Made by a program: the position numbers and the translations under genes
In this document: piece after piece, positions 1 to 64,000 of the stretch
Numbering within the stretch: the stretch's first letter is position 1
Layout of the letters: the number at the start of each line of letters is the position of its first letter
Notes under the pieces: model-generated
What the model saw: only the letters and a program-made list of their open reading frames with translations
Told to the model about the DNA's origin: nothing
The model's database searches: none
DNA from: Blastococcus sp. PRF04-17
GTDB lineage: Bacteria; Actinomycetota; Actinomycetes; Mycobacteriales; Geodermatophilaceae
Direction of reading: 5' to 3'
Assembly (NCBI RefSeq): GCF_023016265.1
Contig: NZ_CP095412.1
Coordinates: 1,302,001-1,366,000, forward strand
Length of the DNA: 64,000 bases

Positions 1-1
1 C

Positions 2-250
2 GGCGGCGCGGGGCTGATGGCGTTCTTCGGACTGGCGGTGCTGATCAGCGCCGCCGTGCTCGGGCTGGCCGCCGTCCTGCCCGCCTGGCTGGCCGCCCTC
101 GTCGTCGCGGTCGTCCTGTTCACGATCGCCGGCGTCCTGGCCCTGATCGGCAGGAAGGACGTCGCCCAGGCCTCCCCGCCGGTGCCGACGCAGGCCATCG
201 CAGGCGTCCAGGCCGACATCGCCACGGTCAAGCAGGTGCTGTCCCGGTGA
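2..250 (+). CDS. Phage-holin-like (PF07332/YqjE-type) membrane protein, 5' truncated
   Basis: The reading frame is already open at the window edge, so the true start lies upstream. The visible part has two hydrophobic segments (about residues 6-25 and 27-48) followed by a basic turn and a short polar tail. This is the usual ending of the actinobacterial holin superfamily III proteins, which are predicted inner-membrane proteins rather than lysis proteins. The stop overlaps the GTG start of the next gene by 4 bp (GTGA), so the two are probably translationally coupled. Family assignment rests on length, topology and the neighbouring DUF3618/DUF4235 genes. Confidence 0.7.
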   Translation, partial: GGAGLMAFFGLAVLISAAVLGLAAVLPAWLAALVVAVVLFTIAGVLALIGRKDVAQASPPVPTQAIAGVQADIATVKQVLSR

Positions 251-516
251 CCGCGGCCCACGCCAACGACCCGGAGGCGATCAAGGCCGAGATCGAGGCC
301 ACCCGCGAGCAGCTGGGCCGGACCGTCGACGAGCTCAGCGCCCGGCTCGACGTCCCGGCGCGGGCCAAGGAGAGCGCCTACCGGGCGCGCGACACCGCCG
401 TCGAGACCTACCGGGAGAGCCCGCCGCTGGCGATCGGCGGAGCCCTGACCCTGGTGGCACTGGTGTTAGGTCTGGTGGTCGTGCGTCGTCGAGCCGCATC
501 GAGGAGGAAGCGTTGA
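247..516 (+). CDS. DUF3618 domain protein
   Basis: An 89-residue protein with a GTG start overlapping the previous stop. The N-terminal half carries the DUF3618-like pattern IKAEIEATREQLGRTVDELS, predicted helical. A single transmembrane helix at about residues 61-80 is followed by an Arg-rich tail (RRRAASRRKR) that should stay cytoplasmic. Its role is unknown. Genes of this family commonly sit between a holin-like and a DUF4235 protein, as here. The stop overlaps the TTG start of the next gene by 4 bp (TTGA). Confidence 0.8.
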   Translation: MTAAHANDPEAIKAEIEATREQLGRTVDELSARLDVPARAKESAYRARDTAVETYRESPPLAIGGALTLVALVLGLVVVRRRAASRRKR

Positions 517-806
517 GCAAGGAATCCAAGAAGAAGAGCAAGGGCGCCAAGCTCGCCTACCGGCCCGTCGGCCTGGTCGCCGGCATCCTGGCCGGAACCC
601 TGTCCGGGATCCTCTTCAAGCAGGTCTGGAAGGCCGTCTCCAACGAGGACGACGCCCCGAGTGCCCTGCAGAGCGAGTACTCGATGAAGGAGGTCGTGCT
701 CGCCGCCGCACTCCAGGGCGCGATCTTCGCCGCCACCAAGGCCGCGATCGACCGGGCCGGCGCCCGGGGCTTCAAGCAGCTGACCGGCGCCTGGCCGGGC
801 GACTGA
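513..806 (+). CDS. DUF4235 membrane protein
   Basis: A 97-residue protein whose start is TTG at 513, supported by a GAGGAGGAAG ribosome site a few bases upstream and by overlap with the previous stop. A lysine-rich N-terminus is followed by two hydrophobic stretches (about residues 16-40 and 58-78) typical of DUF4235. No enzymatic motif is visible. It is the third member of a tightly coupled envelope-associated mini-operon; the BrkB gene follows after 46 bp. Confidence 0.8.
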   Translation: MSKESKKKSKGAKLAYRPVGLVAGILAGTLSGILFKQVWKAVSNEDDAPSALQSEYSMKEVVLAAALQGAIFAATKAAIDRAGARGFKQLTGAWPGD

Positions 807-852
807 ACCGCGCACCGAGCGGCCACACAGCGACGATCCAGGGGGAACGGCC

Positions 853-1986
853 ATGAGTGGCACGAGCCAACGCGAGAGCGCCGTCGACCGGATCCGGCAG
901 CGGGTCGAGGAGAAGGCGGCGCGTCGGGCGGCCGCCCTACAGGCGAAGGCGGAGCCGCCCTCCGGCGACTCCGGCCGGCTGCCGCCGGGCGCGCCCGGGC
1001 CCGACGAGCTGCCGGGTCTCCACGCGGAGAAGCCCACGCAGATCCCGTGGCAGGGCTGGAAGCAGGTACTGAAGCGGGCGTGGGCCGAGAACAAGGCCGA
1101 CAACATGCCCATCATCGCCGGCGGTGTGGCGTTCTTCGGCTTCCTGTCGATCTTCCCGGCGCTGATCGCGCTGATCTCGATCTACGGCCTGGTCGCCTCG
1201 CCGGAGACGGTCGAGCGGCAGATCGACGACCTCGCCGCCCAGCTGCCCGAGGACGCCGCGGGTGTGATCGGCACGCAGCTCGACGCGATCGTCGACAACA
1301 GCGGCAGCGCGCTGAGCATCAGCCTGGTGATCTCGATCCTCGCCGCGCTCTGGAGCGCCTCGGGCGGGGTCGGGAACATGGTGACTGCCATCAACCTGGC
1401 CTACGACGAGGTCGAGGCGCGCAGCTTCGTCAAGCTCAAACTGACCTCACTGGCACTCACCCTCGGGGCGATCGTCTTCGTGCTGATCACGTTCAGCCTC
1501 GTGGCCGTCGTCCCCCAGGTGATCGAGGCGCTGCCGCTGGGCGTCGTCGGCACGATCCTGGCGCAGGTGGCCCGCTGGGTGCTGCTGCTGGCGGTGTTCG
1601 CCGGCTCCCTCGCCGTCCTGTACCGGGTGGCGCCCGACCGCGACAACCCGCGGTTCGCCTGGGTCAGCCTCGGCGCGGTCATCGTCACGGTCATCTGGGC
1701 GATCGTCAGCGTCGGCTTCGCGATCTACGTCGACAACTTCGGGTCCTACGACAAGACCTACGGCGCGATCGCCGGCGTCATCGTCCTGATGCTCTGGCTG
1801 TACCTGACCTGCTACCTGGTGCTGCTGGGCGCGGAGATCAACTCCGAGGCCGAGCACCAGACGGCACAGGACACGACGACCGGCGAGCCGCAGCCGATGG
1901 GCGTGCGCGGCGCGCAGGTGGCCGACACCCTGCCCGAGAAGCCGGAACCCGAGAAGGGCGACAGCGACCCCACCCGCAAGAACTGA
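853..1986 (+). CDS. YihY/virulence factor BrkB family membrane protein
   Basis: A 377-residue integral membrane protein with a cytoplasmic, charged N-terminus of about 85 residues. The BrkB core follows: NMPIIAGGVAFFGFLSIFPA near residues 85-105, the small-residue-rich ILAALWSASGGVGNMVTAIN around 165-185, and further helices to about residue 330. The C-terminal 45 residues are acidic and disordered. The ATG is preceded by AGGGGGA. The older label ribonuclease BN for this family is a misnomer; function in actinobacteria is unknown. It converges on gcvT with only 11 bp between stops. Confidence 0.9.
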   Translation: MSGTSQRESAVDRIRQRVEEKAARRAAALQAKAEPPSGDSGRLPPGAPGPDELPGLHAEKPTQIPWQGWKQVLKRAWAENKADNMPIIAGGVAFFGFLSIFPALIALISIYGLVASPETVERQIDDLAAQLPEDAAGVIGTQLDAIVDNSGSALSISLVISILAALWSASGGVGNMVTAINLAYDEVEARSFVKLKLTSLALTLGAIVFVLITFSLVAVVPQVIEALPLGVVGTILAQVARWVLLLAVFAGSLAVLYRVAPDRDNPRFAWVSLGAVIVTVIWAIVSVGFAIYVDNFGSYDKTYGAIAGVIVLMLWLYLTCYLVLLGAEINSEAEHQTAQDTTTGEPQPMGVRGAQVADTLPEKPEPEKGDSDPTRKN

Positions 1987-1997
1987 GGGGAGTCGCC

Positions 1998-3098
1998 TCA
2001 GCGCACGTGCGACTCGACGAAGGGCGGCTTGACGACCTCGACCGGCAGCACCCGGCCACGGACGTCGACGCTCAGCTCGTCGCCTTCGGCGACACCGCTC
2101 GCCGTGTCGAGGAGGGCCAGGCCGATGCCGACCCGGAGCGACGGGGAGAACGTGCCGCTGGTGACGCTGCCGATCACGGCGCCGTCCGGCCCGAGGACCG
2201 ACATGCCCGGCCGCGGGCTCTGCCGCCCGCCGGCCTTCAGCCCCCAGAGCAGCCGGGCGGGGCCGGCCTCCTTCTCGGCCAGCAACGCTTCGCGGCCCCA
2301 GAACGCGGGCTTCTTCCACCCGACCGCCCAGCCGGCGCGCGCCTGGACCGGACTGATCTCCCTCGACAGCTCGTGGCCGTGCAGCGGGTAGCCCATCTCG
2401 GTGCGCAGCGTGTCCCGCGCGCCGAGCCCGCACAGCCGGATGCCCTCGGGCTCACCGGCCTCGAGCAGGGCGTCCCACATCTCCGCGGCCCGGTCGGCGG
2501 CGACGAGCAGCTCGTAGCCGTGCTCGCCCGTGTAGCCCGTCCGGCAGACGGTCACCTCGGCGCCGCCGCCGGTGCCGGTCACGAACGACATGTACGCCAG
2601 CTCACCCGGCAGTCCGAGCAGCTCGAGCACCTGCAGCGCCCTGGGCCCCTGGACCGCGAGGACGGCCACGTCGGCGTGCCGGTTCTCGACCGTGATCCCG
2701 GACGGCGCCGCATCGGCCAGCCGACCGAGCACCTCGGCGGCGTTGGCGGCGTTCGGGACCAGCAGCACGTCGTCGGGGCCGTGCAGGTAGACGATCAGGT
2801 CGTCGACGACGCCTCCGTCGTCCTGGCAGCACAGCGTGTACTGCGCCTGCCCCGGGCCGATGCGGCCGAGGTCGTTGGTCAGGCACCGGTTGACGAACTC
2901 CGCCGCACCCGGGCCCCGGACGGTGCCGGTGCCCAGGTGGGAGACGTCGAAGAGCCCGACGCCCTCGCGGACCGCGGCGTGCTCCGCGAGGACGCCGCCA
3001 CCGGCGTACTCGATGGGCATCGACCAGCCGCTGAAGTCGGCGAGCTTGGCACCCGCGGCGACGTGCCGGTCGTGGAGAGGAGAGGTCAGCGGGCTCAC
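1998..3098 (-). CDS. gcvT: Aminomethyltransferase, glycine cleavage T protein
   Basis: T protein of the glycine cleavage system. It takes the aminomethyl group from lipoyl-H protein, gives 5,10-methylene-tetrahydrofolate and releases ammonia. The 366-residue protein has the family start [20 protein letters not shown], the [11 protein letters not shown] motif and the [13 protein letters not shown] motif. GTG at 3098 was chosen because a TAGCGT -10 box (3111-3106) ends 7 nt before it; an in-frame GTG at 3107 lies inside that box. It diverges from pepA. The other gcv genes are not in the window. Confidence 0.95.
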
Positions 3099-3105
3099 GG
3101 GGGCC

Positions 3106-3127
3106 ACGCTATCCGGGCCTCTAGGAT
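3106..3127. promoter_or_regulatory. Divergent leaderless promoters of gcvT and pepA
   Basis: Two TANNNT -10 boxes lie back to back. TAGCGT on the minus strand (3111-3106) ends 7 nt before the gcvT GTG. TAGGAT on the plus strand (3122-3127) ends 6 nt before the pepA GTG. The spacing puts each transcription start at the start codon, so both mRNAs are predicted leaderless. The two upstream elements would overlap in about 40 bp, which may make the promoters compete. Confidence 0.6.
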
Positions 3128-3133
3128 CGAGCG

Positions 3134-4645
3134 GTGCCGCCGACGATCTCCGCCACCGACCACCCGCTGGAGAAGCTGACCGGGGACGCCGTCGTCGTCG
3201 CCGTCGGCAAGGGACCGGACGGGCCGCTGCCCACCCCCGGCGCCGAGGCGGTCGACCGCCTGCTCGGCGGGCGCCTCTTCCCCGCGCTGGTGGACCTCGG
3301 CGCCCGTGGTGCCGAGGACGAGGTCACCCGCCTCCCCTCCTTCGGGCAGGGCCCCTTCCCCGTCGTGGCCGTCGCCGGTCTGGGCGCGCCGGAGACCAAC
3401 GGCACCTACCGGACCGAAGCCATCCGCCGAGCCGCCGGCGCGGCAAGCCGTGCCCTCGGCGGACGGCGCTCGGTGGTCAGCCTGCTCGCGGCCGTCGGGG
3501 GCACCCCGGACGCCGAACGGCTGCACGCCGTCGGCGAGGGCTCGCTGCTGGGCGCGTACGAGTTCACCGCCTACAAGTCCGACCCCGGCGCCGACCGCAA
3601 GGCACCGCCGAGCGAGTTCACCGTCGTCGTCCCGGGTGCGGCCGCCGCCGAGGCCGCCCTGCGCCGGGTGCGGGCGGTCGCCGACGCCGTCGCCCTCGTG
3701 CGCGACCTGGTCAACACGCCGCCGAACGACCTCTACCCGGCCGAGCTCGCCGCCCGGGGCGCAGCGGCCGGTGAGAAGGCGGGACTCGCCGTCGAGATCC
3801 TCGACGAGGACGCGCTGGCGGCCGGCGGCTACGGCGGGATCCTCGCCGTGGGCAGCGGTTCCACCCGCAAGCCGCGGCTGCTGCGCCTGACCTATGCGGG
3901 CGCCGGCGCGCGCAAGAAGGTGGCACTGGTCGGCAAGGGCATCACCTTCGACAGCGGCGGCCTGTCGATCAAGCCCGCGCTGAAGATGGAGGACATGAAG
4001 AGCGACATGGCCGGTGCCGCGGCCGTGATCGCCACCGTCTGCCTCGTCGCCCAGCTGAACCTGCCGGCCGAGGTCACGGCCACGGTGCCCATCGCCGAGA
4101 ACCTGCCCAGCGGCACCGCCTACCGGCCGGCCGACGTCGTGACCTTCCGGAACGGCAAGAAGGCCGAGATCACCAACACCGACGCCGAGGGGCGCGTGAT
4201 CCTGGCCGACGCCCTCGCACGGGCGGCCGAGGACCGGCCCGACGTCCTGCTCGAGACCTCCACGCTGACCGGCGCACAGCTGGTGGCGCTGGGCACCCGC
4301 ACCGCGGGTGTCATGGGCAGCGACGACCTTCGTGACGCGGTCATCGCCGCCGCCAAGCGTTCCGGCGAGGGCATGTGGCCGATGCCGCTGCCCCCGGAGC
4401 TGCGCCGGGGGCTCGACTCCCCCATCGCGGACTTCGTCAACGCCAACGCCGACCGCATGGGCGGCATGCTCGTCGGCGGGCACTTCCTGGCCGAGTTCGT
4501 GCCGGACGGCCTACCGTGGGCGCACATCGACATCGCCGGCCCGAGCTACAACACCGGCGCACCGTGGGGCTACACGCCCAAGGGCGGCACCGGCGTCCCT
4601 GTGCGCACCCTCCTGGCGACGATCGAGGCCCTCATCGGCGACTGA
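3134..4645 (+). CDS. pepA: Leucyl aminopeptidase (M17)
   Basis: A cytosolic dinuclear-metal aminopeptidase releasing N-terminal residues, notably leucine, from peptides. The 503-residue length is normal for M17. The C-terminal catalytic domain shows [15 protein letters not shown] (Lys and Asp ligands), the [10 protein letters not shown] segment and the signature [14 protein letters not shown] near residue 350. The N-terminal macro-like domain is complete. GTG at 3134 follows a TAGGAT -10 box with 6 nt spacing and no Shine-Dalgarno, so the transcript is probably leaderless. It ends at a hairpin shared with the convergent gene downstream. Confidence 0.95.
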
Positions 4646-4680
4646 TCGCCGGCGACGATCAGGTTCCCTGATCATCGCGG

Positions 4681-4732
4681 GTCCTCCCTCACGGTCGGCC
4701 GCGAGGGAGGACGCAGCACGGTGAGGGAGGAC
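4681..4732. terminator. Bidirectional terminator with two alternative stems
   Basis: GTCCTCCCTC (4681-4690) can pair with GAGGGAGGAC at 4703-4712, extended by CGG/CCG inside. Alternatively, as GTCCTCCCTCAC (4681-4692), it can pair with GTGAGGGAGGAC at 4721-4732. The element sits between the convergent pepA and 4738-5097 genes, so it probably ends both transcripts. The stems are mutually exclusive, and there is no clear T tract. Confidence 0.6.
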
Positions 4733-4737
4733 GTCGT

Positions 4738-5097
4738 CTAGAGCCGGTTCTGCTTCTGACGGGCGCTCCAGTCGCGCATGCGCTGGGGATAGCCGGTGAC
4801 CTGGGCGTCGTAGACGGGGATGGACAGGTCGCGCGAGAGCTTGCGGGCGACCTCCGCCCCGGCGATCCGGCGCCGGGTCCACTCACCGTCGGCAGCGACC
4901 AGCACGATGGTCGTCTCGGTGACGGCAGTCCGGGGCTCCACGTAGCCTTCGACGCCGCGGCGGCTGGCGACGAACTGCTCCAGGTGCGTGAGGTCGGTGC
5001 GCTGCGAGCCACGGTCGAGGGTGCCGCGGCCGCCGTCGTCCCGGCCCCTGCCCGGACGGCTCCCGCGCCCGCCGCGCAACCGGTCGAACAGCCCCAT
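4738..5097 (-). CDS. Conserved hypothetical protein, about 119 aa
   Basis: Function not recognised. The first 35 residues are Gly/Arg-rich and probably disordered (MGLFDRLRGGRG start). Residues 36-119 look folded, with a mixed alpha/beta pattern (TTIVLVAADGEWTRRRIAGA, then IPVYDAQVTGYPQRMRDW). The ATG at 5097 is the only good start and has GGGAGAGG upstream. It is transcribed divergently from lpdA. Third-position G/C is as high as in neighbouring genes, which supports real coding. Confidence 0.75.
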   Translation of the reverse strand: MGLFDRLRGGRGSRPGRGRDDGGRGTLDRGSQRTDLTHLEQFVASRRGVEGYVEPRTAVTETTIVLVAADGEWTRRRIAGAEVARKLSRDLSIPVYDAQVTGYPQRMRDWSARQKQNRL

Positions 5098-5251
5098 GAC
5101 GCCTCTCCCGTCGATCCGTCGTCCTTCTGATCATCGGCTCGCTCGGGAGGGGCAACGGTGCTCCCGGCCGGGTCGTTCCCGGAGTGGCAGGATGAGCACC
5201 GAGCACCCGCCCGCACGAGCGGGGCGCCGACGACTGGATCGAGGAGTACTC

Positions 5252-6631
5252 GTGAGCTCACCCACCTCCCCCGCCGACCTGGTCATCCTCGGTGGTGGCT
5301 CGGGTGGCTACGCCGCGGCGTTCCGTGCGACCGAGCTCGGCCTGAACGTCGTCCTGATCGAGAAGGACAAGGTCGGCGGGACCTGCCTGCACCGCGGCTG
5401 CATCCCGACCAAGGCGCTGCTGCACGCGGGCGAGGTCGCCGACCTCGCCCGCGACGGCGAGCAGTTCGGCGTCAAGACGTCGCTGGCCGGCATCGACATG
5501 GACGGCGTCAACGCCTACAAGGATGGCGTCATCTCCAAGCTCTACAAGGGGCTGCAAGGCCTGGTGAAGGCCCGCAAGATCAACTACGTGGAGGGCGAGG
5601 GGCGGCTGACCTCCCCCACCACCGTCGAGGTGAACGGCCAGACCTACGAGGGCAAGCACATCCTGCTGGCCACCGGCTCCTACGCCCGCAGCCTGCCCGG
5701 CCTGGACATCGACGGCACGCGGGTCATCACCAGCGACCACGCGCTCAACCTCGACCGGGTACCGGCGTCGGCGATCATCCTCGGCGGCGGGGTCATCGGC
5801 TGCGAGTTCGCCAGCGCCTGGAAGTCCTTCGGCGTGGACGTCACGATCATCGAGGCGCTGCCGCACCTGGTCCCGCTGGAGGACGAGTCCTCCTCCAAGC
5901 TGCTCGAGCGCGCGTTCCGCCGGCGCAAGATCGCCTTCGAGCTGGGCAGCCGCTTCTCCGGCGTGCAGCACACCGAGAACGGCGTGAAGGTCTCGCTCGA
6001 GAACGGCAAGGAGGTCGAGGCCGAGCTGCTGCTCGTCGCCGTCGGCCGCGGCCCGACCAGCCAGGGCCTCGGTTACGAGGAGGCCGGCGTCGCCATGGAG
6101 CGTGGCTACGTCCTGGTCGACGAGTACTGCCGCACCAACGTGCCCACCATCTCCGCCGTCGGCGACCTCATCCCCACGCTGCAGCTGGCCCACGTCGGCT
6201 TCGGCGAGGGAATCCTGGTCGCCGAGCGCGTGGCCGGGCTCGACCCGGCGCCGATCGACTACGCCGGCGTCCCCCGGATCACCTACTCCGACCCCGAGGT
6301 CGCCTCGGTCGGCCTGACCGAGGGCCAGGCCAAGGAGAAGTACGGCGAGGTCAAGACGCTCACCTACGACCTCGCGGGCAACGGCCGCAGCCAGATCCTG
6401 AAGACGACCGGCGCGGTGAAGCTGGTGCAGGCCCCCGACGGCCCGGTCGTCGGCATCCACATGGTCGGCAGCCGCGTGGGCGAGCTCATCGCCGAGGCAC
6501 AGCTGATCTACAACTGGGAGGCCGAGGCCGACGACGTCGCCAGTCTCATCCACCCGCACCCGACGCAGAGCGAGGCCCTCGGCGAGGCGCACCTGGCCCT
6601 GGCCGGCAAGCCGCTGCACGTGCACGGCTGA
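5252..6631 (+). CDS. lpdA: Dihydrolipoyl dehydrogenase (E3)
   Basis: The FAD/NAD-dependent E3 component that reoxidises dihydrolipoyl groups of 2-oxoacid dehydrogenases and the glycine cleavage system. It has 459 residues: an FAD-binding ILGGGSGGYAAAF at the N-terminus, the redox pair in GGTCLHRGCIPTK (Cys near 45 and 50), a second Rossmann motif GGGVIGCEFAS, and a C-terminal dimerisation domain with the catalytic HPHPTQSE. GTG at 5252 was chosen because GAGGAG lies 5 nt upstream and the domain starts immediately after. sucB follows 48 bp downstream, so the pair is likely an operon. Confidence 0.97.
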   Translation: MSSPTSPADLVILGGGSGGYAAAFRATELGLNVVLIEKDKVGGTCLHRGCIPTKALLHAGEVADLARDGEQFGVKTSLAGIDMDGVNAYKDGVISKLYKGLQGLVKARKINYVEGEGRLTSPTTVEVNGQTYEGKHILLATGSYARSLPGLDIDGTRVITSDHALNLDRVPASAIILGGGVIGCEFASAWKSFGVDVTIIEALPHLVPLEDESSSKLLERAFRRRKIAFELGSRFSGVQHTENGVKVSLENGKEVEAELLLVAVGRGPTSQGLGYEEAGVAMERGYVLVDEYCRTNVPTISAVGDLIPTLQLAHVGFGEGILVAERVAGLDPAPIDYAGVPRITYSDPEVASVGLTEGQAKEKYGEVKTLTYDLAGNGRSQILKTTGAVKLVQAPDGPVVGIHMVGSRVGELIAEAQLIYNWEAEADDVASLIHPHPTQSEALGEAHLALAGKPLHVHG

Positions 6632-6679
6632 CCCGAACCACTCACCCACCCCGCAGAGCCGAGAAGGAGCCCTCTCCCG

Positions 6680-8547
6680 ATGCCGACGTCCGTCACCATG
6701 CCCGCCCTGGGCGAGAGCGTCACCGAGGGCACGGTCACCCGCTGGCTCAAGCAGGAGGGTGAGCAGGTCGAGGCCGACGAGCCCCTCCTCGAGGTCTCGA
6801 CCGACAAGGTCGACACCGAGATCCCCTCGCCCGCCGCGGGAGTGCTGACGAAGATCCTCGTCGCGGAGGACGAAACCGTCGAGGTCGGTGCCGAGCTGGC
6901 GGTCATCGGCGGGGATGGCGGCGGCGCCGAGCCCGAGCCCGAGGCGGAGCCCGCCTCGGCCGAGGACGAGGACACCCCGCAGACCCCGGCCGAGCAGGTC
7001 GACGACGCCGGTGGGGGGCAGCAGGAGGAGCAGCCGGCCCCCGAGCCGGAGCCCGCGCCGGCCTCGACCGACAGCGGTTCCGGCGGCGGTTCCGACAGCG
7101 GTTCCGGCGGCCAGGGGACGCCGGTGACGATGCCGGCACTCGGCGAGAGCGTCACCGAGGGCACCGTCACCCGGTGGCTGAAGTCGGTCGGCGACGAGGT
7201 GACCGCCGACGAGCCCCTGCTCGAGGTCTCGACCGACAAGGTCGACACCGAGATCCCGGCGCCGGCGAGCGGAACCCTGCTCGAGATCACCGTCGACGAG
7301 GACGAAACCGTCGAGGTGGGCGCCCAGCTGGCCGTCATCGGCACGGGCGCCGCGGGCGGTTCCTCCGCGCCGCCCCCCAGCAGGAGGCGGCCCCCCAGCA
7401 GGAGGCGGCCCCCCAGCAGGAGGCCCCGGCCGAGGAGGAGCCGCAGGCCGCTCCCGAGGCCAAGCCCGCCGCGCCCGCGACCGCCACCGCGCAGCCCGGC
7501 GGGGACTACGGCGCCAGCGGTGCGCAGCCCGCCGCCTCCCCCACCTCCGCCCCGCCGCCGCAGGTCGCGCCACAGGCGCCGGCTCAGCAGTCCCCGTCGT
7601 CCGACGGCGACGGCAGCGGTGCCTACGTGACGCCACTGGTCCGCCGGCTGGCCGCGGAGAAGGGCGTCGACCTCGGCTCGGTCTCCGGCAGCGGCGTCGG
7701 CGGGCGGATCCGCAAGCAGGACGTGCTGGCGGCAGCCGAGCAGAAGGCCGCGCCGGCTTCCGCCCCGGCCTCCGCCCCGGCGCCCCGTACGCCGTCCCCG
7801 GCGGCGACCCCGGACACCTCGGTGCGCGGCCGCACCGAGAAGATGTCCCGCCTCCGCACCGTCATCGCCCGCCGCATGGTCGAGTCGCTCCAGGTCAGCG
7901 CGCAGCTGACCACCGTCGTCGAGGCCGACGTCACCAAGATCGCGCGGCTGCGCCAGCAGGCCAAGAAGGACTTCGAGACCCGCGAGGGCGTGAAGCTGTC
8001 CTTCCTGCCGTTCTTCGCGAAGGCCGCCATCGAGGCGCTCAAGGCGCACCCGTCGGTCAACTCGTCGATCGACCAGGAGGCCGGCACGGTCACCTACCAC
8101 GACACCGAGAACCTCGGCATCGCGGTGGACACCGAGCGCGGGCTCCTCGTCCCGGTCATCCACGAGGCCGGTGACCTCAGCCTCGGCGGCATCGCCCGCA
8201 AGATCGCCGACCTGGCGGAGCGCACGCGGACGAACAAGATCACCCCGGACGAGCTCGGTGGCGGCACCTTCACGCTGACCAACACCGGCAGCCGCGGCGC
8301 GTTGTTCGACACCCCGATCATCAACCAGCCGCAGGTGGCCATCCTCGGCGTCGGCTCGGTGGTGAAGCGCCCGGTCGTGGTGCAGGACGCCGAGCTCGGC
8401 GAGGTCATCGCGATCCGGTCGATGGTCTACCTGGCCCTCACCTACGACCACCGGATCGTCGACGGGGCCGACGCCGCCCGCTTCCTCACCACGGTGCGCG
8501 AGCGGCTGGAGGCCGGTCAGTTCGAGGGCGAGCTGGGGCTCGCCTAG
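6680..8547 (+). CDS. sucB: Dihydrolipoamide acyltransferase E2, frameshifted as read
   Basis: E2 core of a 2-oxoacid dehydrogenase complex (2-oxoglutarate, or shared E2 as in other actinobacteria). There are two lipoyl domains with [11 protein letters not shown] lipoylation sites near residues 43 and 196. Pro/Ala/Glu linkers follow, then a peripheral subunit-binding domain ([17 protein letters not shown]) and a catalytic domain ending in [14 protein letters not shown], which holds the HxxxDG active site. The first two domains are in one frame and the rest in another; the switch falls in the C6 run at 7373-7378, within three 18-bp repeats. One extra C restores a 622-residue protein. A sequence error, a real mutation, or -1 slippage at the C run are all possible. 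Confidence 0.85.
7372..7425 (+). repeat. Three tandem 18-bp repeats in the sucB linker
   Basis: Units at 7372-7389, 7390-7407 and 7408-7425 are identical except for the last base of the third. Each has a run of six C followed by AGCAGGAGG. In the downstream frame each encodes A-P-Q-Q-E-A, a flexible interdomain linker. In the upstream frame the same DNA encodes an Arg/Pro-rich run unlike an E2 linker. The frame change of sucB falls at or just before the first unit. Confidence 0.85.
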
Positions 8548-8581
8548 CAACCGGACCTCTGCCCCCACCACTCGCAGGCTC

Positions 8582-8609
8582 GCGGCGGGCCCCTGCACGG
8601 GCCCGCCGC
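8582..8609 (+). terminator. Hairpin terminator after sucB
   Basis: GCGGCGGGCCC (8582-8592) pairs perfectly with GGGCCCGCCGC (8599-8609) across a 6-nt loop, followed by CGCTTGTCT. It lies between the sucB stop and the ribosome site of the next gene. It is also part of a 36-bp dispersed repeat (8571-8606), a diverged copy of which is at 25599-25634. Confidence 0.65.
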
Positions 8610-8633
8610 CGCTTGTCTCCAGAGGAGGGTCAC

Positions 8634-9545
8634 GTGAAGGTCGCCGTCTCGGGCGCCTCGGGGCTCATCGGCAAGGCCCTCGTGCCCGCGCTGCGGGCGG
8701 ACGGGCACGAGGTGCTGGTGCTGGTCCGCCGCACTCCGCGGACCGCCGACGAGCACCGCTGGGACCCGCAGCACCGAAGGATCGACCCCTCCCTGCTGGG
8801 GGACGTCGACGCGGTGATCAACCTGGCCGGCACGCCGATCCGGCCGCGCCCGTTCACGGCGGCCTACAAGAAGAGCCTGCTCGACAGCCGGGTCGACGCC
8901 ACCTCGACGATCAGCGAGGCACTGGCCACGGCCGCCGCGGCCGACCCCGGCCGCCGTCGGGTGCTGCTGTCGGCGTCGGCGGTGGGCTTCTACGGCGACA
9001 CCGGTGCCCGGACGGTCACCGAGAGGGACGGCCCGGGCGAGGACTTCCTCGCGCGCCTGTGCGTGCAGTGGGAGGGCGCCACGGCCCCGGCGGAGGCGGC
9101 CGGGGTTCGCGTCGTGCACCTGCGCACGGGGCTCGTGCTCGGTCGGGGTGCGCTGCTTCTGCAGATCCTCGGGCTGGTCTTCCGGCTGGGGCTGGGCGGC
9201 CGGCTGGGCTCGGGCCGGCAGTACTGGCCGTGGGTCAGCCTGCGCGACGAGGTCGACGCCGTCCGCTTCCTGCTCACCGCCGACGACGTCTCCGGTCCGG
9301 TCAACGTGACGGGCCCCGAGCCGGTGACCAACGCCGAGTTCACCGAGCGCCTGGGGGCCGCCGTGTCCCGCCCGACGTTCCTCGCCGTCCCCCGGTTCGC
9401 CATCTCGCTCGCGCTCGGGGAGTTCGGCCGGTCCAGCGTCCTCGCCGGCCAGCGGGCGGTGCCCGCCGTCCTGCAGGACGCGGGCTTCGTCTTCACCCAC
9501 ACCACGGTGGACGAGGCGCTGCGCGCCGCGCTGTCGGGCGCCTGA
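8634..9545 (+). CDS. TIGR01777 family NAD(P)-binding epimerase-like protein
   Basis: A 303-residue extended short-chain-dehydrogenase-like protein with an N-terminal Rossmann motif (VSGASGLIGKALV). It has internal INLAGTPI and VLLSASAVGFYGD motifs, and a C-terminal DUF1731-like region (the VPRFAISLALGEF area). GTG at 8634 is preceded by AGGAGG at 8623-8628 with 5 nt spacing. Its substrate is unknown, though the family is conserved next to the lipoate genes in mycobacteria (Rv2216 position). It converges on the kinase gene with 3 bp between stops. Confidence 0.9.
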   Translation: MKVAVSGASGLIGKALVPALRADGHEVLVLVRRTPRTADEHRWDPQHRRIDPSLLGDVDAVINLAGTPIRPRPFTAAYKKSLLDSRVDATSTISEALATAAAADPGRRRVLLSASAVGFYGDTGARTVTERDGPGEDFLARLCVQWEGATAPAEAAGVRVVHLRTGLVLGRGALLLQILGLVFRLGLGGRLGSGRQYWPWVSLRDEVDAVRFLLTADDVSGPVNVTGPEPVTNAEFTERLGAAVSRPTFLAVPRFAISLALGEFGRSSVLAGQRAVPAVLQDAGFVFTHTTVDEALRAALSGA

Positions 9546-9548
9546 GTT

Positions 9549-11168
9549 TCAGCCGGCGCGTTCGGCGCTCGCCATCCGCCAGCCGTCCTGGGTGAGCACC
9601 AGCACCATGCGGACGGGCAGATCCGGGCGACCGGCGGCGCCGCGCACCGCCGGACCGTCCGCGTCGGCGATGGCCACGACCTCGTGGGCGGGCCAGCGGT
9701 CCACCAGCTCCACCTCCACGCTGTCGCCGGTGACCTCCTCCACGCCGGTCACCGCCACGACAGCCGGCGTGAAGCCCCGCAGCGCTTCTCCCGCGGCCGA
9801 CAGGCCCCGCGCGTGCTGTTCGTCGGCGGCCCGCAGCGGGCTGCCGGGGGCGTAGATCGTCCCGAAGTCGGCGGTGGGCGGATCTGCGAAGGCCGCGGCA
9901 CGGCGACGGTAGAGGTCCGCCAGGACCTCCCGCCACGCGGCCTCGTCGGCCGGGACCGCCCGGGCGTCGGCCGGCGACCCGGCCTCCGCGACGCCGGACC
10001 GGGCCGGCTCCGGCAGTGTGGTCGCCGCGGCCACCACGGGCTCCTCCCCCGCGGCCGGGTCGGGACCGAGCGCCCGCACCACCGCCCAGGCCGGCAGCGC
10101 GAGCGCCACGACGGCGATCACCCCCATGACCGCCCGGCGCACGGCCGGCCTCCGCATCGCGCCGGTCCACCGCTCGACGGCGGCCGACCAGGCGGCACGG
10201 CGGCCGGTGGCGTCGACCACGACCGGAGCCGGGCGCGGTCGCCGGCCGGGCACCTGGTGGGTCAGTTCCGTCCGCGGACTCCGACCGGCCCGGCTCAGCT
10301 CCGCGTCGGTCACGCCGTCGACCGGCAGCCGCACCGGTTCGGGACGGCAGGCGTGCCGCAGGTCGAGCGCGAACGCGGCGGCCGAACCGCGGTCGTGCGG
10401 ATCCACCGCCAGCCCGCGCAGGATCACCTCGACCAGCCGCAGGGGGGCGTCGGGCGCCAGCTCGGCGAGGTCCGGGACGAAGCCCTCGGCCGCGACCCGC
10501 AGGGTGTCGGCCGGCGTGGCGGCGTTCCACGGAGCGATGCCGGTCAGCGCGTGGAAGGCAGCCGCGGCGATGCCGAAGACGTCGGACGCCGGCCCGGGCG
10601 CCCCGCCCCGTGCGACGGTCGGGTCGACGTACGCGGGGGTGACCTCTCCCGCCGCGGCCTCGCCGAGCACCCTGGCCACGCCGAGGTCGGTCAGGACCGG
10701 CCGGCCCTCTGCGGTGAAGACGATGTTCCCCGGCGAGAGGTCGGCGTGGACGACGCCGTGGCCGTGGGCGTGTGCGAGCGCCGCGGCCACCGGCGCGATG
10801 GCGGTGACCACCTCACCCGGGCGGAGCCGTCCCCGCCGGGCGAGCAGTGCGGCCAGGCTGCCCCCCGCGAGCAGCTCGAGCACCAGAGCCACCCGGGCGG
10901 CTCCCCCGCGACGCGGCTGGTGCACCACCTCGATCAGCCGCACCAGGTGCGGGTGGTCCAGCTCACCCAGCAGCGCCGCCTCCCGGCCCTGTCGCTCCGG
11001 ATCCCCGGCGACGAGCACCTTGACGGCGACCGGCTCGCCCCCGCGCCGTGGCACGGCCCGCCACACCTCCCCCGAGCCACCGCGCCCGAGCAGCGACTCG
11101 AGCACGTAGCCCGGCACGACCGGCGGCTGGGCGGCACCCGGCGACGGAGACGGGACGGCGAGCGACAT
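9549..11168 (-). CDS. Membrane-anchored Ser/Thr protein kinase
   Basis: A 539-residue PknB-type kinase. Residues about 20-285 form the kinase domain: glycine loop GRGGSGEVW, Lys in VAVKVL, catalytic loop HADLSPGN near 138, and TDLGVAR in place of DFG. The usual HRD is HAD, so this is a non-RD kinase, and the activation segment is short. A single transmembrane helix is near residues 345-365. The C-terminal outer domain (EAAWREVLADLYRRR onward) resembles small SnoaL/Mce-associated folds and may sense or bind something outside. ATG at 11168 was chosen; an upstream extension has no domain content. Confidence 0.9.
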   Translation of the reverse strand: MSLAVPSPSPGAAQPPVVPGYVLESLLGRGGSGEVWRAVPRRGGEPVAVKVLVAGDPERQGREAALLGELDHPHLVRLIEVVHQPRRGGAARVALVLELLAGGSLAALLARRGRLRPGEVVTAIAPVAAALAHAHGHGVVHADLSPGNIVFTAEGRPVLTDLGVARVLGEAAAGEVTPAYVDPTVARGGAPGPASDVFGIAAAAFHALTGIAPWNAATPADTLRVAAEGFVPDLAELAPDAPLRLVEVILRGLAVDPHDRGSAAAFALDLRHACRPEPVRLPVDGVTDAELSRAGRSPRTELTHQVPGRRPRPAPVVVDATGRRAAWSAAVERWTGAMRRPAVRRAVMGVIAVVALALPAWAVVRALGPDPAAGEEPVVAAATTLPEPARSGVAEAGSPADARAVPADEAAWREVLADLYRRRAAAFADPPTADFGTIYAPGSPLRAADEQHARGLSAAGEALRGFTPAVVAVTGVEEVTGDSVEVELVDRWPAHEVVAIADADGPAVRGAAGRPDLPVRMVLVLTQDGWRMASAERAG

Positions 11169-11253
11169 GACGGGGACGGTAGGAGGAACCGGCCGGCCGG
11201 CGCGGCGGCTGTCCACAGGCGTACCCGCACCGGCTCGGATCCCGGGCAGTGGC

Positions 11254-11259
11254 TACCGT
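11254..11259 (+). promoter_or_regulatory. Leaderless -10 box of the flavin oxidoreductase
   Basis: TACCGT ends 6 nt before the ATG at 11266, with no Shine-Dalgarno sequence. Confidence 0.5.
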
Positions 11260-11265
11260 CGGTAC

Positions 11266-12513
11266 ATGTCGCCGGTCGGGAGCGCGGAGGTGCTCATCGT
11301 CGGCGCCGGCCTCGCCGGGCTGTCCGCCGCCACGCGGCTGCACGCCGCCGGCCACGACGTCCAGGTCCTCGAGGCCGGGGCGCACGCCGGCGGACGGCTG
11401 GCGACGGAGCGGATCGACGGCTTCGCGGTCGACCGGGGCTTCCAGGTGCTGAACACCGGCTACCCACGGGCGGCGGACCTCGACCTGCCCGCGCTCGAGC
11501 TCGGCTGGTTCGGGCGGGGGGCGATCCTGCGCCACGAGGGCCGGGTGCACCGCGTCGGGGACCCCCGGCAGAACCCGCGCTGGGCGCCGGGCACCGTCGC
11601 CGCGCCACTGGGCGGCCTCCGCGAGAAGGCCGCGATCGCCGCCTTCTCCGTGCGGTCGGGATACTCGCCGGTGTCCCGGCTGCTCCGCCGTCCCGAGCAG
11701 TCGGCCGAGGACTCGCTGCGAGCAGCTGGCGTCGGCGACGCCGCGCTCGAGCGCTTCTTCCGGCCCTTTCTCGCCGGCGTCCTGCTGGAACGGGAGCTGG
11801 CGACGTCCAGCCGCTACGTCGACCTGCTGTGGCGGTCCTTCGTCCGCGGCACGGTCGGGCTGCCGGCCCGTGGCATGCAGGCCGTCGGCGAGCAGCTGGC
11901 CGCGCGGCTCCCGGCCGACCGGGTCCACCTCCGGACGCCGGTCCGTGCGGTCTCGGCCGGACGTGTCGAGACCGCCGACGGCACCTGGACGGCCCGGGCC
12001 GTCGTCGTCGCCACCGATCCGCGGACCGCCGCCACGCTGCTGCCGGCGGCCGTGGCCGGCGCACCGCGACACGTCACCACGCACCTCCACGTCCTTCCGG
12101 CCTCACCGTGGAACGAGCCGCTGATCGTCCTCGGCGAGCCCGGCGGGCGGCTGGTGAACACGGTGGTGGTGTCCGACGCCCAGCCCCGCTACAGCCCGGA
12201 CGGCCGCGCCCTGGTGGCGAGCTCGACCTTGCAGCCCACCCGGGAGTCGGACGTGCGGGCGGAGATCGCCCGCGCCCACGGGGTCGCGCCGGCCGATCTC
12301 GAGCACCTCACCACCGTCACGGTGACCGGCGCCCAGCCGGCGGCACCGCCGCCGCTCCAGCTCCGCCGCCCGGTCGACCTCGGAGATGGCGTCTACGTCT
12401 GCGGCGACCACCGCGACACCCCGTCCATCCAGGGCGCCATGGCCAGCGGCGCCCGCGCCGCACGCGCCGTCCAGCGTGGGCTGCGCTCGTCCGCCGTCCC
12501 CCAGGGAGCCTGA
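11266..12513 (+). CDS. FAD-dependent amine-oxidase/phytoene-desaturase-like oxidoreductase
   Basis: A 415-residue flavoprotein with the dinucleotide-binding motif VLIVGAGLAGLSAATRL and the GG-doublet AGAHAGGRLATERIDGF at the N-terminus. The C-terminal FAD closing motif is GVYVCGDHRDTPSIQGAMASG. The middle domain carries hydrophobic substrate-binding segments as in protoporphyrinogen oxidase and carotenoid desaturases. The substrate cannot be read from the sequence. It is divergent from the kinase gene; its TGA overlaps the ATG of the next gene by one base, so the two are coupled. Confidence 0.88.
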   Translation: MSPVGSAEVLIVGAGLAGLSAATRLHAAGHDVQVLEAGAHAGGRLATERIDGFAVDRGFQVLNTGYPRAADLDLPALELGWFGRGAILRHEGRVHRVGDPRQNPRWAPGTVAAPLGGLREKAAIAAFSVRSGYSPVSRLLRRPEQSAEDSLRAAGVGDAALERFFRPFLAGVLLERELATSSRYVDLLWRSFVRGTVGLPARGMQAVGEQLAARLPADRVHLRTPVRAVSAGRVETADGTWTARAVVVATDPRTAATLLPAAVAGAPRHVTTHLHVLPASPWNEPLIVLGEPGGRLVNTVVVSDAQPRYSPDGRALVASSTLQPTRESDVRAEIARAHGVAPADLEHLTTVTVTGAQPAAPPPLQLRRPVDLGDGVYVCGDHRDTPSIQGAMASGARAARAVQRGLRSSAVPQGA

Positions 12514-13250
12514 TGCCCGCCTCCGCGCCGACGATCGTCGCCACGAGCATGGCCGGCTTCGCCAGCCGTGGCCGCGGCCCCTACGACTGGCGGCCGGCGC
12601 CCGTCTTCGACCTGGCGTTCTCGCTCGCGGACGCGCGCGACCGGCCGCGGCTGTGCTACCTCGGCACGGCCACCGGCGACGACCCGGTCCGGCTGGCCGG
12701 CGTCTACGGCGCCTTCGCCGGGAGCGCCGTCCAGGTCAGTCACCTGAGCCTGTTCACCATGCCGACCGTCCCGGACGTGCGCAGCCACCTGCTCGCCCAG
12801 GACGTCGTCTGGGTCGGCGGTGGCAGCGTGGCCAACCTGCTCGCGCTGTGGCGGCTGCACGGGCTCGACGAGATCTTCCGCGAGGTGTGGGAGGCGGGCG
12901 TCGTCCTGGGCGGTGTGAGCGCCGGATCGCTGTGCTGGCACGTGGGCGGGACCACCGACTCCTTCGGCCCCGAGCTGCGACCGGTGACGAACGGGCTGCG
13001 CTTGATCCCGACGTCCAACGGCGTCCACTACGACTCCGAGGAGCAGCGCCGTCCGCTCTACCACCAGCTGGTCGCCGACGGGACGCTGCCCGGCGGACAC
13101 GCCACCGACGACGGCGTCGGCCTGGTCTACCGCGGCACCGAGCTGGTCGAGGTGGTGGCCGACCGACCCGACGCCGCGGCCTACCGCGTGGAGCGAGGTC
13201 CCGACGGCAGCGTCGTGGAGACGCGGCTGGAGCCTCGCCGGCTCTCGTGA
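12513..13250 (+). CDS. Peptidase E-like (S51) serine peptidase
   Basis: A 245-residue cytoplasmic peptidase of the Asp-dipeptidase/cyanophycinase superfamily. The nucleophile elbow is VLGGVSAGSLCWH near residue 135, with Ser in GxSAG. WVGGGSVANLLALW and the later LIPTSNGVHYDS and GHATDDG segments also match the family. The ATG overlaps the previous stop as TGATG, so it is co-translated with the flavin oxidoreductase. The specificity (Asp-X dipeptides) is a family inference. Confidence 0.9.
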   Translation: MPASAPTIVATSMAGFASRGRGPYDWRPAPVFDLAFSLADARDRPRLCYLGTATGDDPVRLAGVYGAFAGSAVQVSHLSLFTMPTVPDVRSHLLAQDVVWVGGGSVANLLALWRLHGLDEIFREVWEAGVVLGGVSAGSLCWHVGGTTDSFGPELRPVTNGLRLIPTSNGVHYDSEEQRRPLYHQLVADGTLPGGHATDDGVGLVYRGTELVEVVADRPDAAAYRVERGPDGSVVETRLEPRRLS

Positions 13251-13263
13251 GCGCCACACTTGC

Positions 13264-13288
13264 CACTGACAGCTTGTCAGTGACAAGC
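13264..13288. promoter_or_regulatory. Overlapping palindromes, probable TetR operator
   Basis: CACTGACA (13264-13271) and TGTCAGTG (13275-13282) form one inverted repeat with a 3-nt centre. GCTTGTCA (13272-13279) and TGACAAGC (13281-13288) form a second with a 1-nt centre. The two share the TGTCA core. They end 7 bp before the tetR ATG and cover a CAAGCT -10-like box (13284-13289). A repressor here would block its own promoter. Confidence 0.7.
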
Positions 13289-13295
13289 TTGCGCC

Positions 13296-13885
13296 ATGGG
13301 CACCGACGATCTGCGGACGACGCTGCTCCGCTCCGCGGCCGAAGTGGTGGCGCGCTCCGGCGTCGGCGAGGTCTCGGTCCGCGAGCTCGCACGACAGGCC
13401 GGGGTCTCGCACGCGGCGCACCGGTACCACTTCGCCTCGCGAACCGGACTGCTGACGGCGCTGGCCGCCGAGGGGCACCGACTGCTGGCCGGGGAACTCG
13501 AGCGCGCCGCCGGCGAGAGCTTCCTCGAGGTCGGCGTCGCCTACGTCCGCTTCGCCCGCGACCACCCCGGCCACTTCACTGTCATGTTCACGCCGGACGT
13601 ACTGGACGACTCCGATGCGGACCTGACCGCCGCCAGGTCCAGGACCTTCGGCGTCCTGCAGGGGGCGTGCACGCCATGGCGGCCGAGGGCCGGCTCGAGG
13701 ACGCCCGGGCCGCCGTCGTGGCGGCATGGTCGCTGGTCCACGGCTTCGCCACCCTCGCCGCCACCGGCAACCTCGCCGGCGCCGGACTCACCGGCCGGAC
13801 CGACGGCGACGCCCTGCTCGACCTCGCCCGACGCGCGGCGGGGATGCTCTACGGCTCCCCCGGAAGGGACCCAGATCATGGGTGA
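13296..13885 (+). pseudogene. TetR-family regulator with WHG domain, frameshifted as read
   Basis: The N-terminal half (to about 13655) encodes a TetR DNA-binding domain with SVRELARQAGVSHAAHRYHF and the start of the ligand domain. The C-terminal half is in another frame: AEGRLEDARAAVVAAWSLVH, then the WxxxHG motif typical of the WHG-type TetR C-terminus. The switch falls in the G5 run of CTGCAGGGGGCG; one extra G gives a continuous 196-residue protein. It may be a sequence error or a true mutation. The restored stop overlaps the start of the membrane protein gene by 8 bp. Confidence 0.8.
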
Positions 13886-14311
13886 CACGCTCCTGACCGT
13901 CCACGTCGTGGCGGCACCGCCGGCCTGCTCCTCGGACCGCTGTGGCTGCTGGGCCGGCAACGCGGCTCCCGAGCGTCGTCGGCAGCGGTGGCGTACCAGG
14001 TGGCGGTGACCGTCGTCAGCGTCACCGGAGCGGCGCTGGCGATCCGCACACCGGGGCTGGTCTGGCTACTGCCGGTCGCCGTCCTCACACAGGCCCTCGC
14101 CCTCACCGGTGCCCTGGCGCGCCGGCGGAGCTGGCGTCGCTGGGACGCCCTGCAGCCGCACCTGCTCGGCGGCTCGTACATCGTGCTGGTCACCGCCCTG
14201 CTGGTCGCCGAGACCGGCAATGCGCTGTTCTGGGCACTGCCCGCCGTCGTCGGCCAGCTGCCGATCGCGATGGCCAAGCGGCGGCTGCACGCGGCGGCGG
14301 CACTCGGCTGA
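13878..14311 (+). pseudogene. Small four-helix membrane protein, frameshifted as read
   Basis: ATG at 13878 has GGAAGGGA upstream. It encodes MGDTLLTVHVVA in one frame and continues with GTAGLLLGPLWLLG in another; one extra G at about 13913 joins them into 144 residues. Three further hydrophobic helices follow ([49 protein letters not shown]). The HVVAGTAGLLLGP pattern resembles DUF2306-like membrane proteins. It overlaps the regulator gene upstream, so it is the likely regulated partner. A shorter start at 13988 is possible but loses the first helix. Confidence 0.65.
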
Positions 14312-14335
14312 CGGAGCCACTCCTCGTCCGGGGCC

Positions 14336-14341
14336 TACGCT
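14336..14341 (+). promoter_or_regulatory. Leaderless -10 box of lipB
   Basis: TACGCT ends 7 nt before the lipB GTG at 14349; no ribosome site is present between them. Confidence 0.5.
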
Positions 14342-14348
14342 GAACCGC

Positions 14349-14978
14349 GTGACCGAGCTGCGGATCGAGCGGGCGGGGCTGGTCCCCTACGAGCAGGCCT
14401 GGGCGCGGCAGCGGGAGCTGCACGCCGCCCGCGTGGCCGGCGAGGGTCCCGACACCCTGCTGCTGCTCGAGCACCCGTCGGTCTACACCGCGGGCAAGCG
14501 CACCCTGCCGCACGAGCGGCCGTTCGACGGAACGCCGGTCATCGACGTCGACCGGGGTGGCAAGATCACCTGGCACGGCCCCGGTCAGCTGGTCGGCTAC
14601 CCGATCGTGGCGCTGCCCGACCCGATCGACGTGGTGGCCTACGTCCGCCGGCTGGAGCAGGCACTGATCGAGGTGTGCGCCGGCTTCGGCCTGGACACCA
14701 TCCGGGTCGAGGGTCGCAGCGGCGTGTGGGTCGCGGCGGACGGCACGCGTCCGGAGCGCAAGGTGGCCGCGATCGGCGTCCGGGTCGCCCGCGGGGTGAC
14801 GATGCACGGGTTCGCGCTGAACTGCGACCCGGACATGAGCTTCTTCGGCAACATGATCCCGTGCGGCATCCCCGACGCCGGGGTGACCTCGCTGTCGGCG
14901 GAGCTCGGCCGCGACATTCCCGTCGACGAGGCCACCGAGCCAGTCGAGAAGGCGATCCGCCGGGTCCTCACCTTCTAG
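14349..14978 (+). CDS. lipB: Lipoyl(octanoyl) transferase
   Basis: Transfers octanoate from acyl carrier protein to lipoyl domains, the first step of lipoate assembly; LipA then inserts sulfur. The 209-residue protein has [17 protein letters not shown], the catalytic Lys in KVAAIGVRV, and the catalytic Cys in [17 protein letters not shown] at 14349 was chosen from the leaderless promoter and domain start. lipA is 7.7 kb away, separated by leuS and signalling genes, unlike the adjacent lipB-lipA of mycobacteria. It ends inside a 62-bp palindrome shared with leuS. Confidence 0.96.
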
Positions 14979-15038
14979 GCGCCAGAACCGCGGTTTCGGC
15001 CCCTCCGGGGAGGGGCCGAAACCGCGGTTCTGGCGCCT
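14977..15038. repeat. 62-bp palindrome (AACCGCGGTT family) between lipB and leuS
   Basis: Two perfect 30-nt arms (14977-15006 and 15009-15038) with a 2-nt centre. They start inside the lipB stop and end on the first base of the leuS stop. Each arm contains AACCGCGGTT, itself a palindrome. It probably acts as a bidirectional terminator. Related copies are at 37907-37959 and 46646-46703. Confidence 0.85.
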
Positions 15039-17923
15039 CAGCCGAGGACGAAGTTGACCAGCCGGCCGGGGACGGCGACGACGCGGCGCACCGTCTTCCC
15101 GTCCAGGTGTGCCGCCACCTTCTCGTCGGCCCGCGCCGCCGCCTCCAGCGCGGCTGCATCGGCATCGGCCGGCACGCTGACCTGAGCCCGCACCTTGCCG
15201 TTCACCTGGACGGCGACCTGCACGGTGTCCTCCACCAGCCAGCGCTCCTCGGCGACCGGGAACGGGTGCCAGGCCAGCGACTCGCCGTGGCCCAGTCGCG
15301 ACCACAGCTCCTCGGCCACGTGCGGGGCCAGTGGCGCGACCATGAGCACCAGCGGCTCGACGACCGAGCGGGGCACCGGCCGGTCGGCGCCGTACACCGA
15401 CGTCAGGTGGTTGGTCAGCTCGGTGATCCGGGCGATGGCGATGTTGAACCGCAGCGTCGAGAACCCGTCGCGGACGCCGGCGATGGTCCGGTGCAGGGCA
15501 CGCAGCGTCTCCTCCGACGGCTCCTCGTCGGCGGCCCGCACGGCCCCCGAGTTCTCGTCGACCACCACGCGCCAGATCCGCTGCAGCAGCCGCTGCGACC
15601 CGACGACGGCCTTGGTCTCCCAGGGCCGCGACTGGTCCAGCGGGCCGGTCGACATCTCGTACACGCGGAAGGTGTCGGCCCCGTACGCGCCGATCATCTC
15701 GTCCGGCGTGACCATGTTCTTCAGGCTCTTGCCGATCTTCCCGTACTCGCGGTTGACCGGCTTGCCCTCGTAGAAGAACTGCCCGTCCTTCTCGACCACG
15801 TCGGTCGCCGGCACGTAGAACCCGCGCTCGTCGGTGTAGGCGTAGGCCGAGATGTAGCCCTGGTTGACCAGCCGGCGGAACGGCTCCTCGCCCGAGACGT
15901 AGCCCAGGTCGAACAGCACCTTGTGCCAGAACCGGGCGTACAGCAGGTGCAGGACGGCATGCTCGACCCCGCCGACGTAGAGGTCGACGCCGCCGACATC
16001 GCCGGGCTCACGGGGACCCAGCCAGTAGCGCTCCAGCTCCGGGTCGACCATCTGCTCGTCGTCCCCCGGGTCGAGGTAGCGCAGGTAGTACCAGCAGGAG
16101 CCCGCCCAGTTGGGCATCGTGTTGGTCTCGCGGCGGTACTTCTTCGGCCCGTCGCCCAGGTCCAGCTCGACCGTCGTCCACTCGGTCGCCCGCGACAGCG
16201 GCGGCTCCGGGGACGAGTCGGCGTCGTCGTCGGCGAAGGTCTTCGGTGAGTAGTCGTCCACCTCGGGCAGCAGCACCGGCAGCATCGACGTCGGGACGGC
16301 GACCGGCAGGTCGTGCTCGTCGTAGACGATCGGGAACGGCTCGCCCCAGTAGCGCTGCCGGCTGAACAGCCAGTCGCGCAGCTTGTAGGTGGTCGTCGCC
16401 TCGCCGGAGCCCTTCGCCACCAGCCACTCGGTGATGCGGGCGATGGCGTCGGCCTTGGTCAGGCCGTCCAGCGAGATCTCGTCGTTGGCCGAGTTGATCA
16501 TCTGGCCGGCGCCGGTCCACGCCTCGCCGTCCCAGTCCGCCGGCGGCTGCACCGTCCGGACGACGTCCAGCCCGAACGCCTTCGCGAAGTCCCAGTCGCG
16601 CTGGTCCTCGCCGGGCACCGCCATGATGGCGCCGGTGCCGTAGCCGGTCAGCACGTAGTCGGCGATGAACACCGGCAGCTCGCGGCCGTTGACCGGGTTG
16701 AGCGCGGTGACGCCCAGCCAGACTCCGGTCTTCTCGCGGCCGGCGTCCTGCCGGTCCAGCTCGGAGCGGCGCGACGCCTGGCGCTGGTAGGCCTCGACGG
16801 CCTCCCGCGGGGTGGCCGCTCCCCCGGTCCAGCGCGGGTCGGCGTCCGCCGGCCACTCCGACGCGGTCAGCGACCCGACCAGCGGGTGCTCCGGCGCCAG
16901 CACCATGTAGGTGGCGCCGAACAGCGTGTCCGGGCGGGTGGTGAAGACCTCGATGGTCTCGTTGTTGCAGGAGAAGCCGATCCGCGCACCGGTCGAACGG
17001 CCGATCCAGTTGCGCTGCATCAGCTTCAGCGAGTCGGTCCAGTCCAGCCGGTCCAGGTCGTCGAGCAGCCGGTCGGCGTAGGCGGTGATCCGCATCATCC
17101 ACTGGGTCAGCGGACGCCGGAACACCGGGAAGTTGCCCCGCTCGGAGCGCCCGTCGGCGGTGACCTCCTCGTTGGACAGCACGGTGCCCAGCCCGGGGCA
17201 CCAGTTCACCGGCGCCTCGTGCAGGTAGGCCAGCCGGTGGGCGTCGACGACCTTGCGCTTGTCGACCTCGTCCAGCTCCGCCCACGGCCGACCCGACGGG
17301 TTCGTGCCCGGGGCCGGCTCACGGGTGCCGGCATCCAGCTCGGCGACCAGCTCCTCGATCGGGCGCGCCTTGCCGGCCGACTCGTCGAACCACGACCCGA
17401 AGATCCGCAGGAAGATCCACTGGGTCCACTTGTAGTAGCCCGGGTCGATCGTGGCGAAGGTCCGCCGCTCGTCGTGGTCGACGCCCAGCCGGCGCAGCTG
17501 CGCCTTGATGGCCGCGATGTTCTGCTCGGTCGTGATCCGCGGGTGCTGACCGGTCTGGACGGCGTACTGCTCGGCGGGCAGGCCGAACGCGTCGTAGCCC
17601 ATGGGGTGCAGGACGTTGCGCCCGTCCATGCGCAGGAAGCGGCTGGTGACGTCGGTGCCCAGGTAGCCCAGTGGGTGCCCGACGTGCAGGCCGGCGCCCG
17701 ACGGGTAGGGGAACATGTCCATCAGGAAGGCCTTGGGCCGGTCGGCCACCTTCTCGAAGCCGTCACTCAGCGAGCCGGTCGGGTTCGGCGTGTGGAACGT
17801 GCCCTCGGCCTGCCAGCGGTCCTGCCAGGAGAGCTCGATGCGGTGCGCCAGCTCCGGCGTGTAGCGGTGCGGCGGGACGTCCCCGGCCGGCTGGCCGTTG
17901 GACTGGTCGGCGTTCTGGCTCAT
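15038..17923 (-). CDS. leuS: Leucyl-tRNA synthetase
   Basis: Class Ia synthetase charging tRNA-Leu. It is 961 residues long. The HIGH signature is HVGH at residues 80-83. The large editing domain is present ([20 protein letters not shown] area). The KMSKS loop reads KIGKSLKN near residue 727, a tolerated variant. ATG at 17923 is the natural start. About 130 nt of leader upstream contain a small leucine-rich peptide and an intrinsic terminator, so expression is probably controlled by leucine-dependent attenuation. Confidence 0.97.
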
Positions 17924-17966
17924 CGCTGGTGCTCCTGGGTCATCGCAACGTACCGGCGGCAGACAT

Positions 17967-17992
17967 GAAGAAACCCCTCACTCAGGAGGGGT
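17967..17992 (-). terminator. Attenuator hairpin upstream of leuS
   Basis: Read on the minus strand, ACCCCTC, a 6-nt loop and GAGGGGT form a 7-bp stem, followed directly by TTCTTC. The stem ends about 45 nt before the leuS ATG, with no gene in between other than the leader peptide upstream. It fits a conditional terminator. Confidence 0.7.
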
Positions 17993-17993
17993 C

Positions 17994-18027
17994 GCCGTGC
18001 TGTCCGAGCGTCTCAGGTCAGCACGGC
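17994..18027 (-). promoter_or_regulatory. Second leader hairpin upstream of the leuS attenuator
   Basis: GCCGTGCTG and CAGCACGGC (9-bp arms at 18027-18019 and 18002-17994) form a hairpin whose 5' arm overlaps the last codons and the stop of the leader peptide. A ribosome finishing or stalling on the peptide would change this fold and could influence the terminator 2 nt further on. Confidence 0.5.
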
Positions 18028-18053
18028 CGGCGAAGCAGGAGCCGCCTGGTCAC
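18018..18053 (-). CDS. leuS leader peptide with three consecutive Leu codons
   Basis: An 11-codon frame starting with GTG encodes MTRRLLLRRPC. The three leucines use CTC, CTG and CTT in a row. It has no ribosome site; a TAGGCT -10 box (18065-18060) lies 6 nt upstream, so it would be a leaderless start. Position, leucine run, pause-like hairpin and terminator together match classical amino-acid attenuation. The coding call is an inference from arrangement, since the frame is very short. Confidence 0.65.
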   Translation of the reverse strand: MTRRLLLRRPC

Positions 18054-18059
18054 CGCGCC

Positions 18060-18065
18060 AGCCTA
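18060..18065 (-). promoter_or_regulatory. -10 box of the leuS leader transcript
   Basis: TAGGCT on the minus strand, 6 nt before the leader GTG. The -35 region (18088-18083) is a poor match. Confidence 0.45.
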
Positions 18066-18205
18066 CCGCGCCGGCGGCGATCCTCCGACGGGGACCGCGG
18101 GACGGTGGCGCTCACCGTCGCTGTGGCCTCCGCGTCCCGACGGCCACTCACCCCTTAGGGGAGGTTCGCCTCCAGCCGGCCGGCACCGCGGCCGATACCC
18201 GTTGT

Positions 18206-20488
18206 GTGCAATCGACCTCGGCGGCGAGAGCTAGCCGCCCGGCGGGCTCGCGGCCGGCACTGATCTTCACGCTCGTCTCGCTCGGCCTGTTCGCGACCGG
18301 GATCGGGCCACGTCCCTCCGGCGACGCCTGGGCTGCGACCTACGACCTGGTCCTCTACAACGCCGTGTACGTCGGGGCGGCGCTGGTCTGCCTGCTCGCT
18401 TGTCGGCGTTCCCGTGCCGACCGAGTCGCCTGGGCGGCGCTGGCCGCCGCGATCGTCCTCGGCCTCGCCGGCAACCTGGTCTACACGCTGGCCGTCGCCA
18501 CGCTGCCCGAGGAACCGTTCCCGTCGGCCGCAGACTTCTTCTACCTGGCGTACTACGTGCCGCTCTACGTGGCATTGGTGGCGCTGATCCGCACGCGGGT
18601 CACCCGCTTCCACGCCAGCATGTGGCTCGACGGGGTGGTGGGCGCACTCGGCGCCGGAGCGGTCTCCGTCGCCGTCCTGCTCGGACCGGCCCTCGAACTG
18701 ACCGAGGGCGACATCGCTGCGGTCATCACGAGCATGGCGTACCCGATCGCCGACGTCGTCCTGCTGGCGCTCCTCGTGGCGGTCGGCGCGATCCTCGGCG
18801 TCCGCCGCGACCGGACCCTGCTGCTGCTCGCCGCGGCGATCGCAGCCAACCTGCTCGGCGACATCGTCTTCCTCGACCTCGCCACCCAGGGCATCTACGT
18901 CGAGGGTGGGCCGCTCGACCTCACGTGGCTGACCGCGATGGCGCTCATCGCGATCGCGGCCGCGACCAGCCGCGAGGCGCCGCGCACCGGCGAGACCACC
19001 CGCGTCGGATGGCGCGTGCTCGCCGTTCCGCTGGCCTGCAACATGGCCAGCCTCGTCGTCCTCGGCCTGGACGCCGGCAGTCGGTTCAACCCCGCGGCCG
19101 CCTGGCTCGCGGTCGGCTGCGTGCTGGCTGCCCTCGCCCGGGTCGCGATCACGTTCCGGGAGGTGCGCGCGTTCAACGAGGTCAGGGAACAGGCCCTCAC
19201 CGACGAGCTGACCGGGCTGCCGAACCGTCGCGCCCTGTTCGCGCAGACGACCGCCGTCCTGGAGGGAGCCTCGGCCCAACGGCCCGCGGCCTTCCTGCTC
19301 CTCGACCTCGACGGCTTCAAGGAGGTCAACGACAGCCTCGGCCACCACGCGGGTGACCATCTGCTGCGGCAGGTGGGCCCGCGACTGCGCCCCGCGCTGC
19401 GGACGGGTGACGTGCTGGCCCGCCTCGGTGGCGACGAGTTCGCCGTCCTCCTGCCGGAGGCCGGCCTGGACGAGGCGGAGGCGCTCGCCGAGCGGCTCCG
19501 GCAGCTGCTGCTGCAGCCGTTCACCGTCGAGGGCATCCGCCTGCACGTCGGCGTCAGCATCGGCGTGGCCAGCGCCCCGGTGCCGGCCGCGACGGTCGAG
19601 GAGCTGCTCCGCTGCGCCGACGTCGCCATGTACGCGGCGAAGGCCGGACGCTCCGGCGTCCACGTGTACGTCCCCGACCCGCGAGGCGGCACCAGCGACC
19701 GGCTGCGCACGATGGAGGAGCTGCGGACGGCGCTGGAGCGCGAGGACCAGCTCGTGGTCCACCTGCAGCCGCAGGTCGACCTGGACGACGGGCGGGTGGT
19801 GGGCGCCGAGGCGCTCGTCCGCTGGCAGCACCCGGTCCGCGGGCTGCTCTCACCCGCGGACCTGCTGCCGGCGGCCGAGCAGGCGGGTCTGCTCCGCCCG
19901 CTCGCGGACGCCGTACTGGAGCTGGCCCTGGACGCAGCGGCACGGTGGTGGCCCCAGCGCGAGGTGCCCGTGTCGGTGAACCTGTCCGCGGCCAACGTCA
20001 CCGACCTCGACCTCCCGGGCAAGGTGGCCCAGGCACTGCTCCGCCACGGTCTGCCGGCCGCGGCGCTGACCCTCGAGCTGGTGGAGGACACGCTGATGTC
20101 CGACCCCGAGCGGGGTCGCCAGGTCCTCGGCGAGCTGCGCCGGCTCGGCGTCCGGACCTCGATCGACGACTACGGCACCGGCTACAGCTCGCTGGCCTAC
20201 CTCCGGCACCTCCCGGCCGACGAGCTCAAGCTCGACCGGAGCCTCACCCACGACGTCGGCACCGACGTGCGGGCGGCGGCGATCGTGCGGCACACCGTGG
20301 CGCTGGTGCACGAGCTGGGCATCTCCCTGGTCGCCGAGGGCGTGGAGGACGACGCCACCGGCCTGGTCCTGCGCGATCTGGGCTGCGACGTCGCCCAGGG
20401 GTACGCCATCGCCCGCCCGATGCCGGTCGAGGACTTCCTGCAGTGGCTGCAGCGGCCGGTCCGCCCGCTGGGGGTCGGCTCGAGGTAG
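18206..20488 (+). CDS. Membrane GGDEF-EAL cyclic-di-GMP protein
   Basis: A 760-residue dual-domain c-di-GMP enzyme. Residues about 15-300 form a multi-helix membrane domain of roughly eight helices. The GGDEF domain starts at DELTGLPNRR, and its active site RLGGDEF near residue 408 is intact, so it could make c-di-GMP. The EAL domain has GAEALVRW near 533, SIDDYGTGYSSL and LVAEGVED, the residues needed for phosphodiesterase activity. Both activities therefore look possible. GTG at 18206 was chosen; GTG at 18204 is out of frame. It converges on the F420 oxidoreductase with a 4-bp gap. Confidence 0.93.
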   Translation: MQSTSAARASRPAGSRPALIFTLVSLGLFATGIGPRPSGDAWAATYDLVLYNAVYVGAALVCLLACRRSRADRVAWAALAAAIVLGLAGNLVYTLAVATLPEEPFPSAADFFYLAYYVPLYVALVALIRTRVTRFHASMWLDGVVGALGAGAVSVAVLLGPALELTEGDIAAVITSMAYPIADVVLLALLVAVGAILGVRRDRTLLLLAAAIAANLLGDIVFLDLATQGIYVEGGPLDLTWLTAMALIAIAAATSREAPRTGETTRVGWRVLAVPLACNMASLVVLGLDAGSRFNPAAAWLAVGCVLAALARVAITFREVRAFNEVREQALTDELTGLPNRRALFAQTTAVLEGASAQRPAAFLLLDLDGFKEVNDSLGHHAGDHLLRQVGPRLRPALRTGDVLARLGGDEFAVLLPEAGLDEAEALAERLRQLLLQPFTVEGIRLHVGVSIGVASAPVPAATVEELLRCADVAMYAAKAGRSGVHVYVPDPRGGTSDRLRTMEELRTALEREDQLVVHLQPQVDLDDGRVVGAEALVRWQHPVRGLLSPADLLPAAEQAGLLRPLADAVLELALDAAARWWPQREVPVSVNLSAANVTDLDLPGKVAQALLRHGLPAAALTLELVEDTLMSDPERGRQVLGELRRLGVRTSIDDYGTGYSSLAYLRHLPADELKLDRSLTHDVGTDVRAAAIVRHTVALVHELGISLVAEGVEDDATGLVLRDLGCDVAQGYAIARPMPVEDFLQWLQRPVRPLGVGSR

Positions 20489-20492
20489 CCGC

Positions 20493-21422
20493 TCAACCCA
20501 GCTGCGGCACCACCTCGGCGGCCACGAGGTCGAGGTGGTCGAGGTCGGAGAGGTCCAGCACCTGGAGGTAGACCCGCTCGGCACCGGCCTCGGCGTACCG
20601 GCCGAGAACGTCGACGGCCTCGGCAGGGGTGCCCGCGACGCCGTGGGCCCGCAGCTCGTCGACCTCGCGGCCGATCGCGGCGGCACGGCGGGCGAGCTCG
20701 GCCTCGTCCTTGCCGACGCACAGGACCAGCGCCGAGCTGCAGACGATCGACGAGGGATCGCGCCCGGCCTGCTCGCACGCCTCGCGGACGCCGGTGAACA
20801 GCCGTGCGTTCGCCTCGACCGACTCGAACGGCACGTTGAACTCGGCGGCGTAACGGGCCGCGAGCCGGGGCGTGCGGCGCCGCCCCTTGCCGCCGACGAT
20901 CAGCGGGATGCCGCCGTCCTGCACGGGCTTGGGCAGTGCCGGCGAACCGGCGACCTGGTAGTACCGCCCGTCGAAGTCGAACGTCTCCCCCTCCGGAGTG
21001 CTCCAGAGGCCGCTGACGATCGCCACCTGCTCCTCGTAGCGGTCGAAGCGCTCCCCGAGTTCGGGGAACGGGATCCCGTAGGCGGTGTGCTCGGCCTCGA
21101 ACCAGCCGGCACCGATGCCGAGCTCCACGCGGCCGCCGCTCATCTGGTCGACCTGGGCGACGGAGATCGCCAAGGGACCGGGGAGCCGGAAGGTGGCCGC
21201 CGTCATGAGCGTGCCGAGCCGGATCCGGCTGGTCTCGCGGGCCAGGCCGCCGAGGGTCACCCACGCGTCGGTGGGGCCCGGCAGCCCGTCGCCGCCCATC
21301 GTCAGGTAGTGGTCGGACCGGAAGAACGCCTCGAATCCGGTCTCCTCGGTGCGCCGGGCGACGGCCAGGAGGTCGTCGTACGTGGCGCCCATCTGGGGCT
21401 CGGTGAAGATCCGCAACTGCAC
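20493..21422 (-). CDS. LLM-class F420-dependent oxidoreductase
   Basis: A 309-residue luciferase-like TIM-barrel enzyme of the F420 type (TIGR03560-like). Features include the N-terminal FTEPQ and RSDHYLTM segments, RIRLGTLMTAATFRLPG, and GRVELGIGAGWFEAEHTAYG. F420-dependent enzymes need a cofactor reductase, and npdG occurs elsewhere in the window at 56258-56950. GTG at 21422 follows TAGCGT (21434-21429) with 6 nt spacing, so it is predicted leaderless. The physiological substrate is unknown. Confidence 0.88.
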   Translation of the reverse strand: MQLRIFTEPQMGATYDDLLAVARRTEETGFEAFFRSDHYLTMGGDGLPGPTDAWVTLGGLARETSRIRLGTLMTAATFRLPGPLAISVAQVDQMSGGRVELGIGAGWFEAEHTAYGIPFPELGERFDRYEEQVAIVSGLWSTPEGETFDFDGRYYQVAGSPALPKPVQDGGIPLIVGGKGRRRTPRLAARYAAEFNVPFESVEANARLFTGVREACEQAGRDPSSIVCSSALVLCVGKDEAELARRAAAIGREVDELRAHGVAGTPAEAVDVLGRYAEAGAERVYLQVLDLSDLDHLDLVAAEVVPQLG

Positions 21423-21428
21423 ACCTCG

Positions 21429-21434
21429 ACGCTA
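21429..21434 (-). promoter_or_regulatory. Leaderless -10 box of the LLM oxidoreductase
   Basis: TAGCGT on the minus strand ends 6 nt before the GTG at 21422. Confidence 0.5.
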
Positions 21435-21538
21435 GCCACCGGTCCGGGTGGCCGCCGTCCGGGAGGCGGGCTCGGGGTGTGCTCACCGCCGGGACCGGGC
21501 AGGATGGCCGCGGAGACGATCAATCGGAGGTGCAGCTC

Positions 21539-22645
21539 GTGTTCCGCAAGCAGACGCGTGGTCAGGTCATCGGCGCCGAGCTCCAGGAGGGTCTGGCCCA
21601 CATCGGGGTGGCGGCGACCGAGGCCGGGCGACTCGCGGCCGAGCAACTGGGCCCGAAGGTCGCAGCCGCCCGCGAGGCGGCCGGGCCGGCACTCGACGCC
21701 GCGCAGAAGGCAGCCGCGGCCAAGGTCGCCCCCAAGGTCGCGGCCGCCGTGGCGGTGGCCGCGCCCGCCGTGGCCTCGGCCCGCGACGCGGTCGCGCCCC
21801 GGGTGGACGCCGCCCGGGAGGCGATCGGCCCCCGCCTGGAGGCCGCCCGGGAGGCCGCGGCGCCCCGGGTCGCCGCCGCGCAGGCGGCAGCGGCGAAGGC
21901 GGCCGCCGACCTCGGCCCGCGGGTCGAGGCGGCGCAGAAGGCCCTGCGGGAGGACGTGGTCCCGCGGCTCGAGGCGGCGGAGAAGGCGGCCATCGCCTAC
22001 GCAGCCCCCCGGGTCGTGGCCGCCCGCGAGGCGGTGACGCCAGCCCTCGAGAGCGCCCGCGAGACGCTCGCCGCCGGCGTCGACAGCGCCCGCAGCGAGC
22101 TCGACGCCCGCCGCGCCGAGCTGGCCGCCGCGGCCGAGAAGTCGACCCGCAAGGCGCGCAAGAAGGCCAAGAGGGCGCGCAAGGCGGCCGCCAAGAAGCA
22201 CAAGCAGTTCGAGAAGGCCGCACTGGCGACGGCGAAGACCGTCAAGCGCAGGGCCGGCGTGGAGAAGTCGCCGAAGCGGTGGCCGTGGGTGTTCCTGGCC
22301 CTGGCGGTGGGTACGGCCGCCTTCGTCCTCCTGCGCCGCAAGAAGGACGACGCCTGGACCCCCGCCCCCGCCGGCGACGGTCCGGTGCCCAGCTACCGAG
22401 AGGACCCCGTGCCCAGCTCCCCGAGCTCGTCCAGCAACTCCGGCAAGACCGTGTCCACCGCCGACACCACCGGCGACTCGGCGCCGGCCGAGTCGGACAT
22501 GGGCGTCCGCGACGCCCAGCTCGTCGACGGCGACGGGCCCGACGACACGACCGTCAACGGCAGCGACGCACCCCAGCCCTTCACCTCGGGCGAGGGCGGC
22601 TCCGACGCCGGTCCGACCGCCGGCCCCGACGACCGCCAGGTCTGA
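21539..22645 (+). CDS. Ala-rich coiled-coil membrane protein
   Basis: A 368-residue protein of unknown function. Residues about 1-200 are an apolipoprotein-like helical repeat with units such as [11 protein letters not shown] and [11 protein letters not shown], about 11 residues apart. A strongly basic, histone-H1-like stretch follows ([17 protein letters not shown], about 200-220), then one transmembrane helix ([18 protein letters not shown]) and an acidic Ser/Thr-rich tail. The layout resembles Streptomyces DUF5324 proteins, which I cannot confirm. GTG at 21539 was chosen because GGAGG lies 8 nt upstream. A strong hairpin follows the stop. Confidence 0.75.
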
Positions 22646-22661
22646 CTCGCCCGTCCGGACG

Positions 22662-22690
22662 ACGGCCCCGCTGCGCGGCAGCGGGGCCGT
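22662..22690 (+). terminator. Hairpin terminator, 13-bp stem
   Basis: ACGGCCCCGCTGC (22662-22674) pairs perfectly with 22678-22690 over a 3-nt loop. It separates the coiled-coil gene from the lipA promoter 13 bp downstream. Confidence 0.7.
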
Positions 22691-22703
22691 CTGCGTCTGC
22701 GGG

Positions 22704-22709
22704 TACCGT
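22704..22709 (+). promoter_or_regulatory. Leaderless -10 box of lipA
   Basis: TACCGT ends 7 nt before the lipA ATG at 22717. Confidence 0.5.
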
Positions 22710-22716
22710 GGAGATC

Positions 22717-23691
22717 ATGAGTGAGACGGTGCTCCCGACCCCATCGCAGGGCGACGGGATCGGACCGTCCGGGCGCAAACTGCTCCGCCTCGAGGTGCGC
22801 AACAGCCAGGTGCCGATCGAGCGCAAGCCGGAGTGGATCAAGACCCGGCTCAAGACGGGGCCGGAGTACACCGAGCTGAAGTCGCTGGTCCGCCGCGAGG
22901 GCCTGCACACGGTGTGCGAGGAGGCCGGCTGCCCCAACATCTACGAGTGCTGGGAGGACCGCGAGGCGACCTTCCTGATCGGCGGTGACCAGTGCACGCG
23001 GCGCTGCGACTTCTGCCAGATCGACACCGGCAAGCCGGCCGAGTTCGACGCCGACGAGCCGCGCCGTGTCGCCGAGAGCGTCGCCACGATGGGCCTGCGG
23101 TACGCCACGGTCACCGGCGTCGCCCGCGACGACCTGCCCGACGGCGGCGCCTGGCTCTACGCCGAGACCGTGCGCCAGATCCACGCCCAGCTGCCGGGCT
23201 GCGGGGTCGAGCTGCTGATCCCCGACTTCAACGCCGACCCCGACCAGCTGGCCGAGGTCTTCTCCTCGCGGCCCGAGGTGCTGGCGCACAACGTCGAGAC
23301 GGTGCCGCGGATCTTCAAGCGCATCCGCCCCGGGTTCCGGTTCGAGCGGTCGCTCTCCGTGCTCACCGCCGCCCGCGAGGCCGGGCTGGTCACCAAGTCC
23401 AACCTGATCCTGGGCATGGGCGAGGAGCCGCACGAGGTCGTCGAGACCATGCAGGCCCTCCACGACGCCGGCTGCGACCTGCTCACCATCACCCAGTACC
23501 TGCGTCCCTCGCCGCGACACCACCCCGTCGTGCGCTGGGTGAAGCCTGAGGAGTTCGTGGAGTTCCAGGCCGAGGCCGAGCGCATCGGCTTCCCCGGCGT
23601 GCTCGCCGGACCGCTGGTGCGCAGTTCGTACCGCGCCGGCCGTCTCTACCAGCAGGCCATCGAGGCCCGCGGCATGGCCCGCCCCGCCTGA
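22717..23691 (+). CDS. lipA: Lipoyl synthase (radical SAM)
   Basis: Inserts two sulfurs into octanoyl-lipoyl domains. The 324-residue enzyme has the auxiliary cluster [12 protein letters not shown] (Cys near 68, 73 and 79) and the radical-SAM triad CTRRCDFC near residue 93. The downstream segments ([22 protein letters not shown]) and the C-terminal PLVRSSYRA, holding the serine ligand of the auxiliary cluster, are intact. ATG at 22717 follows a leaderless -10 box. The target sucB and partner lipB are in the same window. Confidence 0.97.
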
Positions 23692-23727
23692 CGCCGGCGT
23701 TTCGTCGGAGACCGACCGGCACGCCCT

Positions 23728-23733
23728 TAAGCT
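23728..23733 (+). promoter_or_regulatory. Leaderless -10 box of the DUF4191 gene
   Basis: TAAGCT ends 6 nt before the ATG at 23740. Confidence 0.5.
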
Positions 23734-23739
23734 GGGGGC

Positions 23740-24552
23740 ATGGCACGCAGCAAGTCGGCAGACTCGACCGGTCCCAGCGGCAAGGCAGGACGCGGTCCCG
23801 ACGCGGGTGGGCGCGGCCGCGGCTCCGGTAAGGCGCCCAAGCTGGACAAGAACGGGCAGCCGAAGGTGGGCCGGCTGAAGAAGCTCGGCCGCAACCTGCG
23901 CATGATGAAGCAGGCCTACAAGCTGACGTCGAAGAACGACAGGAAGCTGCCGTGGCTGATGCTGATCGCCTTCGTGGTGGTCGGGGGCGTCGTCGAGCTG
24001 CTCGGCATCCTGTTCAACTCGCCGTTCCTGTTCCTGCCCCTGGCCATCATCACCGGTGTCCTCGCGGCGATGATCGTGTTCGGCCGCCGCGCCCAGGGGT
24101 CGGCCTACCGCCAGGTCGAGGGCCAGCCCGGTGCCGCCGCGTGGGTGCTCGAGGGCATGCGCGGCGACTGGACGGTCTCCTCCGGCGTCGCGGGCACGCA
24201 GCAGCTCGACGCCGTCCACCGGGTGGTGGGCCGGCCCGGCATCATCCTGGTGGCCGAGGGCAACGCGGTACGGGTCCGCGGCCTGCTGGCGCAGGAGAAG
24301 AAGAAGATCGCCCGCGTGGTCGGCGACACCCCGATCTACGACATCGTCGTCGGGGACGACGAGGGGCAGGTGCCGCTGCGCAAGCTCAGCTCGCACGTCA
24401 CGAAGCTGCCCCGCAACATGACGGCCGGCGAGGTCAACGCCCTGCGCCGGCGGATGAGCGCGCTCGGTGGCGCCCGCATGCCGGTGCCCGGCGGTCCGCT
24501 GCCCGGTGGGCGCCAGATGTCGATCAGCCAGCGCCAGGTCCGCCGCCGCTGA
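23740..24552 (+). CDS. DUF4191 membrane protein
   Basis: A 270-residue protein that follows lipA, as the DUF4191 gene does in mycobacteria (Rv2219 position). The N-terminal 50 residues are Gly/Lys-rich and disordered. Two transmembrane helices lie near residues 70-112 (WLMLIAFVVVGGVVELLGIL and LPLAIITGVLAAMIVFG). A soluble C-terminal domain has EGMRGDWTVSSGVAGTQQLD and VPLRKLSSHVTKLPRNMT. Function is unknown; the conserved link with lipoate and glutamine genes is the only clue. It has its own leaderless promoter. Confidence 0.9.
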   Translation: MARSKSADSTGPSGKAGRGPDAGGRGRGSGKAPKLDKNGQPKVGRLKKLGRNLRMMKQAYKLTSKNDRKLPWLMLIAFVVVGGVVELLGILFNSPFLFLPLAIITGVLAAMIVFGRRAQGSAYRQVEGQPGAAAWVLEGMRGDWTVSSGVAGTQQLDAVHRVVGRPGIILVAEGNAVRVRGLLAQEKKKIARVVGDTPIYDIVVGDDEGQVPLRKLSSHVTKLPRNMTAGEVNALRRRMSALGGARMPVPGGPLPGGRQMSISQRQVRRR

Positions 24553-24613
24553 TCCGGCCTGCCCGCAGGGCCCGCCGCCGGCGTACGAGCGGTGGGGGGC
24601 GGGGAGGTCCTTC

Positions 24614-25147
24614 TCAGAGCCGGGTGAAGGGCTCCGCGTAGCGGAAGGTGCCCTGGACCGGGCCCTCGTGGAGCCGGCGGGCCTGGAAGTGGTCGCCCCA
24701 TACCTGCTCGGGCGGCGAGACGCCGAGCTCGGTGGAGCGCACGAAACCGAACCGTCGGTAGTAGGCCGGCGACCCGAGCAGCGCGACCAGGCGCTCGTCG
24801 GCCGCCTCGGCCACCGCGAGCAGCGCGTGCACCAGGACGGTGCCGAGGCCGCGGCGCTGCCGGTCGGGGCGGATGCCGAGCGGCCCGAGCCCGAGCACCG
24901 GGGTGCCGAACGGCTCCAGCCAGCCGCGGGTCGCGATCACGTGACCGACCACGTCGCCGCCGTCCTCGGCCACCAGGGACAGGTACGGGAGGAAGCCGGC
25001 GTCCTCGCGGAGCTCGTCGACCAGTCGCGCCTCCGGGATGTCGCCCGCCGTGCGACCCACCCCGGTCACCGGGTCGACGGCGAAGGCGGCGAGGTGGAGG
25101 GAACGGACGGCGCCGTGGTCACGCGGCTGCTCGCGCCTGACGATCAT
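24614..25147 (-). CDS. GNAT family N-acetyltransferase
   Basis: A 177-residue acetyltransferase of the YhbS type. The acetyl-CoA pyrophosphate-binding motif is IRPDRQRRGLGTVLV, and the C-terminal GSPAYYRRFGFV matches motif B. The substrate is unknown. ATG at 25147 overlaps the stop of the RDD gene upstream as ATGA, so the two are translationally coupled. It ends 62 bp from the convergent DUF4191 gene. Confidence 0.9.
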   Translation of the reverse strand: MIVRREQPRDHGAVRSLHLAAFAVDPVTGVGRTAGDIPEARLVDELREDAGFLPYLSLVAEDGGDVVGHVIATRGWLEPFGTPVLGLGPLGIRPDRQRRGLGTVLVHALLAVAEAADERLVALLGSPAYYRRFGFVRSTELGVSPPEQVWGDHFQARRLHEGPVQGTFRYAEPFTRL

Positions 25148-25566
25148 CGCTCGCGGACCACCGCGGTGTCGGTGAGCCGGTCGTGCAGGCCGCGGCCGTC
25201 GGCGTCCACGATCAGCGCGGGCAGGAGCAGGCACAGCAGACCGGTGCGGACCACGGCCCGCCACAGCGCCAGTCTCTCCCCTTGCCGCGGATGCGCCAGC
25301 CGCAGACCCATCAGGTGCATGCCCGGGGTCTGCCCGACGGCGACGAGCGTGACGACGGTGACGGCGACGAAGGCGACCAGCGCCCAGTTGCCGGGCAGCT
25401 CGGGCGCGGTGAACAGCCCGGCGACCAGGGCCGAGGCCAGGGCGTCGATCATGAAGGCCACCACGCGGGTGCCGAAGTTCGCCAGCGACCCCGGCCCGTC
25501 GGGCGGCAGCCCCAGGGAGGCGCCGCGCACGCGCTCCTGAGAGGGTGGCTCCACGTCCCCGACCAT
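25144..25566 (-). CDS. RDD family membrane protein
   Basis: A 140-residue protein with the RDD pattern: an Arg in [20 protein letters not shown], the [11 protein letters not shown] segment, and Asp residues near the last helix ([12 protein letters not shown]). Three hydrophobic helices are visible. RDD proteins are poorly characterised; some act in ion or solute transport. The same neighbour is found next to DUF4191 and glnA1 in mycobacteria. ATG at 25566 follows TACGCT (25579-25574) by 7 nt, so the transcript is predicted leaderless. Confidence 0.88.
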
Positions 25567-25573
25567 GTCCGCC

Positions 25574-25579
25574 AGCGTA
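25574..25579 (-). promoter_or_regulatory. Leaderless -10 box of the RDD gene
   Basis: TACGCT on the minus strand ends 7 nt before the ATG at 25566. Confidence 0.5.
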
Positions 25580-25598
25580 GTGAGAGGCCCCCGTGCCC

Positions 25599-25634
25599 CT
25601 CGCTGGCTCGCGGCTGGTCCCTGCACGGGGCCGA
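25599..25634. repeat. 36-bp dispersed repeat, second copy
   Basis: It matches 8571-8606 at 31 of 36 positions; both contain the core CCCTGCACGGG. The copy near sucB is part of a perfect hairpin. This one, between the divergent RDD and glnA genes, has lost part of the symmetry. It lies 11 bp upstream of the GlnR-like box. Confidence 0.7.
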
Positions 25635-25644
25635 CCGGCGCGTT

Positions 25645-25682
25645 GTTACCGCCCCGAAACACTCGGGACATTCCAGGGCAAT
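25645..25682 (+). promoter_or_regulatory. GlnR-like box upstream of glnA
   Basis: Sequence reads GTTAC-N6-GAAAC-N6-GACAT-N6-GCAAT. The first two elements match the actinobacterial GlnR consensus GTnAC-N6-GAAAC exactly, and the second pair is degenerate but at the right spacing. It ends 11 bp before the TAGCTT -10 box (25693-25698), the position of an activator site. Confidence 0.7.
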
Positions 25683-25692
25683 TCCGCGCTCG

Positions 25693-25698
25693 TAGCTT
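25693..25698 (+). promoter_or_regulatory. -10 box of glnA
   Basis: TAGCTT, 34 bp before the glnA ATG. The -35 region is not conserved, as expected for an activated promoter. Confidence 0.5.
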
Positions 25699-25732
25699 TC
25701 GGGTCGGCCATCCGCCCACTACCGGAGGATCG

Positions 25733-27166
25733 ATGTTCAACAGCCCCGACGAGGTCGCCGCCTTCATCCGCGACAACGACGTCGAGTACGTCGACGTGCG
25801 CTTCTGCGACCTGCCCGGCGTCATGCAGCACTTCACCATCCCGGCGTCGACGTTCGGCGAGGACACGTTCTCCGAGGGCCTCGGCTTCGACGGCTCCTCG
25901 ATCCGCGGGTTCCAGGCGATCAACGAGTCGGACATGCTCCTGCTGCCCGATGCCAACAGCGCCTTCGTGGATCCGTTCCGCCGGCACAAGACGCTCAACG
26001 TCAACTTCTTCATCCACGACCCGATCACGCGCGAGGCCTACAGCCGCGACCCGCGCAACGTGGCGAAGAAGGCCGAGGCGTACCTGGCCAGCAGCGGCAT
26101 CGCCGACACCGCGTACTTCGGCCCCGAGGCCGAGTTCTACATCTTCGACTCGATCCGGCACTCGACCGGCATCAACGAGGGCTACTACCACATCGACTCG
26201 GTCGAGGGCTCGTGGAACTCCGGCGCCCTGACCGGCGAGAACGGCGGCCCGAACCTCGGCTACAAGACGCGCGCCAAGGGTGGCTACTTCCCCGTCGAGC
26301 CCTACGACCACTACAGCGACCTGCGCGCCACGATGATGACCAACCTGACCAACGCCGGCCTCGAGCTCGAGCGCGGTCACCACGAGGTCGGCACCGGCGG
26401 CCAGGCCGAGATCAACTACAAGTTCGACACCCTGCTGCGGTCGGCCGACAGCCTGATGCTGTTCAAGTACATCGTCAAGAACACCGCCTGGGCCTACGGC
26501 AAGACGGCGACCTTCATGCCCAAGCCGCTCTACGGCGACAACGGCTCGGGCATGCACTGCCACCAGAGCCTCTGGAAGGACGGCGAGCCGCTCTTCCACG
26601 CCGAGACCGGGTACGCGGGCCTGTCCGACACCGCCCGCCACTACATCGGCGGTCTGCTCGCGCACGCGCCGTCCCTGCTGGCGTTCACCAACCCGACCGT
26701 CAACAGCTACCACCGCCTGGTGCCGGGCTACGAGGCGCCGATCAACCTCGTCTACTCGGCCCGCAACCGCTCGGCCTGCTGCCGCATCCCGATCTCCGGC
26801 GACAGCCCGAAGGCCAAGCGCATCGAGTTCCGCGTGCCCGACCCGTCGGCCAACCCGTACCTCGCCTTCTCGGCGATGCTCATGGCCGGCCTCGACGGCA
26901 TCAAGAACAAGATCGAGCCGCCGGCGCCGGTCGACAAGGACCTCTACGAGCTGCCGCCCGAGGAGGCCCTGGGCATCGAGAAGGTGCCGGCCTCGCTCGA
27001 CGCCGTCCTCGACCGGCTCGAGGTCGACCACGAGTACCTGGTGGACGGCGGGGTGTTCACGCCCGACCTGATCGAGACGTGGATCGAGTACAAGCGGGAG
27101 AACGAGATCGACCCGATCCGTCTGCGCCCGCACCCGCACGAGTTCGCGATGTACTACGACATCTGA
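25733..27166 (+). CDS. glnA: Glutamine synthetase type I
   Basis: Makes glutamine from glutamate, ammonia and ATP as a dodecamer. The 477-residue protein has the latch loop [11 protein letters not shown], metal ligands in [11 protein letters not shown], the ATP-binding [16 protein letters not shown], and NRSACCRIP. The adenylylation site is in [10 protein letters not shown], Tyr near 405, so this is the beta-type enzyme controlled by GlnE, whose gene lies at 42766-45873. GGAGG lies 4 nt before the ATG. A GlnR-like box precedes it and a strong hairpin follows. Confidence 0.98.
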
Positions 27167-27179
27167 GCCTTGACGGACA

Positions 27180-27211
27180 GGGGCCGCACCGGGCGATGCC
27201 GGTGCGGCCCC
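27180..27211 (+). terminator. Intrinsic terminator of glnA
   Basis: GGGGCCGCACCGG (27180-27192) pairs with 27199-27211 over a 6-nt loop, followed by TTCGTCGT. Confidence 0.8.
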
Positions 27212-27244
27212 TTCGTCGTCCCACATGAACGTATAGCCGACCCC

Positions 27245-27264
27245 GGGGCTTGCGGCAAGACCCC
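27245..27264. promoter_or_regulatory. Rifamycin-associated element (RAE) upstream of helR
   Basis: GGGGCTTGCGGCAAGACCCC is a palindrome with one mismatch. It matches the RAE described upstream of rifamycin-inducible genes in actinomycetes, GGGGCTTGCGGCAAGGCCCC as I remember it, at 19 of 20 positions. It lies 24 bp before the helR start, just downstream of a TATAGC -10-like box (27232-27237). Confidence 0.85.
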
Positions 27265-27288
27265 GGTGGTGCCGGAGACTCGCCGACC

Positions 27289-29460
27289 GTGGCAGCGACC
27301 TGCACCTCTGCGTTCGACCTTCCCGACCACCTCTCCGCCAAGTCCGACTTCGCGCTCATCGCCTCGGACGAGCGTCACTTCGCCGACATCACCGAGAGCC
27401 TCGCCGCGACCGTCGCGGACCTGACCGAGCGCCTCGGCGCCGAGCGCAAGGCGCCCGGTGGCAGCGGCGAGGAGGCCCTGAACCGGGATCTGGAGGTCCA
27501 CCGGCTGACCGCGCGCCTGCGCGCCCTGCGCCGGTTCGGCCTCGACCTGTGCCTCGGCCGCATGGACCCCGCGGACGGCTCCGAGCCGGTGTACGTCGGC
27601 CGGCTGGGCCTCACCGACGGCACCGGCCGCCGCCTGCTGCTGGACTGGCGCTCCCCCGCGGCCGAGCCGTTCTTCGGGGCGACGCACGCCGACCCCATGG
27701 GGCTGGCCTTCCGCCGCCGCTACCGCTGGACCCGCGGCCGGATCACCGACTACTGGGACGAGGTCTTCACGTCCGACGGGTTCGACGGGCACGCGGCAGC
27801 GCTCGACGACCAGTCGGCGTTCATCGCCAGCCTCGGCGCCGACCGCTCCGACCGGATGCGCGACGTCCTCGGCACCATCGCGGCCGACCAGGACGCGATC
27901 ATCCGGGCCGGCTCCCGCGGTCCGCTCGTGGTCGACGGCGGCCCGGGCACCGGCAAGACCGTGGTCGCCCTGCACCGCACCGCCTACCTGCTCTACGCGG
28001 ACCCGCACCTGGGTCACCGGCGCGGGCGGGTGCTGTTCGTCGGTCCGCACGAGCACTACCTGGCCTACGTCTCCGACGTCCTGCCCAGCCTCGGTGAGGA
28101 CGGCGTGCAGACGTGCACCCTGCGGGACCTCGTTCCGCAGGGTGCCTCGGCGGTGGTCGAGGCCGACCCGCACGTGGCGCGACTGAAGGGCTCGGCCGCA
28201 CTCGTCGACGCGATCGAGGCGGCCGTCGCCTTCTACGAGGAACCTCCGACCAGGGGGACGACGATCCCGACCCCGTGGGCGGAGGTGCGGCTGAGCGCGG
28301 AGGACTGGGCCGAGGCCTTCGAGGCGCCCGATCCGGGGACGCCGCACAACGAGGCCCGCGAGCAGGTGTGGGCGCAGCTGCTCACGATCCTGGTGGACCA
28401 GCACGACGACGTCGTGGACGAGGACGACGGCGGGGTCACCGCCGCGCAGGTGCGCTCGTCGCTGCAGCGCAACCGGGAACTGGTCGAGGCCTTCGACCGC
28501 GCCTGGCCGGTGCTCGAGGCGACCGACCTGGTCGCGGATCTCTGGTCGGTGCCGGCCTACCTGCGCCGGTGCGCGCCGTGGCTCGGCCCCGACGAGATCC
28601 GATCCCTGCAGCGGGAGGACGCGCACGCGTGGACGACGTCCGACCTGCCGCTCCTGGACGCCGCGCGCCAGCGGCTCGGCGACCCGGCGGCGTTCGGCCG
28701 GAGGCGCCGGCAGGAGGCCGTCGCCGCCGCCGAGAGGGAGCGCATGGCGGGGGTCATCGACGAGCTGATCGCGGCCGACGACTCCGAGCTGCTGCTGATG
28801 ACCAGCCTGCGCCACGGGGATCTCCGCGACGCCCTGGTCGACGAGACCGCGCTGCCGACCGCCGATCCGGACGTGCTCGCCGGACCCTTCGCGCACATCG
28901 TCGTGGACGAGGCGCAGGAGCTCACCGACGCGGAGTGGCAGATGCTGCTGCTCCGCTGCCCCTCGCGGAGCTTCACCGTCGTCGGGGACCGCGCGCAGGC
29001 GCGGCACGGCTTCAGCGGGACGTGGGAGGCGCGGCTAGGGCGGGTCGGTTTCGACGAGGTGCGCATCGCCTCGCTCCGCATCAACTACCGGACGCCGGAG
29101 GAGGTCATGGTCGAGGCGGAGCCGGTGATCCGCGCCGTGCTCCCCGACGCCAACGTGCCGACCTCCATCCGCCGCAGCGGCGTGCCTGTCCGGCACGGCT
29201 CGACCTCGGAACGCGACCAGGTGCTCGGCGCATGGCAGGCGGCACACCCGGAGGGCATCGCCTGCGTGATCGGTGACGCCACGTTCCCGGGCACCGCTCG
29301 CGTCCGGTCGCTGACCCCGGTGCTGTCCAAGGGACTGGAGTTCGACCTGGTCGTGCTGGTCGACCCCGAGATGTTCGGCACCGGCGTCGAGGGAGCCGTC
29401 GACCGCTACGTCGCGATGACGCGGGCGACCCAGCAGCTCGTCGTCCTCACGAGCGCGTGA
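27289..29460 (+). CDS. helR: RNA polymerase recycling helicase-like ATPase HelR
   Basis: A UvrD/Rep-like SF1 ATPase of the HelD clade that removes stalled or rifamycin-bound RNA polymerase. Residues about 1-90 form the long helical arm (SAKSDFALIASDERHFADI, then RLTARLRALRRFGLDLCLGR). Walker A is GGPGTGKT near 217, motif II is VVDEAQEL near 539, and the C-terminal motifs are KGLEFDLVVLVD and YVAMTRATQQ. GTG at 27289 was chosen (723 aa); an in-frame TTG at 27250 lies inside the RAE. The combination of this protein and an upstream RAE identifies HelR with good confidence. Confidence 0.93.
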   Translation: MAATCTSAFDLPDHLSAKSDFALIASDERHFADITESLAATVADLTERLGAERKAPGGSGEEALNRDLEVHRLTARLRALRRFGLDLCLGRMDPADGSEPVYVGRLGLTDGTGRRLLLDWRSPAAEPFFGATHADPMGLAFRRRYRWTRGRITDYWDEVFTSDGFDGHAAALDDQSAFIASLGADRSDRMRDVLGTIAADQDAIIRAGSRGPLVVDGGPGTGKTVVALHRTAYLLYADPHLGHRRGRVLFVGPHEHYLAYVSDVLPSLGEDGVQTCTLRDLVPQGASAVVEADPHVARLKGSAALVDAIEAAVAFYEEPPTRGTTIPTPWAEVRLSAEDWAEAFEAPDPGTPHNEAREQVWAQLLTILVDQHDDVVDEDDGGVTAAQVRSSLQRNRELVEAFDRAWPVLEATDLVADLWSVPAYLRRCAPWLGPDEIRSLQREDAHAWTTSDLPLLDAARQRLGDPAAFGRRRRQEAVAAAERERMAGVIDELIAADDSELLLMTSLRHGDLRDALVDETALPTADPDVLAGPFAHIVVDEAQELTDAEWQMLLLRCPSRSFTVVGDRAQARHGFSGTWEARLGRVGFDEVRIASLRINYRTPEEVMVEAEPVIRAVLPDANVPTSIRRSGVPVRHGSTSERDQVLGAWQAAHPEGIACVIGDATFPGTARVRSLTPVLSKGLEFDLVVLVDPEMFGTGVEGAVDRYVAMTRATQQLVVLTSA

Positions 29461-29513
29461 GTGTGCGCTGGTCCACCTCGTTCAGCGCGGATGAGGTGGA
29501 CCAGCGCACACTC
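29459..29513. terminator. Bidirectional terminator with 21-bp perfect stem
   Basis: Arms at 29459-29479 and 29493-29513 are perfectly complementary, with a 13-nt loop. The left arm starts inside the helR stop codon. It lies 21 bp from the stop of the convergent amidotransferase gene. Confidence 0.8.
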
Positions 29514-29534
29514 AGGGCGAGTGGGCCGAGCACG

Positions 29535-30263
29535 TCAGCCGTAGCGGGCGACGAAGTTGGCGAGCAGCCGCCCCGGCTCGGTGACCACCGCGGGGCTGAC
29601 CCGGTCGATGTACTCGCCCAGCTCGGAGGGGTCGAAGTAGCCGGCGTGCTGGTAGACGTGCAGGCGGGTGACCAGGCCGGGGACGTCGAGCTCCGGGTGG
29701 AACTGCGTGGCGTACAGGTTCTGCCTGACCCGGAACATCTGCACCGGGCACGCGGCGGAGGTGGCCAGCAGCACGGCGCCGGGCGGCAGCACGCGGCAGG
29801 CCTCCTTGTGGCCGACGAACGCGTCGAACTCGCCGCTCATGCCGGCCAGCAGCGGATCGCGCAGGCCCTCGTCGGTCAGCTGGATGCGCACCGCGGAGAT
29901 GGGCTCGGCGTACTTCCGGTCGACGACGCCGCCCTGGTGGACGCCGAGCGTGCCGACGCCGTAGCAGGCGCCCAGGAACGGGAAGTCCCGCGCGACCAGC
30001 TCGTCGAGCAGCGCGGCCAGCTCCCGCTCCACCCGGTGCTGCACCGCCGACTTCTCGTGCGGCGGGTCGCTGGAGTTGAAGGGCCCGCCGCCCACGAGGA
30101 CGCCCGCGTAGCGGTCGAGGTCGATCGCGGGCAGCGGGCCGGCCTCCATGCGGACCCGGTGCAGCCGCGCGGGGTCCAGTCCGGAGAACCGCAGGAAGGC
30201 GGCGTACTCGTCTTCAGCGGCGACGTCCTCACCGCGCGACGAGAGCAGGAGGAAGGGCCGCAC
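29535..30263 (-). CDS. Class I glutamine amidotransferase-like protein
   Basis: A 242-residue single-domain GATase1 protein of the GMP-synthase-like type. The nucleophile is in FLGACYGVGTLG near residue 100, and the His-x-Glu is in QFHPELD near 190. GGGPFN marks the oxyanion strand. No synthase partner is adjacent, so the ammonia acceptor is unknown; many such stand-alone proteins act on gamma-glutamyl compounds. GTG at 30263 follows a TAGGAT -10 box (30275-30270) by 6 nt. Confidence 0.9.
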   Translation of the reverse strand: MRPFLLLSSRGEDVAAEDEYAAFLRFSGLDPARLHRVRMEAGPLPAIDLDRYAGVLVGGGPFNSSDPPHEKSAVQHRVERELAALLDELVARDFPFLGACYGVGTLGVHQGGVVDRKYAEPISAVRIQLTDEGLRDPLLAGMSGEFDAFVGHKEACRVLPPGAVLLATSAACPVQMFRVRQNLYATQFHPELDVPGLVTRLHVYQHAGYFDPSELGEYIDRVSPAVVTEPGRLLANFVARYG

Positions 30264-30269
30264 GCGCGG

Positions 30270-30275
30270 ATCCTA
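30270..30275 (-). promoter_or_regulatory. Leaderless -10 box of the amidotransferase
   Basis: TAGGAT on the minus strand ends 6 nt before the GTG at 30263. Confidence 0.5.
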
Positions 30276-30291
30276 GGCGCCGCCGCGGCGC

Positions 30292-30729
30292 CTACCGCCT
30301 GGCCACGTTCCTGATCACTCCGAGGTTCGCGTCCTCCAGCTGGGCCACCACGTTCGCGGAATCGGCCGCGTGGAGGCTCGCGTACGGGTCGTCGATCGCA
30401 TAGCGCCATCCGCCGTCGGCCTCGCGCCGGGCCACCTCGGCGGTCGTCGCGGACTGCGTCTCGTCGCCCACGACGAGGGTCCACTCGCTGCTGAGCACCG
30501 CGAGGTCGCCGGACTCGACCACGTACCGGGTGCGCATCGTCATCCGCCCCGGCACACCGAACATGGCCTCGAGCGAGCTGCGGATCGCTTCGGCACCGTG
30601 CAGCTCCGTGCCGTCCTGCAGCAGCATCGTGGTGTCCGGCGCGTACAGCTGCATCGCGCGGTCCAGGTCGTGGTCGTTGAAGGCGCTCTCGAACGTCCGG
30701 TGCATGTCCCTCAGTTCCACCCCGGCCAT
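30292..30729 (-). CDS. SnoaL-like / NTF2-fold protein
   Basis: A 145-residue NTF2-fold protein of the SgcJ/DUF4440 type. The helix FESAFNDHDLDRAMQLYAPD and the strands DGTELHGAEAIRSSLEAMF and RTRYVVESGDLAVLSSEWTL are typical. Such proteins may be small isomerases or binding proteins; no catalytic set can be assigned. ATG at 30729 was chosen because GGAGG lies 8 nt upstream. It runs in the same direction as the amidotransferase, 28 bp away. Confidence 0.85.
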   Translation of the reverse strand: MAGVELRDMHRTFESAFNDHDLDRAMQLYAPDTTMLLQDGTELHGAEAIRSSLEAMFGVPGRMTMRTRYVVESGDLAVLSSEWTLVVGDETQSATTAEVARREADGGWRYAIDDPYASLHAADSANVVAQLEDANLGVIRNVARR

Positions 30730-30798
30730 GCGCCCCACCTCCGTCGTCTGCCGGTGCCCGTGGGTGCGCCGAGGCTAGCCCTCCGCCGTCATCTCGGG

Positions 30799-30844
30799 AG
30801 GGGTCCAAAGACCCCTTGGTCGCACCGCCGCGGAGGACTAGCTT
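30799..30844 (+). promoter_or_regulatory. Promoter of the VOC gene with an overlapping small hairpin
   Basis: A -35-like TTGGTC (30816-30821) is separated by 17 bp from TAGCTT (30839-30844). AGGGGTC/GACCCCT (30799-30805 and 30810-30816) forms an inverted repeat just upstream of the -35 and could be an operator. Confidence 0.5.
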
Positions 30845-30889
30845 CGGGCAGCGTCCTCACGGGGGAACTCCATCCGTCAGGAGCAGGTC

Positions 30890-31273
30890 ATGCTGAACAG
30901 CAGCAGGGTCGAGGCCAACATCCCGGCGGGCGACCTGGCCCGCGCCCGCGACTTCTACGCCGAGAAGCTGGGCCTCACACCGCTCCAGGAACTCCCTGGA
31001 GAGACGCTGGCCTACCGGACCGACGGCGGCACGGCGTTCAACATCTACCGCACCGACTACGCCGGTCAGGCCGGGCACACGATCGCCCAGTGGCACGTCG
31101 ACGACATCGAGTCCGAGGTTCGCGACCTCAAGGCGAAGGGCGTCCGGTTCGAGGTCTACGACATGCCCGGTGTCAGCTGGGACGGCGAGATCGCGTCCAT
31201 GTCCGGCATGGGCCGGGCCGCCTGGTTCACCGACAGCGAGGGCAACATCATGTGCATCGACCAGCGGGCCTAG
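30890..31273 (+). CDS. VOC/glyoxalase family protein
   Basis: A 127-residue member of the vicinal oxygen chelate superfamily. The N-terminal unit NIPAGDLARARDFYAEKLGL and the C-terminal WFTDSEGNIMCIDQ are the usual paired beta-alpha-beta modules. The metal set is incomplete compared with glyoxalase I, so an enzymatic role is uncertain. AGGAG lies upstream of the ATG, and a recognisable promoter ends at 30844. Confidence 0.88.
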   Translation: MLNSSRVEANIPAGDLARARDFYAEKLGLTPLQELPGETLAYRTDGGTAFNIYRTDYAGQAGHTIAQWHVDDIESEVRDLKAKGVRFEVYDMPGVSWDGEIASMSGMGRAAWFTDSEGNIMCIDQRA

Positions 31274-31284
31274 CGGCAGCGCCC

Positions 31285-32409
31285 TCAGCCCCAGACCTCC
31301 CCGGCCGTCTCGACGATCAACGCCAGCTTGGCGATCTGCTCGTCCCGCGTCAGTGAGTTGCCCTCGACGGTCGAGGAGAACCCGCACTGCCCCGACAGCG
31401 CCAGCTGCTCGAGCGGCACGAACTTCGACGCCTCCTCGATGCGGCGCTTGAGGTCGTCCTTGCGCTCGAGCTCCGGCCGCTTCGTCGTCACCAGGCCCAG
31501 GACGACGCGCTTGCCGGGCGGGACGAAGCGCAACGGCTCGAACCCGCCGGACCGGGCGTCGTCGTACTCGAGGAAGAAGCCGTCGACCTCCAGCCCGCCG
31601 AACAGCGCCTCGGCCACGAAGTCGTAGCCGCCCTCGGCCACCCATGACGAGCGGAAGTTGCCGCGGCACATGTGGGTGGTGACGGTGAGCGACTCGGGCC
31701 GGCCGGCGAGGGCGGCGTTGATCTGCCGGATGTAGCGCTCGTGCAGGTGCTCCGCGTCCCGCCCCTGGGCCGCGATCTCGGCCCGCTGCTGCGGGTCGTT
31801 GAGGTAGGCCAGGCTCGTGTCGTCGAACTGGAGGTAGGTGCACCCCTGTGCCGCGATGCCCTGCACCTGCTGCGCGTAGGCCGCGGACAGGTCGGCCCAG
31901 AACGCGTCTTCGTCTGGATAGACCGCGGGATCGATCGCCGCCGCGCCGCCGCGGTAGTGGACCATCGACGGCGACGGGATGGTCAGCTTCGCCGTCTGGC
32001 CCTCGCTCACCACCGACTGCAGATAGGCGAAGTCCTGACCGAAGATGGGCTCGTCGATCGACAGCGGGCCGTCGACGTGCAGGCCGGCCGGCGTGTAGTC
32101 GAGGCTGCCGTCGGCGTTCTTGAAGTGGACGACGATGTTCTGGTCGGTCACCTTCGTGATGCCGTCGATCGCGTAGATGAAGTCCATGTGCCACGAGGCG
32201 CGGCGGAACTCGCCGTCGGTCGCCGTCCGCAGACCGACGTCCTCCTGCATGCGGACGACGTCGGCGATCGCCTCGTCCTCGATGCCACGCAGCTCGGCGT
32301 CGTCGATCTCCCCCGCGGCGTGCCGGGCGCGGGCGTCGAGCAGGCTCTTCGGGCGGAGCAGGCTGCCGACGTGGTCGGCGCGGAACGGCGGGCCGGAGGC
32401 ATCGGTCAT
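31285..32409 (-). CDS. MetE-like cobalamin-independent methionine synthase family protein
   Basis: A 374-residue single-barrel protein equivalent to the C-terminal half of MetE (YxjG/YxjH-like). The zinc site is recognisable: His and Cys in THMCRGN, and the distal Cys in LSGQCGFSS. FLEYDD and QFDDTSLAY line the barrel. Family members transfer methyl groups to thiols such as homocysteine. The lack of the N-terminal MetE domain suggests a different methyl donor. ATG at 32409; no other methionine gene is adjacent. Confidence 0.88.
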   Translation of the reverse strand: MTDASGPPFRADHVGSLLRPKSLLDARARHAAGEIDDAELRGIEDEAIADVVRMQEDVGLRTATDGEFRRASWHMDFIYAIDGITKVTDQNIVVHFKNADGSLDYTPAGLHVDGPLSIDEPIFGQDFAYLQSVVSEGQTAKLTIPSPSMVHYRGGAAAIDPAVYPDEDAFWADLSAAYAQQVQGIAAQGCTYLQFDDTSLAYLNDPQQRAEIAAQGRDAEHLHERYIRQINAALAGRPESLTVTTHMCRGNFRSSWVAEGGYDFVAEALFGGLEVDGFFLEYDDARSGGFEPLRFVPPGKRVVLGLVTTKRPELERKDDLKRRIEEASKFVPLEQLALSGQCGFSSTVEGNSLTRDEQIAKLALIVETAGEVWG

Positions 32410-32456
32410 GTCGGCAGCATGGTGGAAGTGGCCGCCGGCCGCAGCCGCGGACGACG

Positions 32457-33038
32457 TCAGAGGCGACCGGCGCCGTCGAGGACCAGCGATCTCATCATGG
32501 CGTCGAGCACGGCGACGTTGCGCGCGTAGTCGGTGCCCGGCAGCCCGACGGTGTCGGCGACGAGGGCCGACCGGTCACCTCCGGGCCCCAGGTCGACGAG
32601 GTAGGTCGTGACGGGCGTGCCCTCCGGCCAGAGGCCGGGACCGGCCACCTGCTCCACCCGCACGGCCGGACGCCCCCCGACCTCGACCGTCGTGCGCGCG
32701 GTCTCGTCCGGCAGGGCCGTTGCGAGGTCGGCACCGGACTGCACCCGGAGCGTGATGTCGGCGGTGCGGACGTCGGACGCCTGCGGCACGGTGAATGGCT
32801 GCGCGGCGAACCAGCTGCAGGCCGGCAGCACCTCGCCCGGATTGGTCGACCAGCCCGACGGGTGCGCGACGCTGAACCCCGCCTCGTGCGTGCAGCGGGT
32901 GGTGCCCTCCTCGGCGGGGAGGCTCTGCGGGTACTCCGGCTCGTCGGGCGTCGGCGGAACCGGACCCGAGGCGGTGGCCCCTCCCCCCCACCCCGCCAGC
33001 AGCAGCGCGGCACACGCCGCCGCGAGGACCTGGGGCAT
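32457..33038 (-). CDS. Secreted hypothetical protein, lipoprotein-like leader without the Cys
   Basis: A 193-residue exported protein of unknown function. The leader MPQVLAAACAALLLAGWGGG ends like a lipobox (L-A-G-C expected) but has Trp in place of the lipidated Cys. The mature part has a small beta-rich domain (ADITLRVQSGADLATALP, TTVEVGGRPAVRVEQV) and two Cys (CTHEAGF and PACSWF), probably a disulfide. It resembles the small DUF3558-like lipoproteins of actinomycetes. A TGC-to-TGG change, or an error next to a G-run, would explain the missing Cys. Confidence 0.65.
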   Translation of the reverse strand: MPQVLAAACAALLLAGWGGGATASGPVPPTPDEPEYPQSLPAEEGTTRCTHEAGFSVAHPSGWSTNPGEVLPACSWFAAQPFTVPQASDVRTADITLRVQSGADLATALPDETARTTVEVGGRPAVRVEQVAGPGLWPEGTPVTTYLVDLGPGGDRSALVADTVGLPGTDYARNVAVLDAMMRSLVLDGAGRL

Positions 33039-33138
33039 CGGACGGACCTGCTTTCCGGATCGGCTCGGTCGGTGACCATCACCCGCTATCCGCGCCGACC
33101 CGGTCCGGAACCCGCGCGCCCGGACCGACATCGGATCG

Positions 33139-33675
33139 TCATGTCCGCAGGACCAGCTCCTCGCCACGGGTCGGCGCGACGAGGGCGACGAGACCCTCGG
33201 CGAGGCCGTAGACGACCAGCCCGGGGAGGATGAGCAGCCCAGGAGGGACGACGAGCGGCGCGGCCACCGCGGAGATGAGCAGCACGCCGGGGGCGCTGCT
33301 GGACCAGCCGGCCCGCCGTCGGGGATTGGCGAGCGCCCCCCACCGGACGCCGGCCCACATCAGCCAGCGCCGGATCACGGGCACCCCGCTCTCCCGCATC
33401 ACTCTTCGGAAGATGCCGTCGGCATCGTTCGACGTGACCGCACCCGACCGGAGGCCGTCGGTGACCAGCCAGTCGTGCAGGATCGCGGCGAGCGTGTACG
33501 CGCCGAACCGCGGCACGAGCCAGGTGACCACCCGGGGGACGGTCGCGAAGTCGGTCCGGAACCCGGCCGGGACGACGAACCGCTGCCGGTTCCCCTGGTA
33601 GACGAGCTCGTCGACGAGCGCCCATGTCTCGTCGTCCACGCTGCGAACGGTCAGGATCACTGGCTCGAAAGGCAC
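33139..33675 (-). CDS. DUF1353 protein with C-terminal membrane helices
   Basis: A 178-residue protein. Residues about 18-105 match DUF1353 (FVVPAGFRTDFATVPRVVTW and ILHDWLVTDG), a domain also found in phage genomes. Residues about 125-165 form two hydrophobic helices (VLLISAVAAPLVVPPGLLIL). Function is unknown. GTG at 33675 starts the gene; there is no neighbour close enough to suggest an operon. Confidence 0.85.
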   Translation of the reverse strand: MPFEPVILTVRSVDDETWALVDELVYQGNRQRFVVPAGFRTDFATVPRVVTWLVPRFGAYTLAAILHDWLVTDGLRSGAVTSNDADGIFRRVMRESGVPVIRRWLMWAGVRWGALANPRRRAGWSSSAPGVLLISAVAAPLVVPPGLLILPGLVVYGLAEGLVALVAPTRGEELVLRT

Positions 33676-33772
33676 GACTCACCCTGCGCCGGCCGCCCGC
33701 CGCCCGCCTCTCGGTGGTCGCCGGACGTACCAGGCCCCGCCCCCGGACGAGGACGGGGCCTGGTGTCGCCGA

Positions 33773-34165
33773 TCAGCTTGCCGCCAGACCCCACAGCGCG
33801 CCGAAGCCGGCCGCGGCCAGAGCCGACACCCCTTGCACCCGCCCCGTCTCCGCGGACCGCGACCGCCGGGCGAGGAGGTACCAGGCGGCCGAGAGCGCGA
33901 AGCCGGCGAACAGCGCGGCGAAGGCGGACTCACCGTAGGAGAGCCGGGCACCGCGCATGTACTGCACCCCGAGGAGGACCCCCGCGGTGACAGCCATCAT
34001 CGGCACGGCCCTCAGGTCGACCGGAGAGGGTTCCCCGAGCCGCCGGTCGGTCTCGCCGTCCCGGCTGCGCAGCACCTCCCGGATCCACAGGGCCATGGCG
34101 ACGACCATGACGACGGCACTGGTCGCCGTCACGGCGACCAGCGCGATCACGACGACGGCGTCCAT
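33773..34165 (-). CDS. Small four-helix membrane protein, possible immunity partner
   Basis: A 130-residue protein with four predicted transmembrane helices (about 3-25, 55-71, 82-100 and 112-130) and a charged loop EVLRSRDGETDRRLGE. I do not recognise the family. Its ATG overlaps the stop of the secreted protein gene upstream (TGATG), so it is made in proportion to it. The pairing of an exported protein with a small coupled membrane protein is typical of bacteriocin or toxin/immunity modules, but that is inference. Confidence 0.75.
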   Translation of the reverse strand: MDAVVVIALVAVTATSAVVMVVAMALWIREVLRSRDGETDRRLGEPSPVDLRAVPMMAVTAGVLLGVQYMRGARLSYGESAFAALFAGFALSAAWYLLARRSRSAETGRVQGVSALAAAGFGALWGLAAS

Positions 34166-35316
34166 CAGAAGCAGCCCTCCTTGATCTGCGTGATGCCGAA
34201 GAAGTCGAGCACCGACGCCCCGGCGATGGTCCGCGCCCGAGCCAGCACCCGGGACCGCTCCGCGGAGGTCGAGGCTCCCACGAGGAGCTTCGCCGCCTCG
34301 TTGGCCCCGCCGACCGAGCGGACCCAGGCACGCGCGGCGCTGACCGCTTTCACGATCTTGATCGCCTTGCCGACCACGAACACCGTCGTCAGCGCCACGA
34401 AGACGACCGCGGCGGCGCACTTGGCGATCTTCCATGCCGTGCTCCACCACGGGTCAGCGGTCACGGGGTAGGTGTGGTCGCCGACGTGGTGCTCGACGAC
34501 CTGCACCAGGTCGCCGCCCCGGATCTCGTAGTGGGTGGGGACCGCCAGGCCGCGGGCGTCGACCGCCCAGGCGGGCGCCACGCGGCTGACGACGATCGTC
34601 TCCACGCTCGTCACGCCCGTCTCGGGGTCGGTCACGGCGATCGAGCGGATCATGTCGACCCCGCCGTCGGCGGCCGGCTGCGGGGTGACGCCGTGGGGCA
34701 GGCTCAACGGGTAGACGAACTCGGTGGGCGCTTCCGGCCCGTTGAGCACGGTGTTGACCCGCACCGAACCGTCCTGACCCGGCTGCGCGGCGACGTCGAC
34801 CGTTCCGGACCGATCCGCGTACAGGACCGTGCCGTCCGAGGCGACCTGCGCGTCCTCGTGCGTTCTCGTCGTGGGCAGGCCGAAGCTGACCTCCGTCCCG
34901 GTGGAGACCGACGTGTCGACCGAGACGCTCCCTGTCGCGGCCATCGGGAGCTCGACCACGGTGGTCGCCGACGCCTCGGACTCGGCGGCCTCGGCGACCA
35001 GCTCGGTGAACAACGCCGACTGCTCCGGCGTCAGGTCCGCCTCCGCGGCGACCTGCGCCGCCTCCTCGACCGCCGTGGTGACGGCCGCGGCGATCTCAGC
35101 GGGCGACGCGGACGTCGTCGCGACCAGGGCATCGCCTTCCCGCTCGGTCGCCGCGATCGCGACCGTCTCCCCCACGGCGTCGGTGACGGCCGTGTTGACC
35201 GTCGCCGCCACCTCCTCCACGGGATCTGTCGAGGCAGCCGCAGGCTGGGCGCCCGTGACGACGAGCGCGGACACCACGAGGGGCAGGGTCGTGCTGACCC
35301 AGGTTTTGCGATTCAC
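34165..35316 (-). CDS. Secreted protein with conserved two-Cys hydrophobic C-terminal domain
   Basis: A 383-residue exported protein. The Sec signal (MNRKTWVSTTLPLVVSALVV) ends near AQPAAAS. Residues 30-130 are Ala/Val/Thr-rich; residues 130-290 look beta-rich. The last 95 residues start after HTYPVTADPWW and contain a Cys (KIAKCAAAVVFV), a long hydrophobic helix, a basic segment, the GANEAAKLLVGASTSAERSR motif and a final Cys (IKEGCF). I recall similar C-terminal modules in Streptomyces secreted proteins. GTG at 35316 has GAAGGAAG upstream. A pore-forming or bacteriocin-like role is possible but unproven. Confidence 0.75.
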   Translation of the reverse strand: MNRKTWVSTTLPLVVSALVVTGAQPAAASTDPVEEVAATVNTAVTDAVGETVAIAATEREGDALVATTSASPAEIAAAVTTAVEEAAQVAAEADLTPEQSALFTELVAEAAESEASATTVVELPMAATGSVSVDTSVSTGTEVSFGLPTTRTHEDAQVASDGTVLYADRSGTVDVAAQPGQDGSVRVNTVLNGPEAPTEFVYPLSLPHGVTPQPAADGGVDMIRSIAVTDPETGVTSVETIVVSRVAPAWAVDARGLAVPTHYEIRGGDLVQVVEHHVGDHTYPVTADPWWSTAWKIAKCAAAVVFVALTTVFVVGKAIKIVKAVSAARAWVRSVGGANEAAKLLVGASTSAERSRVLARARTIAGASVLDFFGITQIKEGCF

Positions 35317-35609
35317 GGCACTTCCTTCGGCTGGAGGAACCACACGGGGTGACGAAGGCCGCCACCCGGCGCGACACGGTAGTTCCGGAACAGGACCAGC
35401 CGGACTTCTCGGCCGCGACTCGCCGCACGCCGGTGTCGCCCGCGGGGGCCGGCCGTGTCGGGCACGCGGAGGACCACAGTTCTCGCCGGGTTCAGCGCCC
35501 AGGATGTGTGAGGTGCTGCACTGGCGCGACCGTGCGCAGCGAGCCGAGAGCGTGGGCCGGGAGCGTGGGCCGGCGGGCGCGTGGCGCCCCTGCCGGGCCG
35601 GCGCCGGGC
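35317..35609. other. Intergenic region with no confident gene
   Basis: About 290 bp between the divergent ends of the secreted-protein gene start and the molybdenum hydroxylase gene stop. It holds a minus-strand TACCGT (35381-35376) that may be a -10 box for the secreted protein, next to a TTCCGGAA palindrome. A 13-bp tandem duplication GAGCGTGGGCCGG lies at 35548-35573. Nothing else is recognised. Confidence 0.5.
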
Positions 35610-37967
35610 TCAGGTGCCGGTGATGTGCTCAGGTCGGATCGGCACCCGGCGCAACGGCTTGCCGGTCGCGGCGCGGATCGCCGCGGCCACCGCCGGGCCC
35701 GACGAGATGGTCGGCGGCTCGCCCACCCCGCGGACGCCGTAGGGCGCGTGCGGGTCGCCGTATTCGAGCACCTTCACCTGCATCGGCGGCATGTCGAGGA
35801 TCGTCGGGATCAGGTAGTCGGTGAACGACGGGTTCCGCACGTGGCCGTCGGTCACCACGATCTCCTCCATCAGCGCCAGGCCCATGCCCTGCGCCGACCC
35901 GCCGTGGATCTGGCCGACGACCGCGTCCGGGTTGATCGCCTTGCCGACGTCCTGCGCGGTGTCCAGCGCGATGACCTTCACCAGGCCCAGCTCGACGTCG
36001 ACGTCGACCACCGCCCGGTGCGCGGAGAAGGCGAACTGCACGTGCGCGTCGCCCTGGCCGGTCTCCGGGTCGATCGCGTGGGTGGGCCGGTGCCGCCACT
36101 CGACGGTCTCCTCGACGGCGTCGTCCCCCAGCACCTCGCCCAGCCCGGTGAGCACCTCCCCCGAGAGGCCGACGATCTTCTCGCCGTCCAGGCGGAGGTC
36201 CCCGGCGGGCCGGCCCAGCAGGCCGGCCGCCCGCTCGAGGACGACGGCGCGGACCGCTTCGCAGGCCGCCTTCACCGCTCCGCCGGTGACGTACGTCTGC
36301 CGGGACGCCGACGTCGACCCGCCCGAGCCCACCGCGGTGTTCTTCGGGTGGACGACGACCCGCTCCACGCCGAGCTCCGTGCGGCAGATCTGCTGCTCGA
36401 CGGTGATCAGGCCCTGGCCGACCTCGGCGGCCGCGGTGTGCACGGTCGCGACCGCCTCGCCGCCGGTCATCTCCAACCGCACCCGCGCGGTCGAGTAGTC
36501 GTCGAACCCCTCGGAGAAGCCGATGTTCTTGTAGGTCACCGCGTACCCGACGCCGCGCACGACGCCCTCCCCGTGCGTGGTGTTGCCGACCGCTCCGGGC
36601 AGCGAGCGGAGATCGGACTCGGCGGAGCGCTCCGGAGGCATCGGCAGGTCGGCGACGATCTGCAGCAGCTCGGCGACCGGCGCGGCCGAGTCGATGACCT
36701 GCCCGGTGATGTTGCGGTCGCCTTCCTGCATGCCGTTCCGCTGCCGGATCGCCACGCGGTCCAGGCCGACCGCGTCGGCGAGCTCGTCCATCAGCGCCTC
36801 GTGGGCGAAGGCCGCCTGCACGCAGCCGAACCCGCGCATCGCCCCGCACGGCGGATTGTTGGTGAACACCCCGTAGGCGTCGACCGACACGTTCGGGATG
36901 CGGTACGGACCGAGCCCCAGCGTGCCGGCGTTGCCGACCACCGCCGCGGTCGACGACGCGTACGCCCCGCCGTCGAGCACCGTCCGAGCGCGCGCGTAGA
37001 CGAGGGTGCCGTCGCGCTCGGCGCCGAACTCGTAGGTCATGGACGCCGGGTGCCGGTGCACGTGGCCGAAGAACGACTCCTCGCGGTTGTAGGACATCTT
37101 CACCGGCCGGTTGGTCCGCAGCGCCAGGAGGCAGGCGTGGACGTGGACCGAGAGGTCCTCGCGCCCGCCGAACGCGCCGCCGACCCCGGACAGGTGCAGC
37201 CGCACCCGCTCGGGCTCCATGCCCAGCGCGAGGCAGATCTGCCGCTGGTCGACGTGCAGCCACTGGGTCGCGACGTAGAGGTCGACCCCGCCGTCCTCGG
37301 CCGGGACGGCGAGCCCCGACTCCGGGCCCAGGAACGCCTGGTCCTGCATGCCGACCTCGAAGTCCAGCGAGACCACGACCGGCGCGGTCGCCGTCTGGTC
37401 CCCCCGCCGCAGCTTCAGGTGGCGCACCAGGTTGCCGGGCCGGTGCACGGGCGGGGCGTCGGGGTCCATCGCGCGCAGCGGGTCGGTGACGGCGGGCAGC
37501 ACCTCGTAGTCGACGCGGATCCGGGCCGCGGCCCGCCGCGCGGTCTCCGGGTGGTCGGCGGCGACCAGGGCGACCGGCTCGCCCTCGTACCGGACGAACT
37601 CCGAGGCGAGGACCGGTTGGTCGGCGTGCTCGAGGCCGAACGCGTTGTCGCCCGGCACGTCGTCCGCGGTCAGGACGGTGGTCACGCCGGGAACCGTCAG
37701 CGCGTCGCTCACGTCGATGCGCCGGATGCGGGCGTGCGGGTGCGGCGAGCGCAGGGTCACGCCCCAGACCATGTCGTCGTGCCAGAGGTCGCTGGCGTAG
37801 GCGAACTCGCCGGTGACCTTGAGCGTGCCGTCGGGCCGCAGCGGGCTGTCACCCACCCGCCCGGCGGTCGGCGTCGTGGGCGCCGCCGTCCGCCTGCCCA
37901 CCGAGGTGCCAGAACCGCGGTTCCGGTCGCTCGCGGAGGGGCCAGAACCGCGGTTTCGGCTGCTCAT
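35610..37967 (-). CDS. Xanthine dehydrogenase family, molybdenum-binding subunit
   Basis: The large subunit of a molybdenum hydroxylase. The 785-residue protein has the N-terminal domain (TLKVTGEFAYASDLWHDDMVW) and Mo-pyranopterin contacts GVGGAFGGRED, PCGAMRGFGC and GSGGSTSASRQTYV. The catalytic Glu is in YGVRGVGEPPT near the end. The AYRCSFR loop of CO dehydrogenase is absent, so it is not a CoxL; a purine or other N-heterocycle substrate is likely. ATG at 37967 overlaps the stop of the 2Fe-2S gene (ATGA). The first 22 residues are encoded by a copy of the AACCGCGGTT repeat; GTG at 37901 is the alternative start. Confidence 0.9.
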   Translation of the reverse strand: MSSRNRGSGPSASDRNRGSGTSVGRRTAAPTTPTAGRVGDSPLRPDGTLKVTGEFAYASDLWHDDMVWGVTLRSPHPHARIRRIDVSDALTVPGVTTVLTADDVPGDNAFGLEHADQPVLASEFVRYEGEPVALVAADHPETARRAAARIRVDYEVLPAVTDPLRAMDPDAPPVHRPGNLVRHLKLRRGDQTATAPVVVSLDFEVGMQDQAFLGPESGLAVPAEDGGVDLYVATQWLHVDQRQICLALGMEPERVRLHLSGVGGAFGGREDLSVHVHACLLALRTNRPVKMSYNREESFFGHVHRHPASMTYEFGAERDGTLVYARARTVLDGGAYASSTAAVVGNAGTLGLGPYRIPNVSVDAYGVFTNNPPCGAMRGFGCVQAAFAHEALMDELADAVGLDRVAIRQRNGMQEGDRNITGQVIDSAAPVAELLQIVADLPMPPERSAESDLRSLPGAVGNTTHGEGVVRGVGYAVTYKNIGFSEGFDDYSTARVRLEMTGGEAVATVHTAAAEVGQGLITVEQQICRTELGVERVVVHPKNTAVGSGGSTSASRQTYVTGGAVKAACEAVRAVVLERAAGLLGRPAGDLRLDGEKIVGLSGEVLTGLGEVLGDDAVEETVEWRHRPTHAIDPETGQGDAHVQFAFSAHRAVVDVDVELGLVKVIALDTAQDVGKAINPDAVVGQIHGGSAQGMGLALMEEIVVTDGHVRNPSFTDYLIPTILDMPPMQVKVLEYGDPHAPYGVRGVGEPPTISSGPAVAAAIRAATGKPLRRVPIRPEHITGT
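37907..37959. repeat. AACCGCGGTT-family repeat at the start of the large-subunit gene
   Basis: Two direct copies of CCAGAACCGCGGTT lie 33 bp apart (37907-37926 and 37940-37959 with flanks). Unlike the other two loci this one is not a large palindrome. On the minus strand the copies encode the pentapeptide N-R-G-S-G twice, 11 codons apart, in frame with the dehydrogenase. Confidence 0.8.
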
Positions 37968-38434
37968 GACCGGGCCTGCCGGTCGGCGGCCAGCCGGACC
38001 GCGTCGAGGATCTTCTCGTAGCCGGTGCAGCGGCACAGATTGCCGGCCAGCGCCTCGCGGATCTCCAGGTCCGAGGGGTGCGGGACCCGGGCGAGCAGGT
38101 CGTGCGCGGCGATCAGCAGCCCGGGCGTGCAGAAGCCGCACTGGACGGCGCCGCACTCCACGAACGCCTCCTGGACCGGGTGGAGCCGGTCGCCGTCGGC
38201 GAGGCCCTCGACGGTGCGCACCTCACGGCCCTGCGCCTGCCCGGCCGCGACGAGGCAGGCGCACACCGGCTCGCCGTCCAGGTAGACCGTGCAGGAACCG
38301 CACTCCCCCTGCTCGCAAGCGTTCTTGGAGCCGGGCAGCCCCATGCGCTCGCGGAGCACGTAGAGCAGGCTCTCGCCCGGCCAGACGTCGTCCACCTCGT
38401 GCTCGGTGCCGTTGACGGTGGTGGTGATGCGCAT
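37964..38434 (-). CDS. Molybdenum hydroxylase 2Fe-2S subunit
   Basis: The small subunit carrying two [2Fe-2S] clusters. The 156-residue protein has the plant-type ferredoxin cluster [21 protein letters not shown] and the second cluster [11 protein letters not shown] with [11 protein letters not shown]. It passes electrons between the molybdenum centre and FAD. It is in the middle of the operon: the FAD gene lies 1 bp upstream and the large-subunit gene overlaps by 4 bp. Confidence 0.96.
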
Positions 38435-38435
38435 G

Positions 38436-39308
38436 TCAAGCCGCCTTCCTCAGGTCGTTCCAGGCCCAGGTGGCGGCGCGCCGCGCCATCACCGACAGGG
38501 AGTGCCGTCGGTAGGCGGCACTCCCGCGGACGTCGTCGATGGGGGACGCCGCCTCGGCCACGCGCTCCCCGAAGGCGCGAGCCAGGGCCTCGGGCAGCTC
38601 GCCGCGCGACTCCCAGAGCCCGGCGGCCTCGAGCTCGCCGGCGAGGAAGGTCTCGGCCTCGGGAGCGCGGTGGGGCGTGGGTGCGGCCGAGCCGATGCCG
38701 GTGCCGACCGCCTTCCGGTCGGGGTGCAGTGCGCAGGCGAAGGCCGACACCGCGATGACCATGGCGTTGCGCGTGCCGACCTTGCAGAACTGCTGCGGAC
38801 CGGCGGCCGGCGGGACCAGCACGGCGGCGATCAGCTCGTCGGGCTCGAGCGCGTTCCGCTTCACGCCGGTGTAGAACTCCGCGGCCGGGATCCGGCGGAT
38901 GCCCCGCGCCGCCGAATCCACCTCCACGACGGCCTCTGCCGCCAGCAGCGGCGGATGGGCGTCACCGGCCGGTGACGCCGAGCCGAGGTTGCCCCCGACC
39001 GTGCCTCGCACGCGGATCTGCGGCGAGCCCACCGTGCGCGACGCCATGGCCAGGCCGGGCAGCCGGTCGCCGAGCTCGTCGATGATCCGGGCGTAGGTCA
39101 CGCCGGCGCCGAGGCGGATCGCGCCGTCCTCGGCCGTCCACTCCCGCAGCTGCGGCACCCGCCCGAGGTCGAGCAGCGCGCCGGGCCGGCGCCGGTCGAA
39201 GTTGAGCTCGACCATGACGTCCGTGCCGCCGGCGATGGGCAGCGCGTCGGGGCGCTCCGCCCGGATCGCGAGGGCCTCCTCCCACGAGGCCGGTTGCAGG
39301 TAGTCCAT
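38436..39308 (-). CDS. Molybdenum hydroxylase FAD-binding subunit
   Basis: The medium subunit, 290 residues, starting MDYLQPASWEEAL. FAD-binding motifs are PIAGGTDVMVELN near residue 27 and TVGGNLGSASPAGD near 105, followed by the C-terminal CO-dehydrogenase flavoprotein domain. It is the first gene of the order FAD - 2Fe-2S - Mo on the minus strand. No regulator or maturation factor (XdhC type) lies adjacent, so the substrate cannot be inferred from context. Confidence 0.94.
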   Translation of the reverse strand: MDYLQPASWEEALAIRAERPDALPIAGGTDVMVELNFDRRRPGALLDLGRVPQLREWTAEDGAIRLGAGVTYARIIDELGDRLPGLAMASRTVGSPQIRVRGTVGGNLGSASPAGDAHPPLLAAEAVVEVDSAARGIRRIPAAEFYTGVKRNALEPDELIAAVLVPPAAGPQQFCKVGTRNAMVIAVSAFACALHPDRKAVGTGIGSAAPTPHRAPEAETFLAGELEAAGLWESRGELPEALARAFGERVAEAASPIDDVRGSAAYRRHSLSVMARRAATWAWNDLRKAA

Positions 39309-39392
39309 GTGACGCAGACAACAGCCCGGAACGTCCCGTGGCAAGGGCGCCACGACCAGCGTGTCCGGACTGCGATCACCGGCCTGAGCAGG

Positions 39393-40235
39393 TCACTCCG
39401 TCCGCTTGGCCACCGCCCGGGCGGCCAGCGACCGGAGGCGGCCGGTCGACCGCGACAGCACCGCGTCCAGGAGGCGGTTGACCGGGGTCACCTCACCGAG
39501 CCGGGCGAGGCCCGCCCACCGGGGGACGGCGACGGTCCGGGAACGCGGCGACGAGAGGCAGCCGGCGATCTGCTCGGCCACGCGCTCGGGCCGGATCCCC
39601 CGGGACAGCCGGCCGGCCGCGTCGGCGTCGTCCCGGGGCGGGGAGCCGTGGCCGCGGGCCAGCCACTCGGTCGAGACGAAGAACGGGTTCACCGAGTGCA
39701 CCCGGATGCCGCGGGCGCTCACCTCCCGGCGCAGCCCCTTCAGGAACCCGTCCAGGCCCGCCTTGGTGGCGGAGTAGACCGTGAGCGGCGGCACCTGTGC
39801 CCAGGCCGCGACCGACGAGACGGCGACCACGTCGGCCCGGCCGTGCGCGGTGGCCGCGGCCAGCAGGTGCGGCAGGGCCAGCCGGGTCAGCTCGATGACA
39901 CCGGTCAGATTCAGGGCGACGATGCCCTCGACCGCCTCGCCCGGCGTGTCCTCGAGCAGGCCGGCCCACCCCAGCCCCGCGTTGTGGACGACCGCGTCGA
40001 GCCGGCCGTGCTCCTCGAGCACCGCCTCGACCAGCCGGGCGCGGTCGGCGGCGTCGGCGACGTCGGCGACCACCCCGGTGACGCCTGCCAGCCCGCCCAC
40101 CGCCTCGTCGAGCCGTTCCCCGTTGCGGGCGCAGGTGACGACGCGGACACCGGCCGCCGACAGACGGAGGACGGTGGCCCGGCCGATGCCGGCGCTGCCG
40201 CCGGTGACCAGGACGACTCGATTCCTCGGATCCAC
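39393..40235 (-). CDS. Short-chain dehydrogenase/reductase
   Basis: A 280-residue classical SDR. The cofactor motif is VLVTGGSAGIGRA, then NAG in VVHNAGLGWAG, catalytic Ser in AVSSVAAWA and YxxxK in VYSATKAGL. A C-terminal extension (RWAGLARLGEVTPVNRLLD) is hydrophobic, as in membrane-associated actinobacterial SDRs. GTG at 40235 places the Rossmann motif at residue 8; ATG at 40262 would add nine residues. A TAGGAC box 7 nt before 40235 favours the shorter form. Confidence 0.85.
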   Translation of the reverse strand: MDPRNRVVLVTGGSAGIGRATVLRLSAAGVRVVTCARNGERLDEAVGGLAGVTGVVADVADAADRARLVEAVLEEHGRLDAVVHNAGLGWAGLLEDTPGEAVEGIVALNLTGVIELTRLALPHLLAAATAHGRADVVAVSSVAAWAQVPPLTVYSATKAGLDGFLKGLRREVSARGIRVHSVNPFFVSTEWLARGHGSPPRDDADAAGRLSRGIRPERVAEQIAGCLSSPRSRTVAVPRWAGLARLGEVTPVNRLLDAVLSRSTGRLRSLAARAVAKRTE

Positions 40236-40311
40236 GAGGTCTGTCCTACCCACGGGGGACATCACATGCGGGCGGCGCATCGAATTGCGGGCGGTGGGCA
40301 TGATCGGGGCC

Positions 40312-41310
40312 ATGCGCCTGCCCGAGCCCCGTGGTCCCCTCAGCGAGGCCCTGGTCCACGACCTGGCCACCGGCACCACCCTCTCGGCCACCACGATCGA
40401 GCGTGCCGACCGCGTCGCGGCGCTCACCGACGACGACCTCCAGCTCAGTCTGGCGATCTGCTACGAGCTGCACTACCGCGGCTTCGACGACGTGTCCGAC
40501 GCCTGGGAGTGGGATCCCCAGCTGCTCGGGGTCCGCGCGGGTCTGGAGAAGCGGCACCTGGCGGCGCTGCGGGAGCGCGTCGGACCGCTCGGGGTGACCG
40601 ACGAGCCGATCGACCGGCAGCTCACCGCGCTGATCGCCGCCGACGACGGGCCGTCGCTGTCGTCGTACATGGCCAAGCAGGGCACGGTCGAGCAGTGGCG
40701 CGAGTACCTCACGCTGCGCTCGGTGTACCACCTCAAGGAGGGCGACCCGCACAGCTTCGCCATCCCGCGGCTGTCGGGCCGCACCAAGTCGGCCATGGTC
40801 GAGATCCAGGCCGACGAGTACGGCGGCGGGACGGCGGAGCGCATGCACAGCACGCTGTTCGCCGGGATGATGCGCGCCCTCGACCTCGACTCCACCTACG
40901 GGGCCCTCTGGGACGACGCCCCGGCCGCGGCCTTCGCGTCGGTGAACACGATGTCGCTGTTCGGGCTGCACCGGCGCTGGCGCGGTGCCGCGCTCGGTCA
41001 CCTCGCCTGCGTGGAGATGACGTCGTCCGAGCCGAGCCGCCGCTACTCGGCGGGCCTGCGCCGACTGGGCTTCGACGAGCGAGTCACGGTCTTCTACGAC
41101 GAGCACGTCGAGGCCGACGCGGTGCACGAGCAGATCGCCTCGGTGGACATGTGCGGCTCCCTGGTCGCCGAGGAGCCGGAGCTCGCCGCCGACGTCCTGT
41201 TCGGAGCCGCCTGCTCGCTGGCCATGGACGGCGTCGCCGCGCAGCACCTGCTCGGCGCCTGGGAGTGCGGCCGCTCGGCGCTGCGGCGGGAACCGCCGCT
41301 CGCCGCCTGA
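40312..41310 (+). CDS. Haem-oxygenase-like iron-containing redox protein
   Basis: A 332-residue all-helical protein of the iron-containing redox enzyme family (haem-oxygenase-like, PF14518). Candidate metal residues are in LEKRHLAAL, in EIQADEYGGGTAERMHSTLF (Glu, Asp, His), and in a late FYDEHVEADAVHEQIA (Glu, His). Members of this superfamily are diiron or dimanganese oxidases in specialised metabolism. It is divergent from the SDR gene. ATG at 40312 is used; ATG at 40300 is in frame and possible. The true reaction is unknown. Confidence 0.8.
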   Translation: MRLPEPRGPLSEALVHDLATGTTLSATTIERADRVAALTDDDLQLSLAICYELHYRGFDDVSDAWEWDPQLLGVRAGLEKRHLAALRERVGPLGVTDEPIDRQLTALIAADDGPSLSSYMAKQGTVEQWREYLTLRSVYHLKEGDPHSFAIPRLSGRTKSAMVEIQADEYGGGTAERMHSTLFAGMMRALDLDSTYGALWDDAPAAAFASVNTMSLFGLHRRWRGAALGHLACVEMTSSEPSRRYSAGLRRLGFDERVTVFYDEHVEADAVHEQIASVDMCGSLVAEEPELAADVLFGAACSLAMDGVAAQHLLGAWECGRSALRREPPLAA

Positions 41311-41320
41311 CGCGCCGGGA

Positions 41321-42211
41321 TCAGGCGCCTGCGGGCTGCTCCTCCGTGACTCCGGTCCGGGTGGAGCGGGTGATCGCCCAACCGAAGACCGCGGCAGCCG
41401 GGAACATGATCACGCTGTACACGGCCGCGGGGACGGCGAGCTCGACGCTGCCCAGCACGCTGATCGCGATGGCGATCGCGAGGGTGCCGTTGTGCACCCC
41501 GATCTCGAACGCGCTCGCGAGCGCCTGCTTGTGGGTGACACCCAGCGCCCGCGGGACGAGGAAGCCCAGGGTCAGGCTGGCCAGGCAGAACAGCAGCGCC
41601 GGCAGCCCGACGTCGCTGAGGTAGTCGACCACGTCCTCGCGCTCGGCGATGATCGTGCCGACGATGACCAGCGCCAGCACGACCGCCGAGGCGATGCGCA
41701 CCGGCTTGTCCATGCGGTCGGCGAACGCCGTCGCCCGCTGCCGCACGAACATGCCGAGCGCGACCGGCACCAGCACGATCGCGAACACCTGCAGCGTCTT
41801 GCCGAACTGCAGACCGAGGCTGCCGCTGTCGGCAGGCTCGAAGTAGGCGATGGCGAGGTTGGTGATCACCGGCAGGGTGACCACGGCGATCAGCGAGTTC
41901 ACCGCGGTCAGGGAGATGTTGAGGGCGACGTCGCCGCGGTAGAGGTGGCTGAAGAGGTTGGCGGTCGTACCGCCCGGAGAGGCCGCGAGGAGCATGAGTC
42001 CGACCGCCAGCAGCGGGGGCAGGTCGAAGGCGATCACCAGGCCGAAGCAGATCGCCGGCAGCACCAGCAGCTGCAGGACCAGGGCGATCACGACCGCCTT
42101 CGGCTGCCGCCCGACGCGGGCGAAGTCGGCGAGCGTCAGGGACAGGCCCAGCCCGAACATCACGAGGGCGAGCGCGAGCGGCAGCAGGACGGTGGTGAGC
42201 GCGGAATCCAT
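41321..42211 (-). CDS. Bile acid:sodium symporter (BASS) family transporter
   Basis: A 296-residue membrane protein with about nine helices. The sodium-binding motifs LLAASPGGTTANLFSHLYRG and FEIGVHNGTLAIAIA (the ExxxxN crossover) are intact. Bacterial BASS proteins carry organic anions such as pyruvate, pantothenate or 2-keto acids, not necessarily bile acids. GGAGG lies 5 nt before the ATG. It converges on the haem-oxygenase-like gene with 10 bp between stops. Confidence 0.92.
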   Translation of the reverse strand: MDSALTTVLLPLALALVMFGLGLSLTLADFARVGRQPKAVVIALVLQLLVLPAICFGLVIAFDLPPLLAVGLMLLAASPGGTTANLFSHLYRGDVALNISLTAVNSLIAVVTLPVITNLAIAYFEPADSGSLGLQFGKTLQVFAIVLVPVALGMFVRQRATAFADRMDKPVRIASAVVLALVIVGTIIAEREDVVDYLSDVGLPALLFCLASLTLGFLVPRALGVTHKQALASAFEIGVHNGTLAIAIAISVLGSVELAVPAAVYSVIMFPAAAVFGWAITRSTRTGVTEEQPAGA

Positions 42212-42329
42212 GCGGCCCTCCGGGTCGGGCGCCGGTCGCTCCTGGCGCGCGTCCGGTCAGGAGTGCATGGTGACGCATCCAGGCCCGTTCCCGCAGGTAC
42301 GGCACACGCGAGGGTGAACCGGCGGGACG

Positions 42330-42686
42330 TCAGGCGCCCGGACGGCGCGTCTCCCGAACGATCTGGGCGGCGGGCCGGGGGCGGCTCGGCGCGCTGGGCG
42401 CCGAGAATCCCGATCGCTTGTGCGCGCCGTCGCAGAACGGCTTGATGCCCGACTTGCCGCACCGGCACAGCGCGATCGTCGACCGGCCGGGGTCGATCTC
42501 GACGCCGTCCTGGTCCACCAGCCGGAAATCGCCCCGGACGAGCAGCGGACCGTCGCGGTAGGGCGTGATGGTCGCGCCGGAGCCGAGGCCGGCGGTCTGC
42601 GCCCCGAGGGCGGCCTCGACCTCCGGATCCTGTCCGTCGTCGGGCAGGTCCGGTTCGGCAGGCAGCGCTCGCGACACGTCGTCCAC
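42330..42686 (-). CDS. CDGSH iron-sulfur domain protein
   Basis: A protein of about 118 residues. The C-terminal domain has the complete CxCGKSGxKPFCDGxH ligand set (three Cys, one His) for a labile [2Fe-2S] cluster. The N-terminal half (ITPYRDGPLLVRGDFRLVDQ) is the small beta domain often fused in actinobacterial CDGSH proteins. GTG at 42686 is the likeliest start, but the 5' end is uncertain because the frame stays open upstream. Its redox role is unknown. Confidence 0.8.
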   Translation of the reverse strand: MDDVSRALPAEPDLPDDGQDPEVEAALGAQTAGLGSGATITPYRDGPLLVRGDFRLVDQDGVEIDPGRSTIALCRCGKSGIKPFCDGAHKRSGFSAPSAPSRPRPAAQIVRETRRPGA

Positions 42687-42765
42687 ACTGCCCGGTGGGC
42701 GGTCCCGCCACACCCGCCGGACGCCGCACGGCCCCGGACGGGTGAGGGGGCCGGCCGCGTACCCG

Positions 42766-45700
42766 TCAGGGCGTGGGGTGGCCGTAGAACACCTCGTCGA
42801 CCACCGACCGGGCGCGCCGGGTGATCCGTCGGTAGTCGTCGAGGAACTGCCCGGGGTCCTGATCAGGGCCGTAGCCGCAGGCCCGCGCGACCCCGACCAG
42901 CTCGGTGCCCGGCCGCGGGAGCTGGTCGCTCGGCCGCCCGCGGACCAGGAAGATCGCGTTGCGCGCACGGGTCGCCAGCTCCCAGGCCGACCGCAGGGCG
43001 TCGACGTGGGCGGCGTCCAGCAGACCGGCGTCGCCGAGGGCGTGCAGTGCCTCGACGGTCGCGGACGCGCGCAGCACCGGCGTCCGCGACGCGTGCTCGA
43101 GCTGGAGGAGCTGGACGGTCCACTCGACGTCGGCCAGCCCGCCCCTGCCGAGCTTGGTGTGCGTCGCCGGGTCCGCGCCCCGCGGCAGCCGCTCGCGTTC
43201 GACCCGGGCCTTGATCCGGCGGATCTCCGCGACCTGCCCGTCGGTGAGTCCGTCGGCCGGGTAGCGGAGCGGGTCGATCAGCGCGACGAAGTCGGCCCCC
43301 AGCTGCTCGTTCCCGGCGACCGGCACCGCGCGCAGCAGCGCCTGCACCTCCCAGACGTCGACCCACCGCGCGTAGTACTCGCGGAACGCGTCGAGGCTGC
43401 GCGAGAGGGCGCCCTTCTTGCCCTCGGGGCGCAGGTCCGCGTCGATCTCGAACGCCGGGTCGGGCGCCGGCTCGCCGAGCAGCCGCCGCAGCGTGTGCGC
43501 GATCGCGTTGCCCGCCGCGGCGGCCCTGGACTCGTCGGCGCCTGCCCGCGGCCGGTGCACGAACAGGACGTCCGCGTCGGAACCGAAGCCCATCTCGCCA
43601 CCACCGAGGCGGCCCATGCCGATGACGGCCACGTCGGCAGGTACGTCGGCCACGTCGAGACCGGCCTCGATCGCGTACGCCCGCTCCGCGACGTCCAGGC
43701 CGACCTGGAGCGTGGCGACGGCGATGTCGGTGAGCGCACGTCCCAGCCGGACGACGTCCAGCCGGCCCAGCAGGTCCGCGCAGGCCACCCGCAGGAGCTC
43801 CTGCCGCCGCAGCCCGCGGAGCACCTGGATGCCGGCTTGCGGATCGGGTGCCCGGCCGGCGGCCTGCCGCCACGCGCCGGCGAGGGTGCGGGCACTGCGC
43901 GGCTCCAGTTCCGCGTCGTCGGCGAGCAGCCGCAGCGCCTCGGGGGTGCGGGTGAGCAGTGCGGCGACGTACTGGCTCGAGCCGAGGAGCTGCGCCAGCC
44001 GCTCGGTGACCTGGCCCTCGTCACGGAGCAGCCGCAGGAACCACTGATTGCCGCCCAGTGCCTCGCTGACCTGCCGGTAGGCCAGCACACCGGCGTCGGG
44101 GTTGGGGCAGGAGGCGAAGGTCTGCAGCAGCACCGGCAGCAGGTACTTCTGCATGGACGCCGAGCGGGACACGCCGGTGGTCAGCGCTCCGAGGTGGCGG
44201 AGGGCACCCTCCGGGTCGACGAAGCCGAGCGCCCGCAGCCAGTCGCCGGCCGCCTTCGAGTTCAGCTGCAGGTGCTCCCCCGGCACGCGTGCCACGGCGG
44301 AGAGCAACGGGCGGTAGAAGAGCTTCTCGTGCAGCCGCCGGACCTCCCGGGTGTGCAGGCTCAGCTCGGCGTCCAGGACGTCGACGGCCTCGCCCCGGTG
44401 GTCGGGCTTGTAGCCCAGCGACCGGGCGAGCCAGCGCAGCTGCTGCTCGTCGGTGGGCAGCAGGTGGGTGCGGCGGAGGCGCAGCAGTTGCAGCCGGTGC
44501 TCGACGGTGCGGAGGAACCGGTACGAGGCGATCAGTGTCGCGGCGTCCTCCCGTCCGACGTAGCCGCCGGCCGACAGGGCCTGCAGTGCCGGCAGCGTGC
44601 CGCCCAGCCGCAGCGACGGATCGGCCCGGCCGTGCACCATCTGCAGCAGCTGGACGGCGAACTCGACGTCGCGCAGGCCGCCGCGGCCGAGCTTGAGTTC
44701 CCGGTCGGCCTGCGCGGGCGGGATGTGCGCCTCGACCCGGCGGCGCATGGCCTGCACCTCGGCGACGAACCCGGGCCGGTCCCCCGCCGTCCAGACCATC
44801 GGCCACAGCGCGTCGACGTAGGCCCGACCGAGATCGGGGTCGCCGGCGACCGGCCGCATCTTCAGCAGGGCCTGGAACTCCCACGTGTCCGCCCACTGCC
44901 GGTAGTAGGCCTCGTGCCCGGCGACGGTCCGCACGAGTGCGCCCGCCTTGCCCTCCGGCCGGAGCGCGGCGTCGACCTCCCAGGCGGCCGCGTGGCAGAT
45001 CCGCATGAGCGAGCTGGCCACCTTCGACGCGCTCGCCAGGGCCGGCGCCTCCGGGTCGCTGGGGTCGACCGGCTCCCCCACGAAGACGACGTCCACGTCG
45101 CTGACGTAGTTGAGCTCGCGGCCACCGGTCTTGCCCAGCGCGATCACCGCCAGCCGGCACGCCGCGGCGTTCGCCGGCTGCTCGGCGACCGCCAGCGCCA
45201 TGCCTGCGGTGAGCACCGCGGCGGCGATGTCGGCGAGTTCGGCGGCCACGGCGTCGGCGGGGAGGCCGTCACCCAGATCGCGCCCGGCCAGCGAGAGGAT
45301 CGCCCGGCGGTACGCCTCGCGCAGGGCGCCGATGCGCTGCGGCGTGGCGTCGGGCGCCGCCTTGCCGAGGCGCAGGCCCCACGGCGGATCGTCGGGGTCG
45401 GCGCCGACCGCGGTCAGCATGTCGCGGCGCAGCTCCTCGGCGCTGGGCCCGTCGGTGCCGCGGGCGTTGCCGTCGCCGTCGTCGTCCAGCACCGTCCAGT
45501 CGCCGGGGTGGGCGGCCAGGTGGTCGGCCAGACCGGAGCTGGCGCCGAGCACCGCCAGCAGCCGGCTGCGCAGCAGACCCGATCCGCGCAGGCCCGCGAG
45601 CAGTGCGGCGGCGGCTGCGCCGGAGGCATCCGAGGCGTCCAGCGCCTCGACCAGGCGGTGCAGCGAGCGGACGGCGAGGTCGGGGTCCCCCGCCCGGGCC

Positions 45701-45873
45701 AGCGCCGCGACGACCGGTCCGGCCTCGGGGTCGGCCGGCTCGTTGCGCTCGAGGTCCCACAGGCCGAGCGCCGGGTCGGACAGCAGGCGCGCCGCGCGGG
45801 CGCCGTCCCCGAACCCGAACCGGACCAGCCGCACCACGGCAGGGCGCGGGATCTCCTCCTCGGCGAGGGTCAT
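42766..45873 (-). CDS. glnE: Bifunctional glutamine synthetase adenylyltransferase/deadenylase
   Basis: Adds and removes AMP on the Tyr of GlnA according to nitrogen status. The 1035-residue length is normal. Two nucleotidyltransferase domains are complete: GGRELNYVSDVDVVFV near residue 252 (deadenylase half) and GGGEMGFGSDADVLFV near 764 (adenylylase half). Each is followed by a helical GlnE domain. Its target GlnA with the KDLYELPP site is encoded at 25733-27166. It lies 7 bp after an amidotransferase gene, in the same direction as glnA2. Confidence 0.97.
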   Translation of the reverse strand: MTLAEEEIPRPAVVRLVRFGFGDGARAARLLSDPALGLWDLERNEPADPEAGPVVAALARAGDPDLAVRSLHRLVEALDASDASGAAAAALLAGLRGSGLLRSRLLAVLGASSGLADHLAAHPGDWTVLDDDGDGNARGTDGPSAEELRRDMLTAVGADPDDPPWGLRLGKAAPDATPQRIGALREAYRRAILSLAGRDLGDGLPADAVAAELADIAAAVLTAGMALAVAEQPANAAACRLAVIALGKTGGRELNYVSDVDVVFVGEPVDPSDPEAPALASASKVASSLMRICHAAAWEVDAALRPEGKAGALVRTVAGHEAYYRQWADTWEFQALLKMRPVAGDPDLGRAYVDALWPMVWTAGDRPGFVAEVQAMRRRVEAHIPPAQADRELKLGRGGLRDVEFAVQLLQMVHGRADPSLRLGGTLPALQALSAGGYVGREDAATLIASYRFLRTVEHRLQLLRLRRTHLLPTDEQQLRWLARSLGYKPDHRGEAVDVLDAELSLHTREVRRLHEKLFYRPLLSAVARVPGEHLQLNSKAAGDWLRALGFVDPEGALRHLGALTTGVSRSASMQKYLLPVLLQTFASCPNPDAGVLAYRQVSEALGGNQWFLRLLRDEGQVTERLAQLLGSSQYVAALLTRTPEALRLLADDAELEPRSARTLAGAWRQAAGRAPDPQAGIQVLRGLRRQELLRVACADLLGRLDVVRLGRALTDIAVATLQVGLDVAERAYAIEAGLDVADVPADVAVIGMGRLGGGEMGFGSDADVLFVHRPRAGADESRAAAAGNAIAHTLRRLLGEPAPDPAFEIDADLRPEGKKGALSRSLDAFREYYARWVDVWEVQALLRAVPVAGNEQLGADFVALIDPLRYPADGLTDGQVAEIRRIKARVERERLPRGADPATHTKLGRGGLADVEWTVQLLQLEHASRTPVLRASATVEALHALGDAGLLDAAHVDALRSAWELATRARNAIFLVRGRPSDQLPRPGTELVGVARACGYGPDQDPGQFLDDYRRITRRARSVVDEVFYGHPTP

Positions 45874-45880
45874 GGCGGGG

Positions 45881-46615
45881 TCAGGCCGCCTGGCGGGCGG
45901 CGTGCGCCCGGACCAGGTCGGCGAACCGCGCCGCGAACGGGGCCCACGTCTCCTCGATGTAGGGGTGGGCCTCGTCGGAGAGCCGGCAGATCGTCTCGCG
46001 GTCGTACGGGCTGGCGGCGACGCCGACGACGTCGCGCTCGGCCCACTCGTGGACGATCTCCGGCGTCGTCTCGATGTGGAACTGCAGCCCGTAGACGTGC
46101 CGGCCGACCCGGAATGCCTGGTTCGCGTACATCGGGCTGCTGGCCAGCAGCACGGCGCCGGTCGGCAGCAGCGAGATCTCGTCGTGGTGGAACTGCAGCA
46201 CGTCGGGCGAGAGCGGCAGCGGGCCGAAGACGGGGTCCTTGTCCGCAGCGTCGCGCTTCGCGACCAGCAGGGCGCCGACCTCGGGACCGTCGACGCCCTC
46301 GCGCACCTGTCCTCCGCCGACCTGGGCCAGCAACTGGGCGCCGAGGCAGATCGCCAGCGTCGGGAAGTCGGCGGCGAGCGCCTGCTTCAGGAGCGTGCGG
46401 ACCCCGGCGAGTTCGGGGCTGGTCTGCTCGTCGTCCAGCGCCGACTGCGGCCCGCCCAGCACGACGAGGCCGTCGTGCTCGTCGAGGCCCGCGGGCAGCT
46501 CGTCGCCGGAGTACACGTGCCGCTCGTCGAGCTCCATGCCGGCGTCGACCAGCCACTCGCCGAGCCGGGCGACCGGGTCGGTGTGGTGCACGACGGCGAC
46601 GAGCAGGCGGGTCAC
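45881..46615 (-). CDS. Type 1 glutamine amidotransferase
   Basis: A 244-residue GMP-synthase-like GATase1 protein. The nucleophile is in LAICLGAQLLA near residue 88 and the His/Glu pair in LQFHIETTPE near 175. Such proteins often hydrolyse gamma-glutamyl compounds (PuuD-like). Here it sits between glnE and glnA2, which are adjacent in mycobacteria, so a role in glutamine or gamma-glutamyl metabolism is plausible. GTG at 46615 follows TAACCT (46628-46623) by 7 nt. Confidence 0.9.
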   Translation of the reverse strand: MTRLLVAVVHHTDPVARLGEWLVDAGMELDERHVYSGDELPAGLDEHDGLVVLGGPQSALDDEQTSPELAGVRTLLKQALAADFPTLAICLGAQLLAQVGGGQVREGVDGPEVGALLVAKRDAADKDPVFGPLPLSPDVLQFHHDEISLLPTGAVLLASSPMYANQAFRVGRHVYGLQFHIETTPEIVHEWAERDVVGVAASPYDRETICRLSDEAHPYIEETWAPFAARFADLVRAHAARQAA

Positions 46616-46622
46616 CCCTCGA

Positions 46623-46628
46623 AGGTTA
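46623..46628 (-). promoter_or_regulatory. Leaderless -10 box of the glnE-operon amidotransferase
   Basis: TAACCT on the minus strand ends 7 nt before the GTG at 46615. Confidence 0.5.
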
Positions 46629-46645
46629 GTTGCCGCCTCATCAAG

Positions 46646-46703
46646 GAGCCGAAACCGCGGTTTCGGCTCCTCCCGGGAGGAGCCGAAACCGCGGTTTCGG
46701 CTC
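46646..46703. repeat. 58-bp perfect palindrome (AACCGCGGTT family) after glnA2
   Basis: 29-nt arms meet with no loop at 46674/46675. Each arm contains a 22-nt palindrome (46647-46668 and 46681-46702) centred on CCGCGG; the two copies are identical and separated by CCTCCCGGGAGG. It starts right after the glnA2 stop, so it probably terminates glnA2 before the next promoter at 46628. Confidence 0.85.
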
Positions 46704-48044
46704 TTAGAGGCCGGGGAGGTAGCGGCGCAGCTCGAAGGGCGTGACGTTCTGGCGGTAGGAGTTGAACTCCTCCCACTTGTTGCGCAGGAAGAACTCGAAG
46801 ACGTGCTCGCCGAGGGTCTCGGCGACCAGCTCGCTGCCCTGCATCGCCGTCAGTGCCTCACCGAGGGACACCGGGAGGTCCTCGTACCCGGCCGCGCGCC
46901 GCTCGGTGTCGGTCAGCGACCAGACGTCGTCCTCGGCCTCGGGCGGCAGCTCGTAGCCCTTCTCGATGCCCCGCAGCCCGGCCGCCAGCAGGACGGCGAA
47001 GGTGAGGTACGGGTTGCACGCGGAGTCGGGTGACCGCACCTCGACGCGCGCCGACTGGGCCTTGCTCGGCTTGTAGGACGGCAGCCGCACCAGCGCCGAC
47101 CGGTTGGCCCGGCCCCAGGTCGCCGCGGTCGGCGCCTCGGTGCCGGCCAGCAGCCGCCGGTAGGAGTTCACGGTCTGGTTGGTGACGGCGGTGTACTCGC
47201 GGGCGTGGGTGAGCAGCCCGGCGATGAACTGCTTGCCGGTGGTCGACAGCCGCATCGGGTCGGCCGCGTCGTGGAAGGCGTTGCGGTCGCCCTCGAACAG
47301 CGACAGGTGCGTGTGCATCGCCGATCCGGCGAGCTCGGTGAACGGCTTCGGCATGAAGGTGGCGTGCACGCCCTGGGCCAGCGCGACCTCACGGACGACG
47401 TGCCGCAGCGTCATGATGTTGTCGGCCATCGACAGGGCGTCGGCGTAGCGCAGGTCGATCTCCTGCTGGCCGGGCGCGACCTCGTGGTGGCTGAACTCCA
47501 CCGAGATGCCCATCGCCTCCAGCGCGAAGACCGCCTCGCGACGGAAGTCGTGCGCCACGTTGTGCGTGGAGAGGTCGAAGTAGCCGCCGGTGTCGGCCGG
47601 CTGCGGCGGCGTCCCGTCGTCGGGCAGGTCGCGCAGCAGGAAGAACTCGACCTCCGGGTGCGTGTAGAAGGTGAACCCCATGTCGGCGGCCTTGGCCAGG
47701 GCGCGGCGCAGCACGTGCCGCGGGTCGGCCCAGGCCGGTGACCCGTCGGGCAGCGTGATGTCGCAGAACATCCTCGCCGTGTCGCTGGCCTGGCCCTTGG
47801 CCGCCGGCATCACCTGGAACGTGCCGGGGTCGGGCTTGGCCAGCATGTCCGACTCGTAGACGCGGGCGAAGCCCTCGATCGCCGAGCCGTCGAAGCCGAT
47901 GCCCTCGGCGAACGCGGCCTCGATCTCGGCCGGGGCCACCGCGACGGCCTTCAGGTAGCCCGAGACGTCGGTGAACCACAGCCGCACGAAGCGGATGTCT
48001 CGCTCTTCCAGGGTCCGCAGGACGAACTCCTGCTGTCGGTCCAT
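46704..48044 (-). CDS. glnA2: Glutamine synthetase-like GlnA2
   Basis: A 446-residue glutamine synthetase fold that starts MDRQQEFVLRTLEERDIRFV and closely follows my memory of mycobacterial GlnA2 (Rv2222c), including length. It has GFDGSAIEGFARV, metal ligands in HPEVEFFLL, GSAMHTHLSLFEGD and NRSALVRLP. The adenylylation loop of GlnA is absent, so GlnE should not act on it. In Streptomyces, GlnA2 is a gamma-glutamylpolyamine synthetase, which would fit the nearby amidotransferase. ATG at 48044 matches the homologue; ATG at 48053 is possible. Confidence 0.93.
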   Translation of the reverse strand: MDRQQEFVLRTLEERDIRFVRLWFTDVSGYLKAVAVAPAEIEAAFAEGIGFDGSAIEGFARVYESDMLAKPDPGTFQVMPAAKGQASDTARMFCDITLPDGSPAWADPRHVLRRALAKAADMGFTFYTHPEVEFFLLRDLPDDGTPPQPADTGGYFDLSTHNVAHDFRREAVFALEAMGISVEFSHHEVAPGQQEIDLRYADALSMADNIMTLRHVVREVALAQGVHATFMPKPFTELAGSAMHTHLSLFEGDRNAFHDAADPMRLSTTGKQFIAGLLTHAREYTAVTNQTVNSYRRLLAGTEAPTAATWGRANRSALVRLPSYKPSKAQSARVEVRSPDSACNPYLTFAVLLAAGLRGIEKGYELPPEAEDDVWSLTDTERRAAGYEDLPVSLGEALTAMQGSELVAETLGEHVFEFFLRNKWEEFNSYRQNVTPFELRRYLPGL

Positions 48045-48067
48045 GCTCGGCATGATCGCGTCCGCTC

Positions 48068-48083
48068 GTTTCCGGGATGTGAC
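48068..48083 (-). promoter_or_regulatory. GlnR-like half box upstream of glnA2
   Basis: On the minus strand the sequence reads GTCAC-N6-GAAAC, an exact match to one GlnR consensus unit. It ends 14 bp before the ATG at 48053 and 23 bp before that at 48044, closer to the gene than the glnA box, so it may act as a repressor site. No second unit is recognisable. Confidence 0.5.
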
Positions 48084-48139
48084 GTCCTCCCAAGCCTGCC
48101 CCGTCCGAGGGACGTGCTCCACCCCGGCGCGCTGGGGAG

Positions 48140-49369
48140 CTAGGCCGCCAACCGCTCCAGCGGGGTGTCCGGATCGGTCAGCGAGGCGACCGGCACCTGG
48201 CGGCGGGTGCGGATCAGCTCCTGGATCGGGCCCGTCACGTCCCACACGTTCACGTTCATGCCCGCCGTGACCCGGCCGTCGGCGAGCCAGAAGGCGATGA
48301 ACGCCCGCTCGTCGACGCTGCCGCGGCAGACCACGGTGTCGCCGGGCCCGGCCAGTCCCGAGTACTCCATGCCCAGGTCGTACTGGTCGGTGAAGAAGTA
48401 CGGCACCCGCTCGTAGCTGACGGGTTGCCCGAGCATCGACCGTGCCACGGCCTGCCCCTGGTTGAGCGCGTTGGCCCAGTGCTCCACGCGCACGTGCCGC
48501 CCGTAGAGCGGATGGAACGCCGACGCGACGTCGCCTGCGGCGAACACGTCCGGGACGGCGGCGCGCAGGCCCTCGCTCACCACGATGCCGTTGTCCACCT
48601 CGACCCCTGCGGCCGCCGCGACCTGGGTGTTCGGCACGACGCCGACGCCCACCACGACGAGGTCCGCCGGGATGCCGGCGTGGCCGTCGGTGACCACGGA
48701 GCTGACCCGGCCTCCCGACCCACGGAACTCGCGGACGCTGGTGCCGGTCAGCAGGTCCACGCCGTTGTCGCGGTGCAGACCGGCGAAGACGGCGCCCATC
48801 TGCGGTCCGAGCACCGCGTGCAGCGGGGTCGGCTGCGGCTCGACCACGACGACGTCGTTGCCGTGGTGGCGGGCGGCCGCGGCGACCTCCAGGCCGATCC
48901 ACCCGGCGCCCACGACCACCACGCGGCGGCCGCCCTCGGAGAGCTCGGCCTTCAGTTCGTCGGCGTCGGCTGCCGTCCGCAGGTACCGGACGCCGTCCAG
49001 GTCGGCTCCGAGCACCGGCAGCCGGCGGGGCGAGGCGCCGGTGGCGAGCAGGACCGCGCCGTAGCGGAGCTCGGACCCGTCGCCGAGCGTGAGGCTGCGC
49101 CCGGCCACGTCGAGCGCCGTCGCCCGGACACCCGTCCGCAGGTCGACGTCCTGCTCGGCGTACCAGCCGGCGTCGTGCACCTGTGCCTTCTCCCGCGGCG
49201 CCGTGCCGAGGAGGTAGTCCTTGGACAGCGGCGGCCGCTCGTAGGGCAGCTCGGGCTCATCCGCGAGCAGCACGACGGGCCGGTCGAAGCCCTCGGCCCG
49301 CAGCGTCTCGGCGGCCCTCGCGCCGGCGAGTCCCCCGCCGACGATCACGAACGGTTCCTGTGTGGTCAT
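48140..49369 (-). CDS. NAD(P)/FAD-dependent ferredoxin-reductase-like oxidoreductase
   Basis: A 409-residue flavoprotein of the class supplying electrons to ferredoxins. It has FVIVGGGLAGARAAETLR, the ATG motif LLATGASPRRLP, NAD-binding VVVVGAGWIGLEVAA and FAD motif VFAAGDVAS near residue 280. The C-terminal reductase domain is present (YFFTDQYDLGMEYSG). ATG at 49369 overlaps the folE stop by 4 bp (ATGA), giving a coupled folE-reductase operon. No ferredoxin or P450 gene is near. Confidence 0.92.
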   Translation of the reverse strand: MTTQEPFVIVGGGLAGARAAETLRAEGFDRPVVLLADEPELPYERPPLSKDYLLGTAPREKAQVHDAGWYAEQDVDLRTGVRATALDVAGRSLTLGDGSELRYGAVLLATGASPRRLPVLGADLDGVRYLRTAADADELKAELSEGGRRVVVVGAGWIGLEVAAAARHHGNDVVVVEPQPTPLHAVLGPQMGAVFAGLHRDNGVDLLTGTSVREFRGSGGRVSSVVTDGHAGIPADLVVVGVGVVPNTQVAAAAGVEVDNGIVVSEGLRAAVPDVFAAGDVASAFHPLYGRHVRVEHWANALNQGQAVARSMLGQPVSYERVPYFFTDQYDLGMEYSGLAGPGDTVVCRGSVDERAFIAFWLADGRVTAGMNVNVWDVTGPIQELIRTRRQVPVASLTDPDTPLERLAA

Positions 49370-49989
49370 CGCGACCGACCTCCCGTGCCGGTGAGTGCGA
49401 AGAACTCCTGACGTGATCGCGCGTCCTCCCGCAGCAGGCCGTGCAGCGCTGAGGTGATCGTCCGCGACCCCGGCGCCCGCACCCCGCGCAGCGACATGCA
49501 CAGGTGCTCGGCCTCGACCACGACGCCGACCCCGCGCGGGTCGAGGTTGTCCTGCAGCCAGTCGGCCACCTGCTGGGTGAGCCGCTCCTGCACCTGGAGG
49601 TCGCGGGCGAACAGCTCGAGCACCCGGGCGAGCTTGGACAGGCCGAGGATGCGGTCGCCCGGCAGGTAGCCGATGTGCGCGACACCGGAGAAGGGCAGCA
49701 GGTGGTGCTCGCACAGGGACCGTACGGGCAGGTCGACGGCGAGGACCAGCTCGTCGTAGCCCTCGTCGTTGGCGAACGTCGTGAGGTCGAAGCCCGGCGC
49801 GGTGAGCAGTTCGGCGTAGGCGCCGGCGACCCGGCGGGGGGTATCGGTCAGGTGGGGGGACGCCGGGTCGCGGCCCAACGCGCGCAGCAGATCGGTGACC
49901 GCCCGTTGCGCGGCCGGCAGGTCGATGGGCCGCCGCGCGTGCCGCACCCGCGTGCGCCGGCTCGCATGGAGGACGAGGTCGGCGGTCAC
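49366..49989 (-). CDS. folE: GTP cyclohydrolase I
   Basis: Converts GTP to dihydroneopterin triphosphate, the first step of folate synthesis. The 207-residue protein has the zinc site SLCEHHLLPFSGVAHIGYLP, the second Cys ligand in EHLCMSLRGV, and the SKLARVLELFARDLQVQERL helix. Two adjacent GTG codons (49992 and 49989) could start it; 49989 has AAGGAG 5 nt upstream and is preferred. No other folate gene is adjacent. It may be an extra, condition-specific folE. Confidence 0.94.
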   Translation of the reverse strand: MTADLVLHASRRTRVRHARRPIDLPAAQRAVTDLLRALGRDPASPHLTDTPRRVAGAYAELLTAPGFDLTTFANDEGYDELVLAVDLPVRSLCEHHLLPFSGVAHIGYLPGDRILGLSKLARVLELFARDLQVQERLTQQVADWLQDNLDPRGVGVVVEAEHLCMSLRGVRAPGSRTITSALHGLLREDARSRQEFFALTGTGGRSR

Positions 49990-50001
49990 CACGACTCCTT
50001 C

Positions 50002-50050
50002 TAAGAGGAACCCTTACTCGTAGTAGAGTCCCGAGCCGGGCAGCTGTCAA
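50002..50050 (-). promoter_or_regulatory. folE promoter region with an inverted repeat
   Basis: On the minus strand a perfect -35 TTGACA (50050-50045), overlapping the upstream gene's stop, is followed 17 nt later by TCTACT (50027-50022). TAAG-N7-CTTA (50002-50016) is an inverted repeat just downstream, a likely operator. The neighbouring HTH regulator is the obvious candidate to bind it. Confidence 0.55.
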
Positions 50051-50718
50051 CCCGTCGCGGCCACCGGCTCCAGGACGACGCAGCAGCGACCGGGAGCGGG
50101 CGCCAGGCGGGCCGCGAGCCCGGCCTCGACCGCGTCCAGCATTCCCGCGAGCAGCCGCAGGTTCATGCCGCAGACGAGCTCGGTGTGCGCCTGTGCCAGC
50201 GCGTGGAACGGGCAGTTGACCAGCGAGATCACCGCGCCCTCCTCGCGCGGCTCGAAGCCGTGGGTCTCCAGGACCCCGAGGACGGCGGCCCGCCCCCGCG
50301 CTGCGCCGGAGGCCAGCTCCCGCCCCCGCTCGTAGGCCCGCCGGTCGAGCACCTCGCGGGGGGACCCGCCGGCCTCGCTCGACTCCGACAGGGCGCCGGC
50401 CAGCAGATCACCGGCGAGGTCGTAGTGACGCTCGGGCAGGGAGACATCGACCGTCCCCTCGGCGCGGCGGTAGAGCTTCGCCGGCCGGCCGGCGCCGGGA
50501 CCGGTGCGCCCCGAGCGGCGCTCGTAGTGGACGTCGAGCAGGCCCTCGGCGACGAGCCGGTCGAGGTGGAAGGCGGCCGTGGGCCGAGGCACTCCCGTCG
50601 CGCCGGCGACGTCGTCCCGGCTGAGCGGGTTCGGCGAACGGGCGACGTGCTGGTAGAGGCGACGGCGGGTCGGCTCGGCCAGCGCGGCGACCGCGGCGAC
50701 CCGGGCATCGCGCTCCAC
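50047..50718 (-). CDS. Winged-helix regulator with C-terminal Cys cluster
   Basis: A 223-residue regulator. The N-terminal domain is an ArsR/MarR-like winged helix (EPTRRRLYQHVARSPNPLSR, then GVPRPTAAFHLDRLVAEGLL). The C-terminal domain has Cys in VNCPFHALAQAHTELVCGMN and GRCCVVLEP, an arrangement like SufR-type iron-sulfur regulators. It may therefore sense iron-sulfur status, oxygen or nitric oxide. GTG at 50718 follows TAGAGT (50730-50725) by 6 nt. It lies directly before the folE promoter, in the same direction. Confidence 0.85.
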   Translation of the reverse strand: MERDARVAAVAALAEPTRRRLYQHVARSPNPLSRDDVAGATGVPRPTAAFHLDRLVAEGLLDVHYERRSGRTGPGAGRPAKLYRRAEGTVDVSLPERHYDLAGDLLAGALSESSEAGGSPREVLDRRAYERGRELASGAARGRAAVLGVLETHGFEPREEGAVISLVNCPFHALAQAHTELVCGMNLRLLAGMLDAVEAGLAARLAPAPGRCCVVLEPVAATG

Positions 50719-50724
50719 GCGGCC

Positions 50725-50730
50725 ACTCTA
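50725..50730 (-). promoter_or_regulatory. Leaderless -10 box of the winged-helix regulator
   Basis: TAGAGT on the minus strand ends 6 nt before the GTG at 50718. Confidence 0.5.
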
Positions 50731-50756
50731 GAACCAAGAAGCGTGGACGAAACAGC

Positions 50757-51182
50757 TCAGATCGCGGCGGGCTGGTCGTCGGGGTCGTCGTCCCGCTCGT
50801 CCGGATCGCTGCTCAGCCGGAACGGCTGCTCGGGCTCCGGCGAGGGCAGCGCTGCCGCGCCTGCCACCGGCTGCGGCCGGGGCCGGCGTGGCACGCCGAC
50901 TCCCGCTCCGCCGCCCCTCCCCCGGTACACCAGCAGGCCGGCCACCGGGTCCGGCACGGCGTCCAGCGCGGCCCGTACGGCCGGCAGTCCGCGGAAGCGC
51001 TCGAGCCGGTCGTCGTCCGCGAACACCAGCTCCAGGACGACGCCCCAGCGGGTGTCGTGCCATTCCCAGTACTGGGCGCCGTGGGTGATCGCGGCCTCGA
51101 CCAGGCCGTGTTCGTACGCCCGGCGCCAGGCCGACGCCGGCTCCCCGCCGTCGAGGACCTCGACGGTGAGCCACTCGGGCAC
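50757..51182 (-). CDS. Conserved hypothetical protein, 141 aa
   Basis: No family recognised. The first 85 residues look folded (MPEWLTVEVLDGGEPASAWR, then YEHGLVEAAITHGAQYWEWH, ELVFADDDRLERFRGLPAVR). The last 50 are Pro/Asp-rich and probably disordered. GTG at 51182 is strongly supported by a TAGCGT -10 box (51195-51190) ending 7 nt upstream. It is divergent from nadE, with about 110 bp between starts. Confidence 0.75.
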   Translation of the reverse strand: MPEWLTVEVLDGGEPASAWRRAYEHGLVEAAITHGAQYWEWHDTRWGVVLELVFADDDRLERFRGLPAVRAALDAVPDPVAGLLVYRGRGGGAGVGVPRRPRPQPVAGAAALPSPEPEQPFRLSSDPDERDDDPDDQPAAI

Positions 51183-51189
51183 GCCGTCC

Positions 51190-51195
51190 ACGCTA
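51190..51195 (-). promoter_or_regulatory. Leaderless -10 box of the 141-aa gene
   Basis: TAGCGT on the minus strand ends 7 nt before the GTG at 51182. Confidence 0.5.
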
Positions 51196-51290
51196 GGCCG
51201 GTGGGCGCCCGTGATCCAGGGTCCGGAGTGACGGCGGTCACTCCGGCCCCGTCTGGCCGCCTGACCGGCGGCGAGACGAGACTGTGCCCC

Positions 51291-53125
51291 GTGAGCGATC
51301 AGCAGCAGGTGCAGTTGCGCGTGGGCCTGGCCCAGATCGACACCCGCGTCGGTGACATCGCGGGCAACGCCGAGCTGGTGCGCACGTGGGCGGCGAAGGC
51401 GGCCGGGGACGGCGCGCACCTGGTCGTGTTCCCGGAGATGACCCTGACCGGCTACCCGGCGGAGGACCTGGTGCTGCGCGAGTCGTTCGCGACCGCCAGC
51501 GAGCAGGCGCTGGTCGACCTGGCGGCGCGGCTGGCCGACGACGGGCTGGGCGAGATCGCGGTCGTGGTGGGCTACCTGGCACACACCGAGGGCGCCGGGC
51601 CGGCTCAGGTGGACCACCCGCCGAAGGACGACGCCGACCGGCCCGGCGACGCCAATCCCCGCCGCGGCGCGCCCCGCAACGCCGCCGCCCTGCTGCACGG
51701 GGGGCAGGTCGTGACCCGGTACTTCAAGCGGCACCTGCCCAACTACGGCGTCTTCGACGAGGCCCGCTACTTCGTGCCCGGCACCGAGCTGCCGGTCGTG
51801 CGCTTCCGCGGGGTGGACGTCGCGCTGACCATCTGCGAGGACCTGTGGGTCGAGGGCGGGCCGTGCGGCGTGGCCGGGCAGGCCGGGGTCGACCTGGTCG
51901 TCTCTCCCAACGCATCCCCCTACGAGCGGGCCAAGGACGACCTGCGGCTGCCCCTGGTCCGCCGGCGGGCCGCCGAGGCGCGGGCCACGATCCTGTACTG
52001 CAACCAGGTCGGCGGCCAGGACGAGCTGGTCTTCGACGGCGATTCGCTGGCCGTCTCGCCGACCGGTGACCTGCTCGCCCGGGCACCGCAGTTCGTCGAG
52101 CACTTGCTGACCGTCGACCTGGCCATCGATCCGTCGGCGGTCCCCGAGCGCAGGGACGGCCGCATCGGTCCGATGACGGTGACCCGGCACGTGCTCTCCG
52201 AGGACCCCGTGCCCGCGTTCGAGGCGCGCCCCGGCACGGTCGCCCAGCCCCTGACCGACTGCGAGGAGGTCTGGCGCGCGCTCGTCCTCGGCCTCAAGGA
52301 CTTCATCGACAAGAACGGCATGCCCTCGGTCGTGCTCGGCCTCTCCGGCGGCATCGACTCCGCGGTCGTGGCGGTCATCGCCGCCGACGCGCTCGGCCCC
52401 GACCGCGTGCACGGCGTGGGCATGCCGTCGGTGCACTCCAGCGCCCACTCGCTCAGCGATGCCCAGGAGCTGGCCGAGCGGGTCGGCCTGCACTACTCGG
52501 TCGTGCCGATCGCGCCGATGGTCGACGCCTACCACTCGTCGGTGGAGCTGACCGGCGTCGCCGCGGAGAACCTGCAGGCCCGCGTCCGCGGCACGCTGCT
52601 CATGGGGCTGTCCAACCAGCACGGGCACCTGCTGCTGACCACCGGCAACAAGAGCGAGGTCGCCGTCGGCTACTCGACGCTCTACGGCGACTCCGCGGGC
52701 GGGTTCGGCCCGATCAAGGACGTCCCGAAGACGCTGGTGTGGGAGCTGGCCCGGTGGCGCAACGACCAGGCGCGCCGGCGCGGGGAGGTCGAGCCGATCC
52801 CCCAGCACTGCATCGACAAGCCGCCGTCGGCGGAGCTGGCGCCCGGCCAGGTCGACACCGACTCGCTGCCGTCCTACGACGAGCTGGACGCGATCATCGC
52901 CGACTACGTCGACGGGGACCTCGGCATGGCGCAGCTGCTGGAGCGGGGCCACGACGCCGAGACCGTCGCGCGGGTGCTGCGCCTGGTCGACGCGGCGGAG
53001 TTCAAGCGCCGGCAGTCGGCGCCCGGAACGAAGATCAGCCTCAAGGCGTTCGGACGTGACCGGCGGCTGCCGATCACCAACCGGTGGCGGGAGACGCTGC
53101 CCACGGTCCGCGAAGGAGCGCAAGC

Positions 53126-53129
<4 letters not shown>
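51291..53129 (+). CDS. nadE: Glutamine-dependent NAD+ synthetase
   Basis: Final step of NAD synthesis, amidating deamido-NAD with ammonia from glutamine. The 612-residue protein has an N-terminal nitrilase domain (Glu in [12 protein letters not shown], Lys in [14 protein letters not shown], Cys in ALTICEDLW) and a C-terminal synthetase domain. The latter has the P-loop [13 protein letters not shown] near residue 350 and [21 protein letters not shown] at 51291 begins just before the conserved [11 protein letters not shown]. Its stop overlaps the panB ATG (ATGA), so the two cofactor genes are coupled. Confidence 0.96.
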
Positions 53130-53959
<830 letters not shown>

Positions 53960-54016
53960 CGCCTGACCGCACCCAACTCCCTTGTCGGACGGGAACGACC
54001 GGGCCAGCCTGGGCGC

Positions 54017-55135
54017 ATGCGGGCGCTCTTCGTCGCCGGTCCGATGGTCGGGCACGTCCTGCCGTTGACGGCGCTGGCGGGCGCGTTCCGCGACGCCGGT
54101 CACGACGTCGTCGTGGCCACCGCGGCCGACGGGATCCAAGCCGCGCGCAGGGCCGGTCTCCCGGTGCGGGACGTCGCCCCCGGCCTGAACATGCAGCGGA
54201 TCGGTCTCGGGGCGCTGGTGCGCCACCCCGTGCACGTCGGCCGCATGGCGCGCGGGGACGAGGGCACCGAGGGCGTCGGGTGGCTGTTCGCCGCCGTCAA
54301 CGCCCGGATGGCCGGCGGTGTCGTGTCCCTCGCCGAGGAGTGGCGGCCCGACCTCGTCCTGCACGAGGGGCTCATGCCGGCCGGTGCTCTGGCAGCGGGC
54401 CGCCGCGGGGTGCCGTCGGTCCTGGTCGACGCCCTGATCTACGACGGGGGCCAGCTCTACGCCGCGGTGAGCTCCCGCCTCGACGGCCTCGCCCGGCGGC
54501 TCGACGTCCAGACGATCCCCTACCCTGCCGACGCCGTGGTGGCCATCCCGCCGAGTCTGGCCGGCGAACGCCGCGGCCGGCTCATGCGTTACGTGCCGGC
54601 CCCGGCGGGAGGCGAGGTCCCCGGCGGCCTCGGCCTGGACGACGGCCGGCCGGCCGTGCTGGTCAGCCGCTCGACCGTCGACGACCCGCGTCCCGACCGG
54701 ATGATGTCGCGGGTGGTCGAAGCGGCCGAGGACGCCGACGTCCGGGTCGTCCTGGTGCGGCCCGACCGGGCGGTGTCGCGGCGGGCCCTGCCGCCGAACG
54801 TGACGACCACCGACTGGGTGCCGTTCGCCGCGGTCATGCCGCACGTCGCGGGCGTGGTCACCCACGGCGGGGCCGGCACGGTGATGACCGCGCTCGCCGC
54901 CGGGGTTCCGCTGCTGGTCGTGCCCGGTGCCGGCGACCGGGCGCTGCACGCGCGGCTGGTCGCGGCCCGCGGCGCCGGGCTCGCGGTGCCGGCCCAGGAC
55001 ATCACCGCCACGGTCCTCGAGCGCCTGGTGCAGGACCGCGGGCTCAGGCAGTCGGCCGGTGAGGTGGCCGGCGAGATCGCGGCGATGCCGGCACCGGCGG
55101 AGCTGGTGGAGCCGCTCGCCGCGCTGGCGCGGTGA
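54017..55135 (+). CDS. GT1-like glycosyltransferase (GT-B fold)
   Basis: A 372-residue UDP-glycosyltransferase-like protein related to EryCIII-type transferases. The N-terminal motif is FVAGPMVGHVLPLTALAGAF, and the C-terminal nucleotide-sugar site is GVVTHGGAGTVMTALAAGVPLLVVP, with the conserved HGGxGT. The acceptor is unknown and no natural-product cluster surrounds it. A CAGCCT box ends 6 nt before the ATG. Its last 92 bp overlap the oppositely oriented DUF2784 gene. Confidence 0.88.
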   Translation: MRALFVAGPMVGHVLPLTALAGAFRDAGHDVVVATAADGIQAARRAGLPVRDVAPGLNMQRIGLGALVRHPVHVGRMARGDEGTEGVGWLFAAVNARMAGGVVSLAEEWRPDLVLHEGLMPAGALAAGRRGVPSVLVDALIYDGGQLYAAVSSRLDGLARRLDVQTIPYPADAVVAIPPSLAGERRGRLMRYVPAPAGGEVPGGLGLDDGRPAVLVSRSTVDDPRPDRMMSRVVEAAEDADVRVVLVRPDRAVSRRALPPNVTTTDWVPFAAVMPHVAGVVTHGGAGTVMTALAAGVPLLVVPGAGDRALHARLVAARGAGLAVPAQDITATVLERLVQDRGLRQSAGEVAGEIAAMPAPAELVEPLAALAR

Positions 55136-55481
55136 GGTGGCGGCCGGCGAGCAGGCCGTAGCCGACTACGTTCGGCAGGAGGGCGGTCAGGTAGATGCCC
55201 ACCTGGGTGGACGTCGCCTCGATCGGGAAGCCCAGCGGCTCGGTGATGTAGTGGCCGATGAAGCCGCCGCGGTAGCCCGGTTCGCCGGCCTGCTCCCGCA
55301 GGTACAGCTCCCACGTGGTCAGCGGGCAGTCGGAGTTCGTCAGGTACAGGCCGAGGATCGCCAGCGCCACGGGCACGTGCAGCCACAGGACCCGCGGCCA
55401 CCGCAGGGCCAGCAGGGAGCCGGTCAGCATGAAGACGACGGTGGCCGCGTGCAGGAGGGCCACCGCGGAGGCCAGCACCAC
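55044..55481 (-). CDS. DUF2784 membrane protein
   Basis: A 145-residue membrane protein with three to four helices and the DUF2784 signature: LLHAATVVFMLTGSLLALRW, the NSDCPLTTWELYLREQAGEP loop, and GGFIGHYITEPLGFP. The C-terminal 30 residues are Pro/Arg-rich and overlap the 3' end of the glycosyltransferase gene by 92 bp on the other strand. GTG at 55481 is likely. Function unknown. Confidence 0.85.
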   Translation of the reverse strand: MVLASAVALLHAATVVFMLTGSLLALRWPRVLWLHVPVALAILGLYLTNSDCPLTTWELYLREQAGEPGYRGGFIGHYITEPLGFPIEATSTQVGIYLTALLPNVVGYGLLAGRHLTAPARRAAPPAPPVPASPRSRRPPHRPTA

Positions 55482-55509
55482 GGCTCCAGTGTGGCAGCAG
55501 CCCGGGCAC

Positions 55510-56274
55510 CTACCCGCGCAACTGCCGTACCAGCAGCTCCGGAGCCTCGACCAGGGAGGGGCCGTACCAGGTGAGGTGCCGGCCGCTGACGAACGCCGCT
55601 CGCGCCCGCGGCCAGGCCTCCGGTCCGTCCTCGGGTGTGAACGGGTAGGGCTCGTCGGGGAGGACGACCAGGTCCACCTGCACCTCCGCCGGCTCCTCGG
55701 CACGGAGCTTCGGGTAGCGGTCACCGGATCCGGCGTACACGTTCCGGACACCCAGCCGGCGCAGCACGTCGCCGGCGAAGGTGTCGCGGCCCAGCACCAT
55801 CCAGGGACGCCGCCAGATCGGCACGACGGCCATGAGCGGCCCGGCCTGCGGCGGATCGGCCCACGCGGCGCGGGCCTCGGCGAGCCACGTCGGGTCCGGG
55901 TGGCCCAGCACGGCGCACAGCCGGCCGAGCGAATCCAGTGCCTGGTCGACGGTCGCGGGGGCGGTCATCCACACCGGGATGCCGGCGGAGCGCAGCACGA
56001 CGACGTCCTCGTCGCGGTTCTCCTCGGCGTTGGCGACCACCAGGTCCGGCCGCAGCTCGACGACGCGGTCGACGTCCGGCCACTTCGTGCCGCCGACCCG
56101 GACCACGTCCAGACGCGCCGGATGCGTGCACCAGTCGGTGGCGCCGACGAGCAGGCCGGCGTCCGTGGCGGCGATCGCCTCGGTCAGCGAGGGGACCAGG
56201 CTGACCACCCGCCGCGGCGGGTGGTCGCCGAACGGCTGCCCCTGGTCGTCGCGGAGTTCAGACGTCGGTGACAC
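55510..56274 (-). CDS. Helical-backbone metal receptor (cobalamin/iron-siderophore-binding fold, no signal)
   Basis: A 254-residue BtuF/TroA-like binding protein. VVSLVPSLTEAIAA and the VVELRPDLVVANAEENRDED segment are family motifs. There is no signal peptide, so it is predicted cytoplasmic; such forms are common in actinobacteria and may not serve transport. No permease or ATPase gene is near. Its start overlaps the end of npdG by 17 bp, so it is co-expressed with the F420 reductase. Confidence 0.88.
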   Translation of the reverse strand: MSPTSELRDDQGQPFGDHPPRRVVSLVPSLTEAIAATDAGLLVGATDWCTHPARLDVVRVGGTKWPDVDRVVELRPDLVVANAEENRDEDVVVLRSAGIPVWMTAPATVDQALDSLGRLCAVLGHPDPTWLAEARAAWADPPQAGPLMAVVPIWRRPWMVLGRDTFAGDVLRRLGVRNVYAGSGDRYPKLRAEEPAEVQVDLVVLPDEPYPFTPEDGPEAWPRARAAFVSGRHLTWYGPSLVEAPELLVRQLRG

Positions 56275-56950
56275 GGATGCCGGCGTGCACCTTGTACCGG
56301 CGGTTCACCGAGACGAGGTTCACCGTGAGCGCCTCGACCTGGCGGGCGTTGCGCAACCGGCCGGAGTAGATGCCGCGCATGCCGGGGAGCCGGCCGGCGA
56401 GCGCCTGCACCGTGTCCATCGAGGGACGATCGTCGCCGACCACCATCACGTCCCCGTCCAGCGTCGGCCGGGAGAGGTCCTCGAGCAGCACCGCCGACAG
56501 GTGGTGGAACGCGCCGACCACGTGCGAGTCCGGCAGCAGGGCGGCAGCCTGCTGCGCGACGCTGCCCTCCTCGACGTCCAGGACGTAGGCCCCCAGCTCG
56601 TCGAAGCCCATGGGGACGACGCAGTCGACCACGATCTTGCCGGCGAGCGGTGTGGCCAGCTCGGCCAGCGTCGCGGCGTGCCCGGCGAACGGGACGGCGA
56701 CGATCACGAGGTCCGCGGCGCCGGCGACGTCGACGTTGGAGCCGCCCCGCACCGACACCTCGGCCCCGCCGGAGGCCTCCGTGGCGCGGGCCGCCACCTG
56801 GGTGGCCACCTCCGAGGCGCGGTCGGCGTCCCGCGACCCCAGCAGGATCCGCTGGCCCACGGCGGCCAGCCGGACGGCCAGTCCGCGTCCCTGGGGGCCG
56901 GTACCGCCCAGCACCCCCACGACCAGGTCCTCCACCGCGCGGTCGGTCAC
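56258..56950 (-). CDS. npdG: NADPH-dependent F420 reductase
   Basis: Transfers hydride between NADPH and coenzyme F420, linking F420-dependent enzymes to central redox. The 230-residue protein has VVGVLGGTGPQGRGLAVRLA at the N-terminus, the NADP-selecting LGSRD, and the conserved DCVVPMGFDELG and AFHHLSAVLLED segments. The LLM enzyme at 20493-21422 is a possible client. GTG at 56950 is preceded by a purine-rich GGAGGGGGAGAG. Confidence 0.92.
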   Translation of the reverse strand: MTDRAVEDLVVGVLGGTGPQGRGLAVRLAAVGQRILLGSRDADRASEVATQVAARATEASGGAEVSVRGGSNVDVAGAADLVIVAVPFAGHAATLAELATPLAGKIVVDCVVPMGFDELGAYVLDVEEGSVAQQAAALLPDSHVVGAFHHLSAVLLEDLSRPTLDGDVMVVGDDRPSMDTVQALAGRLPGMRGIYSGRLRNARQVEALTVNLVSVNRRYKVHAGIRVTDV

Positions 56951-57040
56951 GCTCTCCCCCTCCGCCTGTGCCGGACTGCCCGGCGTGTCGAACCGATCAT
57001 GCCGGGCCGGCTCGGGAGGCCGCTCACCCGGGGACGGCGA

Positions 57041-57223
57041 TCAGTCGTCCTCCCACTTCCGGTCCTCGGCGGTGAGCCGCTCCTCCCGCTCGCGCACCGA
57101 CTGCAGCGCGTGCTCGGCCGCCTCGCGGGTGTCGTACGGCCCGAGCCGGTGCCGTTCGGCGCAGCCGTCCCGGGGCTCGACGGTGTGGTGCTTCAGACAG
57201 AAGAACCAGGGTCCACCGGACAT
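57041..57223 (-). CDS. Small conserved actinobacterial protein, 60 aa
   Basis: A 60-residue protein with the pattern WFFCLKHHTVEPRDGC followed by RLGPYDTREAAEHALQSV and an acidic tail. Similar short proteins are widespread in actinobacteria and sometimes labelled SPOR-like because of the DTREAAEHAL helix. The two Cys and two His could bind a metal, which is speculation. GAGGAGG lies 6 nt before the ATG. Confidence 0.8.
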   Translation of the reverse strand: MSGGPWFFCLKHHTVEPRDGCAERHRLGPYDTREAAEHALQSVREREERLTAEDRKWEDD

Positions 57224-57286
57224 CAGCAGCCTCCTCGCGCGTCGGGGTCGTTCCTCCCCACCCTGTCACCGACGCACCACCGCTGC

Positions 57287-57760
57287 TCAGGGGTCGACCA
57301 TCACCTGGTCGTGCCGGGCGTAGAAGGCCGTCATCTCCTCGGGCGTGAGGGTCCGGCCACTGCGTCGCAGCTCGGCCATCTCGAGGAAGAAGTTCTCGCG
57401 GGCGATGCCGGGTGCGAAGAGGATGAGGAAGGAGGCCCACTCGTCCCCGTCGTTGCGGAAGCCATGGGCCCCGCCCTCGTGCACCAGCGCGAAGTCGCCC
57501 GGGCCGACAGGGTCCCACGCTCCCGCGTGGTAGACGGTCAGCCGGCCGGACAGCACGAAAAAGGCCTCGGAGAACGTCTGGTGGTAGTGCGGCGCCGCCC
57601 CCGGGCTGTGCGGCGCGACGTGGTACTCGACCAGCCCGTATCGGCCCGCGGTCACCGCACCCGGCGCGACCATGCGCAGCTTGCTCGTCCGGCCGTTGGA
57701 GACCAGCGGGTGATCGGCGAGGCGGCGGACGTCGACCAGGGCGGGGTCCACATGCGACAT
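57287..57760 (-). CDS. Cupin-domain protein
   Basis: A 157-residue single-cupin protein. Metal ligands of motif 1 are in APHYHQTFSEAFFVLSG (two His, one Glu) and motif 2 is FALVHEGGAHGFRNDGDE (His). The enzymatic or sensory role is unknown. ATG at 57760 has AGGG 8 nt upstream; GTG at 57769 is in frame. The C-terminal 40 residues (RENFFLEMAELRRSGRTLTP) are helical. Confidence 0.88.
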   Translation of the reverse strand: MSHVDPALVDVRRLADHPLVSNGRTSKLRMVAPGAVTAGRYGLVEYHVAPHSPGAAPHYHQTFSEAFFVLSGRLTVYHAGAWDPVGPGDFALVHEGGAHGFRNDGDEWASFLILFAPGIARENFFLEMAELRRSGRTLTPEEMTAFYARHDQVMVDP

Positions 57761-57832
57761 GCGCGCCACCCTGGCAGGTCGTCACAGGGGGCGGGAGGCA
57801 CGCGTGCGCGGGAGGATGGCCGGAGTCGAGCA

Positions 57833-57874
57833 GGTCACAGAACCGCGGAAGTGGGTCACAGAACCGGCGGAGTG
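57833..57874 (+). repeat. Two 21-bp tandem direct repeats upstream of the GGDEF gene
   Basis: Copies at 57833-57853 and 57854-57874 agree at 18 of 21 positions and both start GGTCACAGAACCG. A partial copy of the first bases (GTCACAG) lies at 57781. The 21-bp period is two helical turns, and the array ends 15 bp before the GTG at 57890, the place for a regulator binding site. Confidence 0.7.
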
Positions 57875-57889
57875 CGGCATCCTGCTGCG

Positions 57890-59032
57890 GTGATCGGACG
57901 GCTGCGGCCACAAGGCGACGCCCGCGCGTGGACGTCCGTGACGTCGACGCTCCGGGGCACCGATCACCCCGTCGCCGCCCGGACGCTCGCGGCCCTGCTC
58001 GTGCTCGGCGGGCTGATGGGCTCGGTGAACCTGTTCCTCCCCGGGGTGCTCCTGCCCGGGGTCCGCGAGTGGGTCTACGCGACCGCGATGGCCTTCTGCG
58101 TCCTCGCGGCGATCCCGCTGGTCGTCCGCGGCCGGGTGAGCCCCCGGCACACCTTCGGCCTGGTGCTGCTCGGCGACCTCATCTACCTCGTCGTCGCGTA
58201 CTGCACCGTCGATCCGTTGCGCTTCGCGACACCCCTGATGCTGCTGTTCCCGGCATTCGTGGCCGCCTGGTTCCTGGGCAGGTGGGAGCTCGGCGTCAAC
58301 ATGCTCGTCACCACCGGGGTGTGCCTGGCCGCGCTCTGGCCGAGCCACGACGACGCGGTCGGGCTCGGCGTCCAGGTCGGCGTCAGCGCCGGCATGCTCA
58401 ACGCCTGCGCCGGCGGCGTGTTCGTCCTGCGCCGCAGGATCGAGCGGCTGCTCTCCGAGACCCAGACCCTGTCCCACCTCGACCCGCTCACCGGCCTGTT
58501 CAACCGGCGCTACCTGGTCGAGCAGGCGCCCCGCATGTGGCGTCAGGCACGCCGCGACGGGACCCGCGTCGCCGCGATGGTGCTCGACCTCGACCACTTC
58601 AAGCGGCTCAACGACGCGCACGGCCACGCCGCCGGGGACGCCGTCCTGCGGGCGGTCTCGGGCTCGTTGACCGCCACGGTGCGCCCCGCCGACGTCCTGG
58701 CGCGCACCGGCGGCGAGGAGCTCGTCGTCCTCGGTCTGGTGGCCGATCCCGACGAGGCCGCCCACCTGGCCGAGCGCCTCCGGACGGCGGTCTCCGGAAG
58801 CCGGACCCCCGACGGCCACGGCGTGACCGCCTCCATCGGCATCGCCCTGACCCGGCCGGTGGACGGCGAGGACGCCGCCGACGCGCTGTGGCGTCTGGTC
58901 GACCGCGCCGACGCCGCGATGTACGAGGCCAAGCAACAGGGACGCGACCGGGTGGCCTCGATGTGGGTGCCCCGCGCGCGGGCACCGCTGCCGGGCGAGA
59001 ACGACCCGGCCGCGGCCACCGACGTCGGCTGA
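57890..59032 (+). CDS. Membrane diguanylate cyclase (GGDEF)
   Basis: A 380-residue protein. Residues about 25-180 contain five to six transmembrane helices (TLAALLVLGGLMGSVNLFL, TFGLVLLGDLIYLVVAY and others). The GGDEF domain begins at LDPLTGLFNRRYL near 197, with an intact active site RTGGEELVVL near 273, so it should make c-di-GMP. The inhibitory RxxD upstream is not evident. GTG at 57890 was chosen; a CATCCT box ends 6-7 nt before it. Second c-di-GMP protein of the window. Confidence 0.9.
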   Translation: MIGRLRPQGDARAWTSVTSTLRGTDHPVAARTLAALLVLGGLMGSVNLFLPGVLLPGVREWVYATAMAFCVLAAIPLVVRGRVSPRHTFGLVLLGDLIYLVVAYCTVDPLRFATPLMLLFPAFVAAWFLGRWELGVNMLVTTGVCLAALWPSHDDAVGLGVQVGVSAGMLNACAGGVFVLRRRIERLLSETQTLSHLDPLTGLFNRRYLVEQAPRMWRQARRDGTRVAAMVLDLDHFKRLNDAHGHAAGDAVLRAVSGSLTATVRPADVLARTGGEELVVLGLVADPDEAAHLAERLRTAVSGSRTPDGHGVTASIGIALTRPVDGEDAADALWRLVDRADAAMYEAKQQGRDRVASMWVPRARAPLPGENDPAAATDVG

Positions 59033-59071
59033 CAGGGAGCGGGCAGGTCCTTCTTCTGCTTCGCTGTCGGC

Positions 59072-60349
59072 ATGACGCTGGCGGCGCCGGATCCCACGCG
59101 GACCGTGCCGCTCCCGCTCCGGGAGCAGGCCGACGTCCGCGACCGGTGGCTGACCCAGCGCCTCCTCGACGTCCTGCCCGGCCTGATGGACCGCACGGGC
59201 ATCGACCTGTGGCTGGTCATCGGCCGCGAGTACAACGAGGACCCGGTGCTGGCCACGCTGCTGCCCGCCACGTGGCTGTCGGCGCGGCGGCGCACCGTCC
59301 TGGTGCTGCACCGCAGCGACGACGGCGTGACCGCCGCGGCCGTCTCGCGCTACCCCGTCGGCCAGTTCCTGCCGGCCTGGACCGACGAGCCGGACGAGTG
59401 GCAGGCGGTGCGCCGGTTCGTCGAGCAGGCCGACCCGCGGCGCATCGGCGTGGACGTCTCGTCGCGCTTCGCGCTGGCCGACGGCCTGTCGCACACCGAG
59501 CACCGGCTGCTGACCGAGTCGCTGGGCCCCTACGCCGAGCGGCTGGTCTCGGCCGAGCAGCTGGCCGTCGGCTGGCTCGAGACCCGGCTGGCGGAGGAGA
59601 TCGGCGCGCTGCACGCCCTCAACCGGCTGGCGCACGAGGTGATCGACGAGGCCTTCAGCCGCGAGACGATCACCGTGGGGACGACGACGGCGCTCGACCT
59701 CGCCTGGTGGATCCGACAGCGCCTGCACGACCTCGGCGTCGAGCCGTGGTTCCACCCGACGGTGACGCTCCAGCGGGCCGGCGTGCCGCTCGTCGAGGAG
59801 CGCGGCACGCTGCTGCCCGCCGTCCCGTACGACTCCCCCGTCCGGCCGGGCGACCTGGTGCACTGCGACCTGGGGCTGTCCAGCCTCGGACTGCGGACCG
59901 ACACCCAGCGCAACGGCTACGTGCTGCGGGACGGTGAGTCGAAGGCGCCGTGCGGGCTGCAGGAGGCGCTGTCGGCCGGCAACCTCCTGCAGGACCTGAC
60001 CGTCGAGGCGCTGCGGATCGGCAGCACGGGCAACCAGGTGCTCGCCGCTGCCCGGGCGGCCGCCGCGGACCACGGCATCGACGGCGACGTCTACTCCCAC
60101 CCGGTCGGCTTCCACGGGCACGGCGCCGGCCCGGCCATCGGTCAGTGGGACCAGCAGGACGGCGTCCCCGGCCCGGGCGACTACCCGGTCCACGGCGACA
60201 CCGTCTACGCGCTGGAGCTGGCGGTGCGCCGGCCGGTGCCCGAGTGGGGCGGGCAGTGCGTGCGGATCGGACTCGAGGAGGGCATCGCGCTGACCGCCGA
60301 CGCGGTGGAGTTCCTCGACGGCCGGCAGACCGAGTTGATCCTCGTCTGA
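59072..60349 (+). CDS. M24 family aminopeptidase-like protein
   Basis: A 425-residue pita-bread-fold protein with a creatinase-type N-terminal domain (DRWLTQRLLDVLPGLMDRTG). The metal set is largely visible: Asp in LVHCDLGLSSLGLRTDTQR, His in HPVGFHGHGAGP, Glu in YALELAVRRP, and a late Glu in IGLEEGIAL. Xaa-Pro-type hydrolysis is a family inference. ATG at 59072; it ends at a strong hairpin facing the ChaB gene. Confidence 0.88.
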   Translation: MTLAAPDPTRTVPLPLREQADVRDRWLTQRLLDVLPGLMDRTGIDLWLVIGREYNEDPVLATLLPATWLSARRRTVLVLHRSDDGVTAAAVSRYPVGQFLPAWTDEPDEWQAVRRFVEQADPRRIGVDVSSRFALADGLSHTEHRLLTESLGPYAERLVSAEQLAVGWLETRLAEEIGALHALNRLAHEVIDEAFSRETITVGTTTALDLAWWIRQRLHDLGVEPWFHPTVTLQRAGVPLVEERGTLLPAVPYDSPVRPGDLVHCDLGLSSLGLRTDTQRNGYVLRDGESKAPCGLQEALSAGNLLQDLTVEALRIGSTGNQVLAAARAAAADHGIDGDVYSHPVGFHGHGAGPAIGQWDQQDGVPGPGDYPVHGDTVYALELAVRRPVPEWGGQCVRIGLEEGIALTADAVEFLDGRQTELILV

Positions 60350-60351
60350 GC

Positions 60352-60389
60352 GGAGTGGCGGGGCGCGGTTTCCGCGCCCCAGCCACTCC
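60352..60389. terminator. Bidirectional hairpin terminator
   Basis: GGAGTGGCGGGGCGCG (60352-60367) pairs with 60373-60389 except for one bulged A. The short loop is T-rich. It lies between the convergent M24 and ChaB genes, 3 bp from each. Confidence 0.75.
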
Positions 60390-60391
60390 AC

Positions 60392-60823
60392 CTACTTCTT
60401 CTTGCGGGCGTCGGCGGTCTTCTTGGTGTTCGCCTTCTGGATCGCGTCGACCAGCTGCTTCTTCTTCATCGACGAGCGGCCAGAGATGTCGAGTTTCTTG
60501 GCCAGCTTGAGCAGGTGGTCCTTGGTCGCGTTGGCGTCGACCCCACCCTTGGTCTTCCGGTCGGTGTTCCGGCCACCGGCGGCCTGGGCGTCGGAAGGGC
60601 CCTTCTTCCCGCCCTCCTTCTTCGCCCACCGGTCGCCGACCTTCTCGAACGAGTGCTTCACCGCCGCCCAGGCGACCTGGTTGGCGCGCTTCTCGTCGCC
60701 GTACTCCTCGGCCGCGGAGTCGTGGGCCTTCGCGAACGTGCGCTGCGCCTTCTTCGGCGAGCGACGGAGGGTGCTCGGCAGCTCGGACAGCTTGGCGCTG
60801 CCGCTCTTGGTCGTCTTCGGCAT
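60392..60823 (-). CDS. ChaB family protein with Rho-N/SAP-like tail
   Basis: A 143-residue basic protein. Residues about 13-70 match ChaB (ELPSTLRRSPKKAQRTFAKA, then QVAWAAVKHSFEK). The C-terminal 40 residues (TKDHLLKLAKKLDISGRSSM) resemble the Rho N-terminal or SAP helical motif, a nucleic-acid-binding element, followed by a Lys-rich end. The cation-regulator name for ChaB is weakly supported; DNA or RNA binding is as likely. ATG at 60823 has GAGGAGAGG upstream. Confidence 0.85.
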   Translation of the reverse strand: MPKTTKSGSAKLSELPSTLRRSPKKAQRTFAKAHDSAAEEYGDEKRANQVAWAAVKHSFEKVGDRWAKKEGGKKGPSDAQAAGGRNTDRKTKGGVDANATKDHLLKLAKKLDISGRSSMKKKQLVDAIQKANTKKTADARKKK

Positions 60824-60876
60824 GACCTCTCCTCTCGGGTCGTTCCGGGCGGCCTTACCCCGGGGACGCGCCAAGA

Positions 60877-61030
60877 TCACATCCGCAGGACCGGGACCGG
60901 GGCGCTGACCAGCTCCTCCGGCGCCTCCTCCGCCACGTGGCGGCCGCTGTCGATCGGGACGCCGCCGCGCGGGTCCGTCGTCCAGGACTGCCAGATCAGC
61001 CGTGGGTCGCCGCCGAGCTCCTCGAGTTCG
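60877..61030 (-). pseudogene. C-terminal remnant of an alpha/beta hydrolase
   Basis: The frame ending at 60877 has strong third-position G/C bias only over its last 50 codons. There it encodes LEELGGDPRLIWQSWTTDPR and DSGRHVAEEAPEEL, which resemble the end of haloacetate dehalogenase-like hydrolases, with the catalytic His in the GRH segment. Upstream the coding bias moves to another frame (61128 to about 61030), and no start or nucleophile region exists before the Lrp gene. It is probably a decayed gene; it could also be a non-coding stretch with chance bias. Confidence 0.4.
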
Positions 61031-61125
61031 TCGCCGCCGGAGCGACCCTCAGCCGGACGTCGTCCGCGACGTCGACGTGGGCGAGCTGGAAGCGCTGGGC
61101 ACCGGCCCATCCGACCGGGTGGAGG

Positions 61126-61563
61126 TCAGGCGCGCGGCCGGTCGATCAGCCGGGAGAGCACGATGACGCTCCGGGTGTGGTCGACGTTGGGCTCGTCGCG
61201 GATGCGCTCGAGTGCCCGCTCGAGCTGCTTGACGTCGGAGGCGAGCATGTGCACCAGCGCGTCGGCGTCACCGGAGACGGTCACCGCGCCCACGACCTCC
61301 GGCACCAACTCGAGACTGCGCCGTAGGTCCTCCGGTGACACGGTGCCCTTGCAGTACAGCTCGACGTAGGCCTCGGTCTGCCAGCCGAGGACGTCGGGAT
61401 CGATCTGCGCGGTGAAGCCGCGGATCGCACCGCTGGCGACGAGCCGGTCGATGCGCCGCTTGACCGCGGGCGCGGAGAGCCCGACCTCGGTGCCGATCTC
61501 GGCGAGGGTGGCCCGGGCGTTGCGCAGGAGGCAGCTAATGACCTTGCCGTCCACCGTGTCCAC
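61126..61563 (-). CDS. Lrp/AsnC family regulator
   Basis: A 145-residue regulator. The N-terminal HTH is ARATLAEIGTEVGLSAPAVK with recognition helix APAVKRRIDRLV; the C-terminal RAM domain starts near residue 65 and contains VSGDADALVHMLASD. GTG at 61563 was chosen because AGGAGG lies 5 nt upstream; a longer frame to 61623 has no ribosome site. It is divergent from ddaH, so it probably controls arginine-derivative breakdown in response to an amino acid. Confidence 0.93.
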   Translation of the reverse strand: MDTVDGKVISCLLRNARATLAEIGTEVGLSAPAVKRRIDRLVASGAIRGFTAQIDPDVLGWQTEAYVELYCKGTVSPEDLRRSLELVPEVVGAVTVSGDADALVHMLASDVKQLERALERIRDEPNVDHTRSVIVLSRLIDRPRA

Positions 61564-61581
61564 TGATGCCTCCTGCAATGA

Positions 61582-61669
61582 ATCGTCGATGAACCGGCCG
61601 AGATGCAACATATCGTCGATCAAGACGCAACAGAAGTTGATTGCTTGTGAATGTTCTCCTGATTAGCGT
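61582..61669. promoter_or_regulatory. Lrp-ddaH divergent control region
   Basis: ATCGTCGAT occurs twice (61582-61590 and 61612-61620), 30 bp apart, about three helical turns, as expected for Lrp sites. A minus-strand TATGTT (61612-61607) is a possible lrp -10. For ddaH, TTGCTT (61641-61646), a 17-bp spacer and TAGCGT (61664-61669) form a promoter. The region is clearly more AT-rich than its surroundings. Confidence 0.6.
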
Positions 61670-61720
61670 TCACGGTGACCGGCGCCGTCGGCGCCCACGT
61701 CTTCCCGCAGGAGTTGTCCG

Positions 61721-62569
61721 GTGACCGCTGTCCTTCCCCAGCCGCGCCCCGCGCTGGAGACCGAGCGCGCCGCCACGCCGCGGCGCTACCTCATGTGCCG
61801 CCCGGAGCACTTCGACGTCAGCTACGCCATCAACCCGTGGATGGACGTCACCCGCGGCGCGGACCGCGAGCTGGCCATCCGGCAGTGGGAGACCCTGCGG
61901 CAGACCTACCTCGACCTGGGTCACCAGGTCGAGGTCATCACCCCCGTGCCCGGCCTGCCCGACATGGTCTTCGCCGCCAACGGCGGCCTGGTGATCGAGG
62001 GCCGCGCGCTGGGCGCCCGGTTCACCCACGCCGAGCGGCGTGCGGAGGGCCCGGCCTACCTCGCCTGGCTGGCCGACGCCGGGCTCAAGGAGGTCTTCGC
62101 GCCGGTGCACGTCAACGAGGGCGAGGGCGACTTCCTCGTCGTCGGCGACCTGGTCCTGGCCGGCACCGGCTTCCGGACCGACCCGGGCGCGCACACCGAG
62201 GTGCAGGAGCTCTTCGGCATCCCGGTCATCTCGCTGCGGCTGGTCGACCCGCGCTTCTACCACCTCGACACCGCGCTGGCGGTGCTCGACGAGCGCACCG
62301 TCGCCTACTACCCCGCGGCGTTCAGCCCCGGCAGCCGAGGGGTCCTGCAGCGGCTGTTCCCCGACGCGGTGCTCGCCGACGAGGCGGACGCCGTCGTGCT
62401 CGGGCTCAACGCGGTCTCCGACGGCAAGCACGTGGTCCTGCCGTACGCGGCGACGGGCCTGGCGGCTCAGCTGGAGGAGCGCGGCTACGTGCCCGTCGGC
62501 GTCGACCTCAGCGAGCTGCTCAAGGCCGGCGGCAGCGTCAAGTGCTGCACCCTGGAGATCCGCGCCTGA
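61721..62569 (+). CDS. ddaH: Dimethylarginine dimethylaminohydrolase-like amidinohydrolase
   Basis: An amidinotransferase-fold enzyme that hydrolyses N-methylated arginine or arginine-like compounds to citrulline-type products. The 282-residue protein has CRPEHFDVSYAINPWMD, PDMVFAANGGLV, the catalytic His in RFYHLDTALAVL and the catalytic Cys in GGSVKCCTLEIR near the end. GTG at 61721 has AGGAG 7 nt upstream. In other actinobacteria ddaH pairs with ornithine aminotransferase and Lrp; here only Lrp is present. Substrate assignment is by family. Confidence 0.92.
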   Translation: MTAVLPQPRPALETERAATPRRYLMCRPEHFDVSYAINPWMDVTRGADRELAIRQWETLRQTYLDLGHQVEVITPVPGLPDMVFAANGGLVIEGRALGARFTHAERRAEGPAYLAWLADAGLKEVFAPVHVNEGEGDFLVVGDLVLAGTGFRTDPGAHTEVQELFGIPVISLRLVDPRFYHLDTALAVLDERTVAYYPAAFSPGSRGVLQRLFPDAVLADEADAVVLGLNAVSDGKHVVLPYAATGLAAQLEERGYVPVGVDLSELLKAGGSVKCCTLEIRA

Positions 62570-63005
62570 GCCGACGTCGCGCGGCGACCGCGGCGGCGAG
62601 CGTGGCGAGCGCGCCGTCGGGGTCGTGGAGCGACCGCATCCCGGCCGAGACGACGGCCGCCGTCCCCGGGTCGAGTGGGTCGACCGACGCCCACGCCGGA
62701 GGGCCGACGCAGAAGTCGACCTCCAGGCCGGTGCCCAGGAGGAACCGCCGCTCGGTGAGCGGCCCCCAACGGCGCGTCGTCAGGAGCCGCTCACCGCCGA
62801 CCTCGGCCGGCCAGTCGTCGTCCACGACGTACCGCTCCGGGGAGTCGGTGAGGAGCACGACGTCGACGTCCGAGGCGCCGTGCGCCGCCCCGCGGGCCCA
62901 GGAGCCGACCAGAGCCAGCGCCCGGACGTCGGGTTGCTGCCGGGCCCACGCCGTGAGCCGGCCGAGGACCGACTCGACCTCGGCGGCGCCCCCGTGGCTG
63001 ATCAC
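62538..63005 (-). CDS. Nucleotidyltransferase-domain protein
   Basis: A 155-residue minimal nucleotidyltransferase. The signature GSWARGAAHGASDVDVVL near residue 35 gives GSxARG and the SDxD metal pair. It may be an aminoglycoside-type adenylyltransferase relative or an antitoxin-like protein; no HEPN partner is next to it. GTG at 63005 overlaps the stop of the thioesterase gene (GTGA). Its 3' end overlaps the end of ddaH by 32 bp on the opposite strand. Confidence 0.82.
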   Translation of the reverse strand: MISHGGAAEVESVLGRLTAWARQQPDVRALALVGSWARGAAHGASDVDVVLLTDSPERYVVDDDWPAEVGGERLLTTRRWGPLTERRFLLGTGLEVDFCVGPPAWASVDPLDPGTAAVVSAGMRSLHDPDGALATLAAAVAARRRLRRGSPGCST

Positions 63006-63385
63006 TTGCGGTCGAGCCAGCGGGACCAGAACGCGCGCTCCTCGTCGCTGAGCGGGCGGCTGGTGTCGGTCGCGAAGTCGAACACCACCATGGTCACGTC
63101 GGCGCGGATGGCCACCTGCCCGTCCTGCACCAGTTCCTGGCGCACGGTGAAGGACTTGGTGCCGAGTCGGGTCACCCAACTGGTCACGCACGGTCGCTCG
63201 CCGACGCGGTAGTAGAGCTGGCGCAGGTAGTCCACCTCGAGCCGGGCCAGGATCAGCGAGCTCCCCGAGCCGCCGACCATGGCCAGCCGCGCGTCCTCCA
63301 GCAGGCTCAGCGCTCGGGCGTGGTTGACGTGGCCCAGCGAGTCCGGGTCCGACCAGCGCAGTTGGACCGGGTGCTCGTGGCGCAC
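63002..63385 (-). CDS. Acyl-CoA thioesterase (hotdog fold)
   Basis: A 127-residue 4-hydroxybenzoyl-CoA thioesterase-like protein. The active-site segment is LRWSDPDSLGHVNHARALSL with the catalytic Asp, and the central helix LLEDARLAMVG follows. The substrate acyl chain is unknown. It overlaps the nucleotidyltransferase start by 4 bp and follows the 83-aa gene by 2 bp, so four or five small genes here form one transcript. Confidence 0.9.
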   Translation of the reverse strand: MRHEHPVQLRWSDPDSLGHVNHARALSLLEDARLAMVGGSGSSLILARLEVDYLRQLYYRVGERPCVTSWVTRLGTKSFTVRQELVQDGQVAIRADVTMVVFDFATDTSRPLSDEERAFWSRWLDRK

Positions 63386-63387
63386 GG

Positions 63388-63639
63388 TCAGGGCAGGTCT
63401 GCGGTGTCCGACGACTGGCGGTGCCCACCCTGGGCGTCGTCCGGGTCGGCGTGGATCGTGCGCTCCTCCGACTCGGCGAGGATCACCGCCGCCTGGACCT
63501 CGGGATCGATGCCGCCCTCCGCGGGGTCGGGGTGACCCTCGGCGGACACCTCCTCCGGCAGCAGCTGGGCGCGCGTCCGGACGTTGTCCTCGGTGACGTT
63601 CGCGATCGCCTCGGGCGAGGGGTCCTTCATCGACGGCAT
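63388..63639 (-). CDS. Hypothetical acidic protein, 83 aa
   Basis: An 83-residue acidic protein with no recognised family. It contains TEDNVRTRAQLLPEEVSAEG and DPEVQAAVILAESEERTIHA, both predicted helical, and a polar tail. The tight spacing (1 bp after the DUF2795 gene, 2 bp before the thioesterase gene) and high G/C third positions support it as real. Confidence 0.7.
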   Translation of the reverse strand: MPSMKDPSPEAIANVTEDNVRTRAQLLPEEVSAEGHPDPAEGGIDPEVQAAVILAESEERTIHADPDDAQGGHRQSSDTADLP

Positions 63640-63640
63640 G

Positions 63641-63919
63641 TCAGAACCTTCCCTGCTCCGTGCCGAGACCGAGCGCCCCGGCGACGTCCTGGACGTTCTG
63701 GAACTGCTGCCCCTCGGGCAGCCGGCGCAACTGGCCGAGGACGGCGTCGGACGCGCCGCTCTCCTGCGCCTTGGCGACGAGGGCGTCGCGGTCGGCGGGC
63801 CACACCTCCTTGCCGAGGGCCTCGGCGATCGCCGCGCGGCGCTCGACGTCGCCCTCGGACGTGCCGGGTGAGGTGGCGGGTGCGTGCGGGTCGGTCACGG
63901 TCGGGGTCTCCTCGGTCAC
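63641..63919 (-). CDS. DUF2795 protein
   Basis: A 92-residue protein. The C-terminal half matches DUF2795 (AQESGASDAVLGQLRRLPEG, then FQNVQDVAGALG), a small helical domain common in actinobacteria and archaea, of unknown function. The N-terminal part is Thr/Pro-rich and disordered. GTG at 63919 overlaps the stop of the upstream gene by 4 bp. Confidence 0.85.
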   Translation of the reverse strand: MTEETPTVTDPHAPATSPGTSEGDVERRAAIAEALGKEVWPADRDALVAKAQESGASDAVLGQLRRLPEGQQFQNVQDVAGALGLGTEQGRF

Positions 63920-64000
63920 TGGTCGGTCGGCGTCGAGTCGTCGGTGTAGCGCAGGACCGCCGCTACCGGCTCGCCCGGCATCGCCGACGCCGGGACGACG
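63916..64000 (-). CDS. C-terminal end of an unidentified gene, cut by the window edge
   Basis: Only the last 27 codons are visible, ending in EPVAAVLRYTDDSTPTDQ. The stop overlaps the DUF2795 start (GTGA), and third positions are mostly G/C, so it is very likely the end of a real gene in the same operon. The product cannot be named from this fragment. Confidence 0.6.
   Translation of the reverse strand, partial: VVPASAMPGEPVAAVLRYTDDSTPTDQ

Follow-up and report, generated by a model that had tools for sequence, protein, structure and literature searches.

A probable leucine-responsive attenuator with a leaderless leader peptide precedes leuS in Blastococcus sp. PRF04-17 and in other Actinomycetes

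In the window, the whole 64,000-nucleotide stretch of Blastococcus sp. PRF04-17 DNA analyzed here, leuS is very probably governed by a ribosome-mediated transcription attenuator that has a leaderless leader peptide and presumably responds to leucine. An earlier note, made from the letters alone, had described a TAGGCT box, a GTG-started frame of 11 codons with CTC CTG CTT, a 9-bp hairpin overlapping the stop codon, an intrinsic terminator and leuS, and we found every one of these elements on the minus strand (18065-17967). They are listed below.

18060..18065, minus strand: −10 box TAGGCT of the leader promoter; 69 of 70 leaders have TANNNT 6-7 nt 5' of their start codon, a count made with a covariance model that itself includes the −10 box region
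18018..18053, minus strand: leader frame, GTG to TGA, peptide VTRRLLLRRPC, whose first residue would be fMet; lacks a Shine-Dalgarno site
18033..18041, minus strand: regulatory codons CTC CTG CTT; slots −3, −2 and −1 are Leu in 57, 68 and 70 of 70 leaders
18019..18027, minus strand: 5' arm of hairpin A, overlapping the final leader codons and 2 nt of the stop (folding, covariation)
17994..18002, minus strand: 3' arm of hairpin A (folding, covariation)
17993, minus strand: one G separating hairpin A from the terminator, pairable with the base just past the terminator stem and paired in the consensus fold
17986..17992, minus strand: 5' arm of the intrinsic terminator (folding, covariation)
17973..17979, minus strand: 3' arm of the intrinsic terminator (folding, covariation)
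17967..17973, minus strand: U-rich tail UUUCUUC, whose first base is the last base of the terminator 3' arm
17932..17937, minus strand: putative Shine-Dalgarno-like CAGGAG of leuS, read from the sequence
15038..17923, minus strand: leuS, leucyl-tRNA synthetase, 961 aa (TIGR00396, E 3.9e-267)

The TAGGCT box is separated by a 6-nt gap from the GTG at 18053, and this distance suggests that the frame, which ends in a TGA at 18020-18018, is translated as a leaderless message. Hairpin A has a stem of 9 bp (GCCGUGCUG:CAGCACGGC), the GC-rich terminator stem has 7 bp (ACCCCUC:GAGGGGU), and the ATG of leuS, at 17923, follows 43 bases after the U-rich tail. The identity of leuS is supported by a score of 888.7 bits against TIGR00396 (cut-off 548.4), and its closest named relatives are the LeuS proteins of Geodermatophilus, Blastococcus and Modestobacter, with 83-88% identity. 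The neighboring gene (18206-20488, plus strand), which is divergent from leuS, encodes a GGDEF-EAL-type protein according to NCBIfam, associated with c-di-GMP turnover. A search with Rfam 15 gave no matches above the curated threshold in the 64-kb window, and membership in an Rfam family was rejected on this basis.

Conservation of the leader in the family and the class

The −10 box, leader frame, hairpin A and terminator were recovered in all 34 leuS leaders of the Geodermatophilaceae, 33 of them by pattern and one (L092) by hand; this set comprises the leader of the window's own genome, 29 from relatives and four from named organisms, with loci obtained from 30 of the 37 family genomes. Three of these leaders (L095, L097 and L101) carry two Leu codons or an interrupted Leu run. 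In alignment A2, the U-rich tail lies directly 3' of the GC-rich stem in 34 of 34 leaders. The leader pattern was passed by 67 of 111 loci, among which L001 and L082 represent the same place, and two loci that failed it (L009 and L092) were added by hand; 50 of these 69 entries form alignment A1. Most of the 44 loci missed by the pattern correspond to LeuS of other phyla, and among them are also actinobacteria lacking a leader by this pattern, including Nocardia (L007, L010), Aeromicrobium (L030), Mycolicibacterium (L036), Buchananella (L044), Aeriscardovia (L043) and Acidimicrobiaceae (L023).

A covariance model was built from 50 leaders (34 from Geodermatophilaceae, 3 from Pseudonocardiaceae and 13 from Streptomyces) and searched against genomes of the class, where it matched 167 of 393 genomes and 61 of 123 genera at E <= 0.001, mostly with one match per genome. 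The matches to Geodermatophilaceae and Streptomyces are not independent findings, since both groups contributed to the training set. The remaining 226 genomes gave no match at this threshold, under strict search filters that lose weak matches; the 20 listed among them all belong to a single family (f8) of the same order. When 40 class loci from 39 genomes and 22 families, hand-picked among the matches listed, were inspected with tblastn, all 40 lay just 5' of leuS and on the same strand, and the last slot of the regulatory run was Leu in all 39 loci with a readable leader. In one of these, L167 (genome G127), the Leu run has become QQQRL and the single Leu is kept at the last slot. The earlier note had staked its reading on the persistence of the Leu codons and the terminator in relatives, and the counts of 34 of 34 in the family and 40 of 40 before leuS in the class bear this out.

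In a draw of genomes across the phylum, the model matched 31 of 396, three of which are outside the class (G523, G677 and G689, family f86); the two inspected (L240 and L241) show LLL codons before a LeuS-like frame. One genome (G245) has two leuS-like genes (L161 and L162), each preceded by its own attenuator matching the model. The leaders of the window, the Geodermatophilaceae and named Streptomyces can be aligned column by column, with 25 of 147 columns invariant and covarying stems.

Both hairpins show compensatory changes across families. In alignment A3, which contains 71 leaders fitted to the model, 31 of which trained it and 40 of which did not, 98.9% of the cells in the 16 pairs are standard pairs and 10 of the 16 pairs are changed on both sides, a number reached by none of 500 shuffles; when the partner was slid by 1-3 columns, only 40-60% were paired. 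Being fitted to the structure, A3 leans towards it, and we therefore give the values for A1 (50 leaders, MAFFT), which was not so fitted: 98.6% paired, 40-59% when slid, and four pairs with double changes, a number that 7 of 500 shuffles attained. When the 34 family rows are taken by themselves, one of 16 pairs has double changes (reached by 103 of 500 shuffles), and this comparison is indecisive because such close relatives vary too little. An all-pairs covariation scan on A1 placed a pair of hairpin A and an inner extension at the top, alongside apparent phylogenetic noise; since noise-like pairs were among the highest, the pair counts are preferred over the scan.

A chance assembly of these elements was rejected. 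The scan pattern, TANNNT followed after 6-7 nt by an ATG or GTG frame of up to 20 codons with any triple residue, was applied to both strands and found a single place in the 64-kb window, the leuS leader, which also has the hairpin with a T tail; the full combination was present in 0 of 60 random 64-kb sequences with the dinucleotide frequencies of the window. The folding energy of the leader is only mildly unusual (z −1.94, equaled or bettered by 6 of 200 shuffles). The strong evidence is comparative, and the folding energy alone is unconvincing.

Leucine codons, adjoining hairpins and the proposed switch

We propose that transcription would start at or beside the GTG, as the distance from the −10 box implies, and that a 70S ribosome would initiate at the 5' end of the RNA. 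With ample charged tRNA-Leu, the ribosome would pass CTC CTG CTT, reach the stop codon and mask the 5' arm of hairpin A, and the terminator would form. When charged tRNA-Leu is scarce, the ribosome would stall on the Leu codons, hairpin A would fold just ahead of it and termination would be averted, with more synthetase being made as a consequence. Hairpin A would have to block the terminator for this to hold; it may do so by abutting the terminator base and preventing closure of the bottom pairs within the RNA exit channel, a step to which we assign roughly even chances.

The arrangement of codons was examined in 70 leaders, after dropping from 71 the locus L155, which a contig end truncates. 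ATG serves as start codon in 37 and GTG in 33, with 6 or 7 nt separating it from the −10 box. In all 70 leaders a Leu codon ends 5 nt before hairpin A, whereas the leader stop falls 7 nt inside hairpin A in 57, 2 nt before it in 7 and further inside in 6 (range −2 to +25); the spacing between the Leu codon and the hairpin is therefore held while the stop drifts. At this last codon (18033-18035 in the window) we found CTT in 59 leaders, CTC in 11 and CTG in none. CTT is rare in leuS coding sequence: one of 2,625 Leu codons in the first 2,700 bases of each of 37 leuS bodies (4 Geodermatophilaceae, 3 Pseudonocardiaceae and 30 Streptomyces), 8 of 489 in the leuS segments of the 40 class loci, and 0 of 80 in the window's own leuS. 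Among the 38 tRNA sequences fetched out of 47 tRNA matches in the genome, the anticodons for Leu include GAG, CAG and UAG. The anticodon GAG reads CTT and CTC, and UAG may also read CTT.

The footprint of the ribosome has its edge 12 nt from the A-site codon, and folding was calculated with the front edge 12 nt past the first base of that codon. A ribosome waiting on the first Leu codon gives hairpin A a predicted mean probability of 0.96, which drops to 0.35 when the last Leu codon is occupied and to 0.00 once the stop is reached; in the model, this is the behavior required of a sensor. The terminator, sharing no arm with hairpin A, stays at 0.91 without a ribosome and at 0.94, 0.93 and 0.89 with the ribosome at the first Leu codon, the last Leu codon and the stop, respectively. 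The two hairpins are separated by 1 nt in 62 leaders, 2 nt in 7 and 3 nt in 1, and in 48 of the 62 with a 1-nt spacer this base can extend the terminator stem by one pair at its bottom, which brings the two stems into contact. Because they abut with no shared arm, they do not compete for bases, unlike those of trp-type attenuators. An abutting upstream hairpin was detected in 63 of 64 attenuator-like terminators, in 7 of 39 other terminator-like sites and in 0 of 39 with shuffled upstream sequence; the attenuator-like and other sites were separated by sequence pattern, and there may be attenuators among the 7. An abutting hairpin is thus not a general habit of terminators here.

These observations bear on how the earlier claim of a ribosome-mediated attenuation layout should be read: conservation upholds the layout, while the classic picture of competing hairpins does not fit as it stands, given two hairpins without a shared arm. 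A base-sharing antiterminator could have been missed, either as a pseudoknot or as pairing outside the modeled stretch. In favor of this explanation, the Streptomyces leuS leaders are described with antiterminator and terminator hairpins in the accessible part of PMC1262725, the neighboring hairpins of Corynebacterium glutamicum ilvBNC overlap by 3 nt according to the portion available of PMC11857589, and the stems called in the ilvB leader of this same genome share one base. Until the 3' arm has been transcribed, however, the terminator 5' arm is mostly unpaired: with the ribosome at the first Leu codon its paired probability averages 0.12 (0.39 with shuffled upstream sequence) and exceeds one half in 0 of 70 leaders, compared with 0.27 and 7 of 70 without a ribosome, and 0.32 and 10 of 70 with the ribosome at the stop. 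Pseudoknot-free folding of the 70 leaders revealed no hidden base-pairing antiterminator, and the hairpins lie only 1-3 nt apart in all 70, with a single nucleotide in most. We consider this explanation unlikely. With the terminator probability near constant and its 5' arm not generally sequestered by upstream sequence, equilibrium base pairing alone gives no switch, and an antiterminating hairpin A, which the logic of the regulation calls for, would have to work without taking bases. Slightly less unlikely, though still well short of probable, is an auxiliary role in which hairpin A serves as a pause or stacking aid to the terminator or paces ribosome and polymerase, while antitermination arises elsewhere, for example from coupling between a halted ribosome and the polymerase. 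The two hairpins do co-fold in every calculation unless the ribosome is at the stop, and their abutment could favor coaxial stacking; yet such a role predicts no lift of termination in leucine shortage, or one in the wrong direction, because hairpin A stays unmasked while the ribosome sits at the first Leu codon, and the constant 5-nt spacing between the last Leu codon and hairpin A points to this hairpin as the output of the sensor.

Two further explanations were considered. Control might be exerted on the translation of leuS, by reinitiation or by sequestration of its start, instead of or besides termination; the leader is close to leuS, and by inspection the terminator segment CUCCUG could pair with the CAGGAG before the gene, but a U-rich tail straight after a GC-rich stem in all the family leaders of A2 speaks for termination, and we regard translational control as improbable, though it may contribute alongside termination. 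Very improbable is a constitutive terminator accompanied by a chance short frame, with leuS expressed from a promoter below the terminator. The window does contain a TACGTT between the T tail and leuS, but among 33 leaders it is the only one with a TANNNT there, which indicates that there is no conserved second promoter of this form. The earlier note had named a transcription start downstream of the terminator as refuting its reading; a conserved promoter of that kind is not supported by these 33 leaders. The Leu codons are also conserved as amino acids, and the combination did not arise in the random window-sized sequences. Finally, the frame upstream runs on the plus strand from 18206; since this neighbor is divergent, the terminator serves no upstream gene in the window, and a role as the terminator of such a gene was rejected. 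The preferred reading thus remains the attenuator in which hairpin A, folding ahead of a stalled ribosome, would avert termination.

Related leaders before other genes and comparison with known systems

The same arrangement was detected before ilvB and citramalate synthase. In the genome of the window, a second match of the leuS model (E 4.5e-4) lies before ilvB (L142:1431-1600; about 4216385-4216554 of C1), where a TAGAGT box is followed after 8 nt by a GTG frame of 31 codons ending CPLSLVIA* and by a hairpin touching a terminator. Seven other class genomes gave second matches (E 3.4e-6 to 1e-3), three of them before ilvB (MRQDLLVPQGRAD, MRQDLLVRTRRVG, VRTNSRLLVLGRRA) and four before citramalate synthase (MRHSLVIIGWRADT, MFYGLLIIGRRAG twice, MRISLVIIGWRAGI). 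The gene names were assigned by NCBIfam in 6 of these 8 cases and by inspection only in L198 and L199. The citramalate synthase leaders (L196, L197, L198 and L201, family f29) occupy approximately positions 1500-1610 of the matched strand, and the gene is identified by TIGR00977 in L196, L197 and L201 and by inspection in L198. They carry Leu-Val-Ile-Ile or Leu-Leu-Ile-Ile codons, with the last Ile codon ending 5 nt before hairpin A in all four. The regulatory residues are LLL for leuS, Leu/Val(/Ile) for ilvB and Leu-Val/Leu-Ile-Ile for citramalate synthase, and this change of residues with the pathway on a constant chassis is a prediction of ribosome-mediated attenuation. The terminator stem begins at the next base after hairpin A in 7 of the 8 (the stems of the ilvB leader in the window's genome sharing one base), an abutment towards which detection is biased, as the search model has its hairpins side by side.

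Among known systems, the enterobacterial trp, leu and phe attenuators decide between termination and read-through by the halting of a ribosome on cognate codons, and some of their leaders have rare codons, as is proposed here. Those leaders possess a Shine-Dalgarno site, and their hairpins vie for a segment common to both, whereas the leader in the window has neither feature. To judge by the title of a 2020 work by Canestrari, leaderless poly-cysteine short ORFs of mycobacteria reportedly act as cysteine-responsive attenuators of the downstream operon; by that title they resemble the present element in being leaderless short frames with a run of the cognate codon and differ in the amino acid, cysteine instead of leucine. 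The mycobacterial cys leaders have no conserved terminator hairpin, according to the accessible part of PMC1262725.

A leaderless Leu attenuator of leuS, as announced in the earlier note, is present in its layout and is not new, given the reports from Streptomyces. Classical attenuators were predicted before leuS of S. coelicolor and S. avermitilis in 2005 (PMC1262725, accessible part), and in S. lividans the leader LeuL2 (MRAVRLLLSEPR) is leaderless by RNA-seq, with a hairpin and a U-stretch lying between it and leuS (PMC8079986, in the portion available), where leaderless leaders are also listed for ilvBHC and others. The element in the window is a member of this kind of Streptomyces leuS attenuator in another family, with which it shares the gene, three Leu codons, hairpin and U-stretch terminator and, as predicted from the −10 distance, a leaderless leader, as far as the available text of those two papers describes it. 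The LeuL2 peptide, as given in that portion of PMC8079986, is identical to those of many Streptomyces leaders that we fetched, and these align with the leader of the window. In comparison with Streptomyces, the window has a GTG start and a peptide ending in RPC, and by inspection its hairpin A loop is short, whereas that of most Streptomyces leaders contains an additional, variable inner stem. According to the same accessible part of PMC1262725, altering codons of the S. coelicolor ilvB leader left regulation unaffected, and the outcome of changes in the leuA leader did not fit classical attenuation. In C. glutamicum ilvBNC, the available text of PMC11857589 describes a leader start 1 nt from the transcript 5' end and adjacent antiterminator and terminator hairpins, which offers a precedent for neighboring stems of this kind; there, unlike in the window, where no arm is shared, the hairpins overlap by GCC and an anti-antiterminator is described.

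The class-wide spread, the preference for CTT or CTC at the last codon and the lack of a shared arm were not found in the searched text of open-access papers, which is weak evidence of absence, and the same holds for a citramalate synthase attenuator in actinobacteria; on this weak evidence, these features of the leuS leaders and the reuse of the chassis before ilvB and citramalate synthase are apparently unpublished. Tentatively, and with a little less than even confidence, we suggest a chassis in which an antiterminator abuts the terminator, mostly at 0-1 nt, and acts as a steric block, which is reused with altered codons before leuS (Leu), ilvB (Leu/Val/Ile) and citramalate synthase (Ile) and which, in leuS, reads a single isoacceptor, tRNA-Leu(GAG), through a CTT or CTC set at a constant distance from the hairpin.

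The leuS switch is known from Streptomyces, and the wider comparison makes questions about its mechanism testable; the leader alignment is also suited to a covariance-model family. How antitermination works here is an interesting question, and our guess is a step from hairpin A to antitermination that involves no sharing of bases. It can now be tested whether two hairpins that merely touch exclude each other inside RNA polymerase and whether leaderless initiation makes such short leaders workable. As CTT is almost invariant in the leader yet seldom used within leuS itself, it is likewise testable whether tRNA-Leu(GAG) may serve as the single leucine-sensing isoacceptor.
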